In this document: piece after piece, positions 1 through 64,000 of the stretch
Layout of the letters: each line of letters opens with the position of its first letter
Numbering within the stretch: position 1 is the first letter of the stretch
Assembly: GCF_020010925.1 (NCBI RefSeq)
Contig: NZ_JAGJBZ010000001.1
Location: forward strand, 1-64,000
Direction of reading: 5' to 3'
Origin: Streptomyces griseiscabiei
GTDB taxonomy: Bacteria; Actinomycetota; Actinomycetes; Streptomycetales; Streptomycetaceae
DNA length: 64,000 nucleotides
Made by a program: the position numbers and the translations under genes
Notes under the pieces: generated by a model
The model's database searches: none
What the model was told of the DNA's origin: nothing
The model's input: only the letters and a program-made list of their open reading frames with translations

Positions 1-83
1 CTCGCAGAGCCGAAGCCACGAACCGGACAAGCTTCGAGCGCCAGACTTCGACAGAGTCCTTGACGCCGTCTCAGCGGCTTCCT

Positions 84-129
84 ACGCTCCCGTGGGAGCG
101 TTCCCATGCCCGCCAGAGTGAACGATCAC
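84..129 (+). promoter_or_regulatory. Paired LacI-type operator sites (CebR-like plus a second motif)
   Basis: Positions 93-106 read TGGGAGCGTTCCCA, 13 of 14 bases of the palindrome TGGGAGCGCTCCCA bound by the cello-oligosaccharide repressor CebR in Streptomyces. It overlaps a perfect inverted repeat, ACGCTCCC (84-91) with GGGAGCGT (94-101). Eleven bases on, 118-129 read GTGAACGATCAC, a near-palindrome with the central CG usual for LacI-family operators. Both sites recur in the opposite orientation at 10454-10490. That they control the polysaccharide-degrading genes is inferred from position; the first start codon is over 600 bases away. Confidence 0.6.
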
Positions 130-749
130 CTTCTTGCGTCGACACCGCCCCGTTCACTCGGCACCCCCACGCATCGGAGTTCACCTTGACCAATACACAT
201 AGGCACCCCGCTCTCACGGCGTACCTGTGGAGAGCGCCGAGCCGCTCAACAGGCCCGTTGCTCTGCGGCATGCACACCGCCGCCGGCGCGTTGGGCTTCT
301 CCGCATTCGCCGGACTGCCACAAGCGGCCGACATCGCGACCTGGCGGCAGGCGGAACGACTCGACCACGGACTCACCCGTACCCACGACGGCAGGGAAGC
401 CGTCTCGCCCACCACGGACAGCCGAGCCTTCGCATCTACGGCACACCGCACGAGACCGAAACGTACATCTCCATGCTCCGCCACGACACGCAGTACAGCA
501 CCGCGCTGACCTGTCGGAGCACCACGCACACCCATTGGCCTCGCCCTGCCGTCCATACCCCCTGAACACGCAGCGACCTGACAGTGGCGGGCGGACGAAG
601 CGGCCTGCACCGCGCCGGCCCCGACTCGTCCGCCGACACCGGTGGCACGGATCCGGCACTGCGGCGACACCTGCCGGACGCGCCCGCGACCGGTCACCGG
701 CCGCACCCACATCTCCGAACGGCACCGCGCTCATGCAGGAAGGGAACTC
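130..749. other. Gene-free leader between operators and first gene
   Basis: No convincing gene. Open frames on both strands lack family signatures and a plausible start. A short stretch around 430-510 reads somewhat protein-like in one plus frame but changes frame, so it may be a relic. The interval could be a long untranslated leader for the downstream genes. Confidence 0.4.
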
Positions 750-1823
750 ATGCGCAGAACCTCGCACCCACCACTGTTCCGGATCCTCCTGACCGCGCTC
801 CTGCTCGCGCTCGGCACGGCCCTCGCGCCGTCGGCCACCGCCGCCCCTGCCGCGGCCCCCGTGCGCATCATGCCGCTGGGTGACTCGATCACCGGCTCGC
901 CGGGGTGCTGGCGGGCCGTGCTCTGGAACCGTCTTCAGAACACCGGTTACAGGAACATCGATTTCGTCGGCACCCTCAAGCAGCAGGGCTGCCCGCAGGC
1001 GCTGGACGGCGACAACGAAGGCCACGGTGGCGAGCTCGTCACCAACGTGGCGAACCAGAAACTGCTGCCGGGCAGGCTTGCCGCCACGCATCCAGACATC
1101 GTTGTCATGCACTTCGGCACCAACGACGTGTGGAGCAGCATCTCCCCCGACACCATCCTCGCCGCGTACACGAAGCTGGTGCAGCAGATGCGGGCGTCGA
1201 ATCCGGACATGAAGATCCTCGTCGCCCAGCTGATACCGATGAACCCCTCGGGTTGCGCCGATTGCGGCCGGCGCGTGGTCGCCCTCAACACGCGGATCCC
1301 CGGCTGGGCCCGGGCAACCAGCACGAGCCGTTCCCCGGTGACCGTCGTCGACCAGTGGACCGGTTTCAACACCTCCTCCGACACCTACGACGGCGTGCAC
1401 CCGTCCGCTTCCGGCAACGAGAAGATCGCCGCGCGCTGGTATCCCGCCCTCACCGCCGCCCTCGACAAGAGCGTGCCAGGAAGCCCGGGCGGCGACCCCG
1501 CCTGTGCGGCGAGCTTCCGCGCCGTCTCCTCCTGGCAGGACAGCTACCAGGGCGAGGTGACGGTGACCAACGCCTCGGCATCCCGTGTCACCGGCTGGAC
1601 CGCGACCGTCGTACCGGCCGGGGGTGCACACCTCACCCAGGTGTGGAACGGCAGCCTCGGCACCACCACCGCCGACGGCAGGACCAGCGTCGGCAATACG
1701 ACCTGGAACGGCGCGCTCGCCCCGGGCGCCAGTACCACCTTCGGTTTCACCGCCGGCCCACTGACTGCGGCCGGTACCCCCTCGGCCGCCGTCAGTTGCA
1801 CGGCACAAGCCGCTCTGTCCTGA
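750..1823 (+). CDS. Secreted SGNH esterase (CE3-like acetyl xylan esterase) with CBM2
   Basis: A 357-residue exported esterase. Residues 1-32 form a Sec signal peptide (MRRT, hydrophobic core, ATA-A site). The SGNH blocks are visible: GDSI at 44-47 (catalytic Ser), GTND at 123-126, and DGVH at 214-217 (catalytic Asp/His). The IMPLGDSIT start and the DFVGTL segment resemble carbohydrate esterase family 3, which deacetylates xylan. Residues about 252-357, bounded by cysteines and rich in Trp and Thr, match a family 2 cellulose-binding module. The start is set by AGGAAGGG just upstream of ATG 750. It is first of three co-directional secreted enzymes and 37 bases before the mannanase. Exact substrate is inferred. 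Confidence 0.88.
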   Translation: MRRTSHPPLFRILLTALLLALGTALAPSATAAPAAAPVRIMPLGDSITGSPGCWRAVLWNRLQNTGYRNIDFVGTLKQQGCPQALDGDNEGHGGELVTNVANQKLLPGRLAATHPDIVVMHFGTNDVWSSISPDTILAAYTKLVQQMRASNPDMKILVAQLIPMNPSGCADCGRRVVALNTRIPGWARATSTSRSPVTVVDQWTGFNTSSDTYDGVHPSASGNEKIAARWYPALTAALDKSVPGSPGGDPACAASFRAVSSWQDSYQGEVTVTNASASRVTGWTATVVPAGGAHLTQVWNGSLGTTTADGRTSVGNTTWNGALAPGASTTFGFTAGPLTAAGTPSAAVSCTAQAALS

Positions 1824-1860
1824 ACACCCCGACCCCGTCCCCGTCGCAAGGGAGTCCTCC

Positions 1861-2913
1861 ATGAAATCCCCCACCCGCGCCTCGCCTCGCGTGGCCGTCG
1901 TCATAGCCGCCCTCCTAGGCCTGCTCGCCCCCCTCCTCGCTCTCGGCACTCCGGCGAGCGCCGCGCCCACCGGCTTCCGGGTCCAGAACGGCCGGCTGCT
2001 GGAGGCCAACGGCCGCGATTTCGTCATGCGGGGCGTCAACCACGCCCACACCTGGTACCCGAGCCAGATCAGCTCCATCGCCAACATCAAGGCCAAGCGC
2101 GCCAACACCGTCCGCGTCGTCCTCGCCAACGGCGACCGCTGGACCCGTAACAGCGCGGCCGACGTGACGAACATCGTCTCCCAGTGCAAGCGCAACCGGC
2201 TCATCTGCGTCCTGGAGGTCCACGACACCACGGGCTACGGCGACCAGAGCGGGGCGACCACCCTCGCCCGCGCCGCCGACTACTGGATCAGCGTCAAGAG
2301 CGCGCTGGTCGGCCAGGAGAGCTACGTCATCGTCAACATCGGCAACGAGCCGATCGGCAACAACAACGCCTCGCGGTGGACCGCCGACACCAAGGCGGCC
2401 ATCCAGAAGCTGCGGGGCGCCGGGTTCAACCACACCCTCATGGTGGACGCGCCGAACTGGGGCCAGGACTGGTCCAACATCATGCGGGACAACGCCGCGT
2501 CGGTCTTCGCCGCCGACCAGGACCGCAACACCGTCTTCTCGGTCCACATGTACGGCGTCTACAACACCGCCGCGAAGGTCAACGACTACCTGAACCGCTT
2601 CGTCGCGGCAAAACTACCCCTCGTCGTAGGGGAGTTCGGCTCCAACCACAGCGACGGCAACCCCGACGAGGACGCCATCATGGCCGCGGCCCAGCGCCTC
2701 GGCATCGGCTACATCGGCTGGTCATGGAGCGGCAACGGCGGCGATGTGCAGTACCTCGACATGGTGACCGGCTTCGACCCCAACCGGCTCAGCAGCTGGG
2801 GTCAGCGCTTCTTCAACGGCGCGAACGGTATCGCCGCCACCTCCAAGGAGGCCACGGTCTACGCGGGCGCCGCGCGCGGCACCTCCCCCGCCTCCGCACG
2901 GACCGCGCACTGA
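1861..2913 (+). CDS. Secreted GH5 beta-mannanase (mannan endo-1,4-beta-mannosidase)
   Basis: A 350-residue exported glycoside hydrolase. Residues 1-35 are a Sec signal peptide ending ASA-A. The mature part starts GFRVQNGRLLEANG and runs through RGVNHAHTWYP, closely resembling the Streptomyces ManA catalytic domain (GH5, subfamily 8-like). Acid/base Glu163 lies in GNEP and nucleophile Glu258 in GEFG, in the usual order for clan GH-A. It cleaves internal beta-1,4 links of mannan or galactomannan outside the cell. No carbohydrate-binding module is present, unlike S. lividans ManA. GGGAGT precedes the ATG. It lies between the CE3-type esterase and the cutinase and probably shares their transcript. 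Confidence 0.92.
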   Translation: MKSPTRASPRVAVVIAALLGLLAPLLALGTPASAAPTGFRVQNGRLLEANGRDFVMRGVNHAHTWYPSQISSIANIKAKRANTVRVVLANGDRWTRNSAADVTNIVSQCKRNRLICVLEVHDTTGYGDQSGATTLARAADYWISVKSALVGQESYVIVNIGNEPIGNNNASRWTADTKAAIQKLRGAGFNHTLMVDAPNWGQDWSNIMRDNAASVFAADQDRNTVFSVHMYGVYNTAAKVNDYLNRFVAAKLPLVVGEFGSNHSDGNPDEDAIMAAAQRLGIGYIGWSWSGNGGDVQYLDMVTGFDPNRLSSWGQRFFNGANGIAATSKEATVYAGAARGTSPASARTAH

Positions 2914-4386
<1,473 letters not shown>

Positions 4387-4421
4387 CGAAGTCCTGAACC
4401 CGAGGCCCGAAAAACGTGGAC

Positions 4422-4451
4422 CCGAAGTGCCGGCGAAGCCCGGCACTTCGG
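4422..4451 (+). terminator. Intrinsic terminator after the cutinase gene
   Basis: A perfect 12-bp stem, CCGAAGTGCCGG (4422-4433) with CCGGCACTTCGG (4440-4451), and a six-base loop. It lies 36 bases after the cutinase stop and has no T-tract, as is usual in actinomycetes. It probably ends the 750-4386 transcript. Confidence 0.7.
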
Positions 4452-4955
4452 CCGTTGTGGCCCCACATCCCGGCGCCCCTCCCGGCGCCCCGGCAGGCAG
4501 CTGCCTCCTACCGCCGACGGCGGCGAACATCGTCAGGGCTCCGACGCCCCACAGGCGGTCAGCTCGATGGCTGGCGCCCGCGGTGGCGAACGAGACGTCG
4601 GCCGACCGGTTGGGCCGGCCGGCACCGCAGATGGTGCCGCCGCTGGCCAGGACGCCCGGCGGCCATGGCGTCTCCGGTGGCCTGGCCCGGTCGAGGACCC
4701 TCAGCAGGGGCACGTCCTCCCGGGTTCTCCCGCGCAGGCAGCCCTGGCGGCAGTCGGCCGATGGGGGCGAAGCCGAACCTCCCGTGACGCGAGGACACAC
4801 TGAGCTGGACCGGGTCAGCCAGGCATGGTCTAGTGCCGGGGTGGCGCCGTCCGGCCATGCAGAACGGTGCCGCCGCCGAGGGACCGCTCCACAGGGAGCG
4901 ATTCCCTCAGCGAGGGCACCGTTGGTGTGTACGACGTGACCGTCGAGGCCGACCG
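4452..4955. other. Intergenic space between convergent genes
   Basis: About 500 bases between the cutinase terminator and the end of the GH43 gene. Only Pro/Arg/Gly-rich open frames typical of high-GC non-coding DNA are present; I recognise no gene. Confidence 0.4.
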
Positions 4956-6494
4956 TCAGCCGGTCCGCACCAACTCGAAGTCGTCGGCGTACGCCCAGTT
5001 GCCGGGATTCGCGTCGGAGGCCAATCCGATCTGGATCGACCCGTTGGTCACGGTGATGCCGGAGATGCTGACCTTCGTCCAGTTGCCGATCGACTGGTTG
5101 ATCGCGCGGTTCATCTCACCCGCGCCGAAGTTCTTGGCGAAGATGCTCGCCGACCTCTGCCCTCCACTGCTCCTCACCCAGGCCGCCACCGTGTACGTCC
5201 CGTTCGGCACGGTGATGTTCTGGTACATGGCGGCCTTGTAGGCGGAGGAGGACGACTGCGACAGCGCCCAGCGCCCGGTGTGTCCGCCAAGGCGGTTGCC
5301 GTTCGGATCGCTGCTGATGTTCGACGAGTTCGTCCAGCCAGCCAGCGTCTTCTGGGCTACCCGGTCGGCCTCCGCGCTGGGGTTAACGACGTAGTTGTTG
5401 CCACTCCCGACGGACCACGTGCCCGAGGCGGCGTCGACGTTCCACTGGTTCAGTGAGTGGAAGACCGGCGTCGTCCCGTCGAACGTCACCGGGACCCATT
5501 GGTTGTAGCCGATGCCGTTGCCCGCGAAGTCGCTCCAGCGATCGCCTCCGAACATGACGAACGATCCCGACGAACCGGTCACCTCGAACGCCAGGCCGGT
5601 CTGCGTCACATGCGAGAAGTCGGCCTCCGTGCCCTTCAGCACGAACTCCGAGGAATATCCGCTGTTGATCTTCGTCGACTTGATGCAGTACGTGTGGGAC
5701 GCGTTCCAGCCGTGCAGATCGGAGGAACAGAAGTAGTACGTCCCGGCATGCTTGAACATCATGTTGCCCTCACGTCCGCCCGAGGAGCTGCTGTAGATCC
5801 GCGTGGCGTTGTCGACGTGCAGGTAGTCGGAGGAGCGCAGCGGGGCGACGTACAGGTTCGACCGGCCACTCTTGTTGCTGAAGATCAGGTAGGCCCGTCC
5901 GTCGTCATCGGTGAAGACCGACTGGTCGCCGGACATGCCGGTGCTGACGTTCCCGATGGTCGACTGCGTGCCCGCGCGGGTGAAATGGCCGGCCGGGGTG
6001 TTGCTCGTGCCGAACACGAGCCCGCTGTCGAGTTGCGAGACCAGGACGTATTTGCCGGTGTTGGCGTTGTGCGCGACTCCCACGCGGCCGACCCAGGAGG
6101 ATCCACCGATGTCCGAGGAGGTCATCACGTTTCCCTCGAATTTCCAGTTCACCAGGTCGGTCGAGGAGTAGCAGGTGATCGCGTTGAACGAGGTGTTGCT
6201 GTTCTTTCCGCCGGCCGGGTTGTTGTAGTAGCTGACGGCTCCGTTGTATTTCACGCCGTACCAGTAGTACGTGTTGCCGACTTTCAGTACGCCTCCTCCC
6301 TGAGAATAGATCGGGTTCCCGGACGTGTCCTTCCAGAAGACGTCGTTCTGGAGAGCCGGGGCGGCGGCGCTCACCTGCTTCTGGGGCAGCGGAGAAGCGG
6401 TGCTCGTTTCCACGAAGTTGCCGAAGAAGGCGAGGGCGACCACGAGCGGGAACAGCAGTGCGGTGATCGTCCTCCGTAAGAGTTTTCGCTGCAT
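4956..6494 (-). CDS. Secreted GH43-family glycosidase with C-terminal carbohydrate-binding domain
   Basis: A 512-residue exported five-bladed beta-propeller enzyme. Residues 1-34 form the signal peptide. The catalytic domain starts at DVFWKDTSGNPIYSQGGG, continues KVGNTYYWYG and SSTDLVNWKFEG, and resembles the GH43 branch that includes exo-beta-1,3-galactanases and arabinan/xylan side-chain enzymes. From about 365 a jelly-roll type domain (VVNPSAEADR to YADDFELV) resembles CBM4/CBM6-like modules. ATG 6494 follows GGAGGA by six bases. It lies 19 bases after the beta-helix gene and is probably co-transcribed. Side-chain release from pectic arabinogalactan is inferred from the GH53 and PL9 neighbours. 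Confidence 0.78.
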   Translation of the reverse strand: MQRKLLRRTITALLFPLVVALAFFGNFVETSTASPLPQKQVSAAAPALQNDVFWKDTSGNPIYSQGGGVLKVGNTYYWYGVKYNGAVSYYNNPAGGKNSNTSFNAITCYSSTDLVNWKFEGNVMTSSDIGGSSWVGRVGVAHNANTGKYVLVSQLDSGLVFGTSNTPAGHFTRAGTQSTIGNVSTGMSGDQSVFTDDDGRAYLIFSNKSGRSNLYVAPLRSSDYLHVDNATRIYSSSSGGREGNMMFKHAGTYYFCSSDLHGWNASHTYCIKSTKINSGYSSEFVLKGTEADFSHVTQTGLAFEVTGSSGSFVMFGGDRWSDFAGNGIGYNQWVPVTFDGTTPVFHSLNQWNVDAASGTWSVGSGNNYVVNPSAEADRVAQKTLAGWTNSSNISSDPNGNRLGGHTGRWALSQSSSSAYKAAMYQNITVPNGTYTVAAWVRSSGGQRSASIFAKNFGAGEMNRAINQSIGNWTKVSISGITVTNGSIQIGLASDANPGNWAYADDFELVRTG

Positions 6495-6513
6495 TTCGGA
6501 TCCTCCGCTTCGG

Positions 6514-8223
6514 TTATTCTCCACTCCGTTCGTTCAGCCTTCCTAGAGCGCGGGCGGCGCCGGCCCGGTACTCGAAGGCCCCGATGTCCGGCAGCCGGTT
6601 GTAGACCGCGGCCCCGGAGTAGTCGACGCCGCCGTTGTCGCTCACACTGATACCGGCGTCGACGGCCGGTGAGCCCGCGGCGACCCTCAGCGGCAGTGCC
6701 GCGTTCAGCGCCGGTCCCGAGGTGGCGTTGCCATAGGGGCCCGTGATGGTGCCGAGGAACCTCGGGTCGCCCCTGACCGCGCGGCGGTCGGAGGACGGGA
6801 CGGGCAGGGTGGCGCCGCCGTAGAGGTTCGCGGTGTACTCGATGGTCGGGCTGGTGGTCAGGGAAGCGCCCGCCCTCGTGGAGTACAGGACGTTGTTCCA
6901 CAGGTGGTAGGACGCCGACAGGTTGGCGCCGTAGCCGTAGATCAGGTAGTTGCTGCGGCTGTTGTGGATGGTGTTGTTGTAGACGTAGGCGGTGGTACCG
7001 CGGTTGGAGTGCAGGTAGATCTGGTACCGGCTGTTCCCCGAGATCACGTTGTACCGGACCCGCACGTCGCCGAAGTTGCGCCCGCACTGGCACAGCAGGA
7101 TGCCGTCGCCGTTGTCGTGCACGAAGTTGCCCTGCACGACGATCTTCGTCGTGGCGTTGTCCGCGTCGATGCCGTTGGAGTCGGCGCCGCCGGCCTTCTT
7201 CTCGGTGCCGTAGACCTCGTTGTGCTGGATGGTGACGTCGTCGGCGTAGTTGGCCTCGATGCCGGAGGTGCCGGCCCGCTGGATCACATTGCGCTCGACC
7301 ACACCGCCCCGGGTGTCGGTGATGTACACGCCGTTGGCGGCGTAGGCGGAGTCACCCTGGTAGATGTAGTTGTCGCGGATCACCACCTGGGTGTGCGGCG
7401 CGAACGCGGTGTCGGTGGCGCTGGTGCGTTCCCCCCACCCGGTGTGCACGGCGCCCGCGTTGGAGCCGGTGTACTGCTTGACGGTGATTCCGCCGAACGA
7501 CGTGTTCCTGATGGTCGAGTTCGCCACCAGGACGTCGTGCAGGATGGTCGGCCGGCCGGGGCTCGCCGGATTGGCGGCCAGCCCGCGGAACACGATGCCG
7601 CCGGTGTTCTTGGAGCGGTCCCAGCCGGTCTTGAAGGTGATCCCCGGCTTGTTGTTGGCCGTGTCGCCGCTGATCCAGTTGTCCTCGCCAGTCACATCGC
7701 GCACATCCACCCCGTCGACGTGGAGGTGGTTGAGCTGACCGCCCGTGTCGCCGCTGATGCCGATGCCCCGCAGGTCACGCAGATTGGTGCCCGGCTGGCC
7801 ACCGGCCAGCGGTCTGACGTTGGTCACCTGCAGGTTCTTTATGTCCCAGTACTGCTGGTTGTGCAGGCGCACCGCGTCGGCGACCTGTCCCGCGCCGTCG
7901 ATCTGCGGCTTCGCGCCGGAGCCGTAGGCGTCGATCGTGATCGGCAGGCCGTCCGTACCCGAGCCCTTGGGCCACAACTGGCCGGTCCACTTCTGCCCGG
8001 CGTGCAGCAGGATCCGGTCGCCCGGACCGAACTTGGTCGCGTCGACCTTGGCGAGCGTGCGCCAGGCCGTGGCGGTCGTGGACCCGGCGGCGCTGTCATT
8101 GCCGTTCGCGGCGTCGACGTAGTACGTCGTCCCCGTGTCCGCCGCCGTCGCGGCGACCGGCGCGGCACCCAGCACGCCTCCCGCCAGCAGCAGTACGGCA
8201 CTTGCCCCGAGCAGACGTTTCAT
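6514..8223 (-). CDS. Secreted right-handed parallel beta-helix protein (polysaccharide-lyase-like)
   Basis: A 569-residue exported protein. Residues 1-28 form a signal peptide (MKRLLGASAVLLLAGG). The mature start TTYYVDAANGNDSAAGSTTA is the entry typical of beta-helix pectate-lyase-like proteins. The body carries many short Asn/Gly-rich turns (VVIRDNYIYQGDSAY, VVERNVIQRAGTSGIEANY, VRYNVISGNSRYQIYLHSN), consistent with PbH1 repeats. The C-terminus LPDIGAFEY is a common cap of this fold. No lyase family can be assigned by eye, so action on pectin is inferred from context. ATG 8223 is preferred; an in-frame ATG lies 12 bases upstream. Confidence 0.75.
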   Translation of the reverse strand: MKRLLGASAVLLLAGGVLGAAPVAATAADTGTTYYVDAANGNDSAAGSTTATAWRTLAKVDATKFGPGDRILLHAGQKWTGQLWPKGSGTDGLPITIDAYGSGAKPQIDGAGQVADAVRLHNQQYWDIKNLQVTNVRPLAGGQPGTNLRDLRGIGISGDTGGQLNHLHVDGVDVRDVTGEDNWISGDTANNKPGITFKTGWDRSKNTGGIVFRGLAANPASPGRPTILHDVLVANSTIRNTSFGGITVKQYTGSNAGAVHTGWGERTSATDTAFAPHTQVVIRDNYIYQGDSAYAANGVYITDTRGGVVERNVIQRAGTSGIEANYADDVTIQHNEVYGTEKKAGGADSNGIDADNATTKIVVQGNFVHDNGDGILLCQCGRNFGDVRVRYNVISGNSRYQIYLHSNRGTTAYVYNNTIHNSRSNYLIYGYGANLSASYHLWNNVLYSTRAGASLTTSPTIEYTANLYGGATLPVPSSDRRAVRGDPRFLGTITGPYGNATSGPALNAALPLRVAAGSPAVDAGISVSDNGGVDYSGAAVYNRLPDIGAFEYRAGAARALGRLNERSGE

Positions 8224-8396
8224 GGCACACCACATCCCATAGGAGAGTTGATCGGAAGGCTTCTTCCGCTGTGCAGGAACAGGCAGGGTCTTTCCTTCGC
8301 ATGCGCGAGGACGGCGTGTCGGCGGCGGTCCGGGAGCCGGTCCCACGCCGCGCCGACAGTCGTGAGGGACGCCAGGCAGGAGCCGCCGGACGTTCA

Positions 8397-8420
8397 ACCA
8401 CCCGTCGTACGACGGGTGGT
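8397..8420. terminator. Perfect palindrome overlapping the second cutinase stop codon
   Basis: A perfect 24-bp palindrome centred between 8408 and 8409, with arm ACCACCCGTCGT followed directly by its complement. Its last base is part of the stop codon at 8420-8422. It can fold into a strong GC-rich hairpin and most likely terminates the minus-strand cutinase gene ahead of the beta-helix gene. Confidence 0.65.
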
Positions 8421-9419
8421 CAACGACTCCTCGACGTCCCACCGGTGGTGCCGTCCGACCACGCACCGGGTGGTGGCGTGTAGGGGCACTTGCTGCGGTA
8501 GATCGAGATGCCCCTGGGGTCGGCCAGTTTCGGGCAGAGGAACTGGGTGTAGCGGGTGTTGTCGTCCAGGAAGATCTTCAGCCAGGGGATCACGACGCGC
8601 ATCTCGTTGCTGTTGGGATGCGTGTAGTAGAGGTGATCGGCCCCGGCGATCTGCACGAAGTCGCTCGTGGTCAAGGCAGGCATGGTGGCGTACAGGCCGT
8701 TGAGGTAGGACGGTGTGACGGTGGGGTCCCCTCTGCCCGCCCATGACCATGGTGGGGACCTTGTCGGTGGACATGTTCTGTGAGGGCGAGAAGGGTGCCA
8801 GGGCCACCGCGGCCTTGAGCGAGGGCCTGTGCTCGGTGGCCCAGACCACGCCTCCGCCGCCCATGGAGTGACCGATCACGCCCAGCGGACCGGGATCGAC
8901 ACGGTCCCGTACGGGGCTCTTCTGGGTCAGGTAGTCCAGCGCCGCCAGCAACTGGGTGCCGCGGGCGGTGTCGAAGTCGTTGGGGCTGTTGGTGTCGATA
9001 CCGATCACGGCGAAGCCGAACGAGGCCAGCCAGGGCCCCATCCAGGCTTCTTCCTTGGAGAACTTCGCCGTGTACCCGGGCACGATGGCCACCGCGCCCC
9101 ACGTACCCAGGCTGGTGTCGGTGGGGTAGTAGATCGTCGCGTTCTTGAAGCCGTGGCCGGATCCCACGCTGAGCTGGGAGGTGGCGAACGGTCCGCGGCT
9201 TGCCGCGACGCTGGCCAGGGTCGGGGCGGGCCCGCGCTGGTAGGGACCGCCGGCGGCGGACGCGGACGCCGGTGGCAGCGTCAGCGCGGCCGCGACCAGC
9301 CCTGCCACCGCTGTCAGCGCCACCTTGACCATCGTCACCGGCCGCCGGACACGTAGGTCTCGCCGGTGGCTCTTTCCGGCGCTCTCCGGCGTCTGTGAAG
9401 GCATGACCGGTTGCCGCAT
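8420..9419 (-). pseudogene. Second cutinase/polyester hydrolase gene, broken by a +1 frameshift
   Basis: A close paralogue of the 3016-4386 catalytic domain without a binding module. ATG 9419 follows AAGGAG and encodes a signal peptide, then GGPYQRGPAPT, PGYT, and GHSMGGGG with nucleophile Ser185. Near 8733-8740 the frame shifts by one base: the upstream frame reads KVPTMVMGG then nonsense, and the next frame resumes as [15 protein letters not shown] through [11 protein letters not shown] to the end. Deleting one base gives a perfect family alignment. Catalytic Asp and His both lie after the shift, so a true mutation would inactivate the enzyme. A one-base assembly error would give an intact protein of about 330 residues. 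Confidence 0.85.
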
Positions 9420-10453
9420 CAGGCTTCTCCTTGCTTCTTGTACGGGGGCATCCAGGTGGGACATGGGAAGAGGAGCCGTCCGGCAGCGCGATCCCGGTGG
9501 GGGCGGGCGGGATGGCCGGGAGGCCTGTTTCAGGGTGTACAGAGGTCGGTTGGGTGCGGTCGGCACATCGTTCCCGGCGAGGAAGCTGGGACGCGGAGGC
9601 TGGGTTGCAGCCCGTGTCCTGCCGGCTGATGCCCTCGTGGCGCGGACGTCGTGATCAGCGGGACGATCCGTACTCTGACGCCGTCAGGAGTGCAGCAGAT
9701 GCCCCATTGCTGGTTGCGGCGCAAAGCTGGACGACTTTCTCGCGTCAGCCGCCGAGCGGGTCGGCGGACAGCAAGGGTGCGCAGACATACTTCTGTTCGC
9801 GCGGACGCCACAGCCGGTCAGCGGACGTCGTTGTCGTTTGAGGCGCCTTACCTGTCGCGACGGGGTGTGTCGTAGGGCCGGCACACCTGGACGTCTCCCT
9901 CCCACCCAAGGACGGGGAGGTCGACGGACGAAGGCCTGCGGCAGAGCTGTCGCCCATGGGTGCTGTTCACCCCGACGACGTTGTCGTGCACGCAGGGACA
10001 CCGGTGCGACAGAATCTGCCGGGTGCAGGTCGCCGCGACCATAGCGGAGTACTCGGCGGTGGTTTCGCCGATCTGAAACCCCTCCACTCCAGGCGCGGAA
10101 CAAGCAGGTCGCCGGGGTATCCGGCGCACGGGTGCCCCTGGTCGGAGTTCCGAAGGCCGCGGTCGTTGCCGGCCACGGCAGGGCACTGTGGATGAACGCG
10201 TTTCTGCCGTCGCTGTCGCTGTCCGCGTAGGTAACGGCGACGGCGACGGCGACGGCTGAGTAATCGTCGCTCTGAGCGGCCAGTGCTCGAACGGCTGGTG
10301 CCACAGCGGCGGCGCTGCCGCTGATCATCTGACCGCACGACAAGGGCCGTGTTCGCCATCGGCGCGGCACGGTGCGGGGCTTCCCGCGTGAGTCGGTCAC
10401 GGTGACCTCCGATGTGGGGATGAGTGAACGTGACGCAGGGCGGGAAAGCGAAA
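9420..10453. other. Gene-free interval
   Basis: Over 1 kb with no recognisable gene. The longest minus-strand frame (to about 10490) is Arg/Pro/Ser-rich, has no family signature and no ribosome binding site. A short GGCGAC hexamer repeat lies near 10232-10256. Confidence 0.4.
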
Positions 10454-10490
10454 GTGATCGTTCACTCTGGAGGTGTGGGTACGCTCCCAC
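10454..10490 (-). promoter_or_regulatory. Inverted copy of the paired operator sites
   Basis: On the minus strand this reads a CebR-like box (plus-strand TGGGTACGCTCCCA, 10476-10489) and then, ten bases on, GTGAACGATCAC (plus-strand GTGATCGTTCAC, 10454-10465). Order and spacing match 93-129, and the bases between are also similar (CCAGAGTGAACGATCAC in both), so the two are copies of one regulatory module facing each other across the locus. The minus-strand target would be the second cutinase gene about 1 kb away. Confidence 0.55.
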
Positions 10491-10816
10491 ATCGAGCGAG
10501 AGTAGGAATGCTCCGACCTATCGTCAAGGTTTTTGCCCAACCCAGCTGTTCGTTCATGTTCGATTGCGTCGGGTCGCGGTACCCCTCAGAACCGGCTCGC
10601 CCCCTCGTCCGAGCTCTCATATGCGTATCTGACCTGCATCCATGCCCCAAGTCCAGGCGGTCGAGCTGAGCCCGGTGCGCTCCTGCACCACGGGCGGTCC
10701 GAGACAGCCGAACAGCCAATTGACGAGTACCTGTTGACAGGTGGGCACCCGATAGGGAAGCTGCGTGATGCACCTCACGCTCACGGAGCAAGGGCTCTGA
10801 CCTGCCGTCAGGTCTC

Positions 10817-10832
10817 CTGTGATCGTTCACAG
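10817..10832. promoter_or_regulatory. Third copy of the GTGATCGTTCAC site
   Basis: CTGTGATCGTTCACAG, a 16-bp near-palindrome containing the same 12-mer found at 118-129 and 10454-10465. It lies upstream of the GH53 gene on the plus strand and could be the operator for the 11359-15969 gene group. No CebR-like box accompanies it. Confidence 0.5.
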
Positions 10833-11358
10833 TTCGTGGTCGACTTGGGGTCAGCGGTGTCCAGTTCGGTCGGCAGGGCGGCCAGACCGAAGTGTTTGGA
10901 CCGCTGACGCCGCAGGGAAGCCGACAGCGCTGTGTCGCCACCTCAAATCCCTGGGGCCAGGACAGCTCTCCTCGCATGCGCGTCGTTCGCGAGCGCTGTC
11001 GCGCCCACCCTTGTCACATCGATGGAGGTTTGTCGCCACGACAGAGAGGTGGTTCGAGTCTGCGATGTGTCCGTGACAGCCGGCCCGCTGCGGCAGTGGG
11101 ACTCTCATCGCGCGCTGAGGTGTGCGTTCACCGAGGTCGTCGGCCGCGCTCTCGGCCGGCGGTGAATCGGACGACCGGTCCCCGCTCACCGACGGAACGG
11201 CCTCGCGGCAGAACGGTGCCCGTCACCGCCTGCCGTCCCCCTGCTCCCCCGACCGTCCGCCCCACCCGCCTTACACCGAGAAAGCCTTCTCCCCGACCGC
11301 CCGTCGGCAGCCACGCCGCCTCTCGCGCAGTCGGCCGAATAGAAAGGACGTCCCGAGT
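10833..11358. other. Leader region before the galactanase gene
   Basis: About 525 bases without a recognisable gene. A GGTTCGAGTC string near 11049 resembles a tRNA T-loop but its flanks do not pair. Probably promoter and leader sequence for the downstream pectin genes. Confidence 0.35.
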
Positions 11359-12420
11359 ATGTCCATGCCTTCCCCCCACGCTGCGGCCTCCTCCTGCATC
11401 AGTCGCCGGACCCTGCTCAGGGCCACCACCGCGACCGCCGGCGCGATCGCCACTGCCACCGCGTTCGCCGAACTGGAGACGCCCGCAGCGGCCGCGGCCG
11501 GTTTCGTCAAGGGCGTCGACATCAGCTGGGCGCCGCAGATGGAGGCGCGCGGCTACTCCTGGAAGAACGCGAGCGGGCAGACCCAGGACCTGCTGACGAT
11601 CCTCAAGGGCTACGGCATCACCGGCGTGCGGTTGCGCACCTTCGTCAACCCGTCCAGCAGCCCGACCGACGGACACTGCGGCATCAACGAGGTCGCCGCC
11701 TTCGCCAAGCGGGTCAAGGCCGCCGGCATGTCGATCATGCTCGATTACATGTTCGGAGACACCTGGAACTCCGTCGGTGTGCAGAACCCGCCGGCCGCCT
11801 GGCGGAACATGAGCTACAGCCAGATGCGCACCGCGATGAGCACGTACGTGAACCAGACGATGACCGTCATGAGGAACAACGACGTCCTGCCCGCCTGGGT
11901 CCAGATCGGCAACGAGATCAACAGCGGGATCTGCCGCCCGGTCGGCACCGTCTCCAACGGCGCGCAGATGACGGGGCTGCTCAACGCGGCTTACACGGAG
12001 GTCAAAGCGGTGTCCCCGAACTCGACCGTGTGCATCCACCTGGCCCAGCCGCAGAAGTACGACGTGATGACGACGTTCTTCAGCCGCTTCGCCGCGAGCG
12101 GCGGCAAGTGGGACATGTCGGTGTTCTCGTCCTACGGCAGCGCCGACCTCGCCCCCGGGATCGTGGCGAACATGAAGAGGATCTCCGATGCCTACGGCAA
12201 ACCGTTCCTGCAGAGCGAGTTCGGCGGCCGGGTGGACCGGGTCTCCGCCACCCAGGCCTCGATGGTCGCCTACATCAAGGCGCTCAAGGCCAACGGCGGA
12301 CAGGGCATCTTCTACTGGGAGCCGGAGTGCATGTCCCCGTTCACCGGCTACAACATGGGCGCCTGGGACTCCTCCAGCAAGCGGCCCACCACGATCATGA
12401 ACGGCTTCACCCAGGCCTGA
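11359..12420 (+). CDS. Secreted GH53 arabinogalactan endo-beta-1,4-galactanase
   Basis: A 353-residue enzyme with a twin-arginine signal (SRRTLLRATTATAGA at 15-29), so probably exported folded by Tat. The mature domain starts GFVKGVDISWAPQMEARGYSW and contains GITGVRLRTFVNP, both typical of GH53. Acid/base Glu186 lies in IGNEIN and nucleophile Glu287 in QSEFGG. The family cuts beta-1,4-galactan side chains of type I rhamnogalacturonan. ATG 11359 follows GAAAGGACG. It heads a plus-strand run of four pectin-directed exported enzymes ending at 15969. Confidence 0.92.
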   Translation: MSMPSPHAAASSCISRRTLLRATTATAGAIATATAFAELETPAAAAAGFVKGVDISWAPQMEARGYSWKNASGQTQDLLTILKGYGITGVRLRTFVNPSSSPTDGHCGINEVAAFAKRVKAAGMSIMLDYMFGDTWNSVGVQNPPAAWRNMSYSQMRTAMSTYVNQTMTVMRNNDVLPAWVQIGNEINSGICRPVGTVSNGAQMTGLLNAAYTEVKAVSPNSTVCIHLAQPQKYDVMTTFFSRFAASGGKWDMSVFSSYGSADLAPGIVANMKRISDAYGKPFLQSEFGGRVDRVSATQASMVAYIKALKANGGQGIFYWEPECMSPFTGYNMGAWDSSSKRPTTIMNGFTQA

Positions 12421-12518
12421 GCGACCCCGTCGCTCCGCGGCCGGGGCGACTTCGGCACGCGGCGCGTCAGACCTCGCTCCGCCACGACCACGCCCACGAA
12501 CTGCGACCAAGGACTGAG

Positions 12519-13607
12519 ATGGTGTTGAACACGGCAGGACTCACCTCCGGTGGACATCGAGCCCGGCTGGGAACAGCGGGCCTGCTCGCCCTCGCGGCAC
12601 TGGTCGGTACCGGTGCCGGACAGGCCGGTGCCGCCACACCGCGGGCGCTGCCCGCCAGCTGTTCCGGCACGTCGACCATCACGTGTCACTACGCGGTCGC
12701 GCCGGGCACCTACGACGTGACCGTCTCCATCGGCGGCGCCTCCGCCGGCCAGACCGCGATGTCGGTGGAGGCACGACGCGTGATGCTTCCGGCGACGAAC
12801 ACCGGGGCGGGGACCAGCACCTCCTACAGCTTCACGGTCGACGTACGCCAGCCCGAGGGCCAGCCGACCGGGCAGGGAGGCACCGGGAACCCCGGCCTGG
12901 ACATCCGGTTCACGGGAACCCACCCCCTGGTCTCCGCGGTCTCGGTGCGACCGGCGACCCGCCCCCTGGTGGCCTATCTGGCCGGCGACTCGACCGTCTG
13001 CGACCAGCCGGTGGCCCCGTACACCGGATGGGGGCAGATGATCACGACCGCGGTGGGCCCTGGTGCGGTCATCGCCAACTACGCCGACTCCGGAGAGAGT
13101 TCCGGCAGCTTCCTGGCCAACCGCGCGCTCTTCCCGACGATGCTGTCCAAGGTCAAGACAGGCGACCTGGTCTTCATCCAGTTCGGACACAACGACAAGC
13201 AGACCACCGCCTCCGCCTACCGCAACAACCTCACCTCCATGATCACGCAGGTACGCGGCAAAGGCGGCGTGCCGGTCCTGGTGACCCCGCCCGTGCGCCG
13301 TCTGTTCAGCGGCGACAAGCTCACGGCGACGGCTCTGCACGTCAACGGCGTCGGCGCGAACCTGCCCGCCGAGATGCGCGCGGTGGGCACCTCGCAGCGG
13401 GTGCCGGTGATCGACCTGACCACCAAGAGCAAGGCGCTGGTGGAGTCCCTCGGTCCGTCCGCGTCCGCACAGTTGTACCTGCGCGCCGCCGCCGACGGCG
13501 TCACGGACAACACCCACTTCTCGCAGTACGGCGCGACCAGGATGGCCGGGCTGGTCCTCCAGGGCATTCAGGAGCAGCGGCTGCCCCTGACCGCCTACCT
13601 TCGCTGA
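12519..13607 (+). CDS. Secreted CE12-type rhamnogalacturonan acetylesterase
   Basis: A 362-residue exported SGNH hydrolase. Residues 1-39 are a signal peptide. An N-terminal beta-rich domain (about 45-150, SCSGTSTITCHYAVAPGTYDV) precedes the catalytic domain. The latter starts LVAYLAGDSTVCDQP (Ser in GDST) and contains FIQFGHNDK and the C-terminal DNTHFSQYG with catalytic Asp/His. This order is that of family 12 esterases, which remove acetyl groups from rhamnogalacturonan. ATG 12519 follows AAGGACTG. It lies 98 bases after the galactanase and 34 before a second esterase. Confidence 0.88.
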   Translation: MVLNTAGLTSGGHRARLGTAGLLALAALVGTGAGQAGAATPRALPASCSGTSTITCHYAVAPGTYDVTVSIGGASAGQTAMSVEARRVMLPATNTGAGTSTSYSFTVDVRQPEGQPTGQGGTGNPGLDIRFTGTHPLVSAVSVRPATRPLVAYLAGDSTVCDQPVAPYTGWGQMITTAVGPGAVIANYADSGESSGSFLANRALFPTMLSKVKTGDLVFIQFGHNDKQTTASAYRNNLTSMITQVRGKGGVPVLVTPPVRRLFSGDKLTATALHVNGVGANLPAEMRAVGTSQRVPVIDLTTKSKALVESLGPSASAQLYLRAAADGVTDNTHFSQYGATRMAGLVLQGIQEQRLPLTAYLR

Positions 13608-13641
13608 CGCGCGCACCGAGCCCGCTCCCGGAGAGGCCCTC

Positions 13642-14505
13642 ATGAAGAGACTTCGCACCCTCCTCACGACCGCTCTCGTGATCACTTTGTCGGCGTTCGG
13701 CGTCCACGCCGCCTCGGCGGCCGAAAGCGTCGCGGCGCCCTGCACCGGCGCCTCGCGTGCCGCGGATCCGGCGGGGCGGGCCGCGGCCCAGCCGGTCACC
13801 ATGTGGCTGGCCGGTGATTCCACCATGTCCAATCCCAGCGGGCGTTGCCCGGTCGGCTGGGGCAGCCAGTTCGACACGCTGTTCGACAGCGACGTCACCG
13901 TCAGGAACCAGGCGGTGGCGGGCCGCAGCATCCAGACCTGGCTGTACGAGTCGAACGTGAGCGGCACCAAGGGCACCGACGGCGAGTGCCGGCTCAGGTC
14001 CAACGCGTACTCGGCACGCTGGCAGGCGATGCTGAACGCCACCACCGGGATGAAGTCCGGCGACTACCTCTTCATCCAGTTCGGCATCAACGACACCGAC
14101 CCTGCCTGCCCGAGGCACGTCGGCCGGCCCCGGTTCCAGCAGTTGCTGACCACGATGGCGCAGGCCGCCCTGGCCCGGGGAGCACACCCGGTCCTGCTCA
14201 CCTCGGTCGCCGCCATCACCTGTTCCGGTGGGACGGCCACCAGGAACCGGGCCTTCGTCCCCCAGACACTCGCGGCCGGAGCAGCCACCGGGGCACCCGT
14301 CATCGACCTGGAAACGCTGAGCGTGACGCTCTACAACAGCCTGCGCTTCTGCCCGAACAACGGTGACTACGGGTCAGGCCCGTTGGGTGCCTTCTTCTGC
14401 AACGACCACACCCACTTCGAGACCTACGGCGCGCAGCAGATCGCCCGTCTCGTCGCCGACGACATACGGCGGAAGAGCCTCCCGCTCGCCGCGCACCTCA
14501 CGTAG
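13642..14505 (+). CDS. Second secreted CE12-like esterase
   Basis: A 287-residue exported SGNH hydrolase, paralogous to but shorter than its upstream neighbour. Residues 1-27 are the signal peptide. The catalytic blocks are MWLAGDSTMSNP, NQAVAGRSIQTW, FIQFGINDTDP and CNDHTHFETYG. It lacks the N-terminal beta-domain. Several paired cysteines suggest disulfides suited to the extracellular space. GGAGAGG precedes the ATG. Deacetylation of pectic polymers is inferred from family and context. Confidence 0.85.
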   Translation: MKRLRTLLTTALVITLSAFGVHAASAAESVAAPCTGASRAADPAGRAAAQPVTMWLAGDSTMSNPSGRCPVGWGSQFDTLFDSDVTVRNQAVAGRSIQTWLYESNVSGTKGTDGECRLRSNAYSARWQAMLNATTGMKSGDYLFIQFGINDTDPACPRHVGRPRFQQLLTTMAQAALARGAHPVLLTSVAAITCSGGTATRNRAFVPQTLAAGAATGAPVIDLETLSVTLYNSLRFCPNNGDYGSGPLGAFFCNDHTHFETYGAQQIARLVADDIRRKSLPLAAHLT

Positions 14506-14628
14506 CCGTCTCCGCGGCAGCAACCCCCTTGGCTGTCTCCGTGGCCCCGCGACAGCGGTACCGGCCTTCGGAGCCGAACAGGGCCACCCCCCTCTCGTAT
14601 GCACGGCCTGGTGAAGTGGAGTAATCAA

Positions 14629-15969
14629 GTGAAACGTTCCCAGCACGGGAGGCTCGCTCTCCCGCTCACCGTGGTCATGGCGGTCACCGCCATGATGGTC
14701 GTCGGGTCGGCGGCATCCGGCAACGCGGCGGCGGCCGCGCGGGTCTTCTACGTCTCCCCCACCGGCAGCGACAGCGCCGCCGGAACCGAGGCGGCGCCCT
14801 GGAAGACGTTCGCCCACGCCCAGTCCGTCGCGCAGCCAGGTGACACGGTCTACTTCCGCGGCGGCACGTACGCCTACTCCCGGGCGAACGCCGGGTGCAG
14901 GAGCCAGACCGACAGAGTCGACGCCATCACGCTGAACAAGAGCGGCAGTTCGGGCAACCTCATCAACTACGTGGCCTATCCGGGAGATAAGCCGGTCTTC
15001 GACTTCTCGCAGATGAAGGACGACTGCCGGATCAAGGGCTTCGACGTCACCGGCAACTGGATCCGTCTCAAGGGACTGACGGTCACCGGCGTACCGCAGA
15101 ACAACAACCGCAACCACGAGTCCTGGGGAATCTGGATCTCCGGAAGCAACAACACCTTCGACCAGCTGGATCTGCACCACAACATGGGTCCGGGCCTGTT
15201 CATCCAGGACGGCGGCGGCAACCTCGTCCTCAACTCCGACTCCCACCACAACTACGACCCGCGCACCTCCAACGGGGCCGGCGAGAGCGCCGACGGATTC
15301 GGCGCCCACATCTCGGCGGGCAACCCCGGCAACGTCTTCCGGGGCGACCGCGCATGGTGGAACTCCGACGACGGCTTCGACCTCATCAACGCGTTCTCGT
15401 CCGTCACCATCGAGAACTCCTGGGCATGGCTCAACGGTTACCTGCCGGGCACCACCACCGCCATCGGCAACGGCAACGGCTTCAAAGCCGGAGGCTACGG
15501 CGGCAGGTACGTCTCCAACGGTGCCAAGCACACCGTTCGCAACTCGGTGGCGTTCAACAACCGGGCTTCAGGCTTCTACGCCAACCACCACACCGTCGCG
15601 GACGACTTCTTCAACAACACGAGCTTCAACAACCATCCGGACTACAACATGCTCGGCATCTCCCGGACCGGTGCCGCCATCGGCCTGGGGAACCTGCGCA
15701 ACAACATCGCCTATGCCGGCAACCTGCTCTCGAACATGAGCGGGACCAACGCCGCGAACAACTCCTGGAACCTGAACGTCGCGTTGTCCGACGCGCAGTT
15801 CCAGAGCGTGTCGACGTCGGGCTGGGACGCGCCCCGCCAGTCCGACGGCAGCCTGCCCGTACTGCCTCATCTCCGTCTCGCGTCGAACAGCACCCTGATC
15901 AACAAGGGCGTCGATGTCGGCCTGCCCTACCGCGGATCGGCCCCGGACCTGGGCGCCTTCGAGCGCTGA
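14629..15969 (+). CDS. Secreted PL9-type pectate/polygalacturonate lyase
   Basis: A 446-residue exported right-handed beta-helix enzyme. Residues 1-36 are the signal peptide. The entry FYVSPTGSDSAAGTEAAPWKT and long Asn/His-rich coils (YVAYPGDKPVFDFSQMKDDC, DLHHNMGPGLFIQDGGGN, ADGFGAHISAGNPGN, DDGFDLINAF) match PL9 lyases, which use Lys and Asp-bound calcium to cleave polygalacturonate by beta-elimination. The C-terminus DLGAFER is the usual cap. GTG 14629 is preferred because GTGGAG lies eight bases upstream; an in-frame ATG lies at 14599. It ends the pectin-directed run. Confidence 0.87.
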   Translation: MKRSQHGRLALPLTVVMAVTAMMVVGSAASGNAAAAARVFYVSPTGSDSAAGTEAAPWKTFAHAQSVAQPGDTVYFRGGTYAYSRANAGCRSQTDRVDAITLNKSGSSGNLINYVAYPGDKPVFDFSQMKDDCRIKGFDVTGNWIRLKGLTVTGVPQNNNRNHESWGIWISGSNNTFDQLDLHHNMGPGLFIQDGGGNLVLNSDSHHNYDPRTSNGAGESADGFGAHISAGNPGNVFRGDRAWWNSDDGFDLINAFSSVTIENSWAWLNGYLPGTTTAIGNGNGFKAGGYGGRYVSNGAKHTVRNSVAFNNRASGFYANHHTVADDFFNNTSFNNHPDYNMLGISRTGAAIGLGNLRNNIAYAGNLLSNMSGTNAANNSWNLNVALSDAQFQSVSTSGWDAPRQSDGSLPVLPHLRLASNSTLINKGVDVGLPYRGSAPDLGAFER

Positions 15970-16189
15970 CCGTTGTCAACCGCGATCCGGTCCGCTCCTG
16001 GCGCTGACGGCGGGTCGGCCACTGCGCGACCCGGGAGCGTGTCCCGTGGGGTAGCCGACGCACGCCCTACCGGAACGTGTCGAGCAGGGTCGCTCCCCCC
16101 GCGAAGCGGGACACGACCTGGCACCTCGGCACATTCCTGTGCGTCGGTCGCCTGCTGCCGCCCGTCCCCGGTCTGCTGTGCCGCGGCTA

Positions 16190-17343
16190 GTGTCCTGCGC
16201 CAGTAGTTGATCGTTAGTAGTTCTGTGACTTCTGCTGCTGGTGCGTCAGTTCCTCGTCGGGGCCCGAAGCTGGAGCCGTTGCTGCTGTCTGCTGAGGAGC
16301 GGGCGGAGTTGGAGCGGTGGACGCGTCGGGCGACATCGGCCCAGGCTTTGGCCTTGCGGGCGCGGATCGTGTTGGCCTGTGCGGGGCCGGACGTACCGCC
16401 GATCGTCGCGGTCGCCCGGGATCTTCAGGTGACTGCGGACACCGTCCGCAAGTGGCGGCGGCGCTTCCTGGCCGAGCGGCTGGACGGGCTGGCCGACGAG
16501 CCGAGGCCCGGCCGGCCACCCACGATCAGCGTCGACCAGGTGGAGGCGGTGGTGGTCACCACGCTGGAACAGCTGCCGAAGAACACCACCCACTGGTCGC
16601 GGAAGTCGATGGCCGAGCACAGTGGCCTGTCGAAGTCGACCGTCGGCCGGATCTGGCGGCAGTTCCAGCTCAAGCCGCATCTGGCCGACACCTTCAAGCT
16701 GTCGACCGACCCGTTGTTCGTGGAGAAGGTCTACGACGTGGTCGGTCTGTACTTCAACCCGCCCGAGGGGGCGGTGGTGCTGTCGGTGGACGAGAAGTCG
16801 CAGATCCAGGCCCTGGACCGGTCCCAGCCGGTGCTGCCGATAATGCCGGGCATGCCCGAGCGGCGCACCCATGACTACGTCCGCAACGGCCTGACCACCT
16901 TGTTCGCTGCCTTCGACGTCGCCACGGGCGAGGTCATCACCGCCCTGCACCGCCGGCACCGGGCGGTGGAGTTCAAGAAGTTCCTGATCCGAATCGACAA
17001 GACGGTGCCTGCCCACCTGCAGGTCCATTTGATCGTGGACAACTACGGCACCCACAAGACACCCGCGATCAAGACCTGGCTCGCCAAACACCCCAGGTTT
17101 GAACTGCACTTCACCCCGACCGGCAGCTCGTGGATCAACCAGGTCGAGCGGTGGTTCGGCTACCTGGCCCACCAGATGATCCGCCGCGGCGCACACAAGA
17201 CCATCCATGCCCTGGAAGCCGACATCCGGGCCTGGGTCAAAGACTGGAACGAAAACCCCAAGCCGTTCATCTGGACCAAGACCGCCGAAGAGATCCTCGA
17301 CTCCCTCGCCCGCCTCTGCCGACGAATCTCTGGCGCAGGACAC
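16190..17343 (+). mobile_element. IS630-family insertion sequence (complete)
   Basis: Perfect terminal inverted repeats GTGTCCTGCGCCAG (16190-16203) and CTGGCGCAGGACAC (17330-17343), flanked by a TA target duplication at 16188-16189 and 17344-17345, as expected for the IS630/Tc1 superfamily. It carries one transposase gene. It inserted into the 3' part of an amidohydrolase gene read on the minus strand. Removing the element with one TA restores an open reading frame across the site. Confidence 0.93.
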
Positions 17344-17346
17344 TAG
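16207..17346 (+). CDS. IS630-family transposase
   Basis: About 373-379 residues. The N-terminal third is a helix-turn-helix region (VARDLQVTADTVRKWRRRF, LSKSTVGRIWRQF). The DDE catalytic residues are visible in LSVDEKSQIQ, VDNYGTHK and SSWINQVERWF. The start is TTG 16207 or, as likely, GTG 16225; neither has a clear ribosome binding site. The stop codon TAG (17344-17346) lies outside the inverted repeat and uses the TA target duplication plus the next base. It is uninterrupted and may be active. Confidence 0.9.
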   Translation: MIVSSSVTSAAGASVPRRGPKLEPLLLSAEERAELERWTRRATSAQALALRARIVLACAGPDVPPIVAVARDLQVTADTVRKWRRRFLAERLDGLADEPRPGRPPTISVDQVEAVVVTTLEQLPKNTTHWSRKSMAEHSGLSKSTVGRIWRQFQLKPHLADTFKLSTDPLFVEKVYDVVGLYFNPPEGAVVLSVDEKSQIQALDRSQPVLPIMPGMPERRTHDYVRNGLTTLFAAFDVATGEVITALHRRHRAVEFKKFLIRIDKTVPAHLQVHLIVDNYGTHKTPAIKTWLAKHPRFELHFTPTGSSWINQVERWFGYLAHQMIRRGAHKTIHALEADIRAWVKDWNENPKPFIWTKTAEEILDSLARLCRRISGAGH

Positions 17347-18522
17347 CGCGGCCTCGGCCTTCTTGCGGTACGCGGCCAGCTTCTCGGCGGGAGCGACGAT
17401 CTGGCGGCTGCGCGACTTGACGGAGACATCGTGCTCCCCGGCGGCCTTGCGTAGAGCGCCCACGGTGGCCCGTTCGCGCGCGATGTGGGCAAACGGGTCG
17501 AAGGAGTACCAGCGCATCGCGTTCTCGTGCGTCATCTTGTTGATCTCGTGGTCCGGCACGGAGTTCGCGGTCAGCACCTCCTGGAGTTCCTCCGGGGCGT
17601 TGGGCCACATCGAGTCGCTGTGCGGGTAGTCGGCCTCCCAGCAGATGTTGTCGATCCCGATCTCGTGGCGGAGCTTCACACCGATCGGGTCGCTGATGAA
17701 GCACGTGAGGAAGTGCTCACGGAAGACCTCGGACGGCTTCCTGCCGCCGAAGTCCTGGAGCGTCCAGGTGGCGTGCATCTCGTAGGTGCGGTCCAGGCGG
17801 TCCAGGAAGTAGGGGATCCAGCCGGTGCCGCCCTCCGACAGCCCGATCCTGATGCTCGGGTACTCCTTGAGGACGCGCGACCACATCAGGTCGGCCGCCG
17901 CCTGAACGAGGTTGATGGGCTGCAGGGTGATCATCACGTCCGGCGGGGCGTCGGGCGCGGTGATGGCGAGGCGGCCGGAGGAGCCTATGTGCAGGTTCAT
18001 CACGGTGCCGCAGTCGGTCAGCGCCCGCCATACCGGGGCCCAGTAGTCGGAGTGGAAGCTGGGGTAGCCGAGCGGGACGGGGTTCTCCGGGAACGTCAGG
18101 GCGTGGCAGCCCTTCTCGGCGACCCGCCGGATCTCCTGTGCGCACAGTTCGGCGTCCCAGATCGCCGGGAGGGCCATGGGGATGAAGCGGCCGGGGTGGG
18201 CGGCGCACCACTCGTCGATGTGCCAGTCGTTGTAGGCCCGCACCAGGGCCATGGAGAAGTCGGAGTCCTCGGTGGCGAACAGGCGGGCGGAGAAGCCCGG
18301 GAAGGAGGGAAAGTCCAGCTGGGCGAGTTCGGCCTTCCGGTCCGCGCCGAGCACGTCGGGGGCCGCGGCCGGCTCGTACTCGACGAGATCGGCGCCGGAG
18401 ACCTGGCGCAGGCGGTTCAGCTCCGCCTCGTGCGATCCGGTCGCGGTGGTGGCCGCCACCGCCTCGGCCTCTGCCGGCTCCGGTTCGCTGGAGTACCGCT
18501 CGTTGAGGGTGAGCGGCCACAC
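17344..18522 (-). pseudogene. Amidohydrolase (amidohydrolase_2 family), 3' end cut by IS630
   Basis: About 390 residues of a metal-dependent hydrolase/decarboxylase-type barrel. FPSFPGFSARLF, VRAYNDWHIDEWCAAHPGRF, NLHIGSSG (metal His), LSEGGTGWIPYFLDRLDR and WEADYPHSDSMWP (metal Asp) are in family order. The N-terminal HxH metal motif is not seen, so the front is missing or replaced. A one-base shift at the GGGCCC run (18524-18529) separates it from the upstream coding frame. At the other end the frame reads KKAEAAL into the IS630 repeat; without the element it would continue AAQQTGDGRQQ. Almost certainly non-functional now. Confidence 0.8.
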
Positions 18523-18523
18523 C

Positions 18524-19228
18524 GGGCCCTCCGTGCGGGGCGTACTGCCACACGGTGCCGTGCGCGTCGCGTACCCGGTCGCCGGACTCCAGTGCCGGGT
18601 ACGGCCGGTGGATCAGCTCCACGGTCATGGGGGCGGCGGCCCACGGCCGCAGGATCCACCGCTGGTCGGCGCCCTCGCGCATGGTCTCATCACTCTCGCT
18701 GACCCCGTACGGGAACACGGCGACGTTCATGTGGGAGTCGGCGGGCGGGCGGCCGGCGTCGCGGTCGTCGGCGAGCCACACGTCGCTGGTGTAGGCGACG
18801 TGCACGACCGTCGGGGGGAGGTCGACGGTGAGGATGTCGCCCTCGCGCACGCCCCGGGCGAGGGGGGTGTGGCGAAACGGTGCGGAGAACCGCGCGGGGC
18901 CGCTTGGCGGGAGGTCCACCGCGAAGTCGTTCGGCTCGTCGGCGCCCTGCTCCTGCCACGGCCACCGGATCAGCGCCACGGCGTTGTCGCCCCAGGTCTC
19001 GACCACCCGGGCCTGTCCGGCCGGGCAGGAGATGCGCAGGACGTCCCCGCGGCGGAGGGGGCACTCGGGGAACCCGGTCTCGTCACGGGGGACGGCGTCG
19101 CCGGGAGCCACAGGCGCCCGGCCGACGGCGGGGGTGTCGTGGCGTACGGCGTCGACGGCCTGGCGGTGGGTCCGGTCGGCACCTCGCGCGCCTCGCGCGG
19201 CTTCCTTGCGGGCGTGATTGCGGACCAT
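18524..19228 (-). CDS. Hypothetical N-terminal segment frameshifted from the amidohydrolase
   Basis: About 235 residues from ATG 19228 (GGGAG upstream). I do not recognise the family. It begins RNHARKEAARG and contains LRRGDVLRISCPAGQARVVETWGDNAVALIRW and DILTVDLPPTVVHVAYTSDVW, so it looks like a genuine beta-rich protein. A resemblance to DUF1989/urea-carboxylase-associated proteins is possible but weak. The frame runs to DAHGTVWQYAPHGGP, where one extra base throws it out of phase with the amidohydrolase. Restoring that base fuses the two, which may be an old recombination product. Confidence 0.45.
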
Positions 19229-19534
19229 GCTCGAACTCCCGGTCTCGGCGCGCGCCCGTGAGCTGTCGCGCCGGTCAGAGTGAGCATGCGGCGGCTTCAA
19301 TCGCGGTGATGCGCTGCACCTGGGGCCGTGGGCACTCCGTGCCGGTCACGGGCCGGGTCGGAGCTGGGGCCGGGCCGCCGCGATCGGCGGCCATCACCGC
19401 CCACCGTACCCGGCGGGACCCTGTCCAAGTCGTCTCCGGGGTCACCCTCCGGGGCCCCGCTCTGCGCGCGGTCCGTGCCTTCCCTCAGCTCGTCGCGGGC
19501 AGGTTGCTGTGCGGGGCCCCGGAGAGTGCTCAGG

Positions 19535-19738
19535 TCACCGTCCTCGGCGGACGCACCCCTTGAGCAGGGCCAGAGCAGCCACCCCGGCGAGCATCGCCCC
19601 TGCGGCCGGCCCCTCGGGGATGAGCCCCGCAAGGTCTGCCGCCAGTACCAGAGTCAGGGTGGAGATGGCGGCCAAGCCGGGTGAAGGCCTACGGACCCGG
19701 AACAGGTCCGGCTCCTCGGGGGTGGAACGATCTGACAC
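19535..19738 (-). CDS. Small membrane protein
   Basis: A 67-residue protein starting at GTG 19738 with GGAG eight bases upstream. After a charged N-terminus it has two short hydrophobic segments (LAAISTLTLVLAADLAGLI and AAGAMLAGVAALALL) and ends GCVRRGR, giving a small hairpin-like inner-membrane protein. No family recognised. It stands alone between the amidohydrolase relic and the S66 relic. Confidence 0.5.
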   Translation of the reverse strand: MSDRSTPEEPDLFRVRRPSPGLAAISTLTLVLAADLAGLIPEGPAAGAMLAGVAALALLKGCVRRGR

Positions 19739-20109
19739 GATGGAGTCTCCGTAGTTGTCGGCTGATTGCTCGGACGAGATGCGGAGTGCAAGGGGTCGTC
19801 CCGGTCCAGGGGGCGGCCTCTTCCGCGTCTCCGTACATACAACCGCAGGTCATACGCCTCGGTTTCCACCCCTGACCTCCCAAGTCCGGTGTAAATAAGG
19901 CGCGTAGGCGACCGCCAGCCGTCGTTCTCGCTGGTCCAGTCCCTCACAGGCACCTGCGGTAATGGGTGGGCCGGGGGCCGCTTCGCAGGTCGCTGAAGAT
20001 GCCTTCCTGGCGGCACGAGAGACCTCATTTCTGTGACTACCATCACAGAGCTGCTCCCCGTGCTTCTCCGGCCTTCGTACTCGGCACCGGCGGCTGATCC
20101 GCCGTCTCG

Positions 20110-20958
20110 TCAGTCGCCTCGTGCGTCCTCCCGCGCCCGGTCCATCGCCTGGGCGAACGCGGGGTCCCGGCGGCGGCGCTGGTAGACCGCCACGGTGGTG
20201 ATCCCGGCCGCCCCTGCGGCGGCCTTGACCGTGGCGCGGGGCCGGCTCAGCTCGTCGAGGAACACCTCCTCCCAGAACAGCACCGCGCCGTCGAAGCATT
20301 CGAGCGGCAGCGCGAAAGACGTCGCCTGCACCAGCGCGATACGGTTGATCACCCCGCCGATCAGCCGCCCTTCGGCGCAACCGGCACGCCAGCACTCCCA
20401 CAACGGGGTCGCCGGCAGCGCACCGACCGCCTCGCCGCCGGTCAGCAGCGTCGAGTAGAGCTTCTCCAGTTCTGCTCCGCGTGCCGCGGGCGCGGACTGC
20501 CAGGACCCGCCGAGTCCACAGGTGGCCACGTCGGCATGGAACCCGACCAGCCCCGTCCGCGCATAGAGCACCAGGTGCAGCAGTGAGATGCCGCTGTATC
20601 CGAGGATCGGCTTGGGGTCGGCCACGATCGCCTCGAAGTCGATCAGGTCGAGGTGACCGAGCGCCGTCTGCCCGCCGTCGTGCGCGATGACCGCGCGCAC
20701 CTCAGGATCTCGCAGCAGAGCGTTGAACTCCCCGGCGATCTCCGTCGGCGCAGCCGCGCTCCACCAACGGTGCCGCCCCGCGTCGAGTAGCGGTGCCCGA
20801 CGCACCCGGAACCCCATCTGCTCGAGCACGGCCACCGCCTCCTGAAGGTCGGGCTCGTAGACCGCGTCGAGCGGTCCGGAGAATGCCGCGACAACGACGA
20901 GATCTCCGGGCCTCAGGGCGCGAGGTCGAAGCAGTTGCGGCAGTGCAGAACCGGTCAC
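20110..20958 (-). pseudogene. S66 LD-carboxypeptidase/MccF-like fragment fused to an HTH-like tail
   Basis: Residues 1 to about 222 are an S66 serine peptidase: RPGDLVVVAAFSGPLD start, IAHDGGQTA, catalytic Ser in ILGYSGISLLHL, and GGVINRIALVQATSFALP followed by FDGAVLFWEEV. S66 enzymes run about 300-340 residues and need a His in a C-terminal GH motif, which is absent. Instead the last 55 residues, ELSRPRATVKAAAGAAGITTVAVYQRRRRDPAFAQA, look like the helix-turn-helix start of phage terminase- or transposase-type proteins. The join is in frame. The peptidase should be inactive. A separate S66 C-terminal piece lies at 57950-58135. GTG start with no clear ribosome binding site. Confidence 0.65.
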
Positions 20959-21129
20959 CGGCGCAGTGTCACAACACGCGCAACAGCACGCTACGCATTT
21001 ACCGATTGACCGGCCCAGCAGTCACCCGCACCGCCCGTGAGCGCCCGCACAGCCTCCGTCACGCGGCAACACCGCACTACAGCCCACCTGTCACGGCATG
21101 TCACAGATCACCGGACGTGACACAGCTCC

Positions 21130-22435
21130 TCAGAAGCCGAACGAGTTGTGCGGTTCGGGGTCGGTCCGGAACATTCGGGCAAGCTGTCCGATCGCGCTGT
21201 TGGTGTGCCCGGTGATGTGGCCCGCGTATGCCAGGTGGTACGCCGACATGCCACCGAAGTAGAGCGAGCTGAGCGCTGCGAGCCTGATCGTCAGGTCCGC
21301 CGTCTCGTCGGTCGGAACACACGTCACCACGGGGCCGTCCGCTTTCAGATGCCATGTCCTGTTGTTCGCCCGGCACATCTGGTCGTCGTCGATGGTGAGC
21401 CTCAGCTCGCCGGGCGTGACGTACGAGCGTTGTGTCAGGGCTCGGGGTACGTCGAGAAGGCGCGCCCAGAGGTTGTCCGTCTGGCGGGTGACGCGCATCG
21501 CCCGCGGGTTGGTGAGCATCCACCGCAGGGGTTCGTCGCGCGGACGACCTGGCGCCACGACGGTCTTGGTGAGGTCGAAGTCGATCAGCAGTCCCCACAG
21601 AGCGCGGTAGGCCACAGGGTTCGTCGCCTCCAGCGCTTCCACCACGAGTGTTCCCGCACGGTCTGCGGTCGGCGACCACGGCAGTCGGAAGTTGGCCATG
21701 CCGTCCACCTCGCCGTGCTGGTCGCGGTGGGCGAGAAAGCGCAGCGGTCCGTTTGTGCCGTCTGCTGCGTCGGACAGCCCGTCCCAGCGTCCGGGGAGAG
21801 GGCTGAGCTCCCCGACGCGCTGGGCACGCACGTCCGCATGCACCCGTGGCCAGGCCTTCTTCGCCTCTGCGGCGTCGACCAGCTCCAACGACCCGGGATC
21901 CGGCTCCGCCGGAAGGAGGGCCGCTTCGTGACGGGCCAGCTCCCACCGGGTGCGGTAGGTCGCGGGCGAGAACCCGAACCGTCCATAGATGCTTCCCTCG
22001 CTCGCGCTGAGCATCGCCAACGGCTCGCCTCGCTCCAGGGCCGCCTCGAACATGGCCTGCATCATCTTCCGCAGGTAACCGCGCCGGCGATGCGTCGCGA
22101 TCACCCCGGTAGCAGTGACACCGGCCATCCTCCCCACTCCCCCTCCGGGGAACCGTCACCTCGAAGGAGATGGCCGCCGACGCGCCGACACACCTGCCGT
22201 CGACGAACGTCGCGATCGGGTGGAAGGACTCATCCTTGATGTCGGCCGCCGACCACTTTTCGAGCTGCTCCGCGCTCGCAGGCATGCGCTGCGGAGGCCA
22301 CGGCTCGGGGCCACCGTGCCACGCGGCGTCCGCAGGCTCCCAGCTCGGTAACCCGTTCGCGAACGGCAATGCCCGGTAGTACCCAGCCATCTCGTCCCGC
22401 CGCGGCGGACGGACCTCAGTCACCATGCCAGACAT
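21130..22435 (-). pseudogene. Eis-type GNAT acetyltransferase, frameshifted
   Basis: About 430 residues in two frames. The N-terminal frame (from ATG 22435; ATG 22426 also possible) reads TEVRPPRRDEMAGYY to SFEVTVPRRG, then shifts near 22130-22137. The second frame resumes GRMAGVTATGVIATHRRRGYLRKMM, the acetyl-CoA pyrophosphate-binding motif of Eis proteins, and continues through the second GNAT-like and SCP2-like domains to a C-terminal Phe (NSFGF); Eis enzymes use that terminal carboxylate in catalysis. Eis-family enzymes acetylate amines, including aminoglycosides. The shift removes only one base of register, so it may be a real mutation or an assembly error. Confidence 0.78.
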
Positions 22436-22623
22436 TGCATCCACCGCCCTCGCAGACGAGCAACCGAATATCTGCTCAAGGCTTGTCCTTCAGCGGGACG
22501 GCCCTCAACGCGGCAGGTCAGTTCCGACTTGGATCTTCTGGGGTGGGGAAGGGCTGCTGACATCCGGCGCCCCATGTCACGCTCCCTGGCCGTCTGTATC
22601 GTGCACGGGCGACAATCGCCTGC

Positions 22624-24627
22624 ATGATCGAGTCCTCAGGTGGCCCGTCCGCCTTCCGTGACCTGTCCGCCTTCGTTGCCTGCCCCCGCGTCAACTCCCT
22701 TGCCCTGTCCGTCGATGGCACTCGTCTCGTCGCCGCCGTGCAGTCGCTGTCCGGGGACGGGACGCGGTTCGTGTCCGGTCTCTGGGAGATCGATCCGGCC
22801 GGGGAGCGCGACGCGCTGCGGCTGACCCGGTCCGACAAGGGTGAGTCGGGGCCGGTGTTCGGTCCGGACGGGACGCTGTACTTCCTGTCTGAACGCGCTG
22901 CCGAGGACGGCGATGAGGGCGCCGCGCTGTGGGCACTGCCGCCGCGCGGGGAGGCCGTCGTCGTGGCCCGGCACCCAGGTGGGATCGCCGCGGTCACTGT
23001 CGCCCGTGATTCCGGCGCGCTGTGCCACACCGCGGGGTTGCTGCCGGGGGCCGCCGACGCCGAGGCGCACGGCAAGCTGCGCGCGGCGCGAAAGGACGCG
23101 AAGGTCACCGCGATCCTGTACGAGGCCGGGCCGACCCGTGCGTGGGACCACGACCTCGGCCCGGCGGAGCCGCACACCTTCGTCCGTGCCGGTGCTGACA
23201 CGGAGCCGGTCGTCGCCGGTGGACAGGGGATCGGTCTGGAGGATCCGGGGGACGCGGCGTTGTCGCCGGACGGCACACGGGTGGCGTACCGCCGGTTCGT
23301 GCCCGGACGGGTCCCGGACGAGCATCGCACCGCCGTGGTGGTGGCCGACGCGGCGAGCGGTGAGGAGATTTACGTCGTCGGTGATCTGGAACACCTCTAC
23401 GAGGCACCGCGGTTCACCCACGACGGCTCGGCCGTCGTGTGCTGCCGGATGCGCTACCCGACGTACGACACCCCCTGGGAAGCGACTCTCGTCCGGATCG
23501 ACCTGGCCGATGGTGCGGTGCGGGACCTGCTGCCCGGATTCGACAACTGGCCCGGTGGCGTGGCCTGTTCACCGGCGGACGACACGCTCTTCTTCACATC
23601 CGACGAGCAGGGGCACGCGCCCGTCTTCCGGCGCGACCCGGACGGTGGCGTCACACGCCTGACCGGTTCGGGTGCCTACGGCTCACTGACCGTGGCCCCC
23701 GACGGGCGGACGCTCTACGCCCTGCGCCACTCGGTCGACGCGCCACCTACGCCCGTCCGGATCGACGCCTACATCGCCGACCAGACTCCCGCCCAGCTGC
23801 CCGCCCCTGACGGCGTCGGCCAACTGCCCGGCACGCTGACCGAGGTGCACGCGGAGGCGGACGACGGGTTCGTGCTGCGCGGCTGGCTCGTGCTGCCCGA
23901 GGGCGCCTCCGCCGAGCGGCCCGCTCCGCTGCTCGTCGCCGTCCACGGGGGCCCGCAGTTCAGCTGGAACGGCTGGACCTGGCGGTGGAACCCGTGGCCC
24001 TTCGCCGCACGCGGCTATGCGGTGCTGCTGCCGGATCCGGCCCTGTCGACCGGCTACGGGCAGATCAACCATCGGCGCGGCTGGGGACAGTGGGGCGGAC
24101 GCCCCTACACGGATGTGATCGCGCTGACCGACGCGACCGAGGCCCGCAACGACATCGATGCCTCACGAACGGCACTCGCCGGCGGCTCGTACGGCGGATA
24201 CATGGCGAACCGGGTCGCCACCAGCACCGACCGGTTCAAGGCGATCATCAGCCACGCGGGTCTGTGGGACCTGCGCATGTTCCAGGGCGACACCGATGCG
24301 CCCTGGTACTTCCAGCGGATCTTCGGCGACCCGCTGACCCGCCCCGAGCGCTACGAGGCCGACTCCCCGCACCTGGATGTCGCGAAGATCCGCACCCCGA
24401 TGCTGGTCATCCACGGCGCCAAGGACTACCGCGTGCCCGTCGGGCAAGGCGCCACCCTCTTCCAGGAACTGCAGCGGCACGAAGTCCCCGCGAAATACCT
24501 CTACTTCCCGGACGAGAACCACTGGGTCCTGAAGCCGAACCACGCACGCCTGTGGTACGAGACATGCCTCAACTTCCTCGACCACCACGTCCTCGGCACC
24601 GAATGGCAGCAGCCCGGCCTGCTGTGA
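22624..24627 (+). CDS. S9-family prolyl oligopeptidase-type serine peptidase
   Basis: A 667-residue cytoplasmic peptidase. The first about 400 residues are a beta-propeller with repeated blade edges (ALSPDGTRVAYRRF, FTHDGSAVVC, VAPDGRTLYALRH). The C-terminal alpha/beta-hydrolase domain has HGGPQFSWNGW, nucleophile Ser in AGGSYGGYMAN, Asp in HGAKDYRVPV and His in PDENHWVLKP. This is the acylaminoacyl-peptidase/S9C architecture. No signal peptide. No clear ribosome binding site precedes ATG 22624. It stands alone and is followed by a strong bidirectional hairpin. Confidence 0.9.
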   Translation: MIESSGGPSAFRDLSAFVACPRVNSLALSVDGTRLVAAVQSLSGDGTRFVSGLWEIDPAGERDALRLTRSDKGESGPVFGPDGTLYFLSERAAEDGDEGAALWALPPRGEAVVVARHPGGIAAVTVARDSGALCHTAGLLPGAADAEAHGKLRAARKDAKVTAILYEAGPTRAWDHDLGPAEPHTFVRAGADTEPVVAGGQGIGLEDPGDAALSPDGTRVAYRRFVPGRVPDEHRTAVVVADAASGEEIYVVGDLEHLYEAPRFTHDGSAVVCCRMRYPTYDTPWEATLVRIDLADGAVRDLLPGFDNWPGGVACSPADDTLFFTSDEQGHAPVFRRDPDGGVTRLTGSGAYGSLTVAPDGRTLYALRHSVDAPPTPVRIDAYIADQTPAQLPAPDGVGQLPGTLTEVHAEADDGFVLRGWLVLPEGASAERPAPLLVAVHGGPQFSWNGWTWRWNPWPFAARGYAVLLPDPALSTGYGQINHRRGWGQWGGRPYTDVIALTDATEARNDIDASRTALAGGSYGGYMANRVATSTDRFKAIISHAGLWDLRMFQGDTDAPWYFQRIFGDPLTRPERYEADSPHLDVAKIRTPMLVIHGAKDYRVPVGQGATLFQELQRHEVPAKYLYFPDENHWVLKPNHARLWYETCLNFLDHHVLGTEWQQPGLL

Positions 24628-24955
24628 CCAGGCAGAACCCGGAGGAAACAGTGAGGATGCGTCCATCCAGCCGTACACCTCACAGCCAGGGATCGGAAGC
24701 ACCTGCTGAGCTTGCCGCTCAACCTCGGCGCTCGACGAGACGGGCGAGTGATTCTGACGGACATAGCGGCGGCGAATCGGTGCTCCTGCTATCAGCAGTA
24801 CCGGCGAGGCGACAAGGACGGCCAGCGGGATCAGGGCTTTCACGGCCGTGAGCTTGACCCTCTCCTCATGGCGCATGCGCTCAGTGTGCTGGTCCTCTGT
24901 GTCGCTCGTCAGCCTGTTCTGCGAGGTTGGCGCCGACCTTGTGGTGGGTGGGACG
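24628..24955. other. Intergenic interval after the S9 peptidase
   Basis: About 330 bases. A minus-strand frame from about 24880 encodes a hydrophobic stretch (ALIPLAVLVASPVLLIAGAPI), but it runs on antisense into the peptidase gene without a natural end, so it is not called as a gene. Confidence 0.35.
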
Positions 24956-25003
24956 AGAGGGTTTCGGTGCACCGGTCGGCGAACCGGTGCACCGAAACCC
25001 TCT
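24956..25003. terminator. 21-bp perfect-stem hairpin
   Basis: Left arm 24956-24976 (begins AGAGGGTTTCGG) pairs perfectly over 21 bp with 24983-25003, leaving a six-base loop. It lies between convergent transcription units and should act as a bidirectional terminator. On the minus strand it forms the end of the transposase relic (RGFRCTGSPTGAPKPSRP), so the hairpin is part of transposon-derived sequence. Confidence 0.75.
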
Positions 25004-25180
25004 GCGGACGGGGGCGGGTGTGAGCCTGTTCGGCGGAGCCGGTCTCTCCCAGGTCCACCGGTCGACCGCATCCGAGCCGCGAACCCGTGGCCTGGTCCCG
25101 GCCGAGAGTCTGCTTGAACAGGCGAAACGTGTGCTCGATGTCGAAGCACCGGGGGAAGGACCGCCAGCAGCGGTCGACAT
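25004..25180 (-). pseudogene. C-terminal relic of a DDE transposase
   Basis: Minus-strand frames read FDIEHTFRLFKQTLG, then after a frame change RPRVRGSDAVDRWTW, then RPAPPNRLTPAPVRRGFR and GAPKPSRP. These blocks, in this order, are the C-terminus of a common Streptomyces IS transposase with an (F/C)DIEHTFRxxKQTLGW motif. The intervening WxW-to-LRRPWE segment is deleted. It abuts the MFS transporter stop, and the last residues of that protein may derive from it. Confidence 0.65.
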
Positions 25181-25185
25181 CTGCC

Positions 25186-26832
25186 TCAGCGGCGCCGGTG
25201 CCCGACCACCACAGCCGTACCGTCTTGTTGACCCCGCACAGCCGCCGGCGCTGTCCCGGCGCCCGGCCCGGCGTCCTTCTTCGCGAACCCGCGCCGGCCC
25301 GGCAGGACCGCGAGGACGATCAGTGTTCCGGCGGCCATGATGATCCCGCCGATGAGGCTGGTCTGGGCGACGCCGTGGGCGAAGGCCTGGTGGACGGCGT
25401 CCATCGCGGCCTGGGCCTGCTGGGGCCCGGCGGTGGGATCCTGCGCGACCCGCTCCGCGATGGCCAGTCCCCCGCCGACGGAGTCCTTGGCGATCTCCAT
25501 CGCCGCCGCCGGGAGCCGGTCGCCGACCAGGCCGGTCAGCTCGTCCCGGTAGGCCGTGCCCAGCAGCGAGCCCAGCACCGCGATACCCAGCGCGCCGCCG
25601 AGCTCCAGCGCGGTGTCGTTGGCACCGCCGCCGACGCCCAGCTCGGACTCGGGGAAGGAGCCCATGATCGTGTCGGTCGCCGGGGAGATGGCCAGTCCGA
25701 GCGCGAGGCCCAGCATCATCAGCGGGGTCAGGAAGTCCCCATACGTCGAGCTCTTGTCGATCTGGGTGAGCAGGAACATGCCCGCCGTGCCGATGACCAG
25801 GCCGGTCACGACCATCGGCTTCACCCCCAGCTTCGGGGTGAGTATCCCGGTCAGCGCGGACCCGAGGAACACCGCACCGCCCAGCGGCAGCAGCCGTACC
25901 CCCGTGTCCAGGGCGCCGTAGCCGAGGACGAACTGGAGGAACTGCGTCGCGTAGTAGATCACGGCGAACATGCCGAAGAAGAAGAACATCACCGCGAGCA
26001 TCGAGCCGGTGAAGGGGCGCAGCGCGAACTTCCGGACGTCCAGCATCGGGCGCGGGTGCCGCAGCTCCCAGGCGACGAAGGCGAGCAGACCGGCACCGGC
26101 GACCACGGCGGCGGTGACGGGGCCGACGCCCCAGCCGGAGTGCGGGCCCTCGATGGCGGCGTAGATCAGGGAGCCGACGGAGACGATCGACAGCAGACCG
26201 CCGACGTAGTCGATCCGGCCCATCCCCTCCGCCTTCGACGGCGGCACCAGGACGAGCGCGCCGGCCACGGCGAGGAGGGCGATCGGCACGTTGATCAGGA
26301 AGGTCGAGCCCCAGGCGTGGTCCTCGAGCAGCCAGCCGGAGACCAGCGGGCCGACGGCCACCGCGACCCCGGAGGTCGCGGCCCAGGCGGTGATGGCCTT
26401 GGCCCGCTCGCTCCGGGGGAAGGTCGCGACCACCAGGGAGAGCGTGGCGGGCATCACGACCGCGGCACCGATACCCATGATCGCGCGGGCCACGACGACC
26501 AGCGAGGTCTCGTCGACCATGCTCCCCATCACCGAACCGCCGGCGAAGATCAGCAGCCCCAGCACCAGCGCGCCGCGCCGGCTGTACTTGTCGCCGATCG
26601 CGCCCAGTACCAGCATCAGCGCCGCGTACGGGACGGTGTAGCCGTCGACGACCCACTGCAGATCGCTGCTGCTCAGCCCCAGGTCGGTGGTCATGTCGGG
26701 GGCCGCGACGATCAGCGACGTGTTCGCCATCACCGTGATCAGCAGGCTCAGGCACAGCACGAGCAGCGCCCACCAGCGCCGCGCGTAAGGCCCAGGCATT
26801 TTCTCCACGGGGGTGTTCGCAAGGAAGGACAT
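25186..26832 (-). CDS. DHA2-family MFS drug/proton antiporter
   Basis: A 548-residue inner-membrane protein with about 14 predicted transmembrane helices, as in EmrB/QacA exporters. The signature loop DKYSRRGALVLGLLIFAGGS, the helix 5 motif GPLVSGWLLEDHAWGSTFLINVPI and the alternating hydrophobic helices are clear. ATG 26832 follows AGGAG within a palindrome (CAGGAGCTCCTG) that could mask the ribosome binding site. The C-terminal tail (ending VVVGHRRR) is rich in Gly/Ala and abuts transposon-derived DNA. It is last in the minus-strand TetR-linked block and probably exports the toxic substrate handled by that block; the substrate is unknown. Confidence 0.9.
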   Translation of the reverse strand: MSFLANTPVEKMPGPYARRWWALLVLCLSLLITVMANTSLIVAAPDMTTDLGLSSSDLQWVVDGYTVPYAALMLVLGAIGDKYSRRGALVLGLLIFAGGSVMGSMVDETSLVVVARAIMGIGAAVVMPATLSLVVATFPRSERAKAITAWAATSGVAVAVGPLVSGWLLEDHAWGSTFLINVPIALLAVAGALVLVPPSKAEGMGRIDYVGGLLSIVSVGSLIYAAIEGPHSGWGVGPVTAAVVAGAGLLAFVAWELRHPRPMLDVRKFALRPFTGSMLAVMFFFFGMFAVIYYATQFLQFVLGYGALDTGVRLLPLGGAVFLGSALTGILTPKLGVKPMVVTGLVIGTAGMFLLTQIDKSSTYGDFLTPLMMLGLALGLAISPATDTIMGSFPESELGVGGGANDTALELGGALGIAVLGSLLGTAYRDELTGLVGDRLPAAAMEIAKDSVGGGLAIAERVAQDPTAGPQQAQAAMDAVHQAFAHGVAQTSLIGGIIMAAGTLIVLAVLPGRRGFAKKDAGPGAGTAPAAVRGQQDGTAVVVGHRRR

Positions 26833-26914
26833 CAGGAGCTCCTGAGGGGGACGGGGCGGACGAGCGGAAGCTCTTGATTGCCCATCGTGTGCGTCATGTT
26901 TTGCTCCGGAGCGC

Positions 26915-27922
26915 TCACTGGCTCGGGGAACCCGCCAGTTCGCGCAGGCGAGTGTTGTTCTGCAGCAACCACCGCATGGTCCGCGGCGGGCGCCCGAGCA
27001 GGGATTCCAGTTGGTCGGAGAGGACGTCGTACCGCCCGCCGGCGATCAGCCTGGTCTGGATCGTCAGGTGCGCCGCCACGTGCCGGGCCGTCGCCGGGTC
27101 GCCCAGAGTCTCCTGCAGGACGGTCTCGTCCAGGAAGGCGTCGTTCCATGCCTCCACTTCCTCGGGGATGTAGACGATCTGGCGTCCCAGCACGGCTGTG
27201 TAGTCCTCAGCGAACCCGTACATGTCCTTCAGCTCCGGGCCGGTGAGCGCGTAGGACTTCGAGATGTGCGGTGCGGGGTCGACCAGCATCTTCACGCACA
27301 CCTGTGCCACGTCGTGAACGGAGATGGGTGCAAGGCGCTGATTACCGAAGGGCAGGCGCAGTTCACCGTTGCTCAGCGGGCCCAGTTGCATCCAGGTCAG
27401 ATGGGGGTTCTCGGCGAACAGGGTCGCACGCACGTTGATGGTCGGGATGCCGGACCAGTCCAGCACCTTCTCGCAGACCCAGTGCGCCCGCTGCTGCGGT
27501 GACCAGTCAGTGACCAGTCCGCCGAGCCAGGATCGCCGCTCCTCATCCGGTGTGGTCATCTTCTCGAGGGTCATGTACGACTGCTCGTAGTTGGACAGGT
27601 GCACGAAGGCCTCGATGTCGCCCTGGGCGCGCGCCGCCGCGGCCATCAAGGTGAGGGCATCGGCGTAGTACGGCTGCGGGGTCATGCTGAAGTAGATGCG
27701 CTTGACACCCTTCAGCGCGGCGGCCACGTCCGCGAGTTTGAGCAGGTCGCCGACGAAGACCTCGGCCCCGGCCTCGCGCAACGACTGCGCGCGTTCGTCG
27801 TCCCGTCGCACGAACGCGCGCACCGAGTGGCCCTGTTCGAGCAGCACGTCGACCATCACCCTGCTCACGCCACCGACTTGGCCGCCGGCGCCGGTGATCA
27901 AAATGGGATTGCGTTCCGTCAT
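26915..27922 (-). CDS. NmrA-family NAD(P)-binding protein
   Basis: A 335-residue Rossmann-fold protein starting MTERNPILITGAGGQVGG (dinucleotide-binding TGAGGQVG). RAFVRRDDERAQSL provides the basic residues seen in NADPH-binding NmrA/HSCARG-type proteins, and FVHLSNYEQSY takes the place of the SDR catalytic Tyr region. The C-terminal half (APISVHDVAQVCVKML, YALTGPELKDMYGFAEDYTAVLG) matches the NmrA-like substrate domain. ATG 27922 is preferred since AAGGAC lies nine bases upstream; ATG 27937 is an alternative. It may reduce a substrate or act as a redox sensor in the TetR-linked block. Confidence 0.85.
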   Translation of the reverse strand: MTERNPILITGAGGQVGGVSRVMVDVLLEQGHSVRAFVRRDDERAQSLREAGAEVFVGDLLKLADVAAALKGVKRIYFSMTPQPYYADALTLMAAAARAQGDIEAFVHLSNYEQSYMTLEKMTTPDEERRSWLGGLVTDWSPQQRAHWVCEKVLDWSGIPTINVRATLFAENPHLTWMQLGPLSNGELRLPFGNQRLAPISVHDVAQVCVKMLVDPAPHISKSYALTGPELKDMYGFAEDYTAVLGRQIVYIPEEVEAWNDAFLDETVLQETLGDPATARHVAAHLTIQTRLIAGGRYDVLSDQLESLLGRPPRTMRWLLQNNTRLRELAGSPSQ

Positions 27923-28123
27923 TGCTGTGTCCTTCATCTGATTGGGTTGGTCGGCCGTTCAGGAAGCCGAGCATGTGGAGTCGTCAAGGCGGGCGAGGAC
28001 GTCGAGGAGTGTGGCGTCGGCCTCCGCAGGACGGTCCTGCTTGCCGGGTATGGCTGAACCCGTCTGAGGACTGATCAGCTTCCAGGCGAGCGGGTGACGG
28101 GCTGAGATCTCAGGGCTTCGAGA

Positions 28124-29170
28124 TCATCGGGTGGCCGCTTCGGGGCTTCCCTCGGTGATCTTCTGGAGGGCCGCGTCGGTGTCCGCGAGGGCCAGCATCC
28201 TGTTGATGTCGGCGCCGGCCAGTGCGCCGGCCGCTGCAGAGGCTCCGACCTGAGCGACCAGATCGGTGACGTTGCCGGCCACCCACACACCCGGCACCTC
28301 GGTGGCGCCGGCCATACCGGAGGCGAAACCGCGGCCCATGTTCGGCAGGTCCCGCACCGGCAGGCCCAGACCTTCCAGGCCCTGGGTGCGGGCCCGCATC
28401 GGCGCGGCGACCGCGAGGACGCGGCGGGCCACGACCTGCCCGTCGGCCAGGCGCACCCCGGCGAGGGCACCGTCCTCGTCGTCGACGACCTCGGTGACCG
28501 GGGTGTCGATGACGCGGATGCCGCGGGCGGCGAAGCGGGCGCGGCTGCCCTCGTCCAGGTCGGTGCCGTGGGTGAAGTAGGTCAGGTCCTCGGTCAGCTG
28601 ACGGAACAGATACGCGTGGCCGATGGCGGCCGGACCGGTGGCGAGGACACCGATGGGCTGGTCGCGCACCTCCCAGCCGTGGCAGTACGGGCAGTGCACC
28701 ACGCCGTGTCCCCAGTGCTCGGCGAGCCCGGGCACCTCGGGCAGGACATCCGTGAGGCCGGTGGCCACCAGGATGCGGCGGGCGGTGACGCGGCGGCCGT
28801 CGGCCAGAGTGACGGTGAACCGCAGGTCCCCGTCCACCGACGGGGCGGCAGGCTCGGCCGAGACCACCTCGCCGGACAGGACGCGTCCGCCGTACTGGCG
28901 CACCTGCTCCCGGCCCCGCCGGAGGATCTCGGAGGGCGGGGTGCCGTCCAGGGCGAGCAGACCGTGCACGGCCTGGGCGGGCGCGTTGCGCGGGGAGCCG
29001 CTGTCGATCACCACGACCGAGCGGCGGGAGCGGGCGAGGATCAGTGCACCGTTCAGCCCGGCGGCGCCCCCGCCGATCACCACCGCGTCGACGGCCCCCT
29101 CGGCCAGTGCGTCGCTCGTGTACGGAGGAGTCGGCACAGCCATGACCTCGCGCTCTTCCTTGTCAGTCAT
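28124..29170 (-). CDS. Thioredoxin-reductase-like FAD/NAD(P) oxidoreductase
   Basis: About 348 residues. The FAD-binding start is AVVIGGGAAGLNGALILARSRRSV; the redox-active segment CPYCHGWEV holds a CxxC like thioredoxin reductase, and VPGVWVAGNVTDLVAQVGASAAAGALAGADIN is the C-terminal FAD loop. This is the stand-alone flavoprotein group that oxidises small dithiols or dihydro compounds in secondary metabolism and stress operons. ATG 29170 is used (AAGGG upstream); ATG 29143 (MAVPTPP) is possible. It lies 41 bases after the alpha/beta hydrolase and is probably co-transcribed. Confidence 0.85.
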   Translation of the reverse strand: MTDKEEREVMAVPTPPYTSDALAEGAVDAVVIGGGAAGLNGALILARSRRSVVVIDSGSPRNAPAQAVHGLLALDGTPPSEILRRGREQVRQYGGRVLSGEVVSAEPAAPSVDGDLRFTVTLADGRRVTARRILVATGLTDVLPEVPGLAEHWGHGVVHCPYCHGWEVRDQPIGVLATGPAAIGHAYLFRQLTEDLTYFTHGTDLDEGSRARFAARGIRVIDTPVTEVVDDEDGALAGVRLADGQVVARRVLAVAAPMRARTQGLEGLGLPVRDLPNMGRGFASGMAGATEVPGVWVAGNVTDLVAQVGASAAAGALAGADINRMLALADTDAALQKITEGSPEAATR

Positions 29171-29211
29171 GGTTCGGTCAGCCCTTCGAGTTCTGGGTGG
29201 TTGGCGGGTGG

Positions 29212-30147
29212 TCAGCTGTTCAGGAAGCCGAGGATGTGGTCGGCGACCGTCTTGGGCTGTTCGAGGTGCAGGAAGTGCCCCGCGCCGGGTATGACGATGC
29301 GTTCGAAGCCGTTCGTGAACAGGTCGTCCATGCCTTCGCTCAACTCCACGGACATGCAGTTGTCGTCGGCTCCGTGGAGGTAGAGAGACGGGACGGTGAG
29401 GGCGCCGAAGGCCCGGGCTTGCAGGGATTGGGCCGCCTCGTCCGCAGGGGGCGTGAACAACTGGCGGTAGTAGCCCAGGACCTCGGTCAGGACTCCTGGA
29501 GCACCGAGGGTTTCCTTGAGCGCGGCACGCTCCGCGTCCGGCAGCTCGTAGCCGGGTGACCATTCCCGCCAGAGCCGGTCGATGAAGGCGAAGTCGTCGA
29601 GTTCGACGGCAGCCTCCGCCATGGCGCTCTGGAAGAAGAACATGTACCAGCTGCGTCGCTGCTGGTCGGCGTCGGTGACCAATGCGGTCATCAGTTGACG
29701 GGCAGGGGGACCCGCCATGGTGACCAGCTTGCGGACACGGCTCGCGTCGAGGCTCGTTGCCGCGTACGCCGCCGCGGCCCCGAAGTCGTGGCCGATGAGA
29801 TCCGCCTGCTCGCGCCCGAGCGCTTCGATCAGGGTCAGGACGTCCTGGCCGGTCGAGGCAATGTTGTAGGAGCCGTCGAGGGCCGCGCCGCCGGGCCAGT
29901 ATCCGCGCTGCGCGGGCGCGACCGCCCAGTACCCTTCCTGCGCGAGGCGGTCGAGGATCCCTGTCCAGCTGGCCGCATGGTCGGGAAACCCGTGGAGGCA
30001 CACAACGAGTGGCCCCCTGCCGGCCTCAAGGATCGGAACCTCCAGTCCGCCTGCCTGAACCGTCCGACGGCGGACGCGGTCGGTCGTCCGGGACCCCCCG
30101 GCCGGGGAGTCCTCGCCAAAGGACGGTCGCTGGGTCACCTGTGTCAT
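29212..30147 (-). CDS. Alpha/beta hydrolase (epoxide hydrolase/dehalogenase-like)
   Basis: A 311-residue cytoplasmic hydrolase. HGFPDHAASW gives the HGxP oxyanion motif, DLIGHDFGAAAAY has Asp as nucleophile (GHDxG, typical of epoxide hydrolases), LHGADDNCMS holds the acid and GAGHFLHLEQP the catalytic His. ATG 30147 follows GGAGG. It is first of the recognisable genes in the minus-strand TetR-linked block. A decayed homologue lies at 31080-31852, and a short copy of its 3' end appears at 27957-27979. Confidence 0.87.
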   Translation of the reverse strand: MTQVTQRPSFGEDSPAGGSRTTDRVRRRTVQAGGLEVPILEAGRGPLVVCLHGFPDHAASWTGILDRLAQEGYWAVAPAQRGYWPGGAALDGSYNIASTGQDVLTLIEALGREQADLIGHDFGAAAAYAATSLDASRVRKLVTMAGPPARQLMTALVTDADQQRRSWYMFFFQSAMAEAAVELDDFAFIDRLWREWSPGYELPDAERAALKETLGAPGVLTEVLGYYRQLFTPPADEAAQSLQARAFGALTVPSLYLHGADDNCMSVELSEGMDDLFTNGFERIVIPGAGHFLHLEQPKTVADHILGFLNS

Positions 30148-30151
30148 GAGT

Positions 30152-30511
30152 TCAACCTCCGAGCCGCTTTCGCGGCATAGCGGTCCGGCAAGCCCGGACC
30201 AAGCAGGAAGTACAGCTGTCTGAAGCCGGGGTCAGTGCCGGTGAGCGGTCACGACGTGGCTGTTCACCGAGTGGAGAGTCCGGCTCCGCTTTGCTTGGGA
30301 CGTTCGTGATGTACGGATCCAGTCCGGCGATGAAACTCGTCGTCGCCAGGATCGCCAGGATCGCGAGGATCAGACCGGCCTTGCCGACCTGGAAGGCGTC
30401 GCAACACCGGGCGGCGCGGAGGAGTTCAAAGGCATGGGTTGCCCTCAATCGCGCCAGGCGTGCACGCAGCCCGTCCGGTGAGCTCAGGACTGTTGTGTAC
30501 TGAACTGTCAA
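30152..30511 (-). CDS. Possible small membrane protein (doubtful)
   Basis: A 119-residue frame with one hydrophobic segment (AGLILAILAILATTSFIAGL) between basic flanks, ending four bases before the hydrolase start. The TTG start lies in the predicted promoter, so the real start would be further in, or the frame is only leader sequence. Family not recognised. Confidence 0.25.
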   Translation of the reverse strand: MTVQYTTVLSSPDGLRARLARLRATHAFELLRAARCCDAFQVGKAGLILAILAILATTSFIAGLDPYITNVPSKAEPDSPLGEQPRRDRSPALTPASDSCTSCLVRACRTAMPRKRLGG

Positions 30512-30543
30512 AAACCTAAGCGGTTCTGTACTGAGTTGTCAAG
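30473..30543 (-). promoter_or_regulatory. Operator/promoter copy 1 (TetR-linked block)
   Basis: On the minus strand TTGACA (30542-30537), 17 bases and TTAGGT (30519-30514) form a sigma-70-type promoter aimed at the hydrolase operon. Two near-identical boxes, TACTGAACTGTCA (30498) and TACTGAGTTGTCA (30529), are 31 bases apart, about three helical turns, and overlap the promoter. The whole 71 bases match 31934-32004 at 62 positions in direct orientation. Binding by the TetR protein encoded at 32033 is inferred. Confidence 0.6.
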
Positions 30544-30797
30544 TTCGGCAGGTCGACCCTCGCTCGCCACAACGATGCCCGGAATGCCGAGTTTGGTCTT
30601 CTGAGTGATCACAGGCTTGCCCTGCAGCAGGGCAGCAGGGCAGCAGCCCGAACCGCTCCATGGTTTCGGGCCCGTAGATGCCGGCGAAGTCCTCGCCGGG
30701 GCAGACAGCAGAAGACCGCAGTGCGACGCTCTGATCGTGACTCGGCGTGACCAGGCAGGGGTCGGCTTGTTGCCGCATCTTTCTGAGTTGGAAGGTT

Positions 30798-31040
30798 GCA
30801 TGTCATGCCGAAGAAGGTGGATCGCGAGCCGAGGGCCCGAGCCGTCCGGCTGGTGCTGGAGCACCGTGCCGAGTGCCCGACCAGATACCGCGGCAGTGCT
30901 GACGGTGCCCAAGCGCGTCGGGGCAGGCGTTCATTGTGGCGCTGGGCGCCCAGGCCGAGATGGACGGCGGTGAGGCGCCCGGGGGCGCGATCGAGGAGAA
31001 CGAGGAGATCCGCCGACTGCGGCCGCGGAGGTCCGCCCCA
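30798..31040 (+). pseudogene. IS3-family transposase OrfA relic
   Basis: Plus-strand frames read MPKKVDREPRARAVRLVLEH, then after frame changes ALTVPKRVGAGVH, GRPGRDGRR/QAEMDGGEAPG and EENEEIRRLR. These are pieces of an IS3-type OrfA: N-terminal HTH, a KWVRQAEVDGG-like link and the leucine-zipper start. At least two shifts and no OrfB, so inactive. Confidence 0.6.
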
Positions 31041-31079
31041 TCCCGCCGTCCGCGACAACGCCATGTCAGAGCCCGCTCC

Positions 31080-31852
31080 GCGCCGTACATCCCGGTGCTC
31101 TCGCCGCGAGGGTCGAGTGATCCGCTGCTCGGCCCATGCCGCGATCGCCTCGGGGGCCTCGATGTGCAGGAAGTGACCGACGTCGGGGATGACCTCCATC
31201 CCGCCCTGAGCATGCCGGGTCGCATCGTCACCCGGTAGTACTTGATGGGCGCGGGCATGCTCGCCCGCAGGTGCTCGTGCAGCTCCGCTTGGAGAGCTGG
31301 ATCGAGCGAGAGGCCGGGCGACCACTGACGCCAGAGGCGGTCGATGAGGGCGAGATCGCGGCTGGTGGCCATCCGACCGCTTCCCGGCAGTTGAAAGAGC
31401 CCCATGCACCAGCTCCGGCGAAGCTGAGCAAGGCGCGACCGGCTCAGGAACGTGAATGGGTGGGGGATGGCGAGCGTGACCGCGCGTTCGATCCGCTCGG
31501 GCGCGGTGACGCAGGCATCGCATGTGATCAGGGCGCCCCATTCGTGGCCGCCCAACTCCACGGCTCGCCTGGGAGACCAGCGGTCGATCAGCGCGAGCAC
31601 GTCGCCGGTGAGGGCCGCGAAGTCGAACGGCCCCGCGGTCGGGGACGGCGCGTACCCGCGAAGCCAGGGTGCGAGGACGAACGTCACCCCGACGAGCGGC
31701 TCGGCGTTCGCCGCGTTGCGGCTCATGCCGACCGCCGCGAAGCCGGCGCCCACCAGGGCGAGCGCCGTCGCCCGCCCGATCCCGGAGGAGGCGCCCGTGA
31801 CGAGGGCCACTCGGGGAGCTGTCTGCACGGTGGTTCCTTCGGTCGCGGCCAT
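31080..31852 (-). pseudogene. Chimeric SDR::alpha/beta-hydrolase relic
   Basis: Starts as a short-chain dehydrogenase (RVALVTGASSGIGRATALAL, the TGxxxGIG motif), then after about 45 residues turns in frame into the middle of an alpha/beta hydrolase: FVLAPWLRGYAPSP, GHEWGALITCDACV, ALIDRLWRQWSPGLSLDP. The last part resembles the 29212-30147 hydrolase. Around 31200-31220 an internal deletion with frame change joins YYRVTMRPG to EVIPDVGHFLHIEAPEAI, which carries the catalytic His. Both enzymes lost essential parts. It lies between the two operator copies. Confidence 0.7.
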
Positions 31853-31933
31853 GACTTCGGCGGGCGCTGTGCGGGGTCGCCTGTGCTCAGGTCGACACGG
31901 TCCGCACCGGTCCCGCACGTCCGGACCAAGCCT

Positions 31934-32032
31934 GTCCGGTGAGCTCAGGGCGGTTGTTTACTGAACAGTCCGAAACCTAGGGAGTTCTGTACTGAGTTGT
32001 CAAGAAGGGTGGGTCGGCTCTACCTTCTTTGT
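31934..32032 (+). promoter_or_regulatory. Operator/promoter copy 2 and leaderless tetR promoter
   Basis: 31934-32004 repeats the 71-base module of 30473-30543 with nine mismatches. The boxes TACTGAACAGTC and TACTGAGTTGTC are again 31 bases apart. On the plus strand TTGTCA (31997-32002), 18 bases and TACCTT (32021-32026) form a promoter whose start point would fall at or next to ATG 32033, and no ribosome binding site exists, so the tetR message is probably leaderless. The second box overlaps the -35, consistent with autorepression. Confidence 0.6.
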
Positions 32033-32656
32033 ATGGCCAGACCACGAAGCTTCGACCGCGACCACGTCCTCCATGCCGCCGAGCGGCAGTTCCGCGCCTC
32101 GGGCTACAACGGCACGAGCGTCGACGACATCAGCGCCGCCACCGGCCTGGGCCGCGGCAGCCTCTACGCCGCGTTCGACGGCAAGCACGGCGTGCTGCTG
32201 CAGGCGATGGCCGGCTACTTCGCCCGGCTGGCGCAGGGGCCGCGGAACATGCTCGCCGGACCCGACGAGGGCGCCCTGGAACGACTGCACGCATACCTGC
32301 TCCGCGCCGTCCACGGGGTGCCACTCGCCGCCGACGTACCCCCCGCCGCCGACCGGGCGGGGGCGGCCTGCTTCGCCGCCAAGATGGCCCTGGAGGTCGG
32401 CGCCTCCGACCCCGAGGTGAAACGCTTGGCCAAGGAGTGCTTCTCCGTGGTCGCCACGGAGGTGGCCGAGTGTGTGCGAGCAGCGCAGCGCAACGGCGAC
32501 CTCGACCCCGACGCGGATCCCGACGACCTCGCGTACCTTCTGCTGACCGTCATCCGCGGGACCGATGTCGTAGGCGCGTACGGCCACAGTCCCGCCCGCC
32601 TGACCTCGATCGCGGAGAGCGCGTTCGCCTTGCTGCCTCGCCCGCGCCACACCTGA
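32033..32656 (+). CDS. TetR-family transcriptional repressor
   Basis: A 207-residue regulator. The N-terminal HTH is ARPRSFDRDHVLHAAERQFRASGY, then TSVDDISAATGLGRGSLYAAF and GKHGVLLQAM. The ligand domain (about 70-200) contains GAACFAAKMALE and ATEVAECVRAAQRNGDL, like the YcdC/AcrR C-terminal families. It lies divergently from the 25186-30147 block and probably represses both it and itself through the TACTGA boxes. An inducing substrate of the MFS pump or hydrolase is the natural ligand guess. Confidence 0.9.
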   Translation: MARPRSFDRDHVLHAAERQFRASGYNGTSVDDISAATGLGRGSLYAAFDGKHGVLLQAMAGYFARLAQGPRNMLAGPDEGALERLHAYLLRAVHGVPLAADVPPAADRAGAACFAAKMALEVGASDPEVKRLAKECFSVVATEVAECVRAAQRNGDLDPDADPDDLAYLLLTVIRGTDVVGAYGHSPARLTSIAESAFALLPRPRHT

Positions 32657-32689
32657 TGCATGCGCGGAGTCGCCGGACTTGAACCACAC

Positions 32690-33102
32690 GGTCAGTCGCC
32701 GAAGGCCTCGCCGCCATTCGCATAGCCACCTTCGCCAGTCCTGCTCCGGGCGCTGGAGCCCAGCGGCAAGGTCGGCCGTGGCCGAGTTCGCCCGGCACGG
32801 CCGGGAGCGGCTGGGGCTGGCTGCGCATCCGTGACGACGTGATCGTCCTGCACTCGATGATGTGGCCCGACGAGGTCCGCGCGACCCATCCTCCCTCGCC
32901 CCCGACTCGGTCGACGTCTTGGGGGACGAGGGTCAAGGAGGCGATGCCTCGGTGCACGACATGCCCGCGAAGACGGCGAAGAAGACCGCCGCCTCGAAGG
33001 AGGCGTCGCGCAAGACCGCGACCGGGAAGACGGCCGGCAAGACGGCCCGCCAAGAAGACCGCGGGGAAGACGGCGTCGAGGAAGCCCCGTCGCAGTGCCT
33101 GA
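32690..33102 (+). pseudogene. Ku DNA end-binding protein relic
   Basis: Frames read (with shifts) ALEPSGKV, then EFARHGRERLG, LRIRDDVIVLHSMMWPDEVRA, SLAPDSVD and a Lys-rich tail DMPAKTAKKTAASKEASRKT. This order is the end of the bacterial Ku bridge region followed by its Lys/Ala-rich DNA-binding tail. The helical part between SVDV and VHDMPAK is deleted and several indels break the frame. The front two thirds are absent. Non-functional remnant of a non-homologous end-joining gene. Confidence 0.7.
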
Positions 33103-33108
33103 GTGCAG

Positions 33109-33388
33109 TCAGTCGAGGATGCCGAGGTGCTGGTCGGGGTGGCAGTGGGTGCAGGCGGGCAACCCGGCGGCGAGCAGCCGGCAGGGGCCTTCTCCCGGTC
33201 GACGGAACGGTGGCGCTGTCCGGCGGCGTGGCAGTCGCCGGTGTGGACTGCGGCGGGCGGGCGTCCTTGGCCGATGCCGAGTCGACGATCCAGTGCGGCC
33301 GGGGCGGTCGGGAGCGCCGTCCGTGCTCCTGCTCGGCTTCCCGCTGCCGGAGAGCGGCGATCTCGTTGTCGATGTGCTCCGGCCACAT
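33109..33388 (-). pseudogene. DUF6233-type small protein, frameshifted
   Basis: From ATG 33388 the first frame reads WPEHIDNEIAALRQREAEQE and RPPRPHWIVDSAS; the second resumes AVHTGDCHAAGQRHRSVDRE; the third ends LLAAGLPACTHCHPDQHLGILD then stop. Together they make a complete DUF6233 protein of about 95 residues, with CTHCHPD as a possible metal site. Two single-base shifts break it. Function of the family is unknown; it is widespread in Streptomyces. Confidence 0.7.
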
Positions 33389-33492
33389 CACACGCCACAC
33401 CCGCATTCTGTGGTCAACTTGCCAAACCGTACTGCGGGATGTGTGCGCGGCAGACTGCCGACCTGGGCCGGCATGAGCACAGCCGAGTAGCG

Positions 33493-34275
33493 TCACGTGT
33501 GAGTGTTGAGCCTGTCCGCAGGTATTCGTTCGATGCGGGTCCAGCCGCTCCAGCCCCGCTCCTTCAGAATCGCCAGCACCAGTTCGGCGCCCGGTGCGGA
33601 CTCGAGCATGGTGGAGTCCATCAGGGCGACGAACTGATCGTCGAAGCCGTCGGCACCCACCTCGCCGGCCTCCACGGCGCGAATCATCAGGCGCTCCAGG
33701 ATGTCGGCGACCTCGACGATCCGTGGATCGCCGGCCATCCAGTCGGGCTCCCCGGTGAAGAAGCTGTAGAGCCTCACCATGTCGGGGTCGTCCAACTCCT
33801 CGTGCTTCTTGGCAATCACGGAGTCGATCAGGTCCGGCACCTGTGCGGCGATCAGGATCCAGGCGTCCCGCTCCAGCTCGATGTACCGTTCCCCGACGCC
33901 GAGACCGCGCAGCCGGTCGAGGTAGCCCACGACGCTCTGCGGTAGCGCCAGGTGCTCTCCGGCGGCGAGCCTGGCGAGTCGGCTGCGGGTGTCCCGCAGC
34001 CGCCGGATCTCGGCACGCAGGGCCTTGTCGATCTCCTGGACGCCGTCGGCGAACTCCTCCGGGCCGGCGGCGAGGAGTTCCTGTACCCGGGCCAGCGGCA
34101 CGCCGGCCTCTGCGAGGGTGCGGATCCGGATCAGTCGCACGACCGCGGCGGCGTCGTAGGTCCGGTATCCGGACCGGTCGCGCTGGGGCTCCGGCAGCAA
34201 GCCGATCCGGTGGTAGTGGCGTACCGCCCGCACCGTCACCCCGGCGTACGCCGCAAGCTGGCTGATGGTGAGCAT
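33493..34275 (-). CDS. MerR-family transcriptional regulator
   Basis: A 260-residue regulator. The N-terminal winged HTH is LTISQLAAYAGVTVRAVRHYHRIGLLPEPQRDRSGYR, then YDAAAVVRLIRIRTLAEAGVPL and a coiled-coil dimerisation helix (about 85-120). The C-terminal half, about 130 residues, is a helical effector domain with no cysteine cluster, so it senses an organic ligand rather than metal. It lies 15 bases after the ABC permease and is probably co-transcribed with the exporter. Confidence 0.88.
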   Translation of the reverse strand: MLTISQLAAYAGVTVRAVRHYHRIGLLPEPQRDRSGYRTYDAAAVVRLIRIRTLAEAGVPLARVQELLAAGPEEFADGVQEIDKALRAEIRRLRDTRSRLARLAAGEHLALPQSVVGYLDRLRGLGVGERYIELERDAWILIAAQVPDLIDSVIAKKHEELDDPDMVRLYSFFTGEPDWMAGDPRIVEVADILERLMIRAVEAGEVGADGFDDQFVALMDSTMLESAPGAELVLAILKERGWSGWTRIERIPADRLNTHT

Positions 34276-34290
34276 GGGTCTCAGCCTGCC

Positions 34291-35052
34291 TCAGGCGATC
34301 TTCCGGCGATAGGTGGCCATCGCGAGGACGTACGCCACGACGAGGATGCCGACGCACCACGCGAGGGCGGTCCAGATGTCGTCACCGACCGGCCGCTGGG
34401 CGAACAGGTCGCGGATCGTGTTGACGATCGACGTCACCGGCTGGTGTTCGGCGAACCAGCGCACCGGGCCGGGCATCGTCTTCGTGGGCACGAACGCCGA
34501 GCTGACGAACGGCAGGAAGATGAGGGGGTAGGCGAACGCGCCGGCGCCCTCGACCGACGACGCAGAGAGCCCGGGGATCACGGCGAGCCAGGTCAGCGCC
34601 AGGGTGAACAGGAGCAGGATGCCGGTGACCGCGAGCCATGCCGACACTCCTGCCCCTGAGCGGAAGCCCATCAGCAGAGCGACACCCACGACGAGCACGA
34701 GCGCGATCAGGTTGGCGACCAAGGAGGTGACGACGTGGGCCCACAGCACGCCTGAGCGCGCGATCGGCATGGACTGGAATCGTTCGAAGATCCCACTCTT
34801 CACATCGGTGAACAGCCGGTACGCCGTGTACGAGATGCCTGAGGCGATGGTCATGAGCAGGATGCCGGGCAGCATGTAGTTCACGTACGGAACCGACCCG
34901 GTATCGATGGCGCCGCCGAACACGTAGACGAACATCAGCATCATGGCGACCGGCGTGATGGCGGTCGTGATGATGGTGTCCATGCTGCGTGTGACATGGC
35001 GCAGGGTCCGCCCCGTGAGCGCGGCGGTGTCGTTGAAGAAATACGTGGTCAT
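34291..35052 (-). CDS. ABC-2 type drug-exporter permease
   Basis: A 253-residue membrane protein with about six transmembrane helices (TTAITPVAMMLMFVYVFGG, LPGILLMTIASGISYTAY, LVANLIALVLVVGVALLMG, TGILLLFTLALTWLAVIPG and others). FERFQSMPIARS is the conserved cytoplasmic loop of DrrB-like permeases. Its ATG overlaps the ATPase stop in an ATGA. It pairs with the ATPase 35049-35864 to export a hydrophobic compound. Confidence 0.88.
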   Translation of the reverse strand: MTTYFFNDTAALTGRTLRHVTRSMDTIITTAITPVAMMLMFVYVFGGAIDTGSVPYVNYMLPGILLMTIASGISYTAYRLFTDVKSGIFERFQSMPIARSGVLWAHVVTSLVANLIALVLVVGVALLMGFRSGAGVSAWLAVTGILLLFTLALTWLAVIPGLSASSVEGAGAFAYPLIFLPFVSSAFVPTKTMPGPVRWFAEHQPVTSIVNTIRDLFAQRPVGDDIWTALAWCVGILVVAYVLAMATYRRKIA

Positions 35053-35864
35053 CGTCGTCCCTCAGCCGTCGTGCCAGTGACGTCGCTCGTGTCGCCGCCG
35101 CCGATGACTGCGAGAAAGACTTCCTCAAGAGTCGGCTGCTTCTCGACGTACTCGACCTTGGCGGGCGGGAAGAGCTGCTTGAGCTCGGCAAGGGTGCCGT
35201 TCACGATGATCCGACCCTGGTGGAGGATCGCGATCCGGTCCGCCAGTTGCTCGGCCTCGTCCAGATACTGCGTGGTGAGCAGCACCGTCGTTCCGTGGCC
35301 GGCGAGTTCCTTGACCGCATCCCACACCTCGAGGCGCGCCTCGGGGTCAAGACCGGCCGTCGGTTCGTCCAGGAAAATCACCGGCGAATTCCCGATGAGG
35401 CTCATCGCTATGTCCAGCCGACGGCGCATCCCACCCGAATACGTGGACACTCGCCGCGCTCCCGCCTCGCTCAGCGAGAAACGCCTCAGCAGGTCATCCG
35501 CAGTCGTGCCGGGGTCTTTGATGTGGCGCAGCCTGGCCACCAGGGCGAGGTTCTCCCGACCGCTGAGGATCTCGTCGACGGCCGCGAACTGCCCGGTGAG
35601 GCTGATGGACTCCCGCACGTTCGCCGCTTGCGTGGTGACGTCGAAGCCATTGACGCTCGCCACTCCCGAGCCGGCCTTGAGGAGCGTGGCGAGGATCCTC
35701 ACGGTCGTGGTCTTGCCCGCCCCGTTGGAACCGAGCAGGGCGAAGATGCTGCCCGGCGCCACCTCGAAGTCCACACCGCGCAGCACTTCGAGCTGCCCGT
35801 ACGACTTCTTGAGGCCTTTCACGCGAATCGCCGGACCGGCGATCGATTGGGCTGTCATGGTCAT
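35049..35864 (-). CDS. ABC transporter ATP-binding protein (DrrA-like)
   Basis: A 271-residue ATPase. Walker A is GSNGAGKTTT, the Q-loop LTGQFAAVDEIL, signature YSGGMRRRLD, Walker B SPVIFLDEPTAGLDPE, and the H-loop TTQYLDEAEQLAD. The C-terminal extension PAKVEYVEKQPTLEEVFLAV is typical of DrrA daunorubicin-resistance type ATPases. ATG 35864 follows AAGGAGG. It heads a three-gene operon (ATPase, permease, MerR). Confidence 0.92.
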   Translation of the reverse strand: MTMTAQSIAGPAIRVKGLKKSYGQLEVLRGVDFEVAPGSIFALLGSNGAGKTTTVRILATLLKAGSGVASVNGFDVTTQAANVRESISLTGQFAAVDEILSGRENLALVARLRHIKDPGTTADDLLRRFSLSEAGARRVSTYSGGMRRRLDIAMSLIGNSPVIFLDEPTAGLDPEARLEVWDAVKELAGHGTTVLLTTQYLDEAEQLADRIAILHQGRIIVNGTLAELKQLFPPAKVEYVEKQPTLEEVFLAVIGGGDTSDVTGTTAEGRR

Positions 35865-36145
35865 CTGCCTCCTTCGCGGAGCTATTCCAGGCGATTGCGC
35901 GGAAGCTCCTCCCGAAGCATGGAGGGTTGACCCAGCGTCAAGGTCAAGCCGTCCCCGACCACGGCATCCGTACCGCTGCCGCACGCCCACGGCCCGTACG
36001 GCGTCACGCCCTCGCCCACGCGGCCACCACCGACCGCTCCAGCACACCTGTGCGCCCGGCGACCACTCGCGCTGAACGGCCCCTCCAACTACGCGCCGGG
36101 CGAAAGATCACACCGATCGGCCGGCTTCACCCCACAGTGGTGACC

Positions 36146-36907
36146 ATGCTGAACCGAGTGGCCGTCCTGTCCGACATTCACGGAGTCCTGCCGGCGCTGG
36201 AGGCAGTTCTCACCGAACCAGACGTCAGCACCGCCGATCACATCGTGCTCACCGGCGACATCACCGCCGGCCCGCAACCGACCCAGGTTCTCGACCTGTT
36301 GACCAGCCTCGGCGACCGCGTCATCTGGATCAGCGGCAACGCCGACCGCGAACTCCTCGAATACCGCCATGGGCAACGCGACACGATCCCCGACCCGATC
36401 GCCCCCTGGGCAGCCGAACAGCTCCGCGAGGACCATCTCGACCTACTCGGCTCGCTTCCACGATCGCTCTCCCTGTCCGTGAACGGGTTGGGAAAGGTGC
36501 TGTTCTGCCACGCCACCCCTCGCGACGACGAGGAGGTCGTCCTCGTCGACTCCCGCCTCGACCGCTGGACGGAAGTCTTCGACGGACTCGATACCGACAT
36601 CCGCACCGTGGTCTGCGGTCACACCCACATGCCGTTCGTCCGCCTCGCCCACGGCCGACTCGTGATCAACCCCGGCAGCATCGGCATGCCCTACGGCCGG
36701 ACCGGAGCACACTGGGCCCTGCTGGGCCCGGGTGTCGAACTCCGCACCACGCACTTCGACCTCCGAGCCGCAGCCACCCAGCTCAGCAAGGACTCGTCCT
36801 ACCCCGCCATCACCGAGTGGGCCGACTACTTCCTGCACGCTCGCGCGACCGACGCCGACGCCCTCGCCGCCTTCGCCCCACGGGACGGACGCGACCACGC
36901 ACCCTGA
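36146..36907 (+). CDS. Calcineurin-like metallophosphoesterase (YfcE/MJ0936-like)
   Basis: A 253-residue enzyme. Metal-binding motifs are in order: AVLSDIHGVLPALEAVL (DxH), VLTGDITAGPQ (GD), WISGNADRELLE (GNxD), LFCHATPRDDEE and VVCGHTHMPFVRL (GHTH), closing INPGSIGMPYG. These are the residues of small soluble phosphodiesterases that hydrolyse phosphate mono- or diesters. Substrate unknown. ATG 36146 is used; a GTG eight bases upstream is possible. It stands alone, divergent from the ABC operon. Confidence 0.9.
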   Translation: MLNRVAVLSDIHGVLPALEAVLTEPDVSTADHIVLTGDITAGPQPTQVLDLLTSLGDRVIWISGNADRELLEYRHGQRDTIPDPIAPWAAEQLREDHLDLLGSLPRSLSLSVNGLGKVLFCHATPRDDEEVVLVDSRLDRWTEVFDGLDTDIRTVVCGHTHMPFVRLAHGRLVINPGSIGMPYGRTGAHWALLGPGVELRTTHFDLRAAATQLSKDSSYPAITEWADYFLHARATDADALAAFAPRDGRDHAP

Positions 36908-36980
36908 CACCCGCTCCCTCATCCATGACAACGGGCAACCGAACACCGACTGCACGATCAACGACACCACACGGCTAAGC

Positions 36981-37491
36981 TCACGCTCGCCGCGTGATCA
37001 ACGAAGCGTGTCCACCATTACGGGGGAGGGGCCGCTCAGTGAGTCGAAAGGCTTCGGCCAGAACGTCGGCGTCGACCTCTGCCGGTGTCCTGTCGCCGTA
37101 CTCGAGGATGTCGTACTCGTCGTCCAGGTTGGCGAGTCGTTCGGCCAAGGGGAGTTCGTGCCCGAAGCGCTGGTGGATCCGGAGAACCAGCTCGCGTGGC
37201 GTCAACTCGCCGGCCAGCATACGGGCGGCCAATGCTCGTGCGGCGGCTTCCTGTCCGGCGATACTGCCCGCTGGGTAGAAGGTGAGGCCCAGTTCGTCGA
37301 GTGCTGGGGGAAGGAGATCGGGGACATCGTAATCCGCCTCTGCGCGTGTGCACGCGGCCAGCATCCGCAGGGCGGGACTGTCGAGGCCGGCGACGAGCGC
37401 ATTGCAGGCGCACGCGACGACATCGGTGGCCCTCCATGCTCCAGAGGACGGCATGGTCCTGTAGGGCGAGCGCTGCTGCTTCGGTCGACAT
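36981..37491 (-). pseudogene. Hypothetical protein with N-terminal frameshift
   Basis: From ATG 37491 the protein reads STEAAALALQDHAVLWSMEG, then near 37423-37430 the frame shifts by one and continues ATDVVACACNALVAGLDSPA to the stop. The remainder (ALRMLAACTRAEADYDVPD, LPPALDELGL, FGHELPLAERLANLDDEYDI) is acidic, helical and coherent, about 165 residues in all. I do not recognise a named family. A real gene broken, or mis-sequenced, at one base. Confidence 0.6.
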
Positions 37492-37649
37492 CACTCGTCC
37501 ATGATTCCCTATTCCCTTCATGGTGCGACGCAGTCGAGCCGGTTCAGCGAGGGTGCTGTTCAGCGTCCTGCTCTCGCATCGCGGTGCTGATCCGGTGGTT
37601 GCCAGCGCGGCTGGTCTTCGTGGCGGTCCGGTTGTAGCAGTTTCAGGGT

Positions 37650-37815
37650 GAGGTCGGTCGAGCGGACGGATGCGTCCGTTGACGGTCGGTCGCCGGTCGC
37701 CGGTCGCCGAGGTCAACGTCGTCGAGTATGAGGGTGGCGACTTGGGCGGTGTGGACCGCTGCGAGCGTGAGGATGAGCCGCGTCTCCAGGGTGGTGGCCG
37801 GACCAACTGGTGCAA
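37650..37815 (-). pseudogene. Tyrosine recombinase fragment
   Basis: Minus-strand frames read ATTLETRLILTLAAVHTAQV, ATLILDDVDLGDRRP and, after a shift, TVNGRIRPLDR. This is the catalytic-domain start of the Streptomyces IS-associated tyrosine recombinases (LAAVHAARxxxIRxLxLDDVDLGNRR). The active-site HxxR and Tyr are absent. A relic of a mobile element. Confidence 0.55.
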
Positions 37816-38371
37816 AGCGTCTGGGACGAGGGCCGCCGTCTGCTGCCGAAGGTGGCCCGCCGCATCCCCAACCGCGGCGTCAAGGCCGTGTCCACCGCCC
37901 TGTTCAACCGGGAAGCGACGCTGTCTCACTGCGAGTTGACGGACCAGCTCCCCCGCCGCCCTTCCCCGGACCGGGCCGACGTTCGGACCCAGGAGTGGGC
38001 CCGGGTCCCGGCTGGAATAGGGCATCGTCTCCGACCCGGCCCGAGGACGCGTCGGAGCATTCTGCGGTTGGAGGGAACAGCGGGGCGCCGTACTGGACGT
38101 GGAGCTTGGCAGTAGCGCGTCCGGCTCCCCCGCGAGGCTCGGGGTAGGTGAACGCGACAGCGATGCCGAGTTCTCGCAGCCAGGACACCGCGCGAGGCCT
38201 TGGCGAACGACCGCGCCTGGGTCCATGGCTCACGTCACAGCAGGGGCCGCCCCTCACCGAGATGACCAGGGCAGGCGCCGGACGAGCAGGGCAGGCGTCA
38301 TCGGACCCGCTGAAGCGGGCTGGTTCGCAGGACGAAGGCGCAGCGCGACACGGACGCGCGGCTGACCTAAA
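37816..38371. other. Interval without recognisable genes
   Basis: About 550 bases. A plus-strand stretch near 37812-37940 reads VWDEGRRLLPKVARRIPNRG and ALFNREATLSHCELTD, and a minus-strand stretch near 38100-38190 reads WLRELGIAVAFTYPEPRGG. Both look protein-like but have no start, end or family I can name. Probably decayed genes. Confidence 0.35.
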
Positions 38372-38793
38372 TTGACAGGGTTTGGTCACGGGGCGAACCT
38401 GGAATCAGACGCCCTGAACAGCCTCTCAGAAGTCCGCATCGCAATCGGACTTGTGTTCGTCGACTCCGGCCGTGGCCGAGAGGAGACTCGCCTGCACGGG
38501 CACGTGCGAAGCGTCAGCGGGGACGAGCCGATCCCCATGATCGAGGTCAGCGTCCACCGCCCCGACCTCACGCTCATCGACCGCGCCCACACCGACGACG
38601 ACGGTTCGTACGGCGTCGACGTACCCGCCGGTGAAACGGTCACCGTCCAGTTCGACACCCCTCACTCTCTCGACAACACGGAGAGTCGGCAACCGTCGAC
38701 GGTCACCGAGGCGGTCGCCGACGACGCCGTCCCGCTCGACCGCCGTCCGGCCCCGTGTGCCAGTTCACGGATACGGAGCTCACCGACATCTGA
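38372..38793 (+). CDS. Carboxypeptidase-regulatory-like domain protein (uncertain ends)
   Basis: The central part, ETRLHGHVRSVSGDEPIPMIEVSVHRPD to TDDDGSYGVDVPAGETVTVQF, is a CarboxypepD_reg-like beta-sandwich of the type found in surface and secreted proteins. The start is unclear: TTG 38372 or an internal GTG near 38452; no ribosome binding site is seen. Near 38740 the frame appears to shift and the better ending is GPVCQFTDTELTDI with a stop at about 38793. It precedes the zinc amidase by 120 bases and may belong with it. Confidence 0.4.
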
Positions 38794-38915
38794 TGGGCCG
38801 AACCTGGGCCGGCTCGTGGCCATCCTGCCGCAACGCCTCCTCGTCCGACCCCCGAATCCTCGTCCGGCCCCGAACCATCTGTTACGCGAAGTCGCGCAAC
38901 TGAAAGGACGGCGTC

Positions 38916-39638
38916 ATGCCAGAGAGAAACGTCGACGGCGAGGACGTGAAAGCCGCCATCGAAAGGACCGACACGGGCGACGGACCCGGCACCTACAACC
39001 TCGACGACCTTCCGGAGAGCGACTTCGTCGGCTTCGCCGAGGACGACACGGAGCTCGACCCCCGTGCAGCCGCCACCATCCCCTACGACCGTCCCGTCGC
39101 GGACTTCATCGACGAACTCAGCGCCACGGGCCACGTCACCCACACGTCGTACAAGAAGACGTCGGTCACACTGCACCACAACGCCGGCAGGCTTTCGCAC
39201 CAGGGTGTGCTCGACGTCTGGAAGGTACGTCCGGCTTCGGCCCACTTCGACGTGGACGCCGCCGGCGCCGTCGCCCAGTACGTCAAGGTGAACGAGTACG
39301 CCTGGGCCGTCGGCAACACGGCCGGCAACCAGGGCTCGATCAGCATCGAAATGGCGAACGCAACACTCGCGCCCAACTGGACGGTCGGCGAGGTCACTTG
39401 GAACAGCGCCGCGCGCCTCGCCGGCTGGCTCTTCGCCGAAGTGATCGGCGAACGCCCCAGCGGGAGCAACCTCTTCTACCACCACCACTGGTCCTCGACC
39501 GTCTGCGCCGGCCCGCACATGGACCAGATCTACGACAAGGTCCTCGCCGCGGCGCAGGTGGCGTACGACCACTTCAAGGACGCGCACCCCACCCTCCGGC
39601 CGGACACAGAGCCGGTACCGGTCGAACGCCGACGCTGA
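38916..39638 (+). CDS. N-acetylmuramoyl-L-alanine amidase (Amidase_2/PGRP type)
   Basis: A 240-residue zinc amidase. Metal ligands are His in SVTLHHNAGRLSH, His in LFYHHHWSSTVC and the Cys at its end; AWAVGNTAGNQGSISIEMAN is the conserved substrate-side block of T7-lysozyme-like amidases. There is no signal peptide, and the acidic N-terminus (DGEDVKAAIERTDTGDG, about 75 residues) is unlike a wall-binding domain, so it may be a phage-type endolysin or be exported otherwise. AAAGGACG precedes the ATG. Past the stop, another frame continues TLTTRDGLKVRVAKGS, so a longer C-terminus may have been lost to a shift. Confidence 0.82.
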   Translation: MPERNVDGEDVKAAIERTDTGDGPGTYNLDDLPESDFVGFAEDDTELDPRAAATIPYDRPVADFIDELSATGHVTHTSYKKTSVTLHHNAGRLSHQGVLDVWKVRPASAHFDVDAAGAVAQYVKVNEYAWAVGNTAGNQGSISIEMANATLAPNWTVGEVTWNSAARLAGWLFAEVIGERPSGSNLFYHHHWSSTVCAGPHMDQIYDKVLAAAQVAYDHFKDAHPTLRPDTEPVPVERRR

Positions 39639-39793
39639 CCACCCGGGACGGGCTCAAGGTCCGCGTCGCAAAGGGTTCCGACCCGGACAAGGAGTGGGGG
39701 CGCGGGCCGGGACCCGGGTCCGTCGGCGCGCCCCGTCCGGGTGGGGTAGGGCTGGTGCCGCGAGTTGGTCAGCCCCCGGCCGTACGCCAGTAA

Positions 39794-40684
39794 GAGGAGC
39801 TAACAGAAAGCGTTGATGGGGCCATGTCCCGTTCTGCGTTGTCTCGTTAAACGGGCCATGGGGAAGTCGAAGGGCCCGCCGTGGCTGGTGGCGGACGACT
39901 TGTGGGTGCGGGTCGAACCACTGCTGCCGGTGCGGTCCCGGCGGGCACGGAATCCGGGCCGGCTGCCGCTGGATGACCGCCTGTGCCTGCAAGGGATCTT
40001 GTTCGTGCTGCATACGGGTATCCAGTGGGAGTGGCTGCCGCAGGAACTCGGGTACGGCTCCGGGATGACGTGCTGGCGTCGGCTGCGGGACTGGAACAAG
40101 GCCGGAGTGTGGGGCCGGCTGCACCAGGTGCTGCTGACCGAACTGCACCAGGCCGGGAACCTGGACTGGTCCCGGGCGGTGATCGACGGCTCGCACCACC
40201 AAGCACGTCGGGGCGGCCCAAAACCGGGCCGAGCCCGGTCGACCGCGCCAGACCGGGCTCGAAACACCACGTGATCACCGACGCGAACGGCACCCCGCTG
40301 GCCATCACCCTCACCGGCGGCAACCGGCACGACGTCACCCAGCTGCTGCCCCTGCTCGACGCGATACCTCACATCCAGGGCCGCAAGGGCAGGCCCCGCC
40401 ATCGGCCCCGGGAACTGTTCGCCGACCGCGGCTACGACTACGACAAGTACCGCCGCCTGCTGCGGAAACGCGGCATCAAGCCAGTCATCGCCCGCCGCGG
40501 CACACCGCACGGCTCCGGACTCGGCACCGTCCGCTGGGTGGTAGAGCGCACGAACGCCTGGATCCACGGCTTCCGCCGACTACGCATCCGCTGGGAACGA
40601 CGCGACGACATCCACGAAGCCCTCCTCAAGCTGGCCTGCTGCATCATCACCTACCGCCGCGTCAAAGCTTTCTGTTAGCTCTTC
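39794..40684 (+). mobile_element. IS5-family insertion sequence (complete)
   Basis: Inverted repeats GAGGAGCTAACAGAAAGC (from 39794) and, reversed, GAAGAGCTAACAGAAAGC (ending 40684) differ at one base. A TAA target duplication flanks it (39791-39793 and 40685-40687). At 891 bases with two overlapping frames it fits the IS427-like group of IS5. It sits between the amidase and the GH42-like gene and disrupts no recognisable gene. Confidence 0.93.
39858..40678 (+). CDS. IS5-family transposase made by -1 frameshifting
   Basis: The first frame (ATG 39858, stop 40274) encodes the N-terminal part with LDDRLCLQGILFVLHTGIQWEWLP and the first catalytic Asp in VIDGSHHQA. The second frame, ending 40678, encodes KHHVITDANGTPLAITLTGGN, ADRGYDYDKYR (second Asp) and VVERTNAWIHGFRRLRIRWER (Glu). 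The overlap contains CCCAAAA at 40217-40223, in phase C CCA AAA, a canonical X XXY YYZ slip site giving the fused DDE protein of about 273 residues. The frame arrangement is seen; actual frameshifting is inferred from the family. Confidence 0.88.
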
Positions 40685-40759
40685 TAAGCGGGTACGCCGG
40701 TACGCCGCCCCGCGACCTTGTACAGCGAGTGCGCCCTCCCTTACGCTGCCCACAGCAAC

Positions 40760-40773
40760 AGTAACCGTTTACT
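40760..40773. promoter_or_regulatory. LacI-type operator before the GH42-like gene
   Basis: AGTAACCGTTTACT is palindromic at all but one base pair and centred on CG, as LacI-family sites are. It lies 42 bases before GTG 40816. No LacI gene is adjacent. Confidence 0.5.
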
Positions 40774-40815
40774 ACGGCTTTCCGCCCGCCCGTGTCTTCC
40801 GTCAGATGAGGAACT

Positions 40816-42924
40816 GTGAACAGCCCTGCGCGCCCGCTCATCAGCATGTGGTTCGGCAACTTCTTCGAGCCCTTCTACAGCGATCTCGAAGCCACGCGCC
40901 GCGGTGTCGCCGACATCGCCGCTCTCGGCTTCAACTCCATCAACCTGGACTCGAAGCCGTGGGAGGACTTCTTCGCGCGATACGGCGGCGCCGACGCGAG
41001 CCAGTATGTGGCGATGCAGGAGTTCATGATGGCCGAGGCCGCACGACTCGGCCTTGACCACACCTGCCTGGCGCTCTACCTGTGCGGCGACAACCTCTAT
41101 CCCTCGATACGCAGCGTTCCGCCGGTGCGCGGCGAAGAAGCCGTCAGGGCCGACGGCACACCGATGGGCACGTACAAGTACTGGTCGCCGACCGCCCAGC
41201 GGACCATGGTCGAGCACGTACGCGGACTGCTGAAGCTGTACGGCGCCGGAATGCACCGGACCGACGACGGACGCATCGTGATGCAGACCATGTTCGATCC
41301 CATCGCGAAGCCGAGTTTCGACGCGGAGGGGCGGGCCAAGTACCTCACCTGGCTGGAAGCCCGCTACACCGGCGACATCACCCGCCTCAACGAGCGCTAC
41401 GCCACCGATGCCACCTCGTTCCACGAACTGACCCCTGACGAGTACTGGCTGCGCCCGGCCGAACTGAGCTGGGTGGGGTGCGCGGTTCCCGGCGCCGACG
41501 ACTTCGTGCGCCGCACACCGGACTTCCATCGCTGGGTCGACAACCAGACCCATCTCGCGGAGGTCGTCGTCGAGTACTTCGCCACGATGCGGCAGCACTG
41601 GGACGGGTTGGACACCCCCCTGTTCACGGAACCGGTACTGCACCAGTGGGGCTACTTCTTCAATCCGCCCGGGCAGCCGGACTGGCAGACCGGTCGACGC
41701 GCTCTGGACGTCTACCGATGCGCTGAGCATGTGGACGGCGTGCTCTTCATGGCCGCCCCGCTCAACGCCGAGAACCGGGCCGACGCCACAGTCGTCAGCG
41801 TCGAGGCCTCGATCGCCCGCGCGGCGAACGGCTTCACCCCGTTCACCGGCGGGCTCTACCTGGGACGCCACATCAACGCGGACATCTACCGGGTGGTCCC
41901 ACCAGCCGAAGCCCTCGCGACCCATGTGGCTGCCGGGGCACGGGGCCTGCACGTCTACGGATACAGCGGTCTGGACGACGGAGGCGTGCTCTTCCGGGCG
42001 GATCCCATGTTCAAGGAGTCCCTCCGCGTGGGAACCACCTGGGCGGCCGAGGTCCTGCCTCTGATCACCGAACCGCGAGCACGTCAGGTCGCCCTGCTCT
42101 TCCCCGCGGAGATGAGCCTGTACGAACCGGTGCAGGTCGACGAGGGCGGCCGCCACCGGATGGACCTCCTGGGCTGGTACCAGCAGTTCACCGATCTGGG
42201 ATGGCATGTCGATGTCGTCCATCCCGACCAGGTGATCGCCGGTGTTCTGGAGCACTACCAGCACCTGGTGGTGCCCACGAACTCTCTCTACGACCTCGGC
42301 GAGAACGGCGAGAACGGCGAACTCGAGAGCACCGTCCGAGCATGGGTGACCGCCGGAGGGCATCTCTGGCACGGCCCCTCGTGCGACCTCGCCCGCAGAG
42401 CCTTCGCCCTCCACGAGTCCGACGTCGACTTCGACTGCCTCGCCTGGGCGGACGAGGAGATCATCCCGCACGGATGGTCGACGGTGGCGTTCGAGACCGG
42501 TGTTCCCGTCGCGTCCTACCTTCAGACCGGAAGGACGGCGATCGCCGAGACGACGGTCGGTTCCGGCAGGGTCTACTCCTTCGGATTCCAGTACGGCTAC
42601 GCGTACAGCCGGGAATCGATGCCGATCGTCCCTCCCCGGTACGGCAATCGCGAGATGCACCCGGTCGTGCTGTTGCGCCGGACGCCGGTGGAAGCCCTGG
42701 CAGGCGTCTCACCCACTGCCGTGCTCCCGCCGATCAGAGGCGTCGAGGCGGCCCGCTTCGGCGACAAGGTCGTGATCGTCAACCACCGATCCAGCCCGGT
42801 CGACCTGAGTGGCATCAACGCTGAGCACGTCATCGCCCAAGTCCCTGCCCCCGCGGGGCGGCTTGCGGCACACTCCGCCGTCTACCTGGAGTTGCGGCTC
42901 CCCGAAGCTTCGGCTGCACGGTGA
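40816..42924 (+). CDS. GH42-like glycoside hydrolase (beta-galactosidase superfamily)
   Basis: A 702-residue protein without a signal peptide, so probably cytoplasmic. The first about 400 residues form a barrel: WFGNFFEPFYSDLEATRRGV, LGFNSINLDSKPWEDFF, and GDITRLNERYATDATSFHEL, resembling the LNxxYGTxxW block of GH42. TEPVLHQWGYFFNPPGQPDW may carry the nucleophile Glu. Residues about 430-600 (RARQVALLFPAEMSLYEP, YQHLVVPTNSLYDL) match the class I glutamine-amidotransferase-like trimerisation domain of GH42. A C-terminal beta-domain closes it. Likely cleaves an imported galactoside or related oligosaccharide. GAGGA precedes the GTG start closely. Confidence 0.72.
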   Translation: MNSPARPLISMWFGNFFEPFYSDLEATRRGVADIAALGFNSINLDSKPWEDFFARYGGADASQYVAMQEFMMAEAARLGLDHTCLALYLCGDNLYPSIRSVPPVRGEEAVRADGTPMGTYKYWSPTAQRTMVEHVRGLLKLYGAGMHRTDDGRIVMQTMFDPIAKPSFDAEGRAKYLTWLEARYTGDITRLNERYATDATSFHELTPDEYWLRPAELSWVGCAVPGADDFVRRTPDFHRWVDNQTHLAEVVVEYFATMRQHWDGLDTPLFTEPVLHQWGYFFNPPGQPDWQTGRRALDVYRCAEHVDGVLFMAAPLNAENRADATVVSVEASIARAANGFTPFTGGLYLGRHINADIYRVVPPAEALATHVAAGARGLHVYGYSGLDDGGVLFRADPMFKESLRVGTTWAAEVLPLITEPRARQVALLFPAEMSLYEPVQVDEGGRHRMDLLGWYQQFTDLGWHVDVVHPDQVIAGVLEHYQHLVVPTNSLYDLGENGENGELESTVRAWVTAGGHLWHGPSCDLARRAFALHESDVDFDCLAWADEEIIPHGWSTVAFETGVPVASYLQTGRTAIAETTVGSGRVYSFGFQYGYAYSRESMPIVPPRYGNREMHPVVLLRRTPVEALAGVSPTAVLPPIRGVEAARFGDKVVIVNHRSSPVDLSGINAEHVIAQVPAPAGRLAAHSAVYLELRLPEASAAR

Positions 42925-43135
42925 CGAGTGCGGGGCCGGTGTCCACGGGCCGCGCGAGGCGTCCCGCGGAAGGTCGCCGTGCTCTTGTCGCTTCGTCCTC
43001 GTTGGATGACCAGCGGGGACGGGGCGGCAGGGACCGGATCGGCCGGCGGCGTCACCGTTCGCCGACGGGCCCCTTCGCGCGCTGCGCGCGCTCGTGTTCA
43101 TGCGCGGGTCGTGTGTTCGCTCCGCGTCTGTGCCG

Positions 43136-43672
43136 CTACCGGGCGGCCTTCCTCGCGCCGGTGAACGCGGCGTACGCGCCGATGGCGAGGAAGAGGAAGG
43201 TCATCGCGTCGGCCGTCTCGCTCCAAGCCTGGGTCAGCACGTCGAGTTGCTCGGTGAACAGCGAGGCCGCCGACACCCCGAGTTCGCCGGCAACGAACAC
43301 CGCGATGCCGATGAGCTGGCCGAGGTAGACCGCGCCCAGCGACAACAGGGCACTGATCACGGGCAGGACCGGGTTGGCGCCACCGACCTTGCCCGCCGCG
43401 AAGCCGATGAGGAAGCCGACGCCGACGGCCGCGTAGCCGATCTCGTACTCGGTCGCGCCCACGATCCCGCCGTAGATGCCGGCGGTGACCAGGGCCGTGA
43501 CCACGGCGACGACCAGGCCCAGAGCGAGGTTGTGACGAGCCGGCGCGGCCGGGGGTGCGAACGGGGCCGGCGGCGGCAGGGCGCCACCGGGCTGCTGGGC
43601 GTAGGGGTTGCCGTCGGCGGGCTGCTGGGCGAACGGGTTGCCCTCGGACGGCGATGGCGCTGACTGGCTCAT
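43136..43672 (-). CDS. Membrane protein with Pro/Gln-rich cytoplasmic N-terminus
   Basis: A 178-residue protein. Residues 1-45 are low-complexity (GNPFAQQPADGNPYAQQPGG, then PPPAPFAPPAAPA); four hydrophobic segments follow (LALGLVVAVVTALVTAGIYGG, YAAVGVGFLIGFAAGK, VISALLSLGAVYLGQLIGIAVF, MTFLFLAIGAYAAFTGA). This layout is common in Streptomyces proteins of unknown function with QQPxxNPY tails. ATG 43672 follows GGGGGA by seven bases; ATG 43687 is in frame but lacks a site. Function unknown. Confidence 0.78.
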   Translation of the reverse strand: MSQSAPSPSEGNPFAQQPADGNPYAQQPGGALPPPAPFAPPAAPARHNLALGLVVAVVTALVTAGIYGGIVGATEYEIGYAAVGVGFLIGFAAGKVGGANPVLPVISALLSLGAVYLGQLIGIAVFVAGELGVSAASLFTEQLDVLTQAWSETADAMTFLFLAIGAYAAFTGARKAAR

Positions 43673-44315
43673 GTCAAAATCCCCCATGGAACTGACGCGT
43701 CGAGTGGATCGACGAGTCGTGCGGCGTGTGCGCACAGGTGTGCGATAGGACGCCGAAGAGTAGCAGGCCCGGAAGCCTTCTTACCCAGGGATTACACCGG
43801 CGCTTTCGGTGCCGCACCCGGGCGTTACGGCAGCATGAGCAAGAAGAGCCGCACAGACGGCACTTCGGGCGGACCTGGCCCCACCCCAGTCACCCGATCA
43901 CCTGAGCACCCGGAGACTTCGTGGATCCACGTCGGCTGGCCCGGGACAGTTCATCAGGTCTCTCGCCTGCCGTCGCGGTCGCGGCGGCAGGCGGCCGCAC
44001 ACGGGCGGGGATCGGTTCTTCCAGGCAGCCGCAGGCTTCGGGGACCGGCTTCCGACGTCACGCGCGGTCCCGGACAAGGAGGATGATCGCCAAAGGGTGT
44101 TCCGGATCGTGGTGGACGGTCTGCTCGGCCACGCGGAAGGTGGTGGCCGTCGCGCGTGATTCCCCGGCGTCGTAGTGGCTGGAGCGGAAGAGGAGCCAAG
44201 TCCGTTTCCGGCACAGCCCCGTTCGGCCCGCATCGCCGCCTCCTCGATGCGGGCCGTTGTGCCGGTCAGTTGGGGTCCGAGCAGCGCCCGGCAGCGCGGG
44301 AGCCTGCGCCCGTCC
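43673..44315. other. Intergenic interval, possible decayed small gene
   Basis: About 640 bases. On the minus strand 44082-44205 reads TWLLFRSSHYDAGESRATAT and VHHDPEHPLAIILLVRDRA before a stop, which looks like a real protein end, but the only good start (ATG after GAGGAGG near 44250) is in another frame. I call no gene. Confidence 0.35.
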
Positions 44316-44996
44316 TCAGGCAGCCACCGGTTCCGCCGCGAGGAACGCTTCCACGGCCTTGCGCGTGCGGCGGTCGAACTCGGCGTACTGCGCCTCGCGC
44401 TCGGCGCCCGCAACCGCGTCCCCGACCAGCAGATTGCCCTCGGCGTCGACGCGCTGCGGGCGCTCCTCGGCGTCGGGGAGCAGGGCGACGGAGGCGTGGG
44501 AGAAGCCGCAGTAGTAGGCGATGCCCTCGTTCAGGTTGGTCTCCAGCACGGCCCGCATTCCCTCTGTGCTGGGGTCGTCGGAGGTGACTCCGGCCAGGCC
44601 CAGCCACAGCATGCGCTTGCCCGCCAGGCGGGGCTTGCTGCGGCCGTAGGCGAATCCGTAGTTCCACACGCGATCGATCCAGCCCTTGAGGAGGGCAGGC
44701 ACGCTCTGCCAGTACACGGGGAACACGGCGACGACGACATCGGCGTCGAGAACACGCCGCATATGGGCCTGGACTTCGTCCGAGTACGGCTTCTCCCGGT
44801 TGCCCCAGTCCGGCTGGTCCGCCACGCTCATCCGCGGGTCGAACCCTTCGGCGTGCAGGTCGAGCAGGTCGACGCGGTATCCGGCGGTCTCGAGGCGCTC
44901 GGCGGTACGGCGGGCGGTGTGCGCGGTGAGGGAATCGGCCCGATGGTGTGCGATGACCACAAGGGCGGTCCTGGCGGCACTGCTGCGGTGCGACAC
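44316..44996 (-). CDS. NAD(P)H dehydrogenase (quinone)-type flavoprotein
   Basis: A 226-residue flavodoxin-fold reductase of the NQO1/MdaB-KefF group. ALVVIAHHRADSLT is the FMN/FAD phosphate loop, VVVAVFPVYWQSVPALLKGWIDRVW the conserved PxYW segment, and LWLGLAGVTSDD a later flavin contact. It would reduce quinones or similar electrophiles with two electrons. GTG 44996 follows AGGAG by five bases. It diverges from an AraC regulator 104 bases away, which probably controls it. Confidence 0.88.
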   Translation of the reverse strand: MSHRSSAARTALVVIAHHRADSLTAHTARRTAERLETAGYRVDLLDLHAEGFDPRMSVADQPDWGNREKPYSDEVQAHMRRVLDADVVVAVFPVYWQSVPALLKGWIDRVWNYGFAYGRSKPRLAGKRMLWLGLAGVTSDDPSTEGMRAVLETNLNEGIAYYCGFSHASVALLPDAEERPQRVDAEGNLLVGDAVAGAEREAQYAEFDRRTRKAVEAFLAAEPVAA

Positions 44997-45100
44997 GGTT
45001 TCTCCTGGCTGGTCTCGGTCGGTTCGGCCAGTCCAGTACACCCGTGATCAATTGGATGATCCATGGGAGAAAAGCTCTGCTGCATAGGAGTTCGTCTACG

Positions 45101-46042
45101 ATGGCGTCCGTGGATCCTTTGAGTGCGTTACTCGGTGGCATCCGGGCCGAGGGCTCGGTCGTCAGCCACGCCGTGCTGGAAGCGCCCTGGACCATCCGCT
45201 TCGCCGACGGCGCCCCGCTCACGATGGTCAGCGTGTTGCGGGGCGGTGGCATCCTGCTGCTGCCCGACGGCACCGAACAAGCGGTCGGCGTCGGCGACAC
45301 GGCCATCGTGCGCAGCGCCGACACATTTCACCTCGTGGACCAGCCGGCCACCCTCGACCGCCCACACATCGAGTACGAAATCGCGTGCTTCGCAGCGGAC
45401 GCCGAATGCGCTGCCCAAGACCTCGGCGGCATCGGCTGGGGCGACGAACCGGACGGAGCGACCGCGCTGATCGTGGGCGCCTACCGCGCCTCGGGCCATC
45501 GCCATGAACGACTGCTCCGCGCGCTGCCACCCGTCCTCGTGGTCAACGAGGGCACAGAGGTCTGCGCCTGGCTGGAGGCGGCCGCCGCCGACGCCGCCCT
45601 GCGCTCGGCCGGCTCCCAGGCTCTGATGGACCGGCTGCTGGACTGGGCCCTCGTGTGCACGTTGCGTACCTGGTTCGAGCGGGCGGGCTCGGAAGCCCCC
45701 GACTGGTACCGCGGCCTGGCCGACCCGGTCCTCTCCCCCGCCCTCGAAGCCTTCCACGCACGGCCCTCCAGGAGATGGACGGTAGAGGCGCTCGCCACCG
45801 AATCCGGTGTCTCCCGAGCGCTGTTCGCCCGACGCTTCACCGAGGTGATGGGGCGCCCGCCGCTGACCTACCTCACCGAATGCCGTATGGACGAGGCCGA
45901 GGCACTCCTGTCCGACACGGACTCCTCCATCGCTCTGATCGCCAAGTCTGTGGGCTACGCCGATGCCTTCGGCTTCAGCGCCGCCTTCAAGCGCCGCCGG
46001 GGCGTGAGCCCCAGCGCCTTCCGCACCCGCAACAGCGCCTGA
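45101..46042 (+). CDS. AraC-family regulator with cupin effector domain
   Basis: A 313-residue regulator. The N-terminal half is the AraC_6-type cupin (DPLSALLGGIRAEGSVVSHA, VLRGGGILLLPDGTEQAVGVGD, DTFHLVDQP). The C-terminal double HTH is WTVEALATESGVSRALFARRFTEVMG with PLTYLTECRMDEAEALL, then IALIAKSVGYADAFGFSAAFKRRRGVSPSAFR. ATG 45101 follows TAGGAG. Its position opposite the quinone-reductase gene is the usual arrangement for electrophile- or phenolic-responsive pairs. Confidence 0.9.
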   Translation: MASVDPLSALLGGIRAEGSVVSHAVLEAPWTIRFADGAPLTMVSVLRGGGILLLPDGTEQAVGVGDTAIVRSADTFHLVDQPATLDRPHIEYEIACFAADAECAAQDLGGIGWGDEPDGATALIVGAYRASGHRHERLLRALPPVLVVNEGTEVCAWLEAAAADAALRSAGSQALMDRLLDWALVCTLRTWFERAGSEAPDWYRGLADPVLSPALEAFHARPSRRWTVEALATESGVSRALFARRFTEVMGRPPLTYLTECRMDEAEALLSDTDSSIALIAKSVGYADAFGFSAAFKRRRGVSPSAFRTRNSA

Positions 46043-46114
46043 CAGGGCGTTACGTCCCTTCCCCCGACAGTTCATGAACGCTCGGTCGTAGTAGTGGTGT
46101 TGACCGAACCGCTG

Positions 46115-46320
46115 GTCCCGACTTGGAAGCAGAACCGGGTGAGCCGGTCGGCGACCGGAGACCTGGGATCTGCGATCTCCGGGAGGTCGTGACCGCGATC
46201 TTCTGCCAGAACCGGACGGGCGGTCAGTGGCGCCACCCGCCCCACGACCTGCCGTCCCGGTCGGTGGTGGTCCACTGCTTTCGGCATCCGCCCCAAAGGC
46301 GCCGTGAAGTACGCGGACAC
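46115..46320 (+). pseudogene. IS5-family transposase fragment
   Basis: Plus frame reads LREVVTAIFCQNRTGGQWRH, PPHDLPSRSVVVHCF, matching the REVVNAIFYxxRTGCQWRxLPHDLPPxxxVYxxF block of IS5-type transposases. No start, no catalytic residues, and the reading breaks after RHPPQR. A relic. Confidence 0.6.
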
Positions 46321-46373
46321 GGCACACCCCGACCAGGTTCTGCCCCAAATCCGCTGACCAGGGGCGGAGTCCC

Positions 46374-46416
46374 TGAATAATTCACGATTTCCTGAATTCA
46401 GGATCGCGTGTACTGT
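46374..46416. promoter_or_regulatory. CmtR-like operators and promoter
   Basis: Two perfect palindromes with the same half-site, TGAATAATTCA (46374-46384) and CCTGAATTCAGG (46391-46402), lie directly upstream of the ArsR-type gene. TACTGT (46411-46416) can serve as a -10, placing transcription start at about GTG 46423, so the message may be leaderless. TGAAT-type half-sites are usual for ArsR/SmtB sensors; autorepression relieved by metal is inferred. Confidence 0.6.
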
Positions 46417-46422
46417 CATGGT

Positions 46423-46758
46423 GTGCTGACTGTTGCCTCCGACATCGAGGTGCTGGCCCGGTTCGGCCGCGCCCTCGCCGACCCGATCCGCTGCCGCATC
46501 CTCCTCGCCCTGCGCGATGCGCCCGCCTATCCGGCCGACCTCGCCGACGCCCTTGGGATCTCCCGCACCCGGCTGTCGAACCACCTCGCGTGCCTGCGTG
46601 ACTGCGGCCTCGTCGTCACCGTCCCAGACGGTCGCCGCACCCGCTACGAGCTCGCCGACGAACGCCTCGGCCGCGCGCTCGACGACCTGCGCACCGCCGT
46701 GGTCGCCGTCGAAACCGACCGCACCTGCCCGGACGCCGACGCGAAGGGGTGCTGCTGA
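46423..46758 (+). CDS. cmtR: ArsR/SmtB metal sensor, CmtR-like (Cd/Pb)
   Basis: A 111-residue winged-helix repressor. The sequence follows Mycobacterium tuberculosis CmtR: RFGRALADPIRCRILLAL, then RTRLSNHLACLRDCGLVVTV and a tail with DRTCPDAD. The two cysteines of CLRDC in the recognition helix and the tail Cys correspond to the three Cd/Pb ligands of CmtR; the protein ends in two further Cys (KGCC). GTG 46423 is chosen because the promoter leaves room for nothing else. It is followed after two bases by a CDF transporter gene. Confidence 0.85.
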   Translation: MLTVASDIEVLARFGRALADPIRCRILLALRDAPAYPADLADALGISRTRLSNHLACLRDCGLVVTVPDGRRTRYELADERLGRALDDLRTAVVAVETDRTCPDADAKGCC

Positions 46759-46760
46759 CC

Positions 46761-47489
46761 ATGACCGCGGAGACTTCCCTGTCCCTCGGCCCCAGCCAGT
46801 CCCGGCGAGATGCGCTCACCCGCCGAATACGGCTGCTGGTCGCCGCGACCATCACCTACAACGTCATCGAGGCGATCGTCGCCCTCACCGCCGGGACGAT
46901 CGCCTCCTCCACCGCCCTGATCGGCTTCGGACTCGACTCGGTCATCGAGGTGTCCTCCGCCGCCGCGGTCGCCTGGCAGTTCTCCGCCCGCGAGCACACT
47001 GTGCGTGAAGCCCGCGAGAAGACCACCCTGCGGATCATCGCGCTTTCCTTCTTCGCGCTCACCGCGTACGTCGCGGTCGATGCCGTCCGCGCGCTGGCCG
47101 GCACCGGCGAGGCCGACCGATCGATCCCCGGCATCGTCATCGCCGCACTGTCCCTGGCGATCATGCCGTTCCTGTCCGCCGCCCAGCGCAGGGTCGGCCG
47201 TGAACTCGGCTCCGCCAGCGCGGTCGCCGACTCCAAGCAGACGCTGCTGTGCACCTACCTGTCCGCCGCGCTACTCGTCGGACTGGTGCTCAACGCCACC
47301 CTCGGCTGGTCCTGGGCCGACCCGATCGCGGCCCTCGTCATCGCGGCCGTCGCGGCGAAGGAAGGCCGTGACGCCTGGCAGGGCAAGGGCTGTTGTGCTC
47401 CCACCGCCCACGCTACGGATCCCGGCGCGTCCGGTGCGGCCGTGCCGGACGCGTGCGGCTGCGAACCGGGCTGCACCTGCCGCGCGTGA
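46761..47489 (+). CDS. Cation diffusion facilitator (CDF) metal transporter
   Basis: A 242-residue inner-membrane protein with about six transmembrane helices. The CDF core is visible in TYNVIEAIVALTAGTIASST, GFGLDSVIEVSSAAAVAWQF (metal-site Asp) and SAVADSKQTLLCTYLSAALL with ADPIAALVIAAVAAKEG. The C-terminus is cysteine-rich (GKGCC, DACGCEPGCTCRA), fit for soft metal ions. It is co-transcribed with the CmtR-like sensor (TGA 46756-46758, ATG 46761), so Cd, Pb or Zn efflux or handling is likely. Confidence 0.87.
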   Translation: MTAETSLSLGPSQSRRDALTRRIRLLVAATITYNVIEAIVALTAGTIASSTALIGFGLDSVIEVSSAAAVAWQFSAREHTVREAREKTTLRIIALSFFALTAYVAVDAVRALAGTGEADRSIPGIVIAALSLAIMPFLSAAQRRVGRELGSASAVADSKQTLLCTYLSAALLVGLVLNATLGWSWADPIAALVIAAVAAKEGRDAWQGKGCCAPTAHATDPGASGAAVPDACGCEPGCTCRA

Positions 47490-47565
47490 ACATCTCGTTG
47501 CGAGTCCGCGCCTGCTCGGCCCGGTGTGCCGATACTGACCCGGTGATCGCGACAGGGCGGGGACA

Positions 47566-48351
47566 GTGGTGGAGTGGACGATCTGGGCCGCGTTCGCGGC
47601 CGGCCTGCTGATCTCGACGGTGACCGCGCCGGTCGGTGTGTCCGGGGCTGTCTTCCTCCTGCCGGTCCAGCTCAGCGTCCTCGGCGTTCCGAGTCCCGCG
47701 GTCACGCCTACGAACCTCCTGTTCAATGTGGTGGCCGGGCCAGGCGCACTCTGGCGCTACCGCCGCGACGGCGCTCTGCGCGGCGGGCTGGCCCGGCGCC
47801 TCGTCGCGTGGACACTGCCCGGCGTCATCGCGGGCGCCGCCATCCGCGTCCTCGCCCTCCCCGGCCCCGACGTCTTCCGCGTCCTGGTCGCCGCCTTCTT
47901 GCTCCCGCTCGGCGCGTGGCTGTGCCTGCGCACCCTGCGCCCCGCCCGGCGGCGGCCGGAAGTGGCCGAACCGTCGGCGTCCGGACTCGCCGCCCTGGCC
48001 CTGGCTGTCGGAGTGATCGGTGGGATCTACGGCATCGGCGGCGGTTCCCTCCTCGGACCCGTCCTCGCCGCCCGCGGCATGCCCCTGACCCGCATCGCGC
48101 CGGCCACCCTCGCCGCCACCTTCACCACATCCGTCGCCGGCGCCGCCGCGTACGCGGTGCTGGCCCTCATGAGCCCCGGGCCCGTTGCGCCCGATTGGTG
48201 GCTGGGCCTGGCCTGCGGCCTGGGCGGGCTGATCGGAGGCTACCTCGGCGCCCGTCTCCAACCGCACCTGCCCGAGACCGCGCTCCGACTGCTGCTCGGC
48301 GCCCTCGCCACCGCGCTAGGCGCGTCGTACGCCGTCCAGACCCTCGCATGA
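47566..48351 (+). CDS. TauE/SafE-family anion permease
   Basis: A 261-residue membrane protein with about eight transmembrane helices in two similar halves. Each half has the family glycine loop: APVGVSGAVFLLPVQLSVLG with SPAVTPTNLLFNVVAGPGAL, and GGIYGIGGGSLLGPVLAARG with RIAPATLAATFTTSVAGAAA. The family exports sulfite or sulfonates or takes up related anions. GTG 47566. It lies 76 bases after the CDF gene and could be a third member of the metal operon, perhaps linked to thiol metabolism; that is inference. Confidence 0.85.
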   Translation: MVEWTIWAAFAAGLLISTVTAPVGVSGAVFLLPVQLSVLGVPSPAVTPTNLLFNVVAGPGALWRYRRDGALRGGLARRLVAWTLPGVIAGAAIRVLALPGPDVFRVLVAAFLLPLGAWLCLRTLRPARRRPEVAEPSASGLAALALAVGVIGGIYGIGGGSLLGPVLAARGMPLTRIAPATLAATFTTSVAGAAAYAVLALMSPGPVAPDWWLGLACGLGGLIGGYLGARLQPHLPETALRLLLGALATALGASYAVQTLA

Positions 48352-48523
48352 TCCTTGGGCAGCCGGCTCGGTGGCCTCGCGGGGCGTACATGATGACCGC
48401 CATACCGGCGAGGCAGACCAGGTCTCGAACAGCGCGGCGACGGCGACAGGGCGATGGAACGGGCGACGAGCACGGCGGGAACTCCCCGGAGCCGGGCAAA
48501 CGGGCGGGAAGGGGATGACGCGG
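48352..48523. other. Interval after TauE/SafE gene
   Basis: No gene seen between the permease and a minus-strand relic. Together with the relic and 48717-49003 this makes about 650 bases without an intact gene. Confidence 0.35.
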
Positions 48524-48716
48524 TCAGGCGGCCGAGCCGAACAGATCGGTCAGGAGCCCCGCGCCGTCGGCCGTCGGGGTGAAGCCGGAAGCCGAAGAAC
48601 GGGCAGCACTGCTGCTCGGCCGCCGGCTCCGCCACCCCAGAGGCCCGGTCGACGGGCAAAGTCAGCCGCAGCCCGTCGGGGACCACGGCCCGCACGGCGC
48701 CGTCGACCGCCTCGCG
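48524..48716 (-). pseudogene. Relic of a small cysteine-containing regulator-associated protein
   Basis: Minus frames read RAVVPDGLRLTLPVDRASGV, AEPAAEQQCCPFFGFRL, and after a shift TPTADGAGLLTDLFGSAA then stop. The AEQQCCPFFxFRL block is common at the end of short Streptomyces proteins located beside metal- or redox-responsive MerR genes. Start and front part are not found. Broken by at least one base shift. Confidence 0.45.
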
Positions 48717-49003
48717 CCACTGAGCAGGCCACCGGTGCCGCCCTGCACCCCCGCCTCGGCGGCCTGTCGGCTGGGCGCCGACACCACGTATTGCCCACGA
48801 GCGTTGTCGACAGTCGGGTGGCGGGAACAGTGCTCGGCCCGTTGCGCCGGGGCATGGCCGAGTGTTCGGGCGGAGATGAAGATCATGGCTTGCGAAGGTG
48901 TGTCGGTGTTTCAGGACGGCGGCTCACCCCCACCTCGTCACGCCGCTGATCCGCCCAGTGCCGCCTGCCTCTGCGCATCGCACATGCGCCGTAAGGTGGA
49001 TTC

Positions 49004-50032
49004 ATGGCGGAAGCGATCCACGGCATCTCCACGGGTGCGGTGGCGCGGCGCCTCGGGGTCTCGCCCACCACCGTGCGTTCGTGGGAGCAGCGCTACGGCA
49101 TCGGTCCCGCGGCCCGGGACGGCGGGCGGCACCGGCGCTGGACGCCCGGGGACGTCGCCTTGCTGGAAGAGATGTGCCGTCTCACCTCGATCGGAGTCCC
49201 TCCGGCCGAGGCGGCCCGCGCGGCCCGGACCACCCACGGTGGCGGTGAGGCCGCGGTCACCGAGGCTCAGTCCGCCCCGCCGACGGACCAGACGGAACCG
49301 CGACCGCCGACGCCTCAGCCACCGCCCCCAGGACGTCGGCCGGGCCACGGCACCGGGTTGCCTCTCGGCGACGTACGGCAAGAGGGCCGTGGTCTGGCTC
49401 GCGCGGCCGTGCGGCTCGACGGTCCGGCGATGCAGGCCCTGCTGGAGCAGGCCATCACGGAGTACGGACTCGTAGCCGCGTGGGAGGAGGTGATGGCTCC
49501 CACGCTGCACGCCGTGGGTCGCAAGTGGGCCTCCTCGGACGACCGTTACATCGAGGTCGAGCACCTGCTGTCGTGGCATGTGTCGACCGCGCTGCGGCGC
49601 GTCGTCGTCGGCGCGCCGGCCCCGTCCGGCGCGCCGACCCCGGTGGTGCTGGCCTGTGTGCCGACAGAGTTCCACACCCTGCCGCTGGAGGCCCTTGCCG
49701 CCGGTCTGGCCGAACGGGGACTGCCGACCCGCATGTTCGGCGGCGCGGTTCCTGCCGAAGCACTGGACTCAGCCGTCCGCCGCACCGGCCCGGGCGTGGT
49801 CGTGCTGTGGGCGCAGGCGCGCCCGACCGCCTCGCACGCGCTCGCCAGGCACGTGGCCGATACGACGTTCGGGGTGCGAGGTGCCCGAGCGACACCACTC
49901 GTCGTGCTCGCGGGGCCCGGGTGGGCGGGACACAGCCTCGGCTCCGGATTCCTGCGGCCGAGCAGTCTGCGCGAGGCCCTCCACATGATCTGCCGGACGT
50001 ACGGAGCACTGCCGGACCGGTCCGTCGGGTGA
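49004..50032 (+). CDS. litR: LitR/CarH-like MerR regulator with B12-binding domain
   Basis: A 342-residue regulator. The N-terminal MerR HTH is ISTGAVARRLGVSPTTVRSWEQRYGIGP with RRWTPGDVALLEEM. A Pro/Gly-rich linker (about 80-125) leads to the B12-binding fold: four-helix part with WASSDDRYIEVEH (the Trp and Glu-His that cap adenosylcobalamin in CarH) and the Rossmann part with TEFHTLPLEALAAGLAERG, whose His is the expected lower cobalt ligand. Such proteins repress in the dark and release DNA on light. GTAAGGTGGA precedes the ATG. It sits before a photolyase relic and an ECF-sigma/lipid-modification operon, typical targets of LitR. Confidence 0.85.
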   Translation: MAEAIHGISTGAVARRLGVSPTTVRSWEQRYGIGPAARDGGRHRRWTPGDVALLEEMCRLTSIGVPPAEAARAARTTHGGGEAAVTEAQSAPPTDQTEPRPPTPQPPPPGRRPGHGTGLPLGDVRQEGRGLARAAVRLDGPAMQALLEQAITEYGLVAAWEEVMAPTLHAVGRKWASSDDRYIEVEHLLSWHVSTALRRVVVGAPAPSGAPTPVVLACVPTEFHTLPLEALAAGLAERGLPTRMFGGAVPAEALDSAVRRTGPGVVVLWAQARPTASHALARHVADTTFGVRGARATPLVVLAGPGWAGHSLGSGFLRPSSLREALHMICRTYGALPDRSVG

Positions 50033-50059
50033 CGGTTCCCCACCGAGTTCGGCCCGCCC

Positions 50060-50456
50060 CCGCCGACGCCCTCGCTCGGACCTCCGCACGGTAGTCGTCC
50101 GCAGCCCGGCCGGTCGGGGGGACCTCCACGGTTCATCGACGTCGGGCCGTCCCAGCGCTGCGAGCCCCGGAACCTACCGGCGCACACGGCTGCCGTCGGG
50201 GTCGTACTGTGGTGCCTGCCGGACCGGGGCGAGGACCCGGTCGGCCGTGTGCCGACGTTCGTCCCCGCCACCCGTCGCCGGTTGAGCTGACTCTTCACGA
50301 CGTCTCCATCTGCGTCGACCGGCGGGCTCAGGAAGCGGTGGGCGCCCTCGCGCCAGTCGATGTACAGCCTCCCGGTCAGGTGGGAAGCGGCGATCAGACG
50401 GCCGCAGTTGTGTGCCCAGCCCTCGTGGACCGGCCGGCGCCCGCGCCCCGTCAGGG
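50060..50456 (-). pseudogene. DNA photolyase C-terminal relic
   Basis: Minus frames read VHEGWAHNCGRLIAASHLTG, RLYIDWREGAHRFL, VAGTNVGTRP and, after a shift, RVLAPVRQAPQYDPDGSRVRR. These match the photolyase/cryptochrome FAD-binding blocks TGWMHNRxRMxxASFLT, LxxDWRxGExxFxxxLxDxD, NxxWQWxAGTGTD and NPxxQxxxxDPxGxYVRRW in order. The upstream part is missing beyond the IS630 element at 50461, and the remaining part has changed NQLNWQW and HNRxRM residues, a deletion and a stop. Non-functional. Confidence 0.72.
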
Positions 50457-50457
50457 G

Positions 50458-51542
50458 TTACTGACCTTGCTGGCGTGATGTCGTCAAGGTGAGGCCGGTT
50501 TCAGTGAGACATCCGTCGACGAGGTTGCTGCGGTACTGGATCTGGCGGAGGCCCTGGCGAAGGGTGCGCATCAGATGGTCGGGGTCGGTGAAGGCGGTGT
50601 TGGCCTGGCTGCTGCGTCGCAGCAGTGACCAGATGCCCTCGACGGGGTTGAGGTCCGGTGCATAGGCGGGCAGGAAGTAGCAGGTGATCCAGTCGTGGGT
50701 GTCGATGAACTCCCGCAGCCGGCGGTCCTTGTGCACGTTCAAGTTGTCCCAGACGAGCACGATCGGCGCGCCGAGCTGTTGGTGGGCGGCGGTCAGCAGG
50801 TCGCGGTAGTCGGTCCAGGTGAAGCTGCGTCTGCCGCCCCGCTTGTGGTCGGCGTGCCGCTTGGGCCGGTAGATCAGCCGTGAGCGCTCGCCCTCCTTGT
50901 AGCAGGTCAGAGCGGCGATGGAGAAGCGGCGCTGGGAGCGTCCCCGCACCCGGATGACGGGTGTGTGTCCGCGCCTGGCCCAGGTGCGGGCAGTGGGCGG
51001 CGTCATCGAGAACCCGGCCTCGTCTTCGAAGCAGAGCCAGGCCCCGAGCGCCGCCATAGCGTTTCCACCTGCGGCCAGGTCTCCTTCACCCAGCCGGTGA
51101 CGGCTTCCTCGTCACGCTCGGTCGCGCGGCGGGCCGGCACCTGGTGGCTGAAGCCGTGCCGGTGCAGCATCTGCGCGATGGCCGACAGCGTCATGCTCTT
51201 GTGGAACCGGCGTCCGATCAGCGTCTTGATCCGCGAGAGCGTCCAGGTCTGGTCCGGCCAGCCGTGTGCGACCGGCCCCTTGGCCAGCTCCTGCTCGAGC
51301 ACCTCAAACAACGCCTCGCTCAGCTTGGGCCTGGACGCCGGCCCCGCCGACTCCAGCGCTGACGTCCCGCCGTGCTCCCATGCCTGGCGCCATCGTTGTA
51401 CCGACCGCACGCTGACACGTAACTCCTTGGCGACCGCGGCATTGTCGCGTCCCAGAGCGAATAACTCGGCCGCCCGCATCCGGATGCGCTCACGAAAGAC
51501 CCGCCGCTCCGCGGTCAGCCCGCCCCCTTGCGGATACCTCAT
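50458..51542 (-). CDS. IS630-family transposase in two frames
   Basis: The first frame (from 51542, stop 51003) carries the HTH part: LFALGRDNAAVAKELRVSVR, GGTSALESAGPASRPKLSE, WTLSRIKTLIGRRFHKSMTL. The second (to 50458) carries the DDE core: LCFEDEAGFSMTPP, VLVWDNLNVHKDRRL, YFLPAYAPDLNPVEGIWSLL. The frames overlap near the ATG at 51057 with a -1 relation; no canonical slippery heptamer is obvious, so it may be a mutation. The stop TAA (50458-50460) uses the TA target duplication. Confidence 0.8.
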
Positions 51543-51606
51543 ACAACCGGCCTACCGCGACAACCACCGCTTGTCAGCCCCCGCGACATCACCCCAGCAA
51601 GGTCAG
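50461..51606 (-). mobile_element. Second IS630-family insertion sequence
   Basis: Ends CTGACCTTGCTGGCGTGATG (50461 on) and, reversed, CTGACCTTGCTGGGGTGATG (ending 51606) are inverted repeats with one mismatch in 20. TA duplications lie at 50459-50460 and 51607-51608. It is unrelated in sequence to the 16190 element. It separates the photolyase relic from whatever lay upstream. Confidence 0.92.
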
Positions 51607-51979
51607 TAGTGGTCAAGGGCAGGCCGAGCGAGGTTCTGCCCCACGGCGGTGTGAGCTCGACCGGCACGTGGACGAAGAGTTCCAGGCACAGCCGGCGCCG
51701 TCGGAAGCACGGCCCGTCGCGGGCCGGCAGCGCGTACGGGCCGAGGGCGCGGCATGTGCGGCGTGCCCGGGTAGAGGGGGCCGCGTCCGCCTTCATCACG
51801 GTCCTGGCCGCCTCGCGAGGCGCGAACGGTCACGTTCGGCACCGCTGACGGGCCATCCGCACCGAGGTCCGCTCTCCGTCACCGGACCGGGCGGCGTCGG
51901 CCGCTTCTCCCAGCCGACGCCGTCGGGCGGAAGGGTCCACCAGCTCTGGGTACGACGGCCATGGGCCCCTTCACCCCGC

Positions 51980-52460
51980 AGAACGGATGCCCACGGACGC
52001 CACCTCCTGCACGGCCCTCCTGTCCGGCCGGGTGACCGAGGGCTCCGCCATCGCCCTCATCCTCGAACCGGCGGGCGAACCGCCACAGCCGACCACCGTG
52101 CCCCTCTCGGTGATCGCCCCGCCCCACCCGACCGTGCCCCCTTCCGCCCCGGCATCGCGTGCCCTCCGCCGCGCATCGCAATGCCGACGGCGTGGGCGCC
52201 CGCCGCCTCCCCGGGCAAGCGTCAAGGGGGGCAGGGCCGCCACGCCCCGGACCATCGGATCCCCGGCGACACGCAACACGGCCGGGCCGCCCCTCGTGTG
52301 GCCGACCGGCACGACCGGGATCTCGCCCACGGCAGCGCGAGGGCGGCCTCGGCGTCCCGTGCCGCGTCCCGGCGTCCCCCGTTGCGGCCTCGGTGACGGT
52401 TGCGGAGCTCCGCCAGGAGTACGTCCCGATCCACGAGGGCTCGCGCGACGCCACTGGAGA
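51980..52460 (-). pseudogene. Alpha/beta-hydrolase relic
   Basis: Minus frames read EIPVVPVGHTRGGPAVLRVA, GDPMVRGVAALPP, AGAEGGTV. The order resembles an actinobacterial hydrolase with VPVGHSMGGRAALRVAGDPMVRGVVALAPW and a later AGAExGxxxxxGGDH block, but the nucleophile elbow is altered (GHTRGG in place of GHSMGG) and frames change several times. No intact gene remains between 51608 and 52612. Confidence 0.45.
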
Positions 52461-52612
52461 CGGGCCGCATGCGAAGTGCGGCAAGGCTGATCGGAGGAGG
52501 CGGCTCCAGACCCTCGGAGCGGCCCCGTGCGGAAGGAGGACCGCGCATCGGGGTCGGCCGATGAGTTCACGACGTGAGGGGCCCGACCCCGCGCGCTCGG
52601 GCCCACCGTTCC

Positions 52613-53434
52613 TCACCCGTCACGCGAGTCGGTCCCGCTCGCCACCCGACGCGGTGGCAGGGGGAGGAAGCCGCTCGTCCGTGACCGGTAGGCCGGGTAA
52701 CCGGGGCGCTCCGCCATATGGGCCTCCAGCATCCGTTTGCCGCTCCCCCAGATGAGCAGGCCGCTCATCACCAGCGGTGACACGACGGTGAGGACAGCGG
52801 TCGGCCAGCTCGTGCAGGCGGCCAGGTAGAGGCCCCACCAGACGAGGAAGTCGCCGAAGTAGTTGGGGTGCCGAGTCCAGCCCCAGAGTCCCCGGTCCAT
52901 GACCCGGCCCTGGTTCGCGGGGTCTGCCTTGAACCGGGCGAGTTGGTGGTCGCCCACGGCCTCGAAGGCCAGTCCGGCTGCCCACAGGACCAGGCCGATG
53001 ACCAGAACGGCGTCCACGCCCTCGGTCAGGTACTGCGCCGCCTGCACCGGGAGCGAGACGAACCAGACGAGAGCGCCCTGGAGGAGGTAGACCTTGCGCA
53101 GCGCGACGAGGGCGGGATTGCCGGGAACACGCGAGAGCATCCGTGCGTAGCGGGGATCCTCGCCGTGTCCCCGTCCCCGGCGGGCGATGTGGAGGGCGAG
53201 GCGCAGCCCCCACAGACAGGTCGCGAGGGTGACGGCAAGGCGACGTACCTCGTCACCGTGACCGGCGGAGAGCCCGTAGGTGACCACGGCGACGGCGCTG
53301 AACGCCAGGCCCCATGCGACGTCGACGATCCGGTGAACGCCCTTCACCAGCGCCAGAGCGAACGTGACCAGCATGACCGCCAGGGCCGCGCCCGCCGACA
53401 CCGCCAGGTTGACCGCGAACGCGGACGCGTTCAC
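52613..53434 (-). CDS. DUF1295 membrane protein (steroid reductase/isoprenylcysteine-methyltransferase-like fold)
   Basis: A 273-residue membrane protein with about six helices (FAVNLAVSAGAALAVMLVTFALAL, VDVAWGLAFSAVAVVTYGLS and others). The C-terminal block QGRVMDRGLWGWTRHPNYFGDFLVWWGLYLAA is the DUF1295 signature, related to NAD(P)H-using delta-reductases and ICMT methyltransferases. GTG 53434 overlaps the methyltransferase stop as GTGA. It is last in the operon headed by the sigma factor and may reduce or modify the lipid made by its neighbours. Confidence 0.87.
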   Translation of the reverse strand: MNASAFAVNLAVSAGAALAVMLVTFALALVKGVHRIVDVAWGLAFSAVAVVTYGLSAGHGDEVRRLAVTLATCLWGLRLALHIARRGRGHGEDPRYARMLSRVPGNPALVALRKVYLLQGALVWFVSLPVQAAQYLTEGVDAVLVIGLVLWAAGLAFEAVGDHQLARFKADPANQGRVMDRGLWGWTRHPNYFGDFLVWWGLYLAACTSWPTAVLTVVSPLVMSGLLIWGSGKRMLEAHMAERPGYPAYRSRTSGFLPLPPRRVASGTDSRDG

Positions 53435-54747
53435 CGGGACGCCCCGTGTTCCGGGGCTGTCGCGACGAGCCGGAGTTGGCGTACATCGAGGTAGTGCGAA
53501 CGGAATCCGGCCTCGGAGTAGGCGAGGTACAGCTCCCACATGCGGCGGAAGACCCTGCCGAAGCCGAGAGCCTCGACCTCCGCCGACCGCTGGACGAACC
53601 GCTCGCGCCAGATGCGGAGCGTCTCGGCGTAGTGGTCGCCGAAACCGGTGTCGTCGGTGATCCTCAGGTCCGCCGCGGCAGCCTCCCGTCCGATGGCGTC
53701 CGGCGACGGGATGAGGCCCCCGGGGAAGACGTACTTGCTGATCCAGGTGTGGGTCCGTGCGGTGGCGAGCATCCGCTGGTGCGGCATCGTGATGGTCTGC
53801 AGGGCGACGATGCCGCCGGGTGCGAGGAGTCCGCGGAGGGCGCCGAAGTAGTCGGGCCAGAACTCGGCGCCGACGGCCTCCATCATCTCGACGCTGACCA
53901 CGGCGTCGTACCGGCCCTCGACCTGCCGGTAGTCACGCACCTCGACGCTCACCCGCCCCTGCACCCCGGCGTCGGCGATGCGCCGGAGCGCCAGGTCGCG
54001 CTGCTCCCGAGAGAGCGTGACGGTCAGGACGTCGGCTCCCCGGAGCGCGGCACGGACGGCGAGTTCGCCCCAGCCTGTCCCGATCTCCAGCAGTCGGGTT
54101 CCCGGGCCGACGCCCGCGAGATCGAGCAGCCGGTCGATCTTGCGGTGTTGGGCGGAGGTGAGCGTCTCCGGTGTCGCGGGAAGGGTGTCGAACACGGCCG
54201 AGGAGTACGTGAGACTCGGGTCGAGGAAGAGTGCGAACAGGTCGTTCGACAGGTCGTAGTGACGGTGGATGTTGTCAGGAGCGCCATCGAGCGTGTTGCG
54301 GTCACGGGTGGGGCGTCGGTGCGCCCATACGCCCCGGAACCGGCGCAGCGAGGCGGGGACGAGATCGTCCACATGGGCCGCGAGCACGGTGAGCACGCCG
54401 ACGAGGTCGTCGCTGTCCCATTCCCCTGCCATGTACGACTCGCCGAAGCCGATCAGGCCGTCGGCACCGATCCGCCGGTGGAACGCGGCCGGATCGCGCA
54501 AGGTCAGCGTCGGCGTCCCGTCCCCGCCCGTCGTCCCGTCCCCGCCCGTCGTCTCGCAGTCGCCGCCGTACTGCATCCGGATCGGCAGCCGGGCGAGAGC
54601 GCGTTCGACGACGTACCGGGCGACGGTCGTACGCACGGCGGAGGCGGGTGGGAGGCGTGCCACGTCGGGCCATCGCGCCGGATCGACGACGACGGGTCGG
54701 CCGGGGGCGCTCGATGCTCGCGCGTCCGAGGCGGTGGTGAGAGTCAC
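53431..54747 (-). CDS. Cyclopropane-fatty-acid-synthase-like methyltransferase
   Basis: A 438-residue SAM-dependent enzyme. The N-terminal sterol-carrier-like part (ADGLIGFGESYMAGEWDSDD) precedes IHRHYDLSNDLFALFLDPSLTYSSAVF, the SAM-binding LLEIGTGWGELAVRAAL, and AVVSVEMMEAVGAEFWPDYF; TYSSA, EMMEAVG and the C-terminal aromatic residues are CFA synthase hallmarks. It methylates unsaturated acyl chains in the membrane. An 18-bp perfect tandem duplication (54514-54531, 54532-54549) encodes repeated TGGDG near residue 70. GTG 54747 overlaps the DUF1365 stop as GTGA. Confidence 0.92.
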   Translation of the reverse strand: MTLTTASDARASSAPGRPVVVDPARWPDVARLPPASAVRTTVARYVVERALARLPIRMQYGGDCETTGGDGTTGGDGTPTLTLRDPAAFHRRIGADGLIGFGESYMAGEWDSDDLVGVLTVLAAHVDDLVPASLRRFRGVWAHRRPTRDRNTLDGAPDNIHRHYDLSNDLFALFLDPSLTYSSAVFDTLPATPETLTSAQHRKIDRLLDLAGVGPGTRLLEIGTGWGELAVRAALRGADVLTVTLSREQRDLALRRIADAGVQGRVSVEVRDYRQVEGRYDAVVSVEMMEAVGAEFWPDYFGALRGLLAPGGIVALQTITMPHQRMLATARTHTWISKYVFPGGLIPSPDAIGREAAAADLRITDDTGFGDHYAETLRIWRERFVQRSAEVEALGFGRVFRRMWELYLAYSEAGFRSHYLDVRQLRLVATAPEHGASR

Positions 54748-55538
54748 AGCATGCCTTCCCTGGTGGGTGGAGCGGGTCGGGGTCGGACAGGAAGTCCCTT
54801 GAGGTACAGCCGGATGCCGTGCCAGCGGATGGCGGCGCTGACGGCCGCGGTGGACCAGGGGCAGCGGACCGCGGCGGCGAGCAGACCGCGCGTGTCGGCG
54901 GGACGGTGGCGGCCTCGGACAGTGGCGGTGAGGGGCCGGGACGCGTCCGGCAGACGCAGTTGGACAGTGAGGTCGAGATGCTCGCCGGGGAGAGGGAGCC
55001 GCATCCGGTAGGAGCCTTCGACGTCGAAGAACGGCGAGACGTAGAAGTCCTTGGCGACATCGACGCGGCCGTCCCCGTCGGGCCGCAGAAGGTAGCAGTG
55101 CCGACCGCCGTAGGTGTTGTGCACCTCGGCGACGACGCAGACGAGGCGGCCGGACCGGTCGTGGCACCAGTACAACGTGAGCGGGTTGAAGACGTGGCCG
55201 AGGACCCGGGCGTGGGCGAGCATCAGGACATGGCCGTCGGCGTTCCTTACGCCTTGGGACGCCAGGTACGCGTCGAGACCGCCACGGATCGTGCGGGCCC
55301 GCCCGCCGAAGTGGTCACGGGCGTCGAAACGGGCGAGCGGACGCAGGAGGCGGGACTGTTCGGGCAGGTCGTCGAGGTCGACGAGCCAGAGGTACGTGCG
55401 TCGGCGCAGGGAGTGACGCACCGGCCGGACCCGGGTGTGGGCGACCTCGCAGGTGTACAGCGCGGGCACCTGGACGCGCATCCGTACCGGTTCGGGTCCG
55501 GGTGCCGCGGAATCGGCGGGTGCGGCCTCGAAGCTCAC
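54744..55538 (-). CDS. DUF1365 protein
   Basis: A 264-residue protein. PALYTCEVAHTRVRPVRHSL, YLWLVDLDDLP, GHVLMLAHARVLGHVFNPLTLYWCHD, VVAEVHNTYGGRHCYLL and KDFYVSPFFDVEGSYRMRL are the conserved DUF1365 blocks in order. The family is almost always found between an FAD-dependent amine-oxidase-like protein and a CFA synthase-like methyltransferase, as here, and is thought to take part in modifying membrane acyl chains; its chemistry is not established. GTG 55538 overlaps the upstream stop as GTGA; GTG 55541 is an alternative. Confidence 0.9.
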   Translation of the reverse strand: MSFEAAPADSAAPGPEPVRMRVQVPALYTCEVAHTRVRPVRHSLRRRTYLWLVDLDDLPEQSRLLRPLARFDARDHFGGRARTIRGGLDAYLASQGVRNADGHVLMLAHARVLGHVFNPLTLYWCHDRSGRLVCVVAEVHNTYGGRHCYLLRPDGDGRVDVAKDFYVSPFFDVEGSYRMRLPLPGEHLDLTVQLRLPDASRPLTATVRGRHRPADTRGLLAAAVRCPWSTAAVSAAIRWHGIRLYLKGLPVRPRPAPPTREGML

Positions 55539-56794
55539 CACGTCACCCCCAGAGCACGGGCCGCATCGGCTCCCGAACGGCAGCCGTCCTCGTGGAAGCC
55601 CCAGCCGTGGTAGGCGCCGGCGAAGGCGGTGACGGATGTGGCGAGACCGGGGAGGTCCCGCTGTGCCGCGACGGAGCGGGGTGTGTAGACGGGGTGCTCG
55701 TACACCATGCGGGCGAGCACGGTGCTCTCGTCGACGCGGTCCTCGGGATTGAGGGTCACGATGTGCGGCTCGGTCAGCGCAAGGCGCTGCAGCCGGTTCA
55801 TGTCGTAGCTCACCCGCACGGAACCGGGGCGTGCCGTGCAGGACGGGAGCCAGTAGTTCCATGACGCGCGCGCGTGCGGTGATCGGGGAAGCACCCCGGT
55901 GTCCCGGTGCAGGACGGTGGGGTTGCGGGAATAGATGAACGCTCCCAGGACGCGGCGCTCGTCCGGCGTGGCGTCCACGAGCATCCGCAGGGCCTGGTCG
56001 GGATGGACGGCCACCACCACGGCGGCGTACCGCTCGGACTTCCCGTCCTCGGTGGTCACGCGTGCGTGATCGTGGCCACGCTCGATCGCCCGAACGGGCG
56101 TGGCGATCCGGACGGAGGCAAGGCCCTTGACCGCCTTCTCCACGTAGGCCGACGAACCTCCGGCGACGGTCTTCCACTGCGGCGATCCGGTGGTGGAGAG
56201 CAGCCCGTGGTGGTCGAGGAACCGGAAGAGGTAGGCGGCCGGGTACCGCAGGGAGGTGTCCGGCGCGCAGGACCAGACGGCGGAGACGAGCGGCAGTGCG
56301 AAGTGGCCGACGAAGTAGGGGGAGAAGCCGTTCCGGTCGTTCAGGAACGACCCAAAGGTCTGGGTGTCGTCTCCGGAGGCGAGCAGCCGACGGGCGGCTC
56401 GATGGAAGCGGGGCACGTCCGCGAGCATCCGTAGGTGCCGGCCACGCAGGACGTTGCCTCCGCCGAGCAGCCCGCGCGGGCCGCGCGCACCGGCGTATTC
56501 CAGACCGCATCCGTCGCATCGCACGGACATGCTCATCTCGGCGTCCTGGGTGACGACGCCGAGTTCGCGGAAGAGCCGCAGGAGGTGCGGGTAGGTGCGC
56601 TCGTTGTGGACGATGAAGCCGGTGTCCACGCGCACGGTGCCGCCCGCCCCGTTCGGAAGCTCATGTGTATGGGCGTGGCCGCCGGGCCGGGAGTCGGCCT
56701 CGTACAGGACCACGTCGTCACTGCGCGAAAGGATATGAGCGGCGGTCAGGCCCGCCACTCCGGACCCGACGACGGCGACGCTTCGCCGGTTCAC
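55535..56794 (-). CDS. FAD-dependent amine-oxidase-like oxidoreductase
   Basis: A 419-residue flavoprotein. AVVGSGVAGLTAAHILSRSDDVVLYEAD is the FAD-binding start, then RPGGHAHTHEL and VDTGFIVHNERTYPHLLRLF, typical of the group paired with DUF1365 and CFA synthase-like genes. GSPQWKTVAGGSSAYVEKAV and AFAGAYHGWGFHEDGCRSG complete the family pattern; the latter is the C-terminal FAD contact. In Rhodobacter a flavoprotein of this kind works with CFA-type enzymes on methylated fatty acids in the singlet-oxygen response; a similar role here is inference. GTG 56794 overlaps the sigma-factor stop. Confidence 0.9.
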   Translation of the reverse strand: MNRRSVAVVGSGVAGLTAAHILSRSDDVVLYEADSRPGGHAHTHELPNGAGGTVRVDTGFIVHNERTYPHLLRLFRELGVVTQDAEMSMSVRCDGCGLEYAGARGPRGLLGGGNVLRGRHLRMLADVPRFHRAARRLLASGDDTQTFGSFLNDRNGFSPYFVGHFALPLVSAVWSCAPDTSLRYPAAYLFRFLDHHGLLSTTGSPQWKTVAGGSSAYVEKAVKGLASVRIATPVRAIERGHDHARVTTEDGKSERYAAVVVAVHPDQALRMLVDATPDERRVLGAFIYSRNPTVLHRDTGVLPRSPHARASWNYWLPSCTARPGSVRVSYDMNRLQRLALTEPHIVTLNPEDRVDESTVLARMVYEHPVYTPRSVAAQRDLPGLATSVTAFAGAYHGWGFHEDGCRSGADAARALGVTW

Positions 56795-57585
56795 TTCGTT
56801 CCGCCTCGTGTCATCGGCTGCACGGGACGCCCGCTGTTGCGACGCGGGGCCGTCGCCGCCGCGGTCGGGCGCCTTCTCCTCGGAGCGGTGCCGGAGTTCG
56901 TCCGGGTGCCGCAGGAGGGCCGGGCGACCGCGTCGTCGGCTTCGGGGCAGGCAATCCGGGGCGGCGCGAGGTCGCCGCGCAGCCGCTGGAGCCCGCGCCT
57001 GACATGGATCTTGACGGTTCCGAGCGGCATGCAGGCCTTCCCGACGATCTCGGTCTGCTCCAGGTCACCGAAGAACGCCAGGCTGAGGACGTCCCGGTGC
57101 ACCCTTGACGGCCGGGCGGGCTCGCCCACGACGACGCGACCCACTCCGTGCCCGGTGCCGTCCACGGACACCACCTGCGGCGGCAGCACGGCACCGGCGG
57201 CGGTCAACTCGGTCGCGCGGCGACGCGCGGAAGGAGTGTCGGCGATCTTGCGTCGGGCGATGCCGACCAGCCGGGCGTGGACCGTCCCCCGGTCGGGGCG
57301 GTACCTCTGGTGACCGTGGCTAGGGCCCTGCTGATGGATCTCCGCGACGCCGCGGAGATGCATCAGCAGGGCCCTAGGGGCGAGACAGGCCCGCCGCGTC
57401 GCGCCCTCCGCCTCGCGGGAGTCCCCGATCGCCCGGCTCACCAGGGTGTGCACGAGCCGACCCCAGCGCTGGTGGGCCACTGCCAGGCGGTCCACGTCGC
57501 CGAGAGCGAGTCCGGCTCGGATCTCCTCGTCGGTCGGCTCGGAGCCCGGAGGCCGGACACTCCGGGCCATGGGCGCTGCGATCAT
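56791..57585 (-). CDS. ECF RNA polymerase sigma factor with palindromic insertion
   Basis: A 264-residue sigma factor. Region 2 has LALGDVDRLAVAHQRWGRLV, HTLVSRAIGDSREAEGAT and YRPDRGTVHARLVGIARRKIAD; region 4 has LSLAFFGDLEQTEIVGKACMPLGTVKIHVRRGLQRLRGDL. Within region 2, 18 extra residues (RALLMHLRGVAEIHQQGP) separate ATRRACLAP from SHGHQRYRPDRG; they are encoded by the 57320-57377 palindrome. Removing them restores normal spacing. A Pro/Arg-rich tail of about 50 residues follows region 4. Region 4 shows unusual substitutions, so activity is uncertain. GGAG precedes ATG 57585. It heads the lipid-modification operon and probably drives it. Confidence 0.82.
   Translation of the reverse strand: MIAAPMARSVRPPGSEPTDEEIRAGLALGDVDRLAVAHQRWGRLVHTLVSRAIGDSREAEGATRRACLAPRALLMHLRGVAEIHQQGPSHGHQRYRPDRGTVHARLVGIARRKIADTPSARRRATELTAAGAVLPPQVVSVDGTGHGVGRVVVGEPARPSRVHRDVLSLAFFGDLEQTEIVGKACMPLGTVKIHVRRGLQRLRGDLAPPRIACPEADDAVARPSCGTRTNSGTAPRRRRPTAAATAPRRNSGRPVQPMTRGGTK
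57320..57377. repeat. 58-bp near-perfect palindrome inserted in the sigma gene
   Basis: Left arm 57320-57347 starts CTAGGGCCCTGCTGATG and right arm 57350-57377 is its complement except at two of 28 positions; only two bases separate the arms. Both ends are CTAG, a possible target duplication; with one copy removed the net gain is 54 bp, exactly 18 codons, and the sigma-70 region 2 spacing becomes normal. It looks like a miniature inverted-repeat element. No second copy is seen in this window. Confidence 0.85.
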
Positions 57586-57949
57586 GACGACTCCTGTTGC
57601 CCATCGTGCGGTCAAGGCTGACGGCTCCCGCTCCGGTGAAGCGGGACACCAGCGGGCCATTGCGTCCCGGCCTCCCCAAGCGTCGGGTGACGTCCCCTGG
57701 CCATTCAAGGCGCAGTGTTTATGCATCGCTTTTTCGGTGCGGCGCCTCCCGCGCGCCACGGGAGAAACAGGTCAGCGTGCCCGAGGGCCGCAGACCGGGA
57801 ACAAGCGCGAGGTGCGGCGATGCGCACAACGCCTGCGCGCGTGCCGGTCATCTGCCGGTCGCGGCCGCCCACCGGACACCCGCACCGTCCAACCGGCCCG
57901 GAACCGGCAGCAGATCCCACACCGGGAACCACGTGGCATCGCTCGTGTC
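57586..57949. other. Region upstream of the sigma-factor operon
   Basis: About 360 bases that should contain the operon promoter on the minus strand. I see no clear MerR-type spaced palindrome and no gene; the open frames are Arg/Pro-rich. Confidence 0.35.
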
Positions 57950-58135
57950 CGAGCCCTACCGTGCGTCCAGGGCTGCCTGTTCTCGCCGACCGTCGGCGAC
58001 GGCCGGCAATCTCCGGGGCGGCTCTCCGCCCCGGCCGAGATCGTCCCCGACGTCCTCAGTGACCGCGACATCCCGGTCCTGGGCAACGTCGAGGTCGGGC
58101 ACGCAGGACCGAATGTCGTGGCCGGTCGGCTGTGC
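57950..58135 (+). pseudogene. S66 LD-carboxypeptidase C-terminal fragment
   Basis: A plus frame reads [48 protein letters not shown], matching the end of S66 peptidases including the catalytic His in the GH motif. The nucleophile domain is absent and a short Arg-rich tail replaces the last strand. It complements the piece missing from the 20110-20958 gene, though the two may come from different paralogues. Confidence 0.5.
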
Positions 58136-58274
58136 TCCCGCACCAGTCGGCCGACGGAAACCGGCGTCAGCCCGATACGGGCATACGCGGGCATATGCGG
58201 GCAGATACGCTCTTTCGACGCGGAAGTGGAGGGTGGTGCTTCACCCTGCACCCGCACAGTGGAGAATCGTCGTC

Positions 58275-58775
58275 ATGAGTGAGCAGGTCTACTTCCAGGT
58301 TTCCGCGAACGGCGAGTCCCTCGGCCGCATCGTCTTCCAGCTGTTCGACGATGTCGTGCCGAAGACCGCACGGAACTTCCGCGAGCTGGCCACCGGCCAG
58401 AACGGCTTCGGCTACAAGGGCTCCCCCTTCCACCGCGTCATCCCCGAGTTCATGCTGCAGGGCGGTGACTTCACCAACGGCAACGGCACGGGCGGCAAGA
58501 GCATCTACGGCGAGAAGTTCGCCGACGAGAACTTCCAGCTCAAGCACGACCGTCCGTTCCTGCTGAGCATGGCCAACGCGGGCCCGAACTCCAACGGCTC
58601 GCAGTTCTTCGTCACCACCGTGCTGACCCCGTGGCTCGACGGCAAGCACGTCGTCTTCGGCGAGGTCGTCGAGGGCCAGGACATCGTCAAGGCGATCGAG
58701 GCGCTCGGCAGCCGCAGCGGCAGCACCGCCAAGAAGATCGTCGTCGAGGAGAGCGGCATCGTCTCCCCCGCCTGA
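58275..58775 (+). CDS. Cyclophilin-type peptidyl-prolyl cis-trans isomerase, eukaryote-like
   Basis: A 166-residue cytoplasmic cyclophilin. [60 protein letters not shown] and [14 protein letters not shown] carry the catalytic Arg, Phe, Gln, Trp-pocket and His residues of cyclophilin A (R in HRV, QGGDF, GSQFF, W in TPWLDGKH). The close likeness to eukaryotic CypA is known for the Streptomyces chrysomallus ScCypA type. GGAGAA lies eight bases upstream of ATG 58275. A stand-alone housekeeping-type gene. Confidence 0.95.
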
Positions 58776-59062
58776 CATCCCCTCGCCCCGGCCGCCCGGA
58801 CAAGCGCCGCCGACCTTCACGGGTCGGTCCGCTTGTCCGGGCGGACTGCCACGGTCCGTCCGTCCTCGCAGAACGGGCCGGGAAAGAGCCGGGAAGGGCC
58901 CAGCGGCTCATCAGACCGGAGCAGACCGCTCCCGTCGCTCATGGCCTCGCCCGTCGGCAACACATCACCACGTGGCACAGATCCCATGCCGTCCAAGCCG
59001 GCGATGGCCACTCCGAGTACAGCGGGGGCCGGTCGGTGGGCCTTGGTGGGCCATGGTGGGCC

Positions 59063-59689
59063 ATGGAGAAAACGGCTCGCGAGGCTCGTCGGACGGATGA
59101 CAGGGTGCGGCGCATGGCCCCCCTGTTCCAGATTCGTGCCGACTACGACGCCCACACGATCGTGGTCTACCAGGCGTATGCGCCCGCCATCGCCGACGCG
59201 GCACTGCGGGCGGGCCGCTTCGTCGCGCCGTTCTCGTTCCACAGGATGACGTGGATCAAGCCGTCGTTCATGTGGCTGATGCACCGCAGCAACTGGGCTC
59301 GCAAACCGGGCCAGGAACGCGTGCTCGCGGTGCGGATGACGCGCGAGGGCTGGGAGGAGGCCCTGTCCCGGGCCGTGCTCACGACCACGGACCGGGCGGT
59401 GGTCGCGCAGGCAGCCGTACATGTGCAGTGGGACCCGGAGCGCTCGCCGCGCGGAGCGGCGCTCAACCACTACAGCATCCAGGTCGGTGTCGGCCGCCAG
59501 CTGACGCGCACGTTCAGCGACGACTGGATCGTCGGCCTCACCGACCTCACCCCGCAGGTCCACAAGGCTGCTTCCCTGGTACAGCGTGGGCATGCCGCGA
59601 AGGCTCGGCGCCTGTTCCCGGCAGAGCGCGCCTACCCGCTGCCCCGGGCACTGGAGAGCCGCCTTTCCCCGACGCGCGGCACTCACTGA
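59063..59689 (+). CDS. DUF4291 family protein
   Basis: A 208-residue protein of unknown function. [54 protein letters not shown], and [31 protein letters not shown] are the three conserved DUF4291 blocks in order; the [13 protein letters not shown] and RSNWA motifs are near universal in the family. It is cytoplasmic. ATG 59063 is chosen; a GTG about 40 bases downstream (VRRMAPL) is possible. No functional link to neighbours is apparent. Confidence 0.88.
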
Positions 59690-59722
59690 GCAGCTGTGAC
59701 CCGCGCTGTTCAAAGGGGGCGT

Positions 59723-60793
59723 TCAGGTGAGGAGTTCGGCGAGTCGAGCCATCTCGGTCGGCGGGTCGATCACCGGTTGGATGAGGAGTTCGTCGACGCC
59801 TGCCTGCTCAAGGGCGGCGATGCGGGTGCGGAGGTCTTCCCGGGTACCGACGAGAGCCAAGGTGTTCATCAGGGAGAGCAGGACCAGGTCCCGGTCCTGC
59901 GGTGCGATGCGTTCGAGGTAGTTGGGGTAGAGCTTGGTGTACCGGTCCGGCGCGGTGGCGGTGGTGCCGCGTCGGTCCAGGAGTTGTCGCACCGCATGGC
60001 GTTCGTCGGGGCCGAGTTGTGCCGCGACCGCCGGTGTGTCGGCGGCGAAGTCCAGCAGCGACAGGACGAGGTGGCCGGTCGCGTCCCGGGCCGCGTCGCT
60101 GTCGGCGTCCTCGTCGTCGCGCAGCAGGTGGAGCGCGGTGACCACGTAGGAGTCCGTGGAAGAGTCCATGTCCGTGGAGGAGCCGGAGCCGTGGAGCGTG
60201 GTGGGGGCGGCTCGGCGGCGGGCGTCGTGCAGTGAGTGCCAGGCGGTGGGGTCGAGCAGGCCGAAGGAGATGAGGCCGGCGCCCCGGCGGCCGGCGACGG
60301 CGGCGGCTCTGGGCCCGAGCGCGGCCACGACGAACTCGATCGGGTCGGTGGTGTTCACATGCGCCCCGGCGTGCAGGAACCGGATGTCGCGGACCCGGTC
60401 GCCTTCGCGGTACTCGGTCGAGCGCCCGGCACACAGATCCTGCAGTGCCGCGGTGAAGGCCTCCAGCGCGGCCACCGTGGTCGGCGGCATGCCCAGAGTG
60501 CGCCGCGCGGTGTTCCCGGTGCCGATCCCGCAGATGATCCGGCCCGGTGCCAGGGCATTGAGGCCGGCGAATCCGCTCGCCGCGGCCGGGGCCGAGCGCA
60601 GTAGCGGTGAGGTCACGCCGATACCGAGCCGGATGCGACGGGTGGCCTTCGCACACAGGCTCAGGGCCACGAAGGGGTCGCCGTGGACCATCGGGGTGTC
60701 GTTGACCCAGAAGCTGCGCAAGCCCAACTCCTCGGCCTGTACGGCGAGTTCCTCCACCCCGGGCTGCGCGGCCACCACCACACCCGCGCGCAT
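59723..60793 (-). CDS. LLM-class F420-dependent oxidoreductase
   Basis: A 356-residue luciferase-like barrel. VQAEELGLRSFWVNDTPMVHG DPFVALSLCA, RRIRLGIGVTSPLLRSAPAAASGF and LNALAPGRIICGIGTGNTARRTLGM are the standard LLM/F420 blocks; the GTGNTAR loop contacts the cofactor phosphate. The actinobacterial host and absence of FMN-partner genes favour F420. Substrate unknown. ATG 60793 follows GGAGG by four bases. It converges with the DUF4291 gene. Confidence 0.87.
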   Translation of the reverse strand: MRAGVVVAAQPGVEELAVQAEELGLRSFWVNDTPMVHGDPFVALSLCAKATRRIRLGIGVTSPLLRSAPAAASGFAGLNALAPGRIICGIGTGNTARRTLGMPPTTVAALEAFTAALQDLCAGRSTEYREGDRVRDIRFLHAGAHVNTTDPIEFVVAALGPRAAAVAGRRGAGLISFGLLDPTAWHSLHDARRRAAPTTLHGSGSSTDMDSSTDSYVVTALHLLRDDEDADSDAARDATGHLVLSLLDFAADTPAVAAQLGPDERHAVRQLLDRRGTTATAPDRYTKLYPNYLERIAPQDRDLVLLSLMNTLALVGTREDLRTRIAALEQAGVDELLIQPVIDPPTEMARLAELLT

Positions 60794-60993
60794 CAAGCCT
60801 CCCGAGTACGGGGATCGGATCGAGCTTGCTCATGCTGTCAGGTCCCGAGGCCGAAGCCCATGGGCCGCGACGGTGTCGGCTGAACCACCGAAGCACCGCT
60901 ATGTGCCCCGCATATGGAGGGGCAGCTCCGGTCAGCCCCGCCGGACGGGTGGCCCGTACCCGCGTCATCGGCGGGCGAGACCGGGATCAGTCC

Positions 60994-61329
60994 CTATGCG
61001 GCGCGGGTGCGCGCACGTCCCGCACCGGTCTGCGGTCGGCGTGCGGCGCTGACACGGTAGGTGGTCTTGGCCGGGTCGGTGACGGGCTCGCCCAGCGTGA
61101 TGCGTCCGGTGGAACGGAGTTCCTCGCAGACGTCGGTCGGCAGAGCGGCGTAACAGCCGCCCCGGCCGGTGGCGGAGTCGATCGCACGCCAGTAGCCGTA
61201 GCGCAGCCGCCCGCCCGGGTGTGCGGTGACGAACACCGGGGTGCGGGAGTCCGAGACGAGGCGCAGCACGTCGGCCGCGGACCCGCCGCGCGGGACCGGT
61301 ACGAGGGAGGGGGCGTGGGCGTGGGGCAT
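60994..61329 (-). CDS. Small hypothetical protein
   Basis: A 111-residue protein starting MPHAHAPSLVPVPRGGSAAD. VLRLVSDSRTPVFVTAHPGG, RYGYWRAIDSATGRGGCYAA and GRITLGEPVTDPAKTTYRV suggest a small beta-rich fold. The pattern recurs in Streptomyces as an unnamed protein; no function can be assigned. AAAGG lies nine bases before the ATG. The last 15 residues are Arg/Ala-rich. Confidence 0.6.
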   Translation of the reverse strand: MPHAHAPSLVPVPRGGSAADVLRLVSDSRTPVFVTAHPGGRLRYGYWRAIDSATGRGGCYAALPTDVCEELRSTGRITLGEPVTDPAKTTYRVSAARRPQTGAGRARTRAA

Positions 61330-61511
61330 CGGCACGGCCTTTCGGCAGGAGGAACGGACACCACGCGCCCCGACCGGGCCCGGTGTTGATCTTGCGGTAC
61401 TCATTCTTGCGTCCGCCACTGACAACGCGTCCGTGCCGCCTGTTTCCCTGGGCGGCACGGACGCTGACGCGGGGTCGTACTCCCGAGTCGTCTCAGTGGT
61501 CAGTGGTCGGC

Positions 61512-61652
61512 TCAGCGACTCCGTCCCCGCAGACGGCCCAGCAGCCGCCGTGCCTGGGCCCGGCGCCGCGGGTCCGCGGAGGCGCGGCGCACCTGCTCCA
61601 CAGCTCGCCGCCCCTGCGGACTCCTGCCGAACTGCCTGATCCTGTCCAACAT
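61512..61652 (-). CDS. Very small basic protein (46 residues), doubtful
   Basis: A 46-residue frame from ATG 61652 reading MLDRIRQFGRS and then Ser/Gly/Ala-rich residues; one base of shift earlier or later gives the Arg-rich pattern PQGRRAVEQVRRASADPRRR with AQARRLLGRLRGR, which resembles a recurring short Streptomyces protein. The two halves are in different frames here, so either one base is missing or the resemblance is chance. Confidence 0.3.
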   Translation of the reverse strand: MLDRIRQFGRSPQGRRAVEQVRRASADPRRRAQARRLLGRLRGRSR

Positions 61653-61858
61653 GCCTGCCACGGCGTCCTCCCCGATCGGCCACACCAAGGCCCCTCCGGC
61701 GAGGACCTGGTACGTACGCGGTTACCCCGGCCTCGCCGTCCCACCCCCACCTCGTGAGCCCTTCCTCTGCGTGGGCGTGGGTTCGGGGGTGGCGGCCCTC
61801 ATCGGTGTCTGGTGCCGTCGACAAGGGTGAGCCGCGTCGCATCGAACCCGGCGAGGCT

Positions 61859-61882
61859 TGCTATGCAACGAGTTGCATAGCA
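61859..61882. promoter_or_regulatory. PadR-type operator
   Basis: Arms TGCTATGCAAC and GTTGCATAGCA are perfect complements across a two-base spacer (GA), giving a 24-bp palindrome that ends 12 bases before the padR start. PadR-family repressors bind ATGCAAC/GTTGCAT-like repeats at their own promoters, so autoregulation is likely. Confidence 0.75.
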
Positions 61883-61894
61883 CGATCGGTGTCC

Positions 61895-62467
61895 ATGGCG
61901 CTCGAACACGCGATCCTGGTGTCGCTCTTGGAGAAGCCGGGATCCGGCTATGAGCTGGCCCGGCGTTTCGAGCGGTCCATCGGCTACTTCTGGACCGCCA
62001 GCCACCAGCAGATCTACCGCGTGCTCAAGCGCATGGAGAACGACGGCTGGGTCGACGTCCGGGATGTCCCGCAGCAAGGCCGGCCGGACAAGAAGGAGTA
62101 CTCCGTCGCCGATCTCGGCCGGGCCGCGCTGTCCTCGTGGCTGCACGACCCGATCGAGCCGGACAGCGTCCGCCACGAGCTGGCGGTGAAGATCCGGGGT
62201 GCCGCCTTCGACGACCCTGCCGCACTGATCCGCGAGGTGGAGCGGCACCGGCAGGCCCACCGGTCCCGCCTGGAGCACTATCTCGCGGGCGAGGAACGGG
62301 ACTTCACGGGCCCCGAGGCGAGCACGGCCGCCGCGCGGACCCCGCTCGATCCGGAACGAGAGCTGCAGCACGTCGTCCTGCGCGGCGGCATCGCGTACGA
62401 ACGCATGATGATCGGCTGGCTGGACGACGTGCTCACCACGTTGGCCCGGTTCGACCCGGGCCACTGA
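61895..62467 (+). CDS. PadR-family transcriptional regulator
   Basis: A 190-residue repressor. The winged HTH is ALEHAILVSLLEKPGSGYEL, ARRFERSIGYFWTASHQQIYRVLKRMENDGWV and GRPDKKEYSVADLGRAALSSWL. The C-terminal Vir/PadR_2 helices (ALIREVERHRQAHRSRLEHYL, YERMMIGWLDDVLTTL) form the dimer domain. ATG 61895 follows the palindromic operator directly. Its neighbour 75 bases downstream, an acyl-CoA dehydrogenase-family gene, is the probable target. Confidence 0.9.
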   Translation: MALEHAILVSLLEKPGSGYELARRFERSIGYFWTASHQQIYRVLKRMENDGWVDVRDVPQQGRPDKKEYSVADLGRAALSSWLHDPIEPDSVRHELAVKIRGAAFDDPAALIREVERHRQAHRSRLEHYLAGEERDFTGPEASTAAARTPLDPERELQHVVLRGGIAYERMMIGWLDDVLTTLARFDPGH

Positions 62468-62542
62468 CCGCCGCCACACCCCAGTCCCCCGCCGTCACAC
62501 CTGACTGTTCCCATCCACCCGCCGGCCGAAAGAGACCTCACC

Positions 62543-64000
62543 ATGGCTGACCAGCTGCTCTTCAACCCGCGCACCTACGACCCCGCGCACTTCGACCCCG
62601 AGACACGCCGTCTGCTGCGTGCCACCGTCGACTGGTTCGAAGAGCGTGGGAAGCGGCGACTGATCGAGGACTACCGGACCCGGGCCTGGCTCGGGGACTT
62701 CCTCGCCTTCTCCGCGAAGGAGAACCTGTTCGCCACCTTCCTGACGCCGTCCGCCGCCGGGGAGGGAGAGCCGGACAAGCGGTGGGACACCGCCCGTATC
62801 GCCGCGCTCAACGAGATCCTCGGCTTCTACGGACTGGACTACTGGTACGCCTGGCAGGTCACCATCCTCGGCCTCGGCCCGGTCTGGCAGAGCGACAACG
62901 CCGCCGCCCGCGCCCGCGCCGCCGAACTCCTCGCCCAGGGTGAGGTGTTCGCGTTCGGGCTGTCCGAGAAGGCCCACGGCGCCGACATCTACTCCACCGA
63001 CCTGCTCCTGGAGCCCGACGGCGACGGCGGCTTCCGCGCCACCGGCTCCAAGTACTACATAGGCAACGGCAACGCCGCCGGACTCGTCTCCGTCTTCGGT
63101 CGCCGCACCGACGTCGAAGGCCCCGACGGTTACGTGTTCTTCGCCGCCGACAGCCGTCACCCGAACTACCACCTGGTCAAGAACGTCGTCGACTCCTCCA
63201 AGTTCGTCAGCGAGTTCCGCCTGGAGGACTATCCCGTCACGGCCGCGGACGTCCTGCACACCGGCCGGGCCGCCTTCGACGCCGCCCTCAACACGGTCAA
63301 CGTCGGCAAGTTCAACCTGTGCACCGCCTCGATCGGCATCTGCGAACACGCGATGTACGAGGCTGTCACCCACGCCCACAACCGCGTCCTCTACGGCCGT
63401 CCCGTCACCGCCTTCCCGCATGTGCGCCGCGAGTTGACCGACGCGTACGTCCGGCTCGTCGGCATGAAGCTGTTCAGCGACCGTGCCGTCGACTACTTCC
63501 GCTCCGCCGGTCCCGACGACCGCCGCTACCTGCTCTTCAACCCGATGACGAAGATGAAGGTGACCACGGAGGGCGAGAAGGTCATCGACCTCATGTGGGA
63601 CGTGATCGCCGCCAAGGGCTTCGAGAAGGACAACTACTTCGGCCAGGCGGCCATCGAGATCCGCGGTCTGCCGAAGCTGGAGGGCACGGTCCACGTCAAC
63701 CTGGCGCTGATCCTGAAGTTCATGCGCAGCCACCTCCTCGACCCGGCCGGGTACCCGGCGGTGCCGACCCGTCTCGACGCGGCCGACGACGACTTCCTGT
63801 TCCGTCAGGGCCCGGCTCGCGGCCTCGGCTCGGTGCGCTTCCACGACTGGCGCCCGGCCTTCGAGACGTACGCCCACCTCCCCAACGTCGCCCGCCTGCG
63901 CGAACAGGCCGACGCGCTCTGCGAGTTCGTCGCCACGGCCGGCCCCGACGCGGACCAGAGCCGCGACCTCGACCTCGTCCTCTCCATCGGTCAGCTCTTC
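62543..64000 (+). CDS. Acyl-CoA dehydrogenase-family protein (runs off window)
   Basis: At least 486 residues; the stop lies beyond the window. After an N-terminal helical part (FNPRTYDPAHFDPETRRLLRA), the flavin region reads GEVFAFGLSEKAHGADIYSTD with FRATGSKYYIGNGNAAGLVS, the acyl-CoA dehydrogenase mid-domain pattern, then FNLCTASIGICEHAMYEAVTHAHNRVLYGRPV in the C-terminal helical bundle. It is longer than the usual 380-400 residues, as in the FadE-like enzymes found beside PadR genes. AGAGACC is a weak ribosome site before ATG 62543. Probably oxidises an unusual acyl-CoA; substrate unknown. Confidence 0.85.
   Translation, partial: MADQLLFNPRTYDPAHFDPETRRLLRATVDWFEERGKRRLIEDYRTRAWLGDFLAFSAKENLFATFLTPSAAGEGEPDKRWDTARIAALNEILGFYGLDYWYAWQVTILGLGPVWQSDNAAARARAAELLAQGEVFAFGLSEKAHGADIYSTDLLLEPDGDGGFRATGSKYYIGNGNAAGLVSVFGRRTDVEGPDGYVFFAADSRHPNYHLVKNVVDSSKFVSEFRLEDYPVTAADVLHTGRAAFDAALNTVNVGKFNLCTASIGICEHAMYEAVTHAHNRVLYGRPVTAFPHVRRELTDAYVRLVGMKLFSDRAVDYFRSAGPDDRRYLLFNPMTKMKVTTEGEKVIDLMWDVIAAKGFEKDNYFGQAAIEIRGLPKLEGTVHVNLALILKFMRSHLLDPAGYPAVPTRLDAADDDFLFRQGPARGLGSVRFHDWRPAFETYAHLPNVARLREQADALCEFVATAGPDADQSRDLDLVLSIGQLF

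Follow-up and report, generated by a model that had tools for sequence, protein, structure and literature searches.

The window, that is, the whole stretch of 64,000 nucleotides of the Streptomyces griseiscabiei genome that was analysed, carries on its minus strand an ECF-type sigma factor gene that contains a short palindrome. The original prediction of a 58-bp palindrome with CTAG at both ends inside such a gene is confirmed in the sequence, and the locus comprises the following features:

56791..57585, minus strand: ECF-type sigma factor gene in which the insert lies, 264 aa with the P0002 start (open reading frame, Pfam, NCBIfam and homologue searches)
57320..57377, no strand assigned: palindromic mini-element including the CTAG at both ends, 58 bp (sequence, arm search, short-form search)
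57323..57374, no strand assigned: putative mobile part of 52 bp, assuming TA as the target duplication, for a net insertion of 54 bp or 18 codons (from YTAR flanks elsewhere and the 18-residue gap)
57321..57322, no strand assigned: TA, left copy of the putative target duplication (sequence and inference)
57375..57376, no strand assigned: TA, right copy of the putative target duplication (sequence and inference)
57320..57346, plus strand: left arm or terminal inverted repeat (repeat finder)
57351..57377, minus strand: right arm or terminal inverted repeat (repeat finder)

At 56791-56794, the stop codon of the sigma gene overlaps with the GTG that starts the following open frame, so that the two genes remain adjoined despite the insert; this following frame (55535-56794) was judged by eye to encode an FAD-type oxidoreductase.

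On the plus strand, positions 57320-57377 read CTAG-arm-loop-arm-CTAG. The arms are 27 nt each, 96% complementary and separated by a 4-nt loop according to the repeat finder, and 54 of the 58 positions are self-complementary; the near-perfect palindrome of the original prediction stands, with figures slightly different from the 26 of 28 matched arm positions given there. Folded as RNA, the 58-mer reaches -54.4 kcal/mol (z -10.8), a value equalled by none of 200 shuffles, and it is possible that the hairpin acts on the sigma message. Comparison with four sources rejected any known RNA family, every match lying far below the Rfam gathering scores. A search of the window with the arm pattern, allowing three mismatches, returns these two arms only (mean of 0 in 100 shuffles). 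The element consists of little beyond its two end repeats and encodes no transposase; one of three frames is open on each strand, and the sigma gene reads the open one.

The protein was analysed as P0001, a form of 259 aa starting at 57570, P0002 being the 264-aa form. Among 5.8 billion proteins, from which 7,996 candidates were scored, 168 homologues were found at E<=0.001, its own included; the closest other protein among the 120 matches listed is P0003 of Streptomyces brasiliscabiei (82% by BLASTP, 90% over aligned columns). In an alignment of P0001 with 14 homologues chosen by hand from the matches listed, all 14, P0003 included, show an 18-column gap at the insert, in agreement with the prediction that the element adds exactly 18 codons, for which homologues lacking that number of residues were named as support. 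Since none of the aligned relatives shares them, the insertion is recent and younger than the split from the S. brasiliscabiei lineage; the empty site is seen in the protein, as this gap, and a search for the uninterrupted S. brasiliscabiei gene as DNA did not find it. A search of the genus with the sigma gene gave matches at E<=0.001 in 125 of 150 genomes, its own included, several of them split near residues 64 and 85, which is where the insert lies. The open frame, and with it the translation of the palindrome whenever the gene is translated, would be expected were the 18 residues an ancestral part of the sigma factor, the outcome that would have spoken against an insertion; their absence from every aligned homologue leads us to reject this explanation as extremely unlikely, and the DNA moreover belongs to a dispersed repeat family.

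Whether the host protein still works as a sigma factor is doubtful, because its region 2 is degenerate. In Pfam at E<=1, P0001 matches sigma-70 region 4 alone, just below the cut-off, and no region 2 is detected; the NCBIfam matches are of ECF type, all under their cut-offs. P0003, which has no insert, scores above the cut-off for region 4 and just below it for region 2. Both proteins have lost region 2 residues kept by the other 13 homologues (VF-AAW replaced by ARLAPR and ACLAPR), so the sigma gene may well have been diverging before the insertion took place. This decay, read from domain scores and lost residues, bears on the earlier suggestion that the element is tolerated as a protein insert: the frame is indeed open, but the suggestion is weakened by the failure of Pfam to see region 2 in P0001. 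Most likely, the insertion adds no function and instead damages still further a region 2 that was already diverging. The predicted structure draws the insert as a helix extension and is too weak for use (mean pLDDT 55.7, pTM 0.30).

The genome of S. griseiscabiei contains 17 places with the element or a single end, weaker matches uncounted: six copies of 168-169 bp, four of 199-200 bp, one of 122 bp, three of 55-59 bp (the window copy among them) and three single ends. The ten full forms (168-200 bp) bear CTAG at both ends in nine cases. Across the genus, the 169-bp form is matched at E<=0.001 in 257 of 392 genomes, its own included, a count for which two candidates were scored per genome and in which many matches span about bases 29-139 only. 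No match to this form was found in the phages searched. Short forms are rarer: a strict pattern finds five in 4 of 295 genomes, two of them in the S. griseiscabiei genome, and looser ones were also met during the partner searches described below. Counted from TA to TA with both included, these five measure 53, 56, 57, 57 and 64 bp, and their differing centres suggest, as far as sequence can tell, several independent internal deletions.

Flanking DNA was compared for 31 elements in which both arms match a pattern and 650 bp of flank are available (single ends and the S. griseiscabiei copies L005, L016 and L021 being excluded). No two share flanks at E 1e-10, which means that they are dispersed at unrelated loci. 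The family is thus short, carries no transposase gene, has paired terminal inverted repeats and exists in many dispersed copies, as expected of MITEs. The predicted further copies with CTAG flanks were found both in this genome and in others and, together with the 18-residue gap, they back the core of the original prediction, namely that a miniature transposable element was inserted in frame. A strong hairpin of REP-like size could also have arisen on the spot with no transposon involved, as a palindrome of REP/RAYT type or as an ordinary terminator hairpin. This is very unlikely in view of the exact 54-bp gain and of the end repeats common to the 168-202-bp copies at unrelated loci (31 elements), and the window copy lies inside coding sequence. 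REP elements are linked to RAYT. They are described as short palindromes tagged with GTAG or CGTC at one end (PMC3733652); intact ends of the present family read YTAG on both sides, and membership of the REP/RAYT group was accordingly rejected.

The interior of the longer copies appears to have a history different from that of the arms, because a copy on a Streptomyces globosus plasmid (L099, 1979-2147) combines the same inner core as the 169-bp element with unrelated inverted arms that begin CTAGGGCCTGTATTGAG and again bear CTAG; from this copy, core and arms seem exchangeable. In the core, 6 of 42 predicted pairs show at least two Watson-Crick types and the covariation term is unfavourable, so that an RNA role for this segment is not supported. 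In Streptomyces violaceoruber NRRL S-981 (L177, 5520-5570), two arms form a direct tandem that looks like the insertion of one element at another's arm.

The flanks also inform on the target. Five of the 31 elements (L069, L072, L075, L181 and L163) have CTAA- or TTAA-type flanks, in a set chosen by a pattern that demands TA at both ends and therefore excludes copies with a lost TA. Such flanks argue that TA alone is repeated, not 4 bp, and that the target would be YTAR; they could alternatively be mutated CTAG.

An unexpected property of the family is its placement on stop codons. In the S. griseiscabiei genome, a coding-like frame ends exactly at the terminal CTAG in 11 of the 17 places by hand count, and ten such frames, chosen by hand at eight copies, all have Pfam matches at E<=1e-5; they include DisA, isocitrate lyase, a GNAT acetyltransferase, an S4-domain protein and one transposase-like gene. 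Both disA and a gene encoding IS481-type transposase domains take their stop codon from one 199-bp copy (L025, 1502-1700) situated between them. Over the loci examined, the terminal CTAG provides the TAG of a coding-like frame at 33 of 78 element ends with CTAG (2 of 156 in the other two frames), compared with 20 of 237 strand-sites for other CTAGs. Counted per element, 22 of 31 supply a neighbour's stop with at least one end (two with both), two, the window copy and L072, lie within coding DNA and seven lie elsewhere, as against 18 at a stop, 3 inside coding DNA and 76 elsewhere for 97 other CTAG sites (Fisher p 1.5e-7); these background sites come from the same loci, unmatched for position, and "coding-like" refers to a base-composition test. 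The window copy, within coding DNA rather than at a gene end, is an exception in its family. Ends of the related IS5-type elements fall on stops in 3 of 31 cases (0 of 62 in the other frames; Fisher p 0.0013 versus the MITE ends), and the enrichment is therefore not explained by the target alone. These insertion sequences are an imperfect control, because they possibly lie in other kinds of regions, and the strict coding test overlooked, in at least one case, a long frame that terminates at an IS end (L224). The genes flanking 30 elements, the window copy not included, are convergent in 10 cases, tandem in 19, divergent in none and unclear in one.

The two ends of an element also change together. 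The comparison covers 38 distinct copies with both ends recognisable (the left end of L090 being doubtful); the window copy and other short forms fall outside it since the script demanded an inner anchor. CTAG is present at 31 left and 25 right ends and at both in 23 copies, while TAG is missing at 6 left and 10 right ends. The outermost hexamer differs among copies (GGGCCC, GGGCGC, GGGGGC and others) and is the same at both ends in 28 of 38, with GGGCCC in 21 of those. Matches between the end hexamers amount to 218 of 228 positions, compared with a mean of 191 and a maximum of 205 in 20,000 shuffles, and to 161 for the 28 loci of the genus search (27 in other genomes, one in its own), compared with a shuffle mean of 138 and maximum of 152; the shuffle leaves kinship among copies in place. 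At the base before CTG, both window arms have G, and the 76 arms of the 38 copies have T in 75 cases and C in one.

Stop-codon supply in excess of both other CTAG sites and IS5-type ends, the arrangement of the flanking genes and the covarying outer hexamers would all suit a family that hosts keep as a portable 3'-end module, acting as a two-way transcription terminator or as a stabiliser of mRNA 3' ends, with the window copy as a stray insertion. We regard this as rather doubtful: purging of harmful insertions could leave behind the copies at stop codons, repair templated by the hairpin could equalise the arms and would account for the paired end changes without selection, and the insertion sequences have the shortcomings as a control noted above. 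Because YTAR is a pyrimidine followed by TAA or TAG on both strands, and ends that begin with G rebuild TAG, the element could invade gene ends without changing the protein. A MITE family that, throughout the genus, settles on stop codons and is kept by hosts in the form of portable, two-way 3'-end hairpins with co-evolving arms is thus a possible picture, which we put forward tentatively.

As to the mover, searches of seven genomes covered three transposase families. Among the DUF4096/IS5-type elements, several carry ends starting CTAGG. One of them (L211) has an end, TAGGGCGCTTCTTCTGGATC, that is near the MITE arm, its other end being unrecognised; its DNA relatives occur at E<=0.001 in 184 of 199 genomes, many of them partial. 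Eleven fetched loci related to it show both ends; these elements measure 895-906 bp, and CTAGGCCGTTTCTTTTGGATC exemplifies their ends. For three transposase pieces, which contain DUF4096 and DDE domains, the best match is NF033580, "IS5 family transposase", exceeding its cut-off in two cases. When 11 distinct, hand-picked ends of the 895-906-bp elements are compared with 25 distinct MITE arms, the best matches are 12-16 of 18 positions, ten of them at 13 or more, a likeness that is not wholly independent because L211 was followed for its MITE-like end. Six other IS5-type ends match at 8-10 of 18 in five cases and 15 of 18 in one, and 22,000 shuffles reach a mean of 6.7 and a maximum of 14. An IS630-type (Tc1/mariner-like) transposase is another candidate mover: flanks of CTAG or CTA type likewise occur on the IS630-type elements of these genomes, and a TA duplication is compatible with them. 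Their CTA-flanked ends differ in sequence, five of their end repeats matching the MITE arms at 6-9 of 18, the shuffle level, and an IS630-derived MITE was rejected as distinctly unlikely.

An autonomous partner with the full end was sought in 392 genomes with one pattern, which gave two matches only, one of them a short form, the other a single end or a short remnant. A second pattern, applied to genome contigs, returned 15 stretches made of full or short forms, tandem arms and single ends for which no partner could be recognised at the distance of an IS, and tblastn with the two ORFs of one element found no IS5-type transposase in them; both patterns omit elements that continue inward like the MITE.

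The window itself carries several insertion sequences. IS630-type elements lie at approximately 50003-51152, with near-perfect ends and a second copy of equal match scores in the genome at G000:C4:669140-669601 (L139, L144), and at approximately 16188-17346, with CTAGTGTCCTGCGCC ends (L158). An IS5-type (DUF4096) element with CTAACAGAAAGC ends lies at approximately 39800-40679 (L214), and a further IS5-type fragment at 46144-46284; several insertion sequences are gathered in this part of the window.

Taken with the dispersed copies, the short forms and the 18-residue gap, these end comparisons make the 58-bp palindrome very probably a MITE shortened by deletion, from a Streptomyces family whose ends are of IS5/IS427 type, the IS5-type partner being proposed from partial end similarity. 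In this scenario, an IS5-type transposase that acted on the end repeats would have carried the element into a CTAG within the sigma gene, leaving TA duplicated. With G as its first base and C as its last, the element would then show Y-TA-G on either side; this N-TA-G configuration would keep TAG at a stop codon and would be read through in the sigma frame (CCT AGN). The element adds its 18 codons in the single open frame and would place a very stable hairpin in the mRNA.

Comparable elements are known in other bacteria, and MITEs fused in frame to genes have already been described (PMC10969869, PMC2229807). Like the present family, RUP of pneumococcus is depicted as short and non-coding, with inverted repeats at its ends, a TA target and an IS transposase assumed to act in trans; however, it is tied to IS630-Spn1, whereas the Streptomyces family has IS5/IS427-like ends, enrichment at stop codons and short forms of 53-64 bp (PMC2229807). 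The Rickettsia palindromic elements likewise insert in frame into protein genes but, compared by description, are about 105-150 bp long and often found in genes, in contrast to the 18-codon insert reported here and to the 2 of 31 elements within coding DNA (PMC10969869, PMC2229807). The IS427 group of the IS5 family is described with mostly 2-bp target repeats and two overlapping ORFs (PMC3281130), and the 895-906-bp elements resemble it in having two ORFs and probably in these repeats, its members being given as 832-865 bp; unlike them, the window element has no transposase gene, and an autonomous partner with the same end was not found. For IS5 of Escherichia coli, CTAG/CTAA-type targets and a 4-bp repeat are reported (PMC11677980). 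A primer at pimT of Streptomyces natalensis contains an end of the element (PMC2698837). No earlier description of the family was met in the literature searched (Streptomyces MITEs and repeats, in-frame palindromes, IS5 stop-codon targets and the sequence itself), a body of work that comprises few subscription papers. In-frame insertion of a MITE is therefore a known kind of event; the placement on stop codons and the co-varying ends are the unusual part.

The family suggests how a target tetramer that holds a stop codon in both directions could render a mobile element nearly harmless, and it offers a testable case, in Streptomyces, of mobile hairpins turning into gene ends. Mobilisation can be tested as well, given the likeness to IS5-type ends. 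The window copy, for its part, illustrates an escape route inside a gene, where the reading frame survives and the copy is viable only because a single frame of the element is open and its net length of 54 bp is divisible by three.
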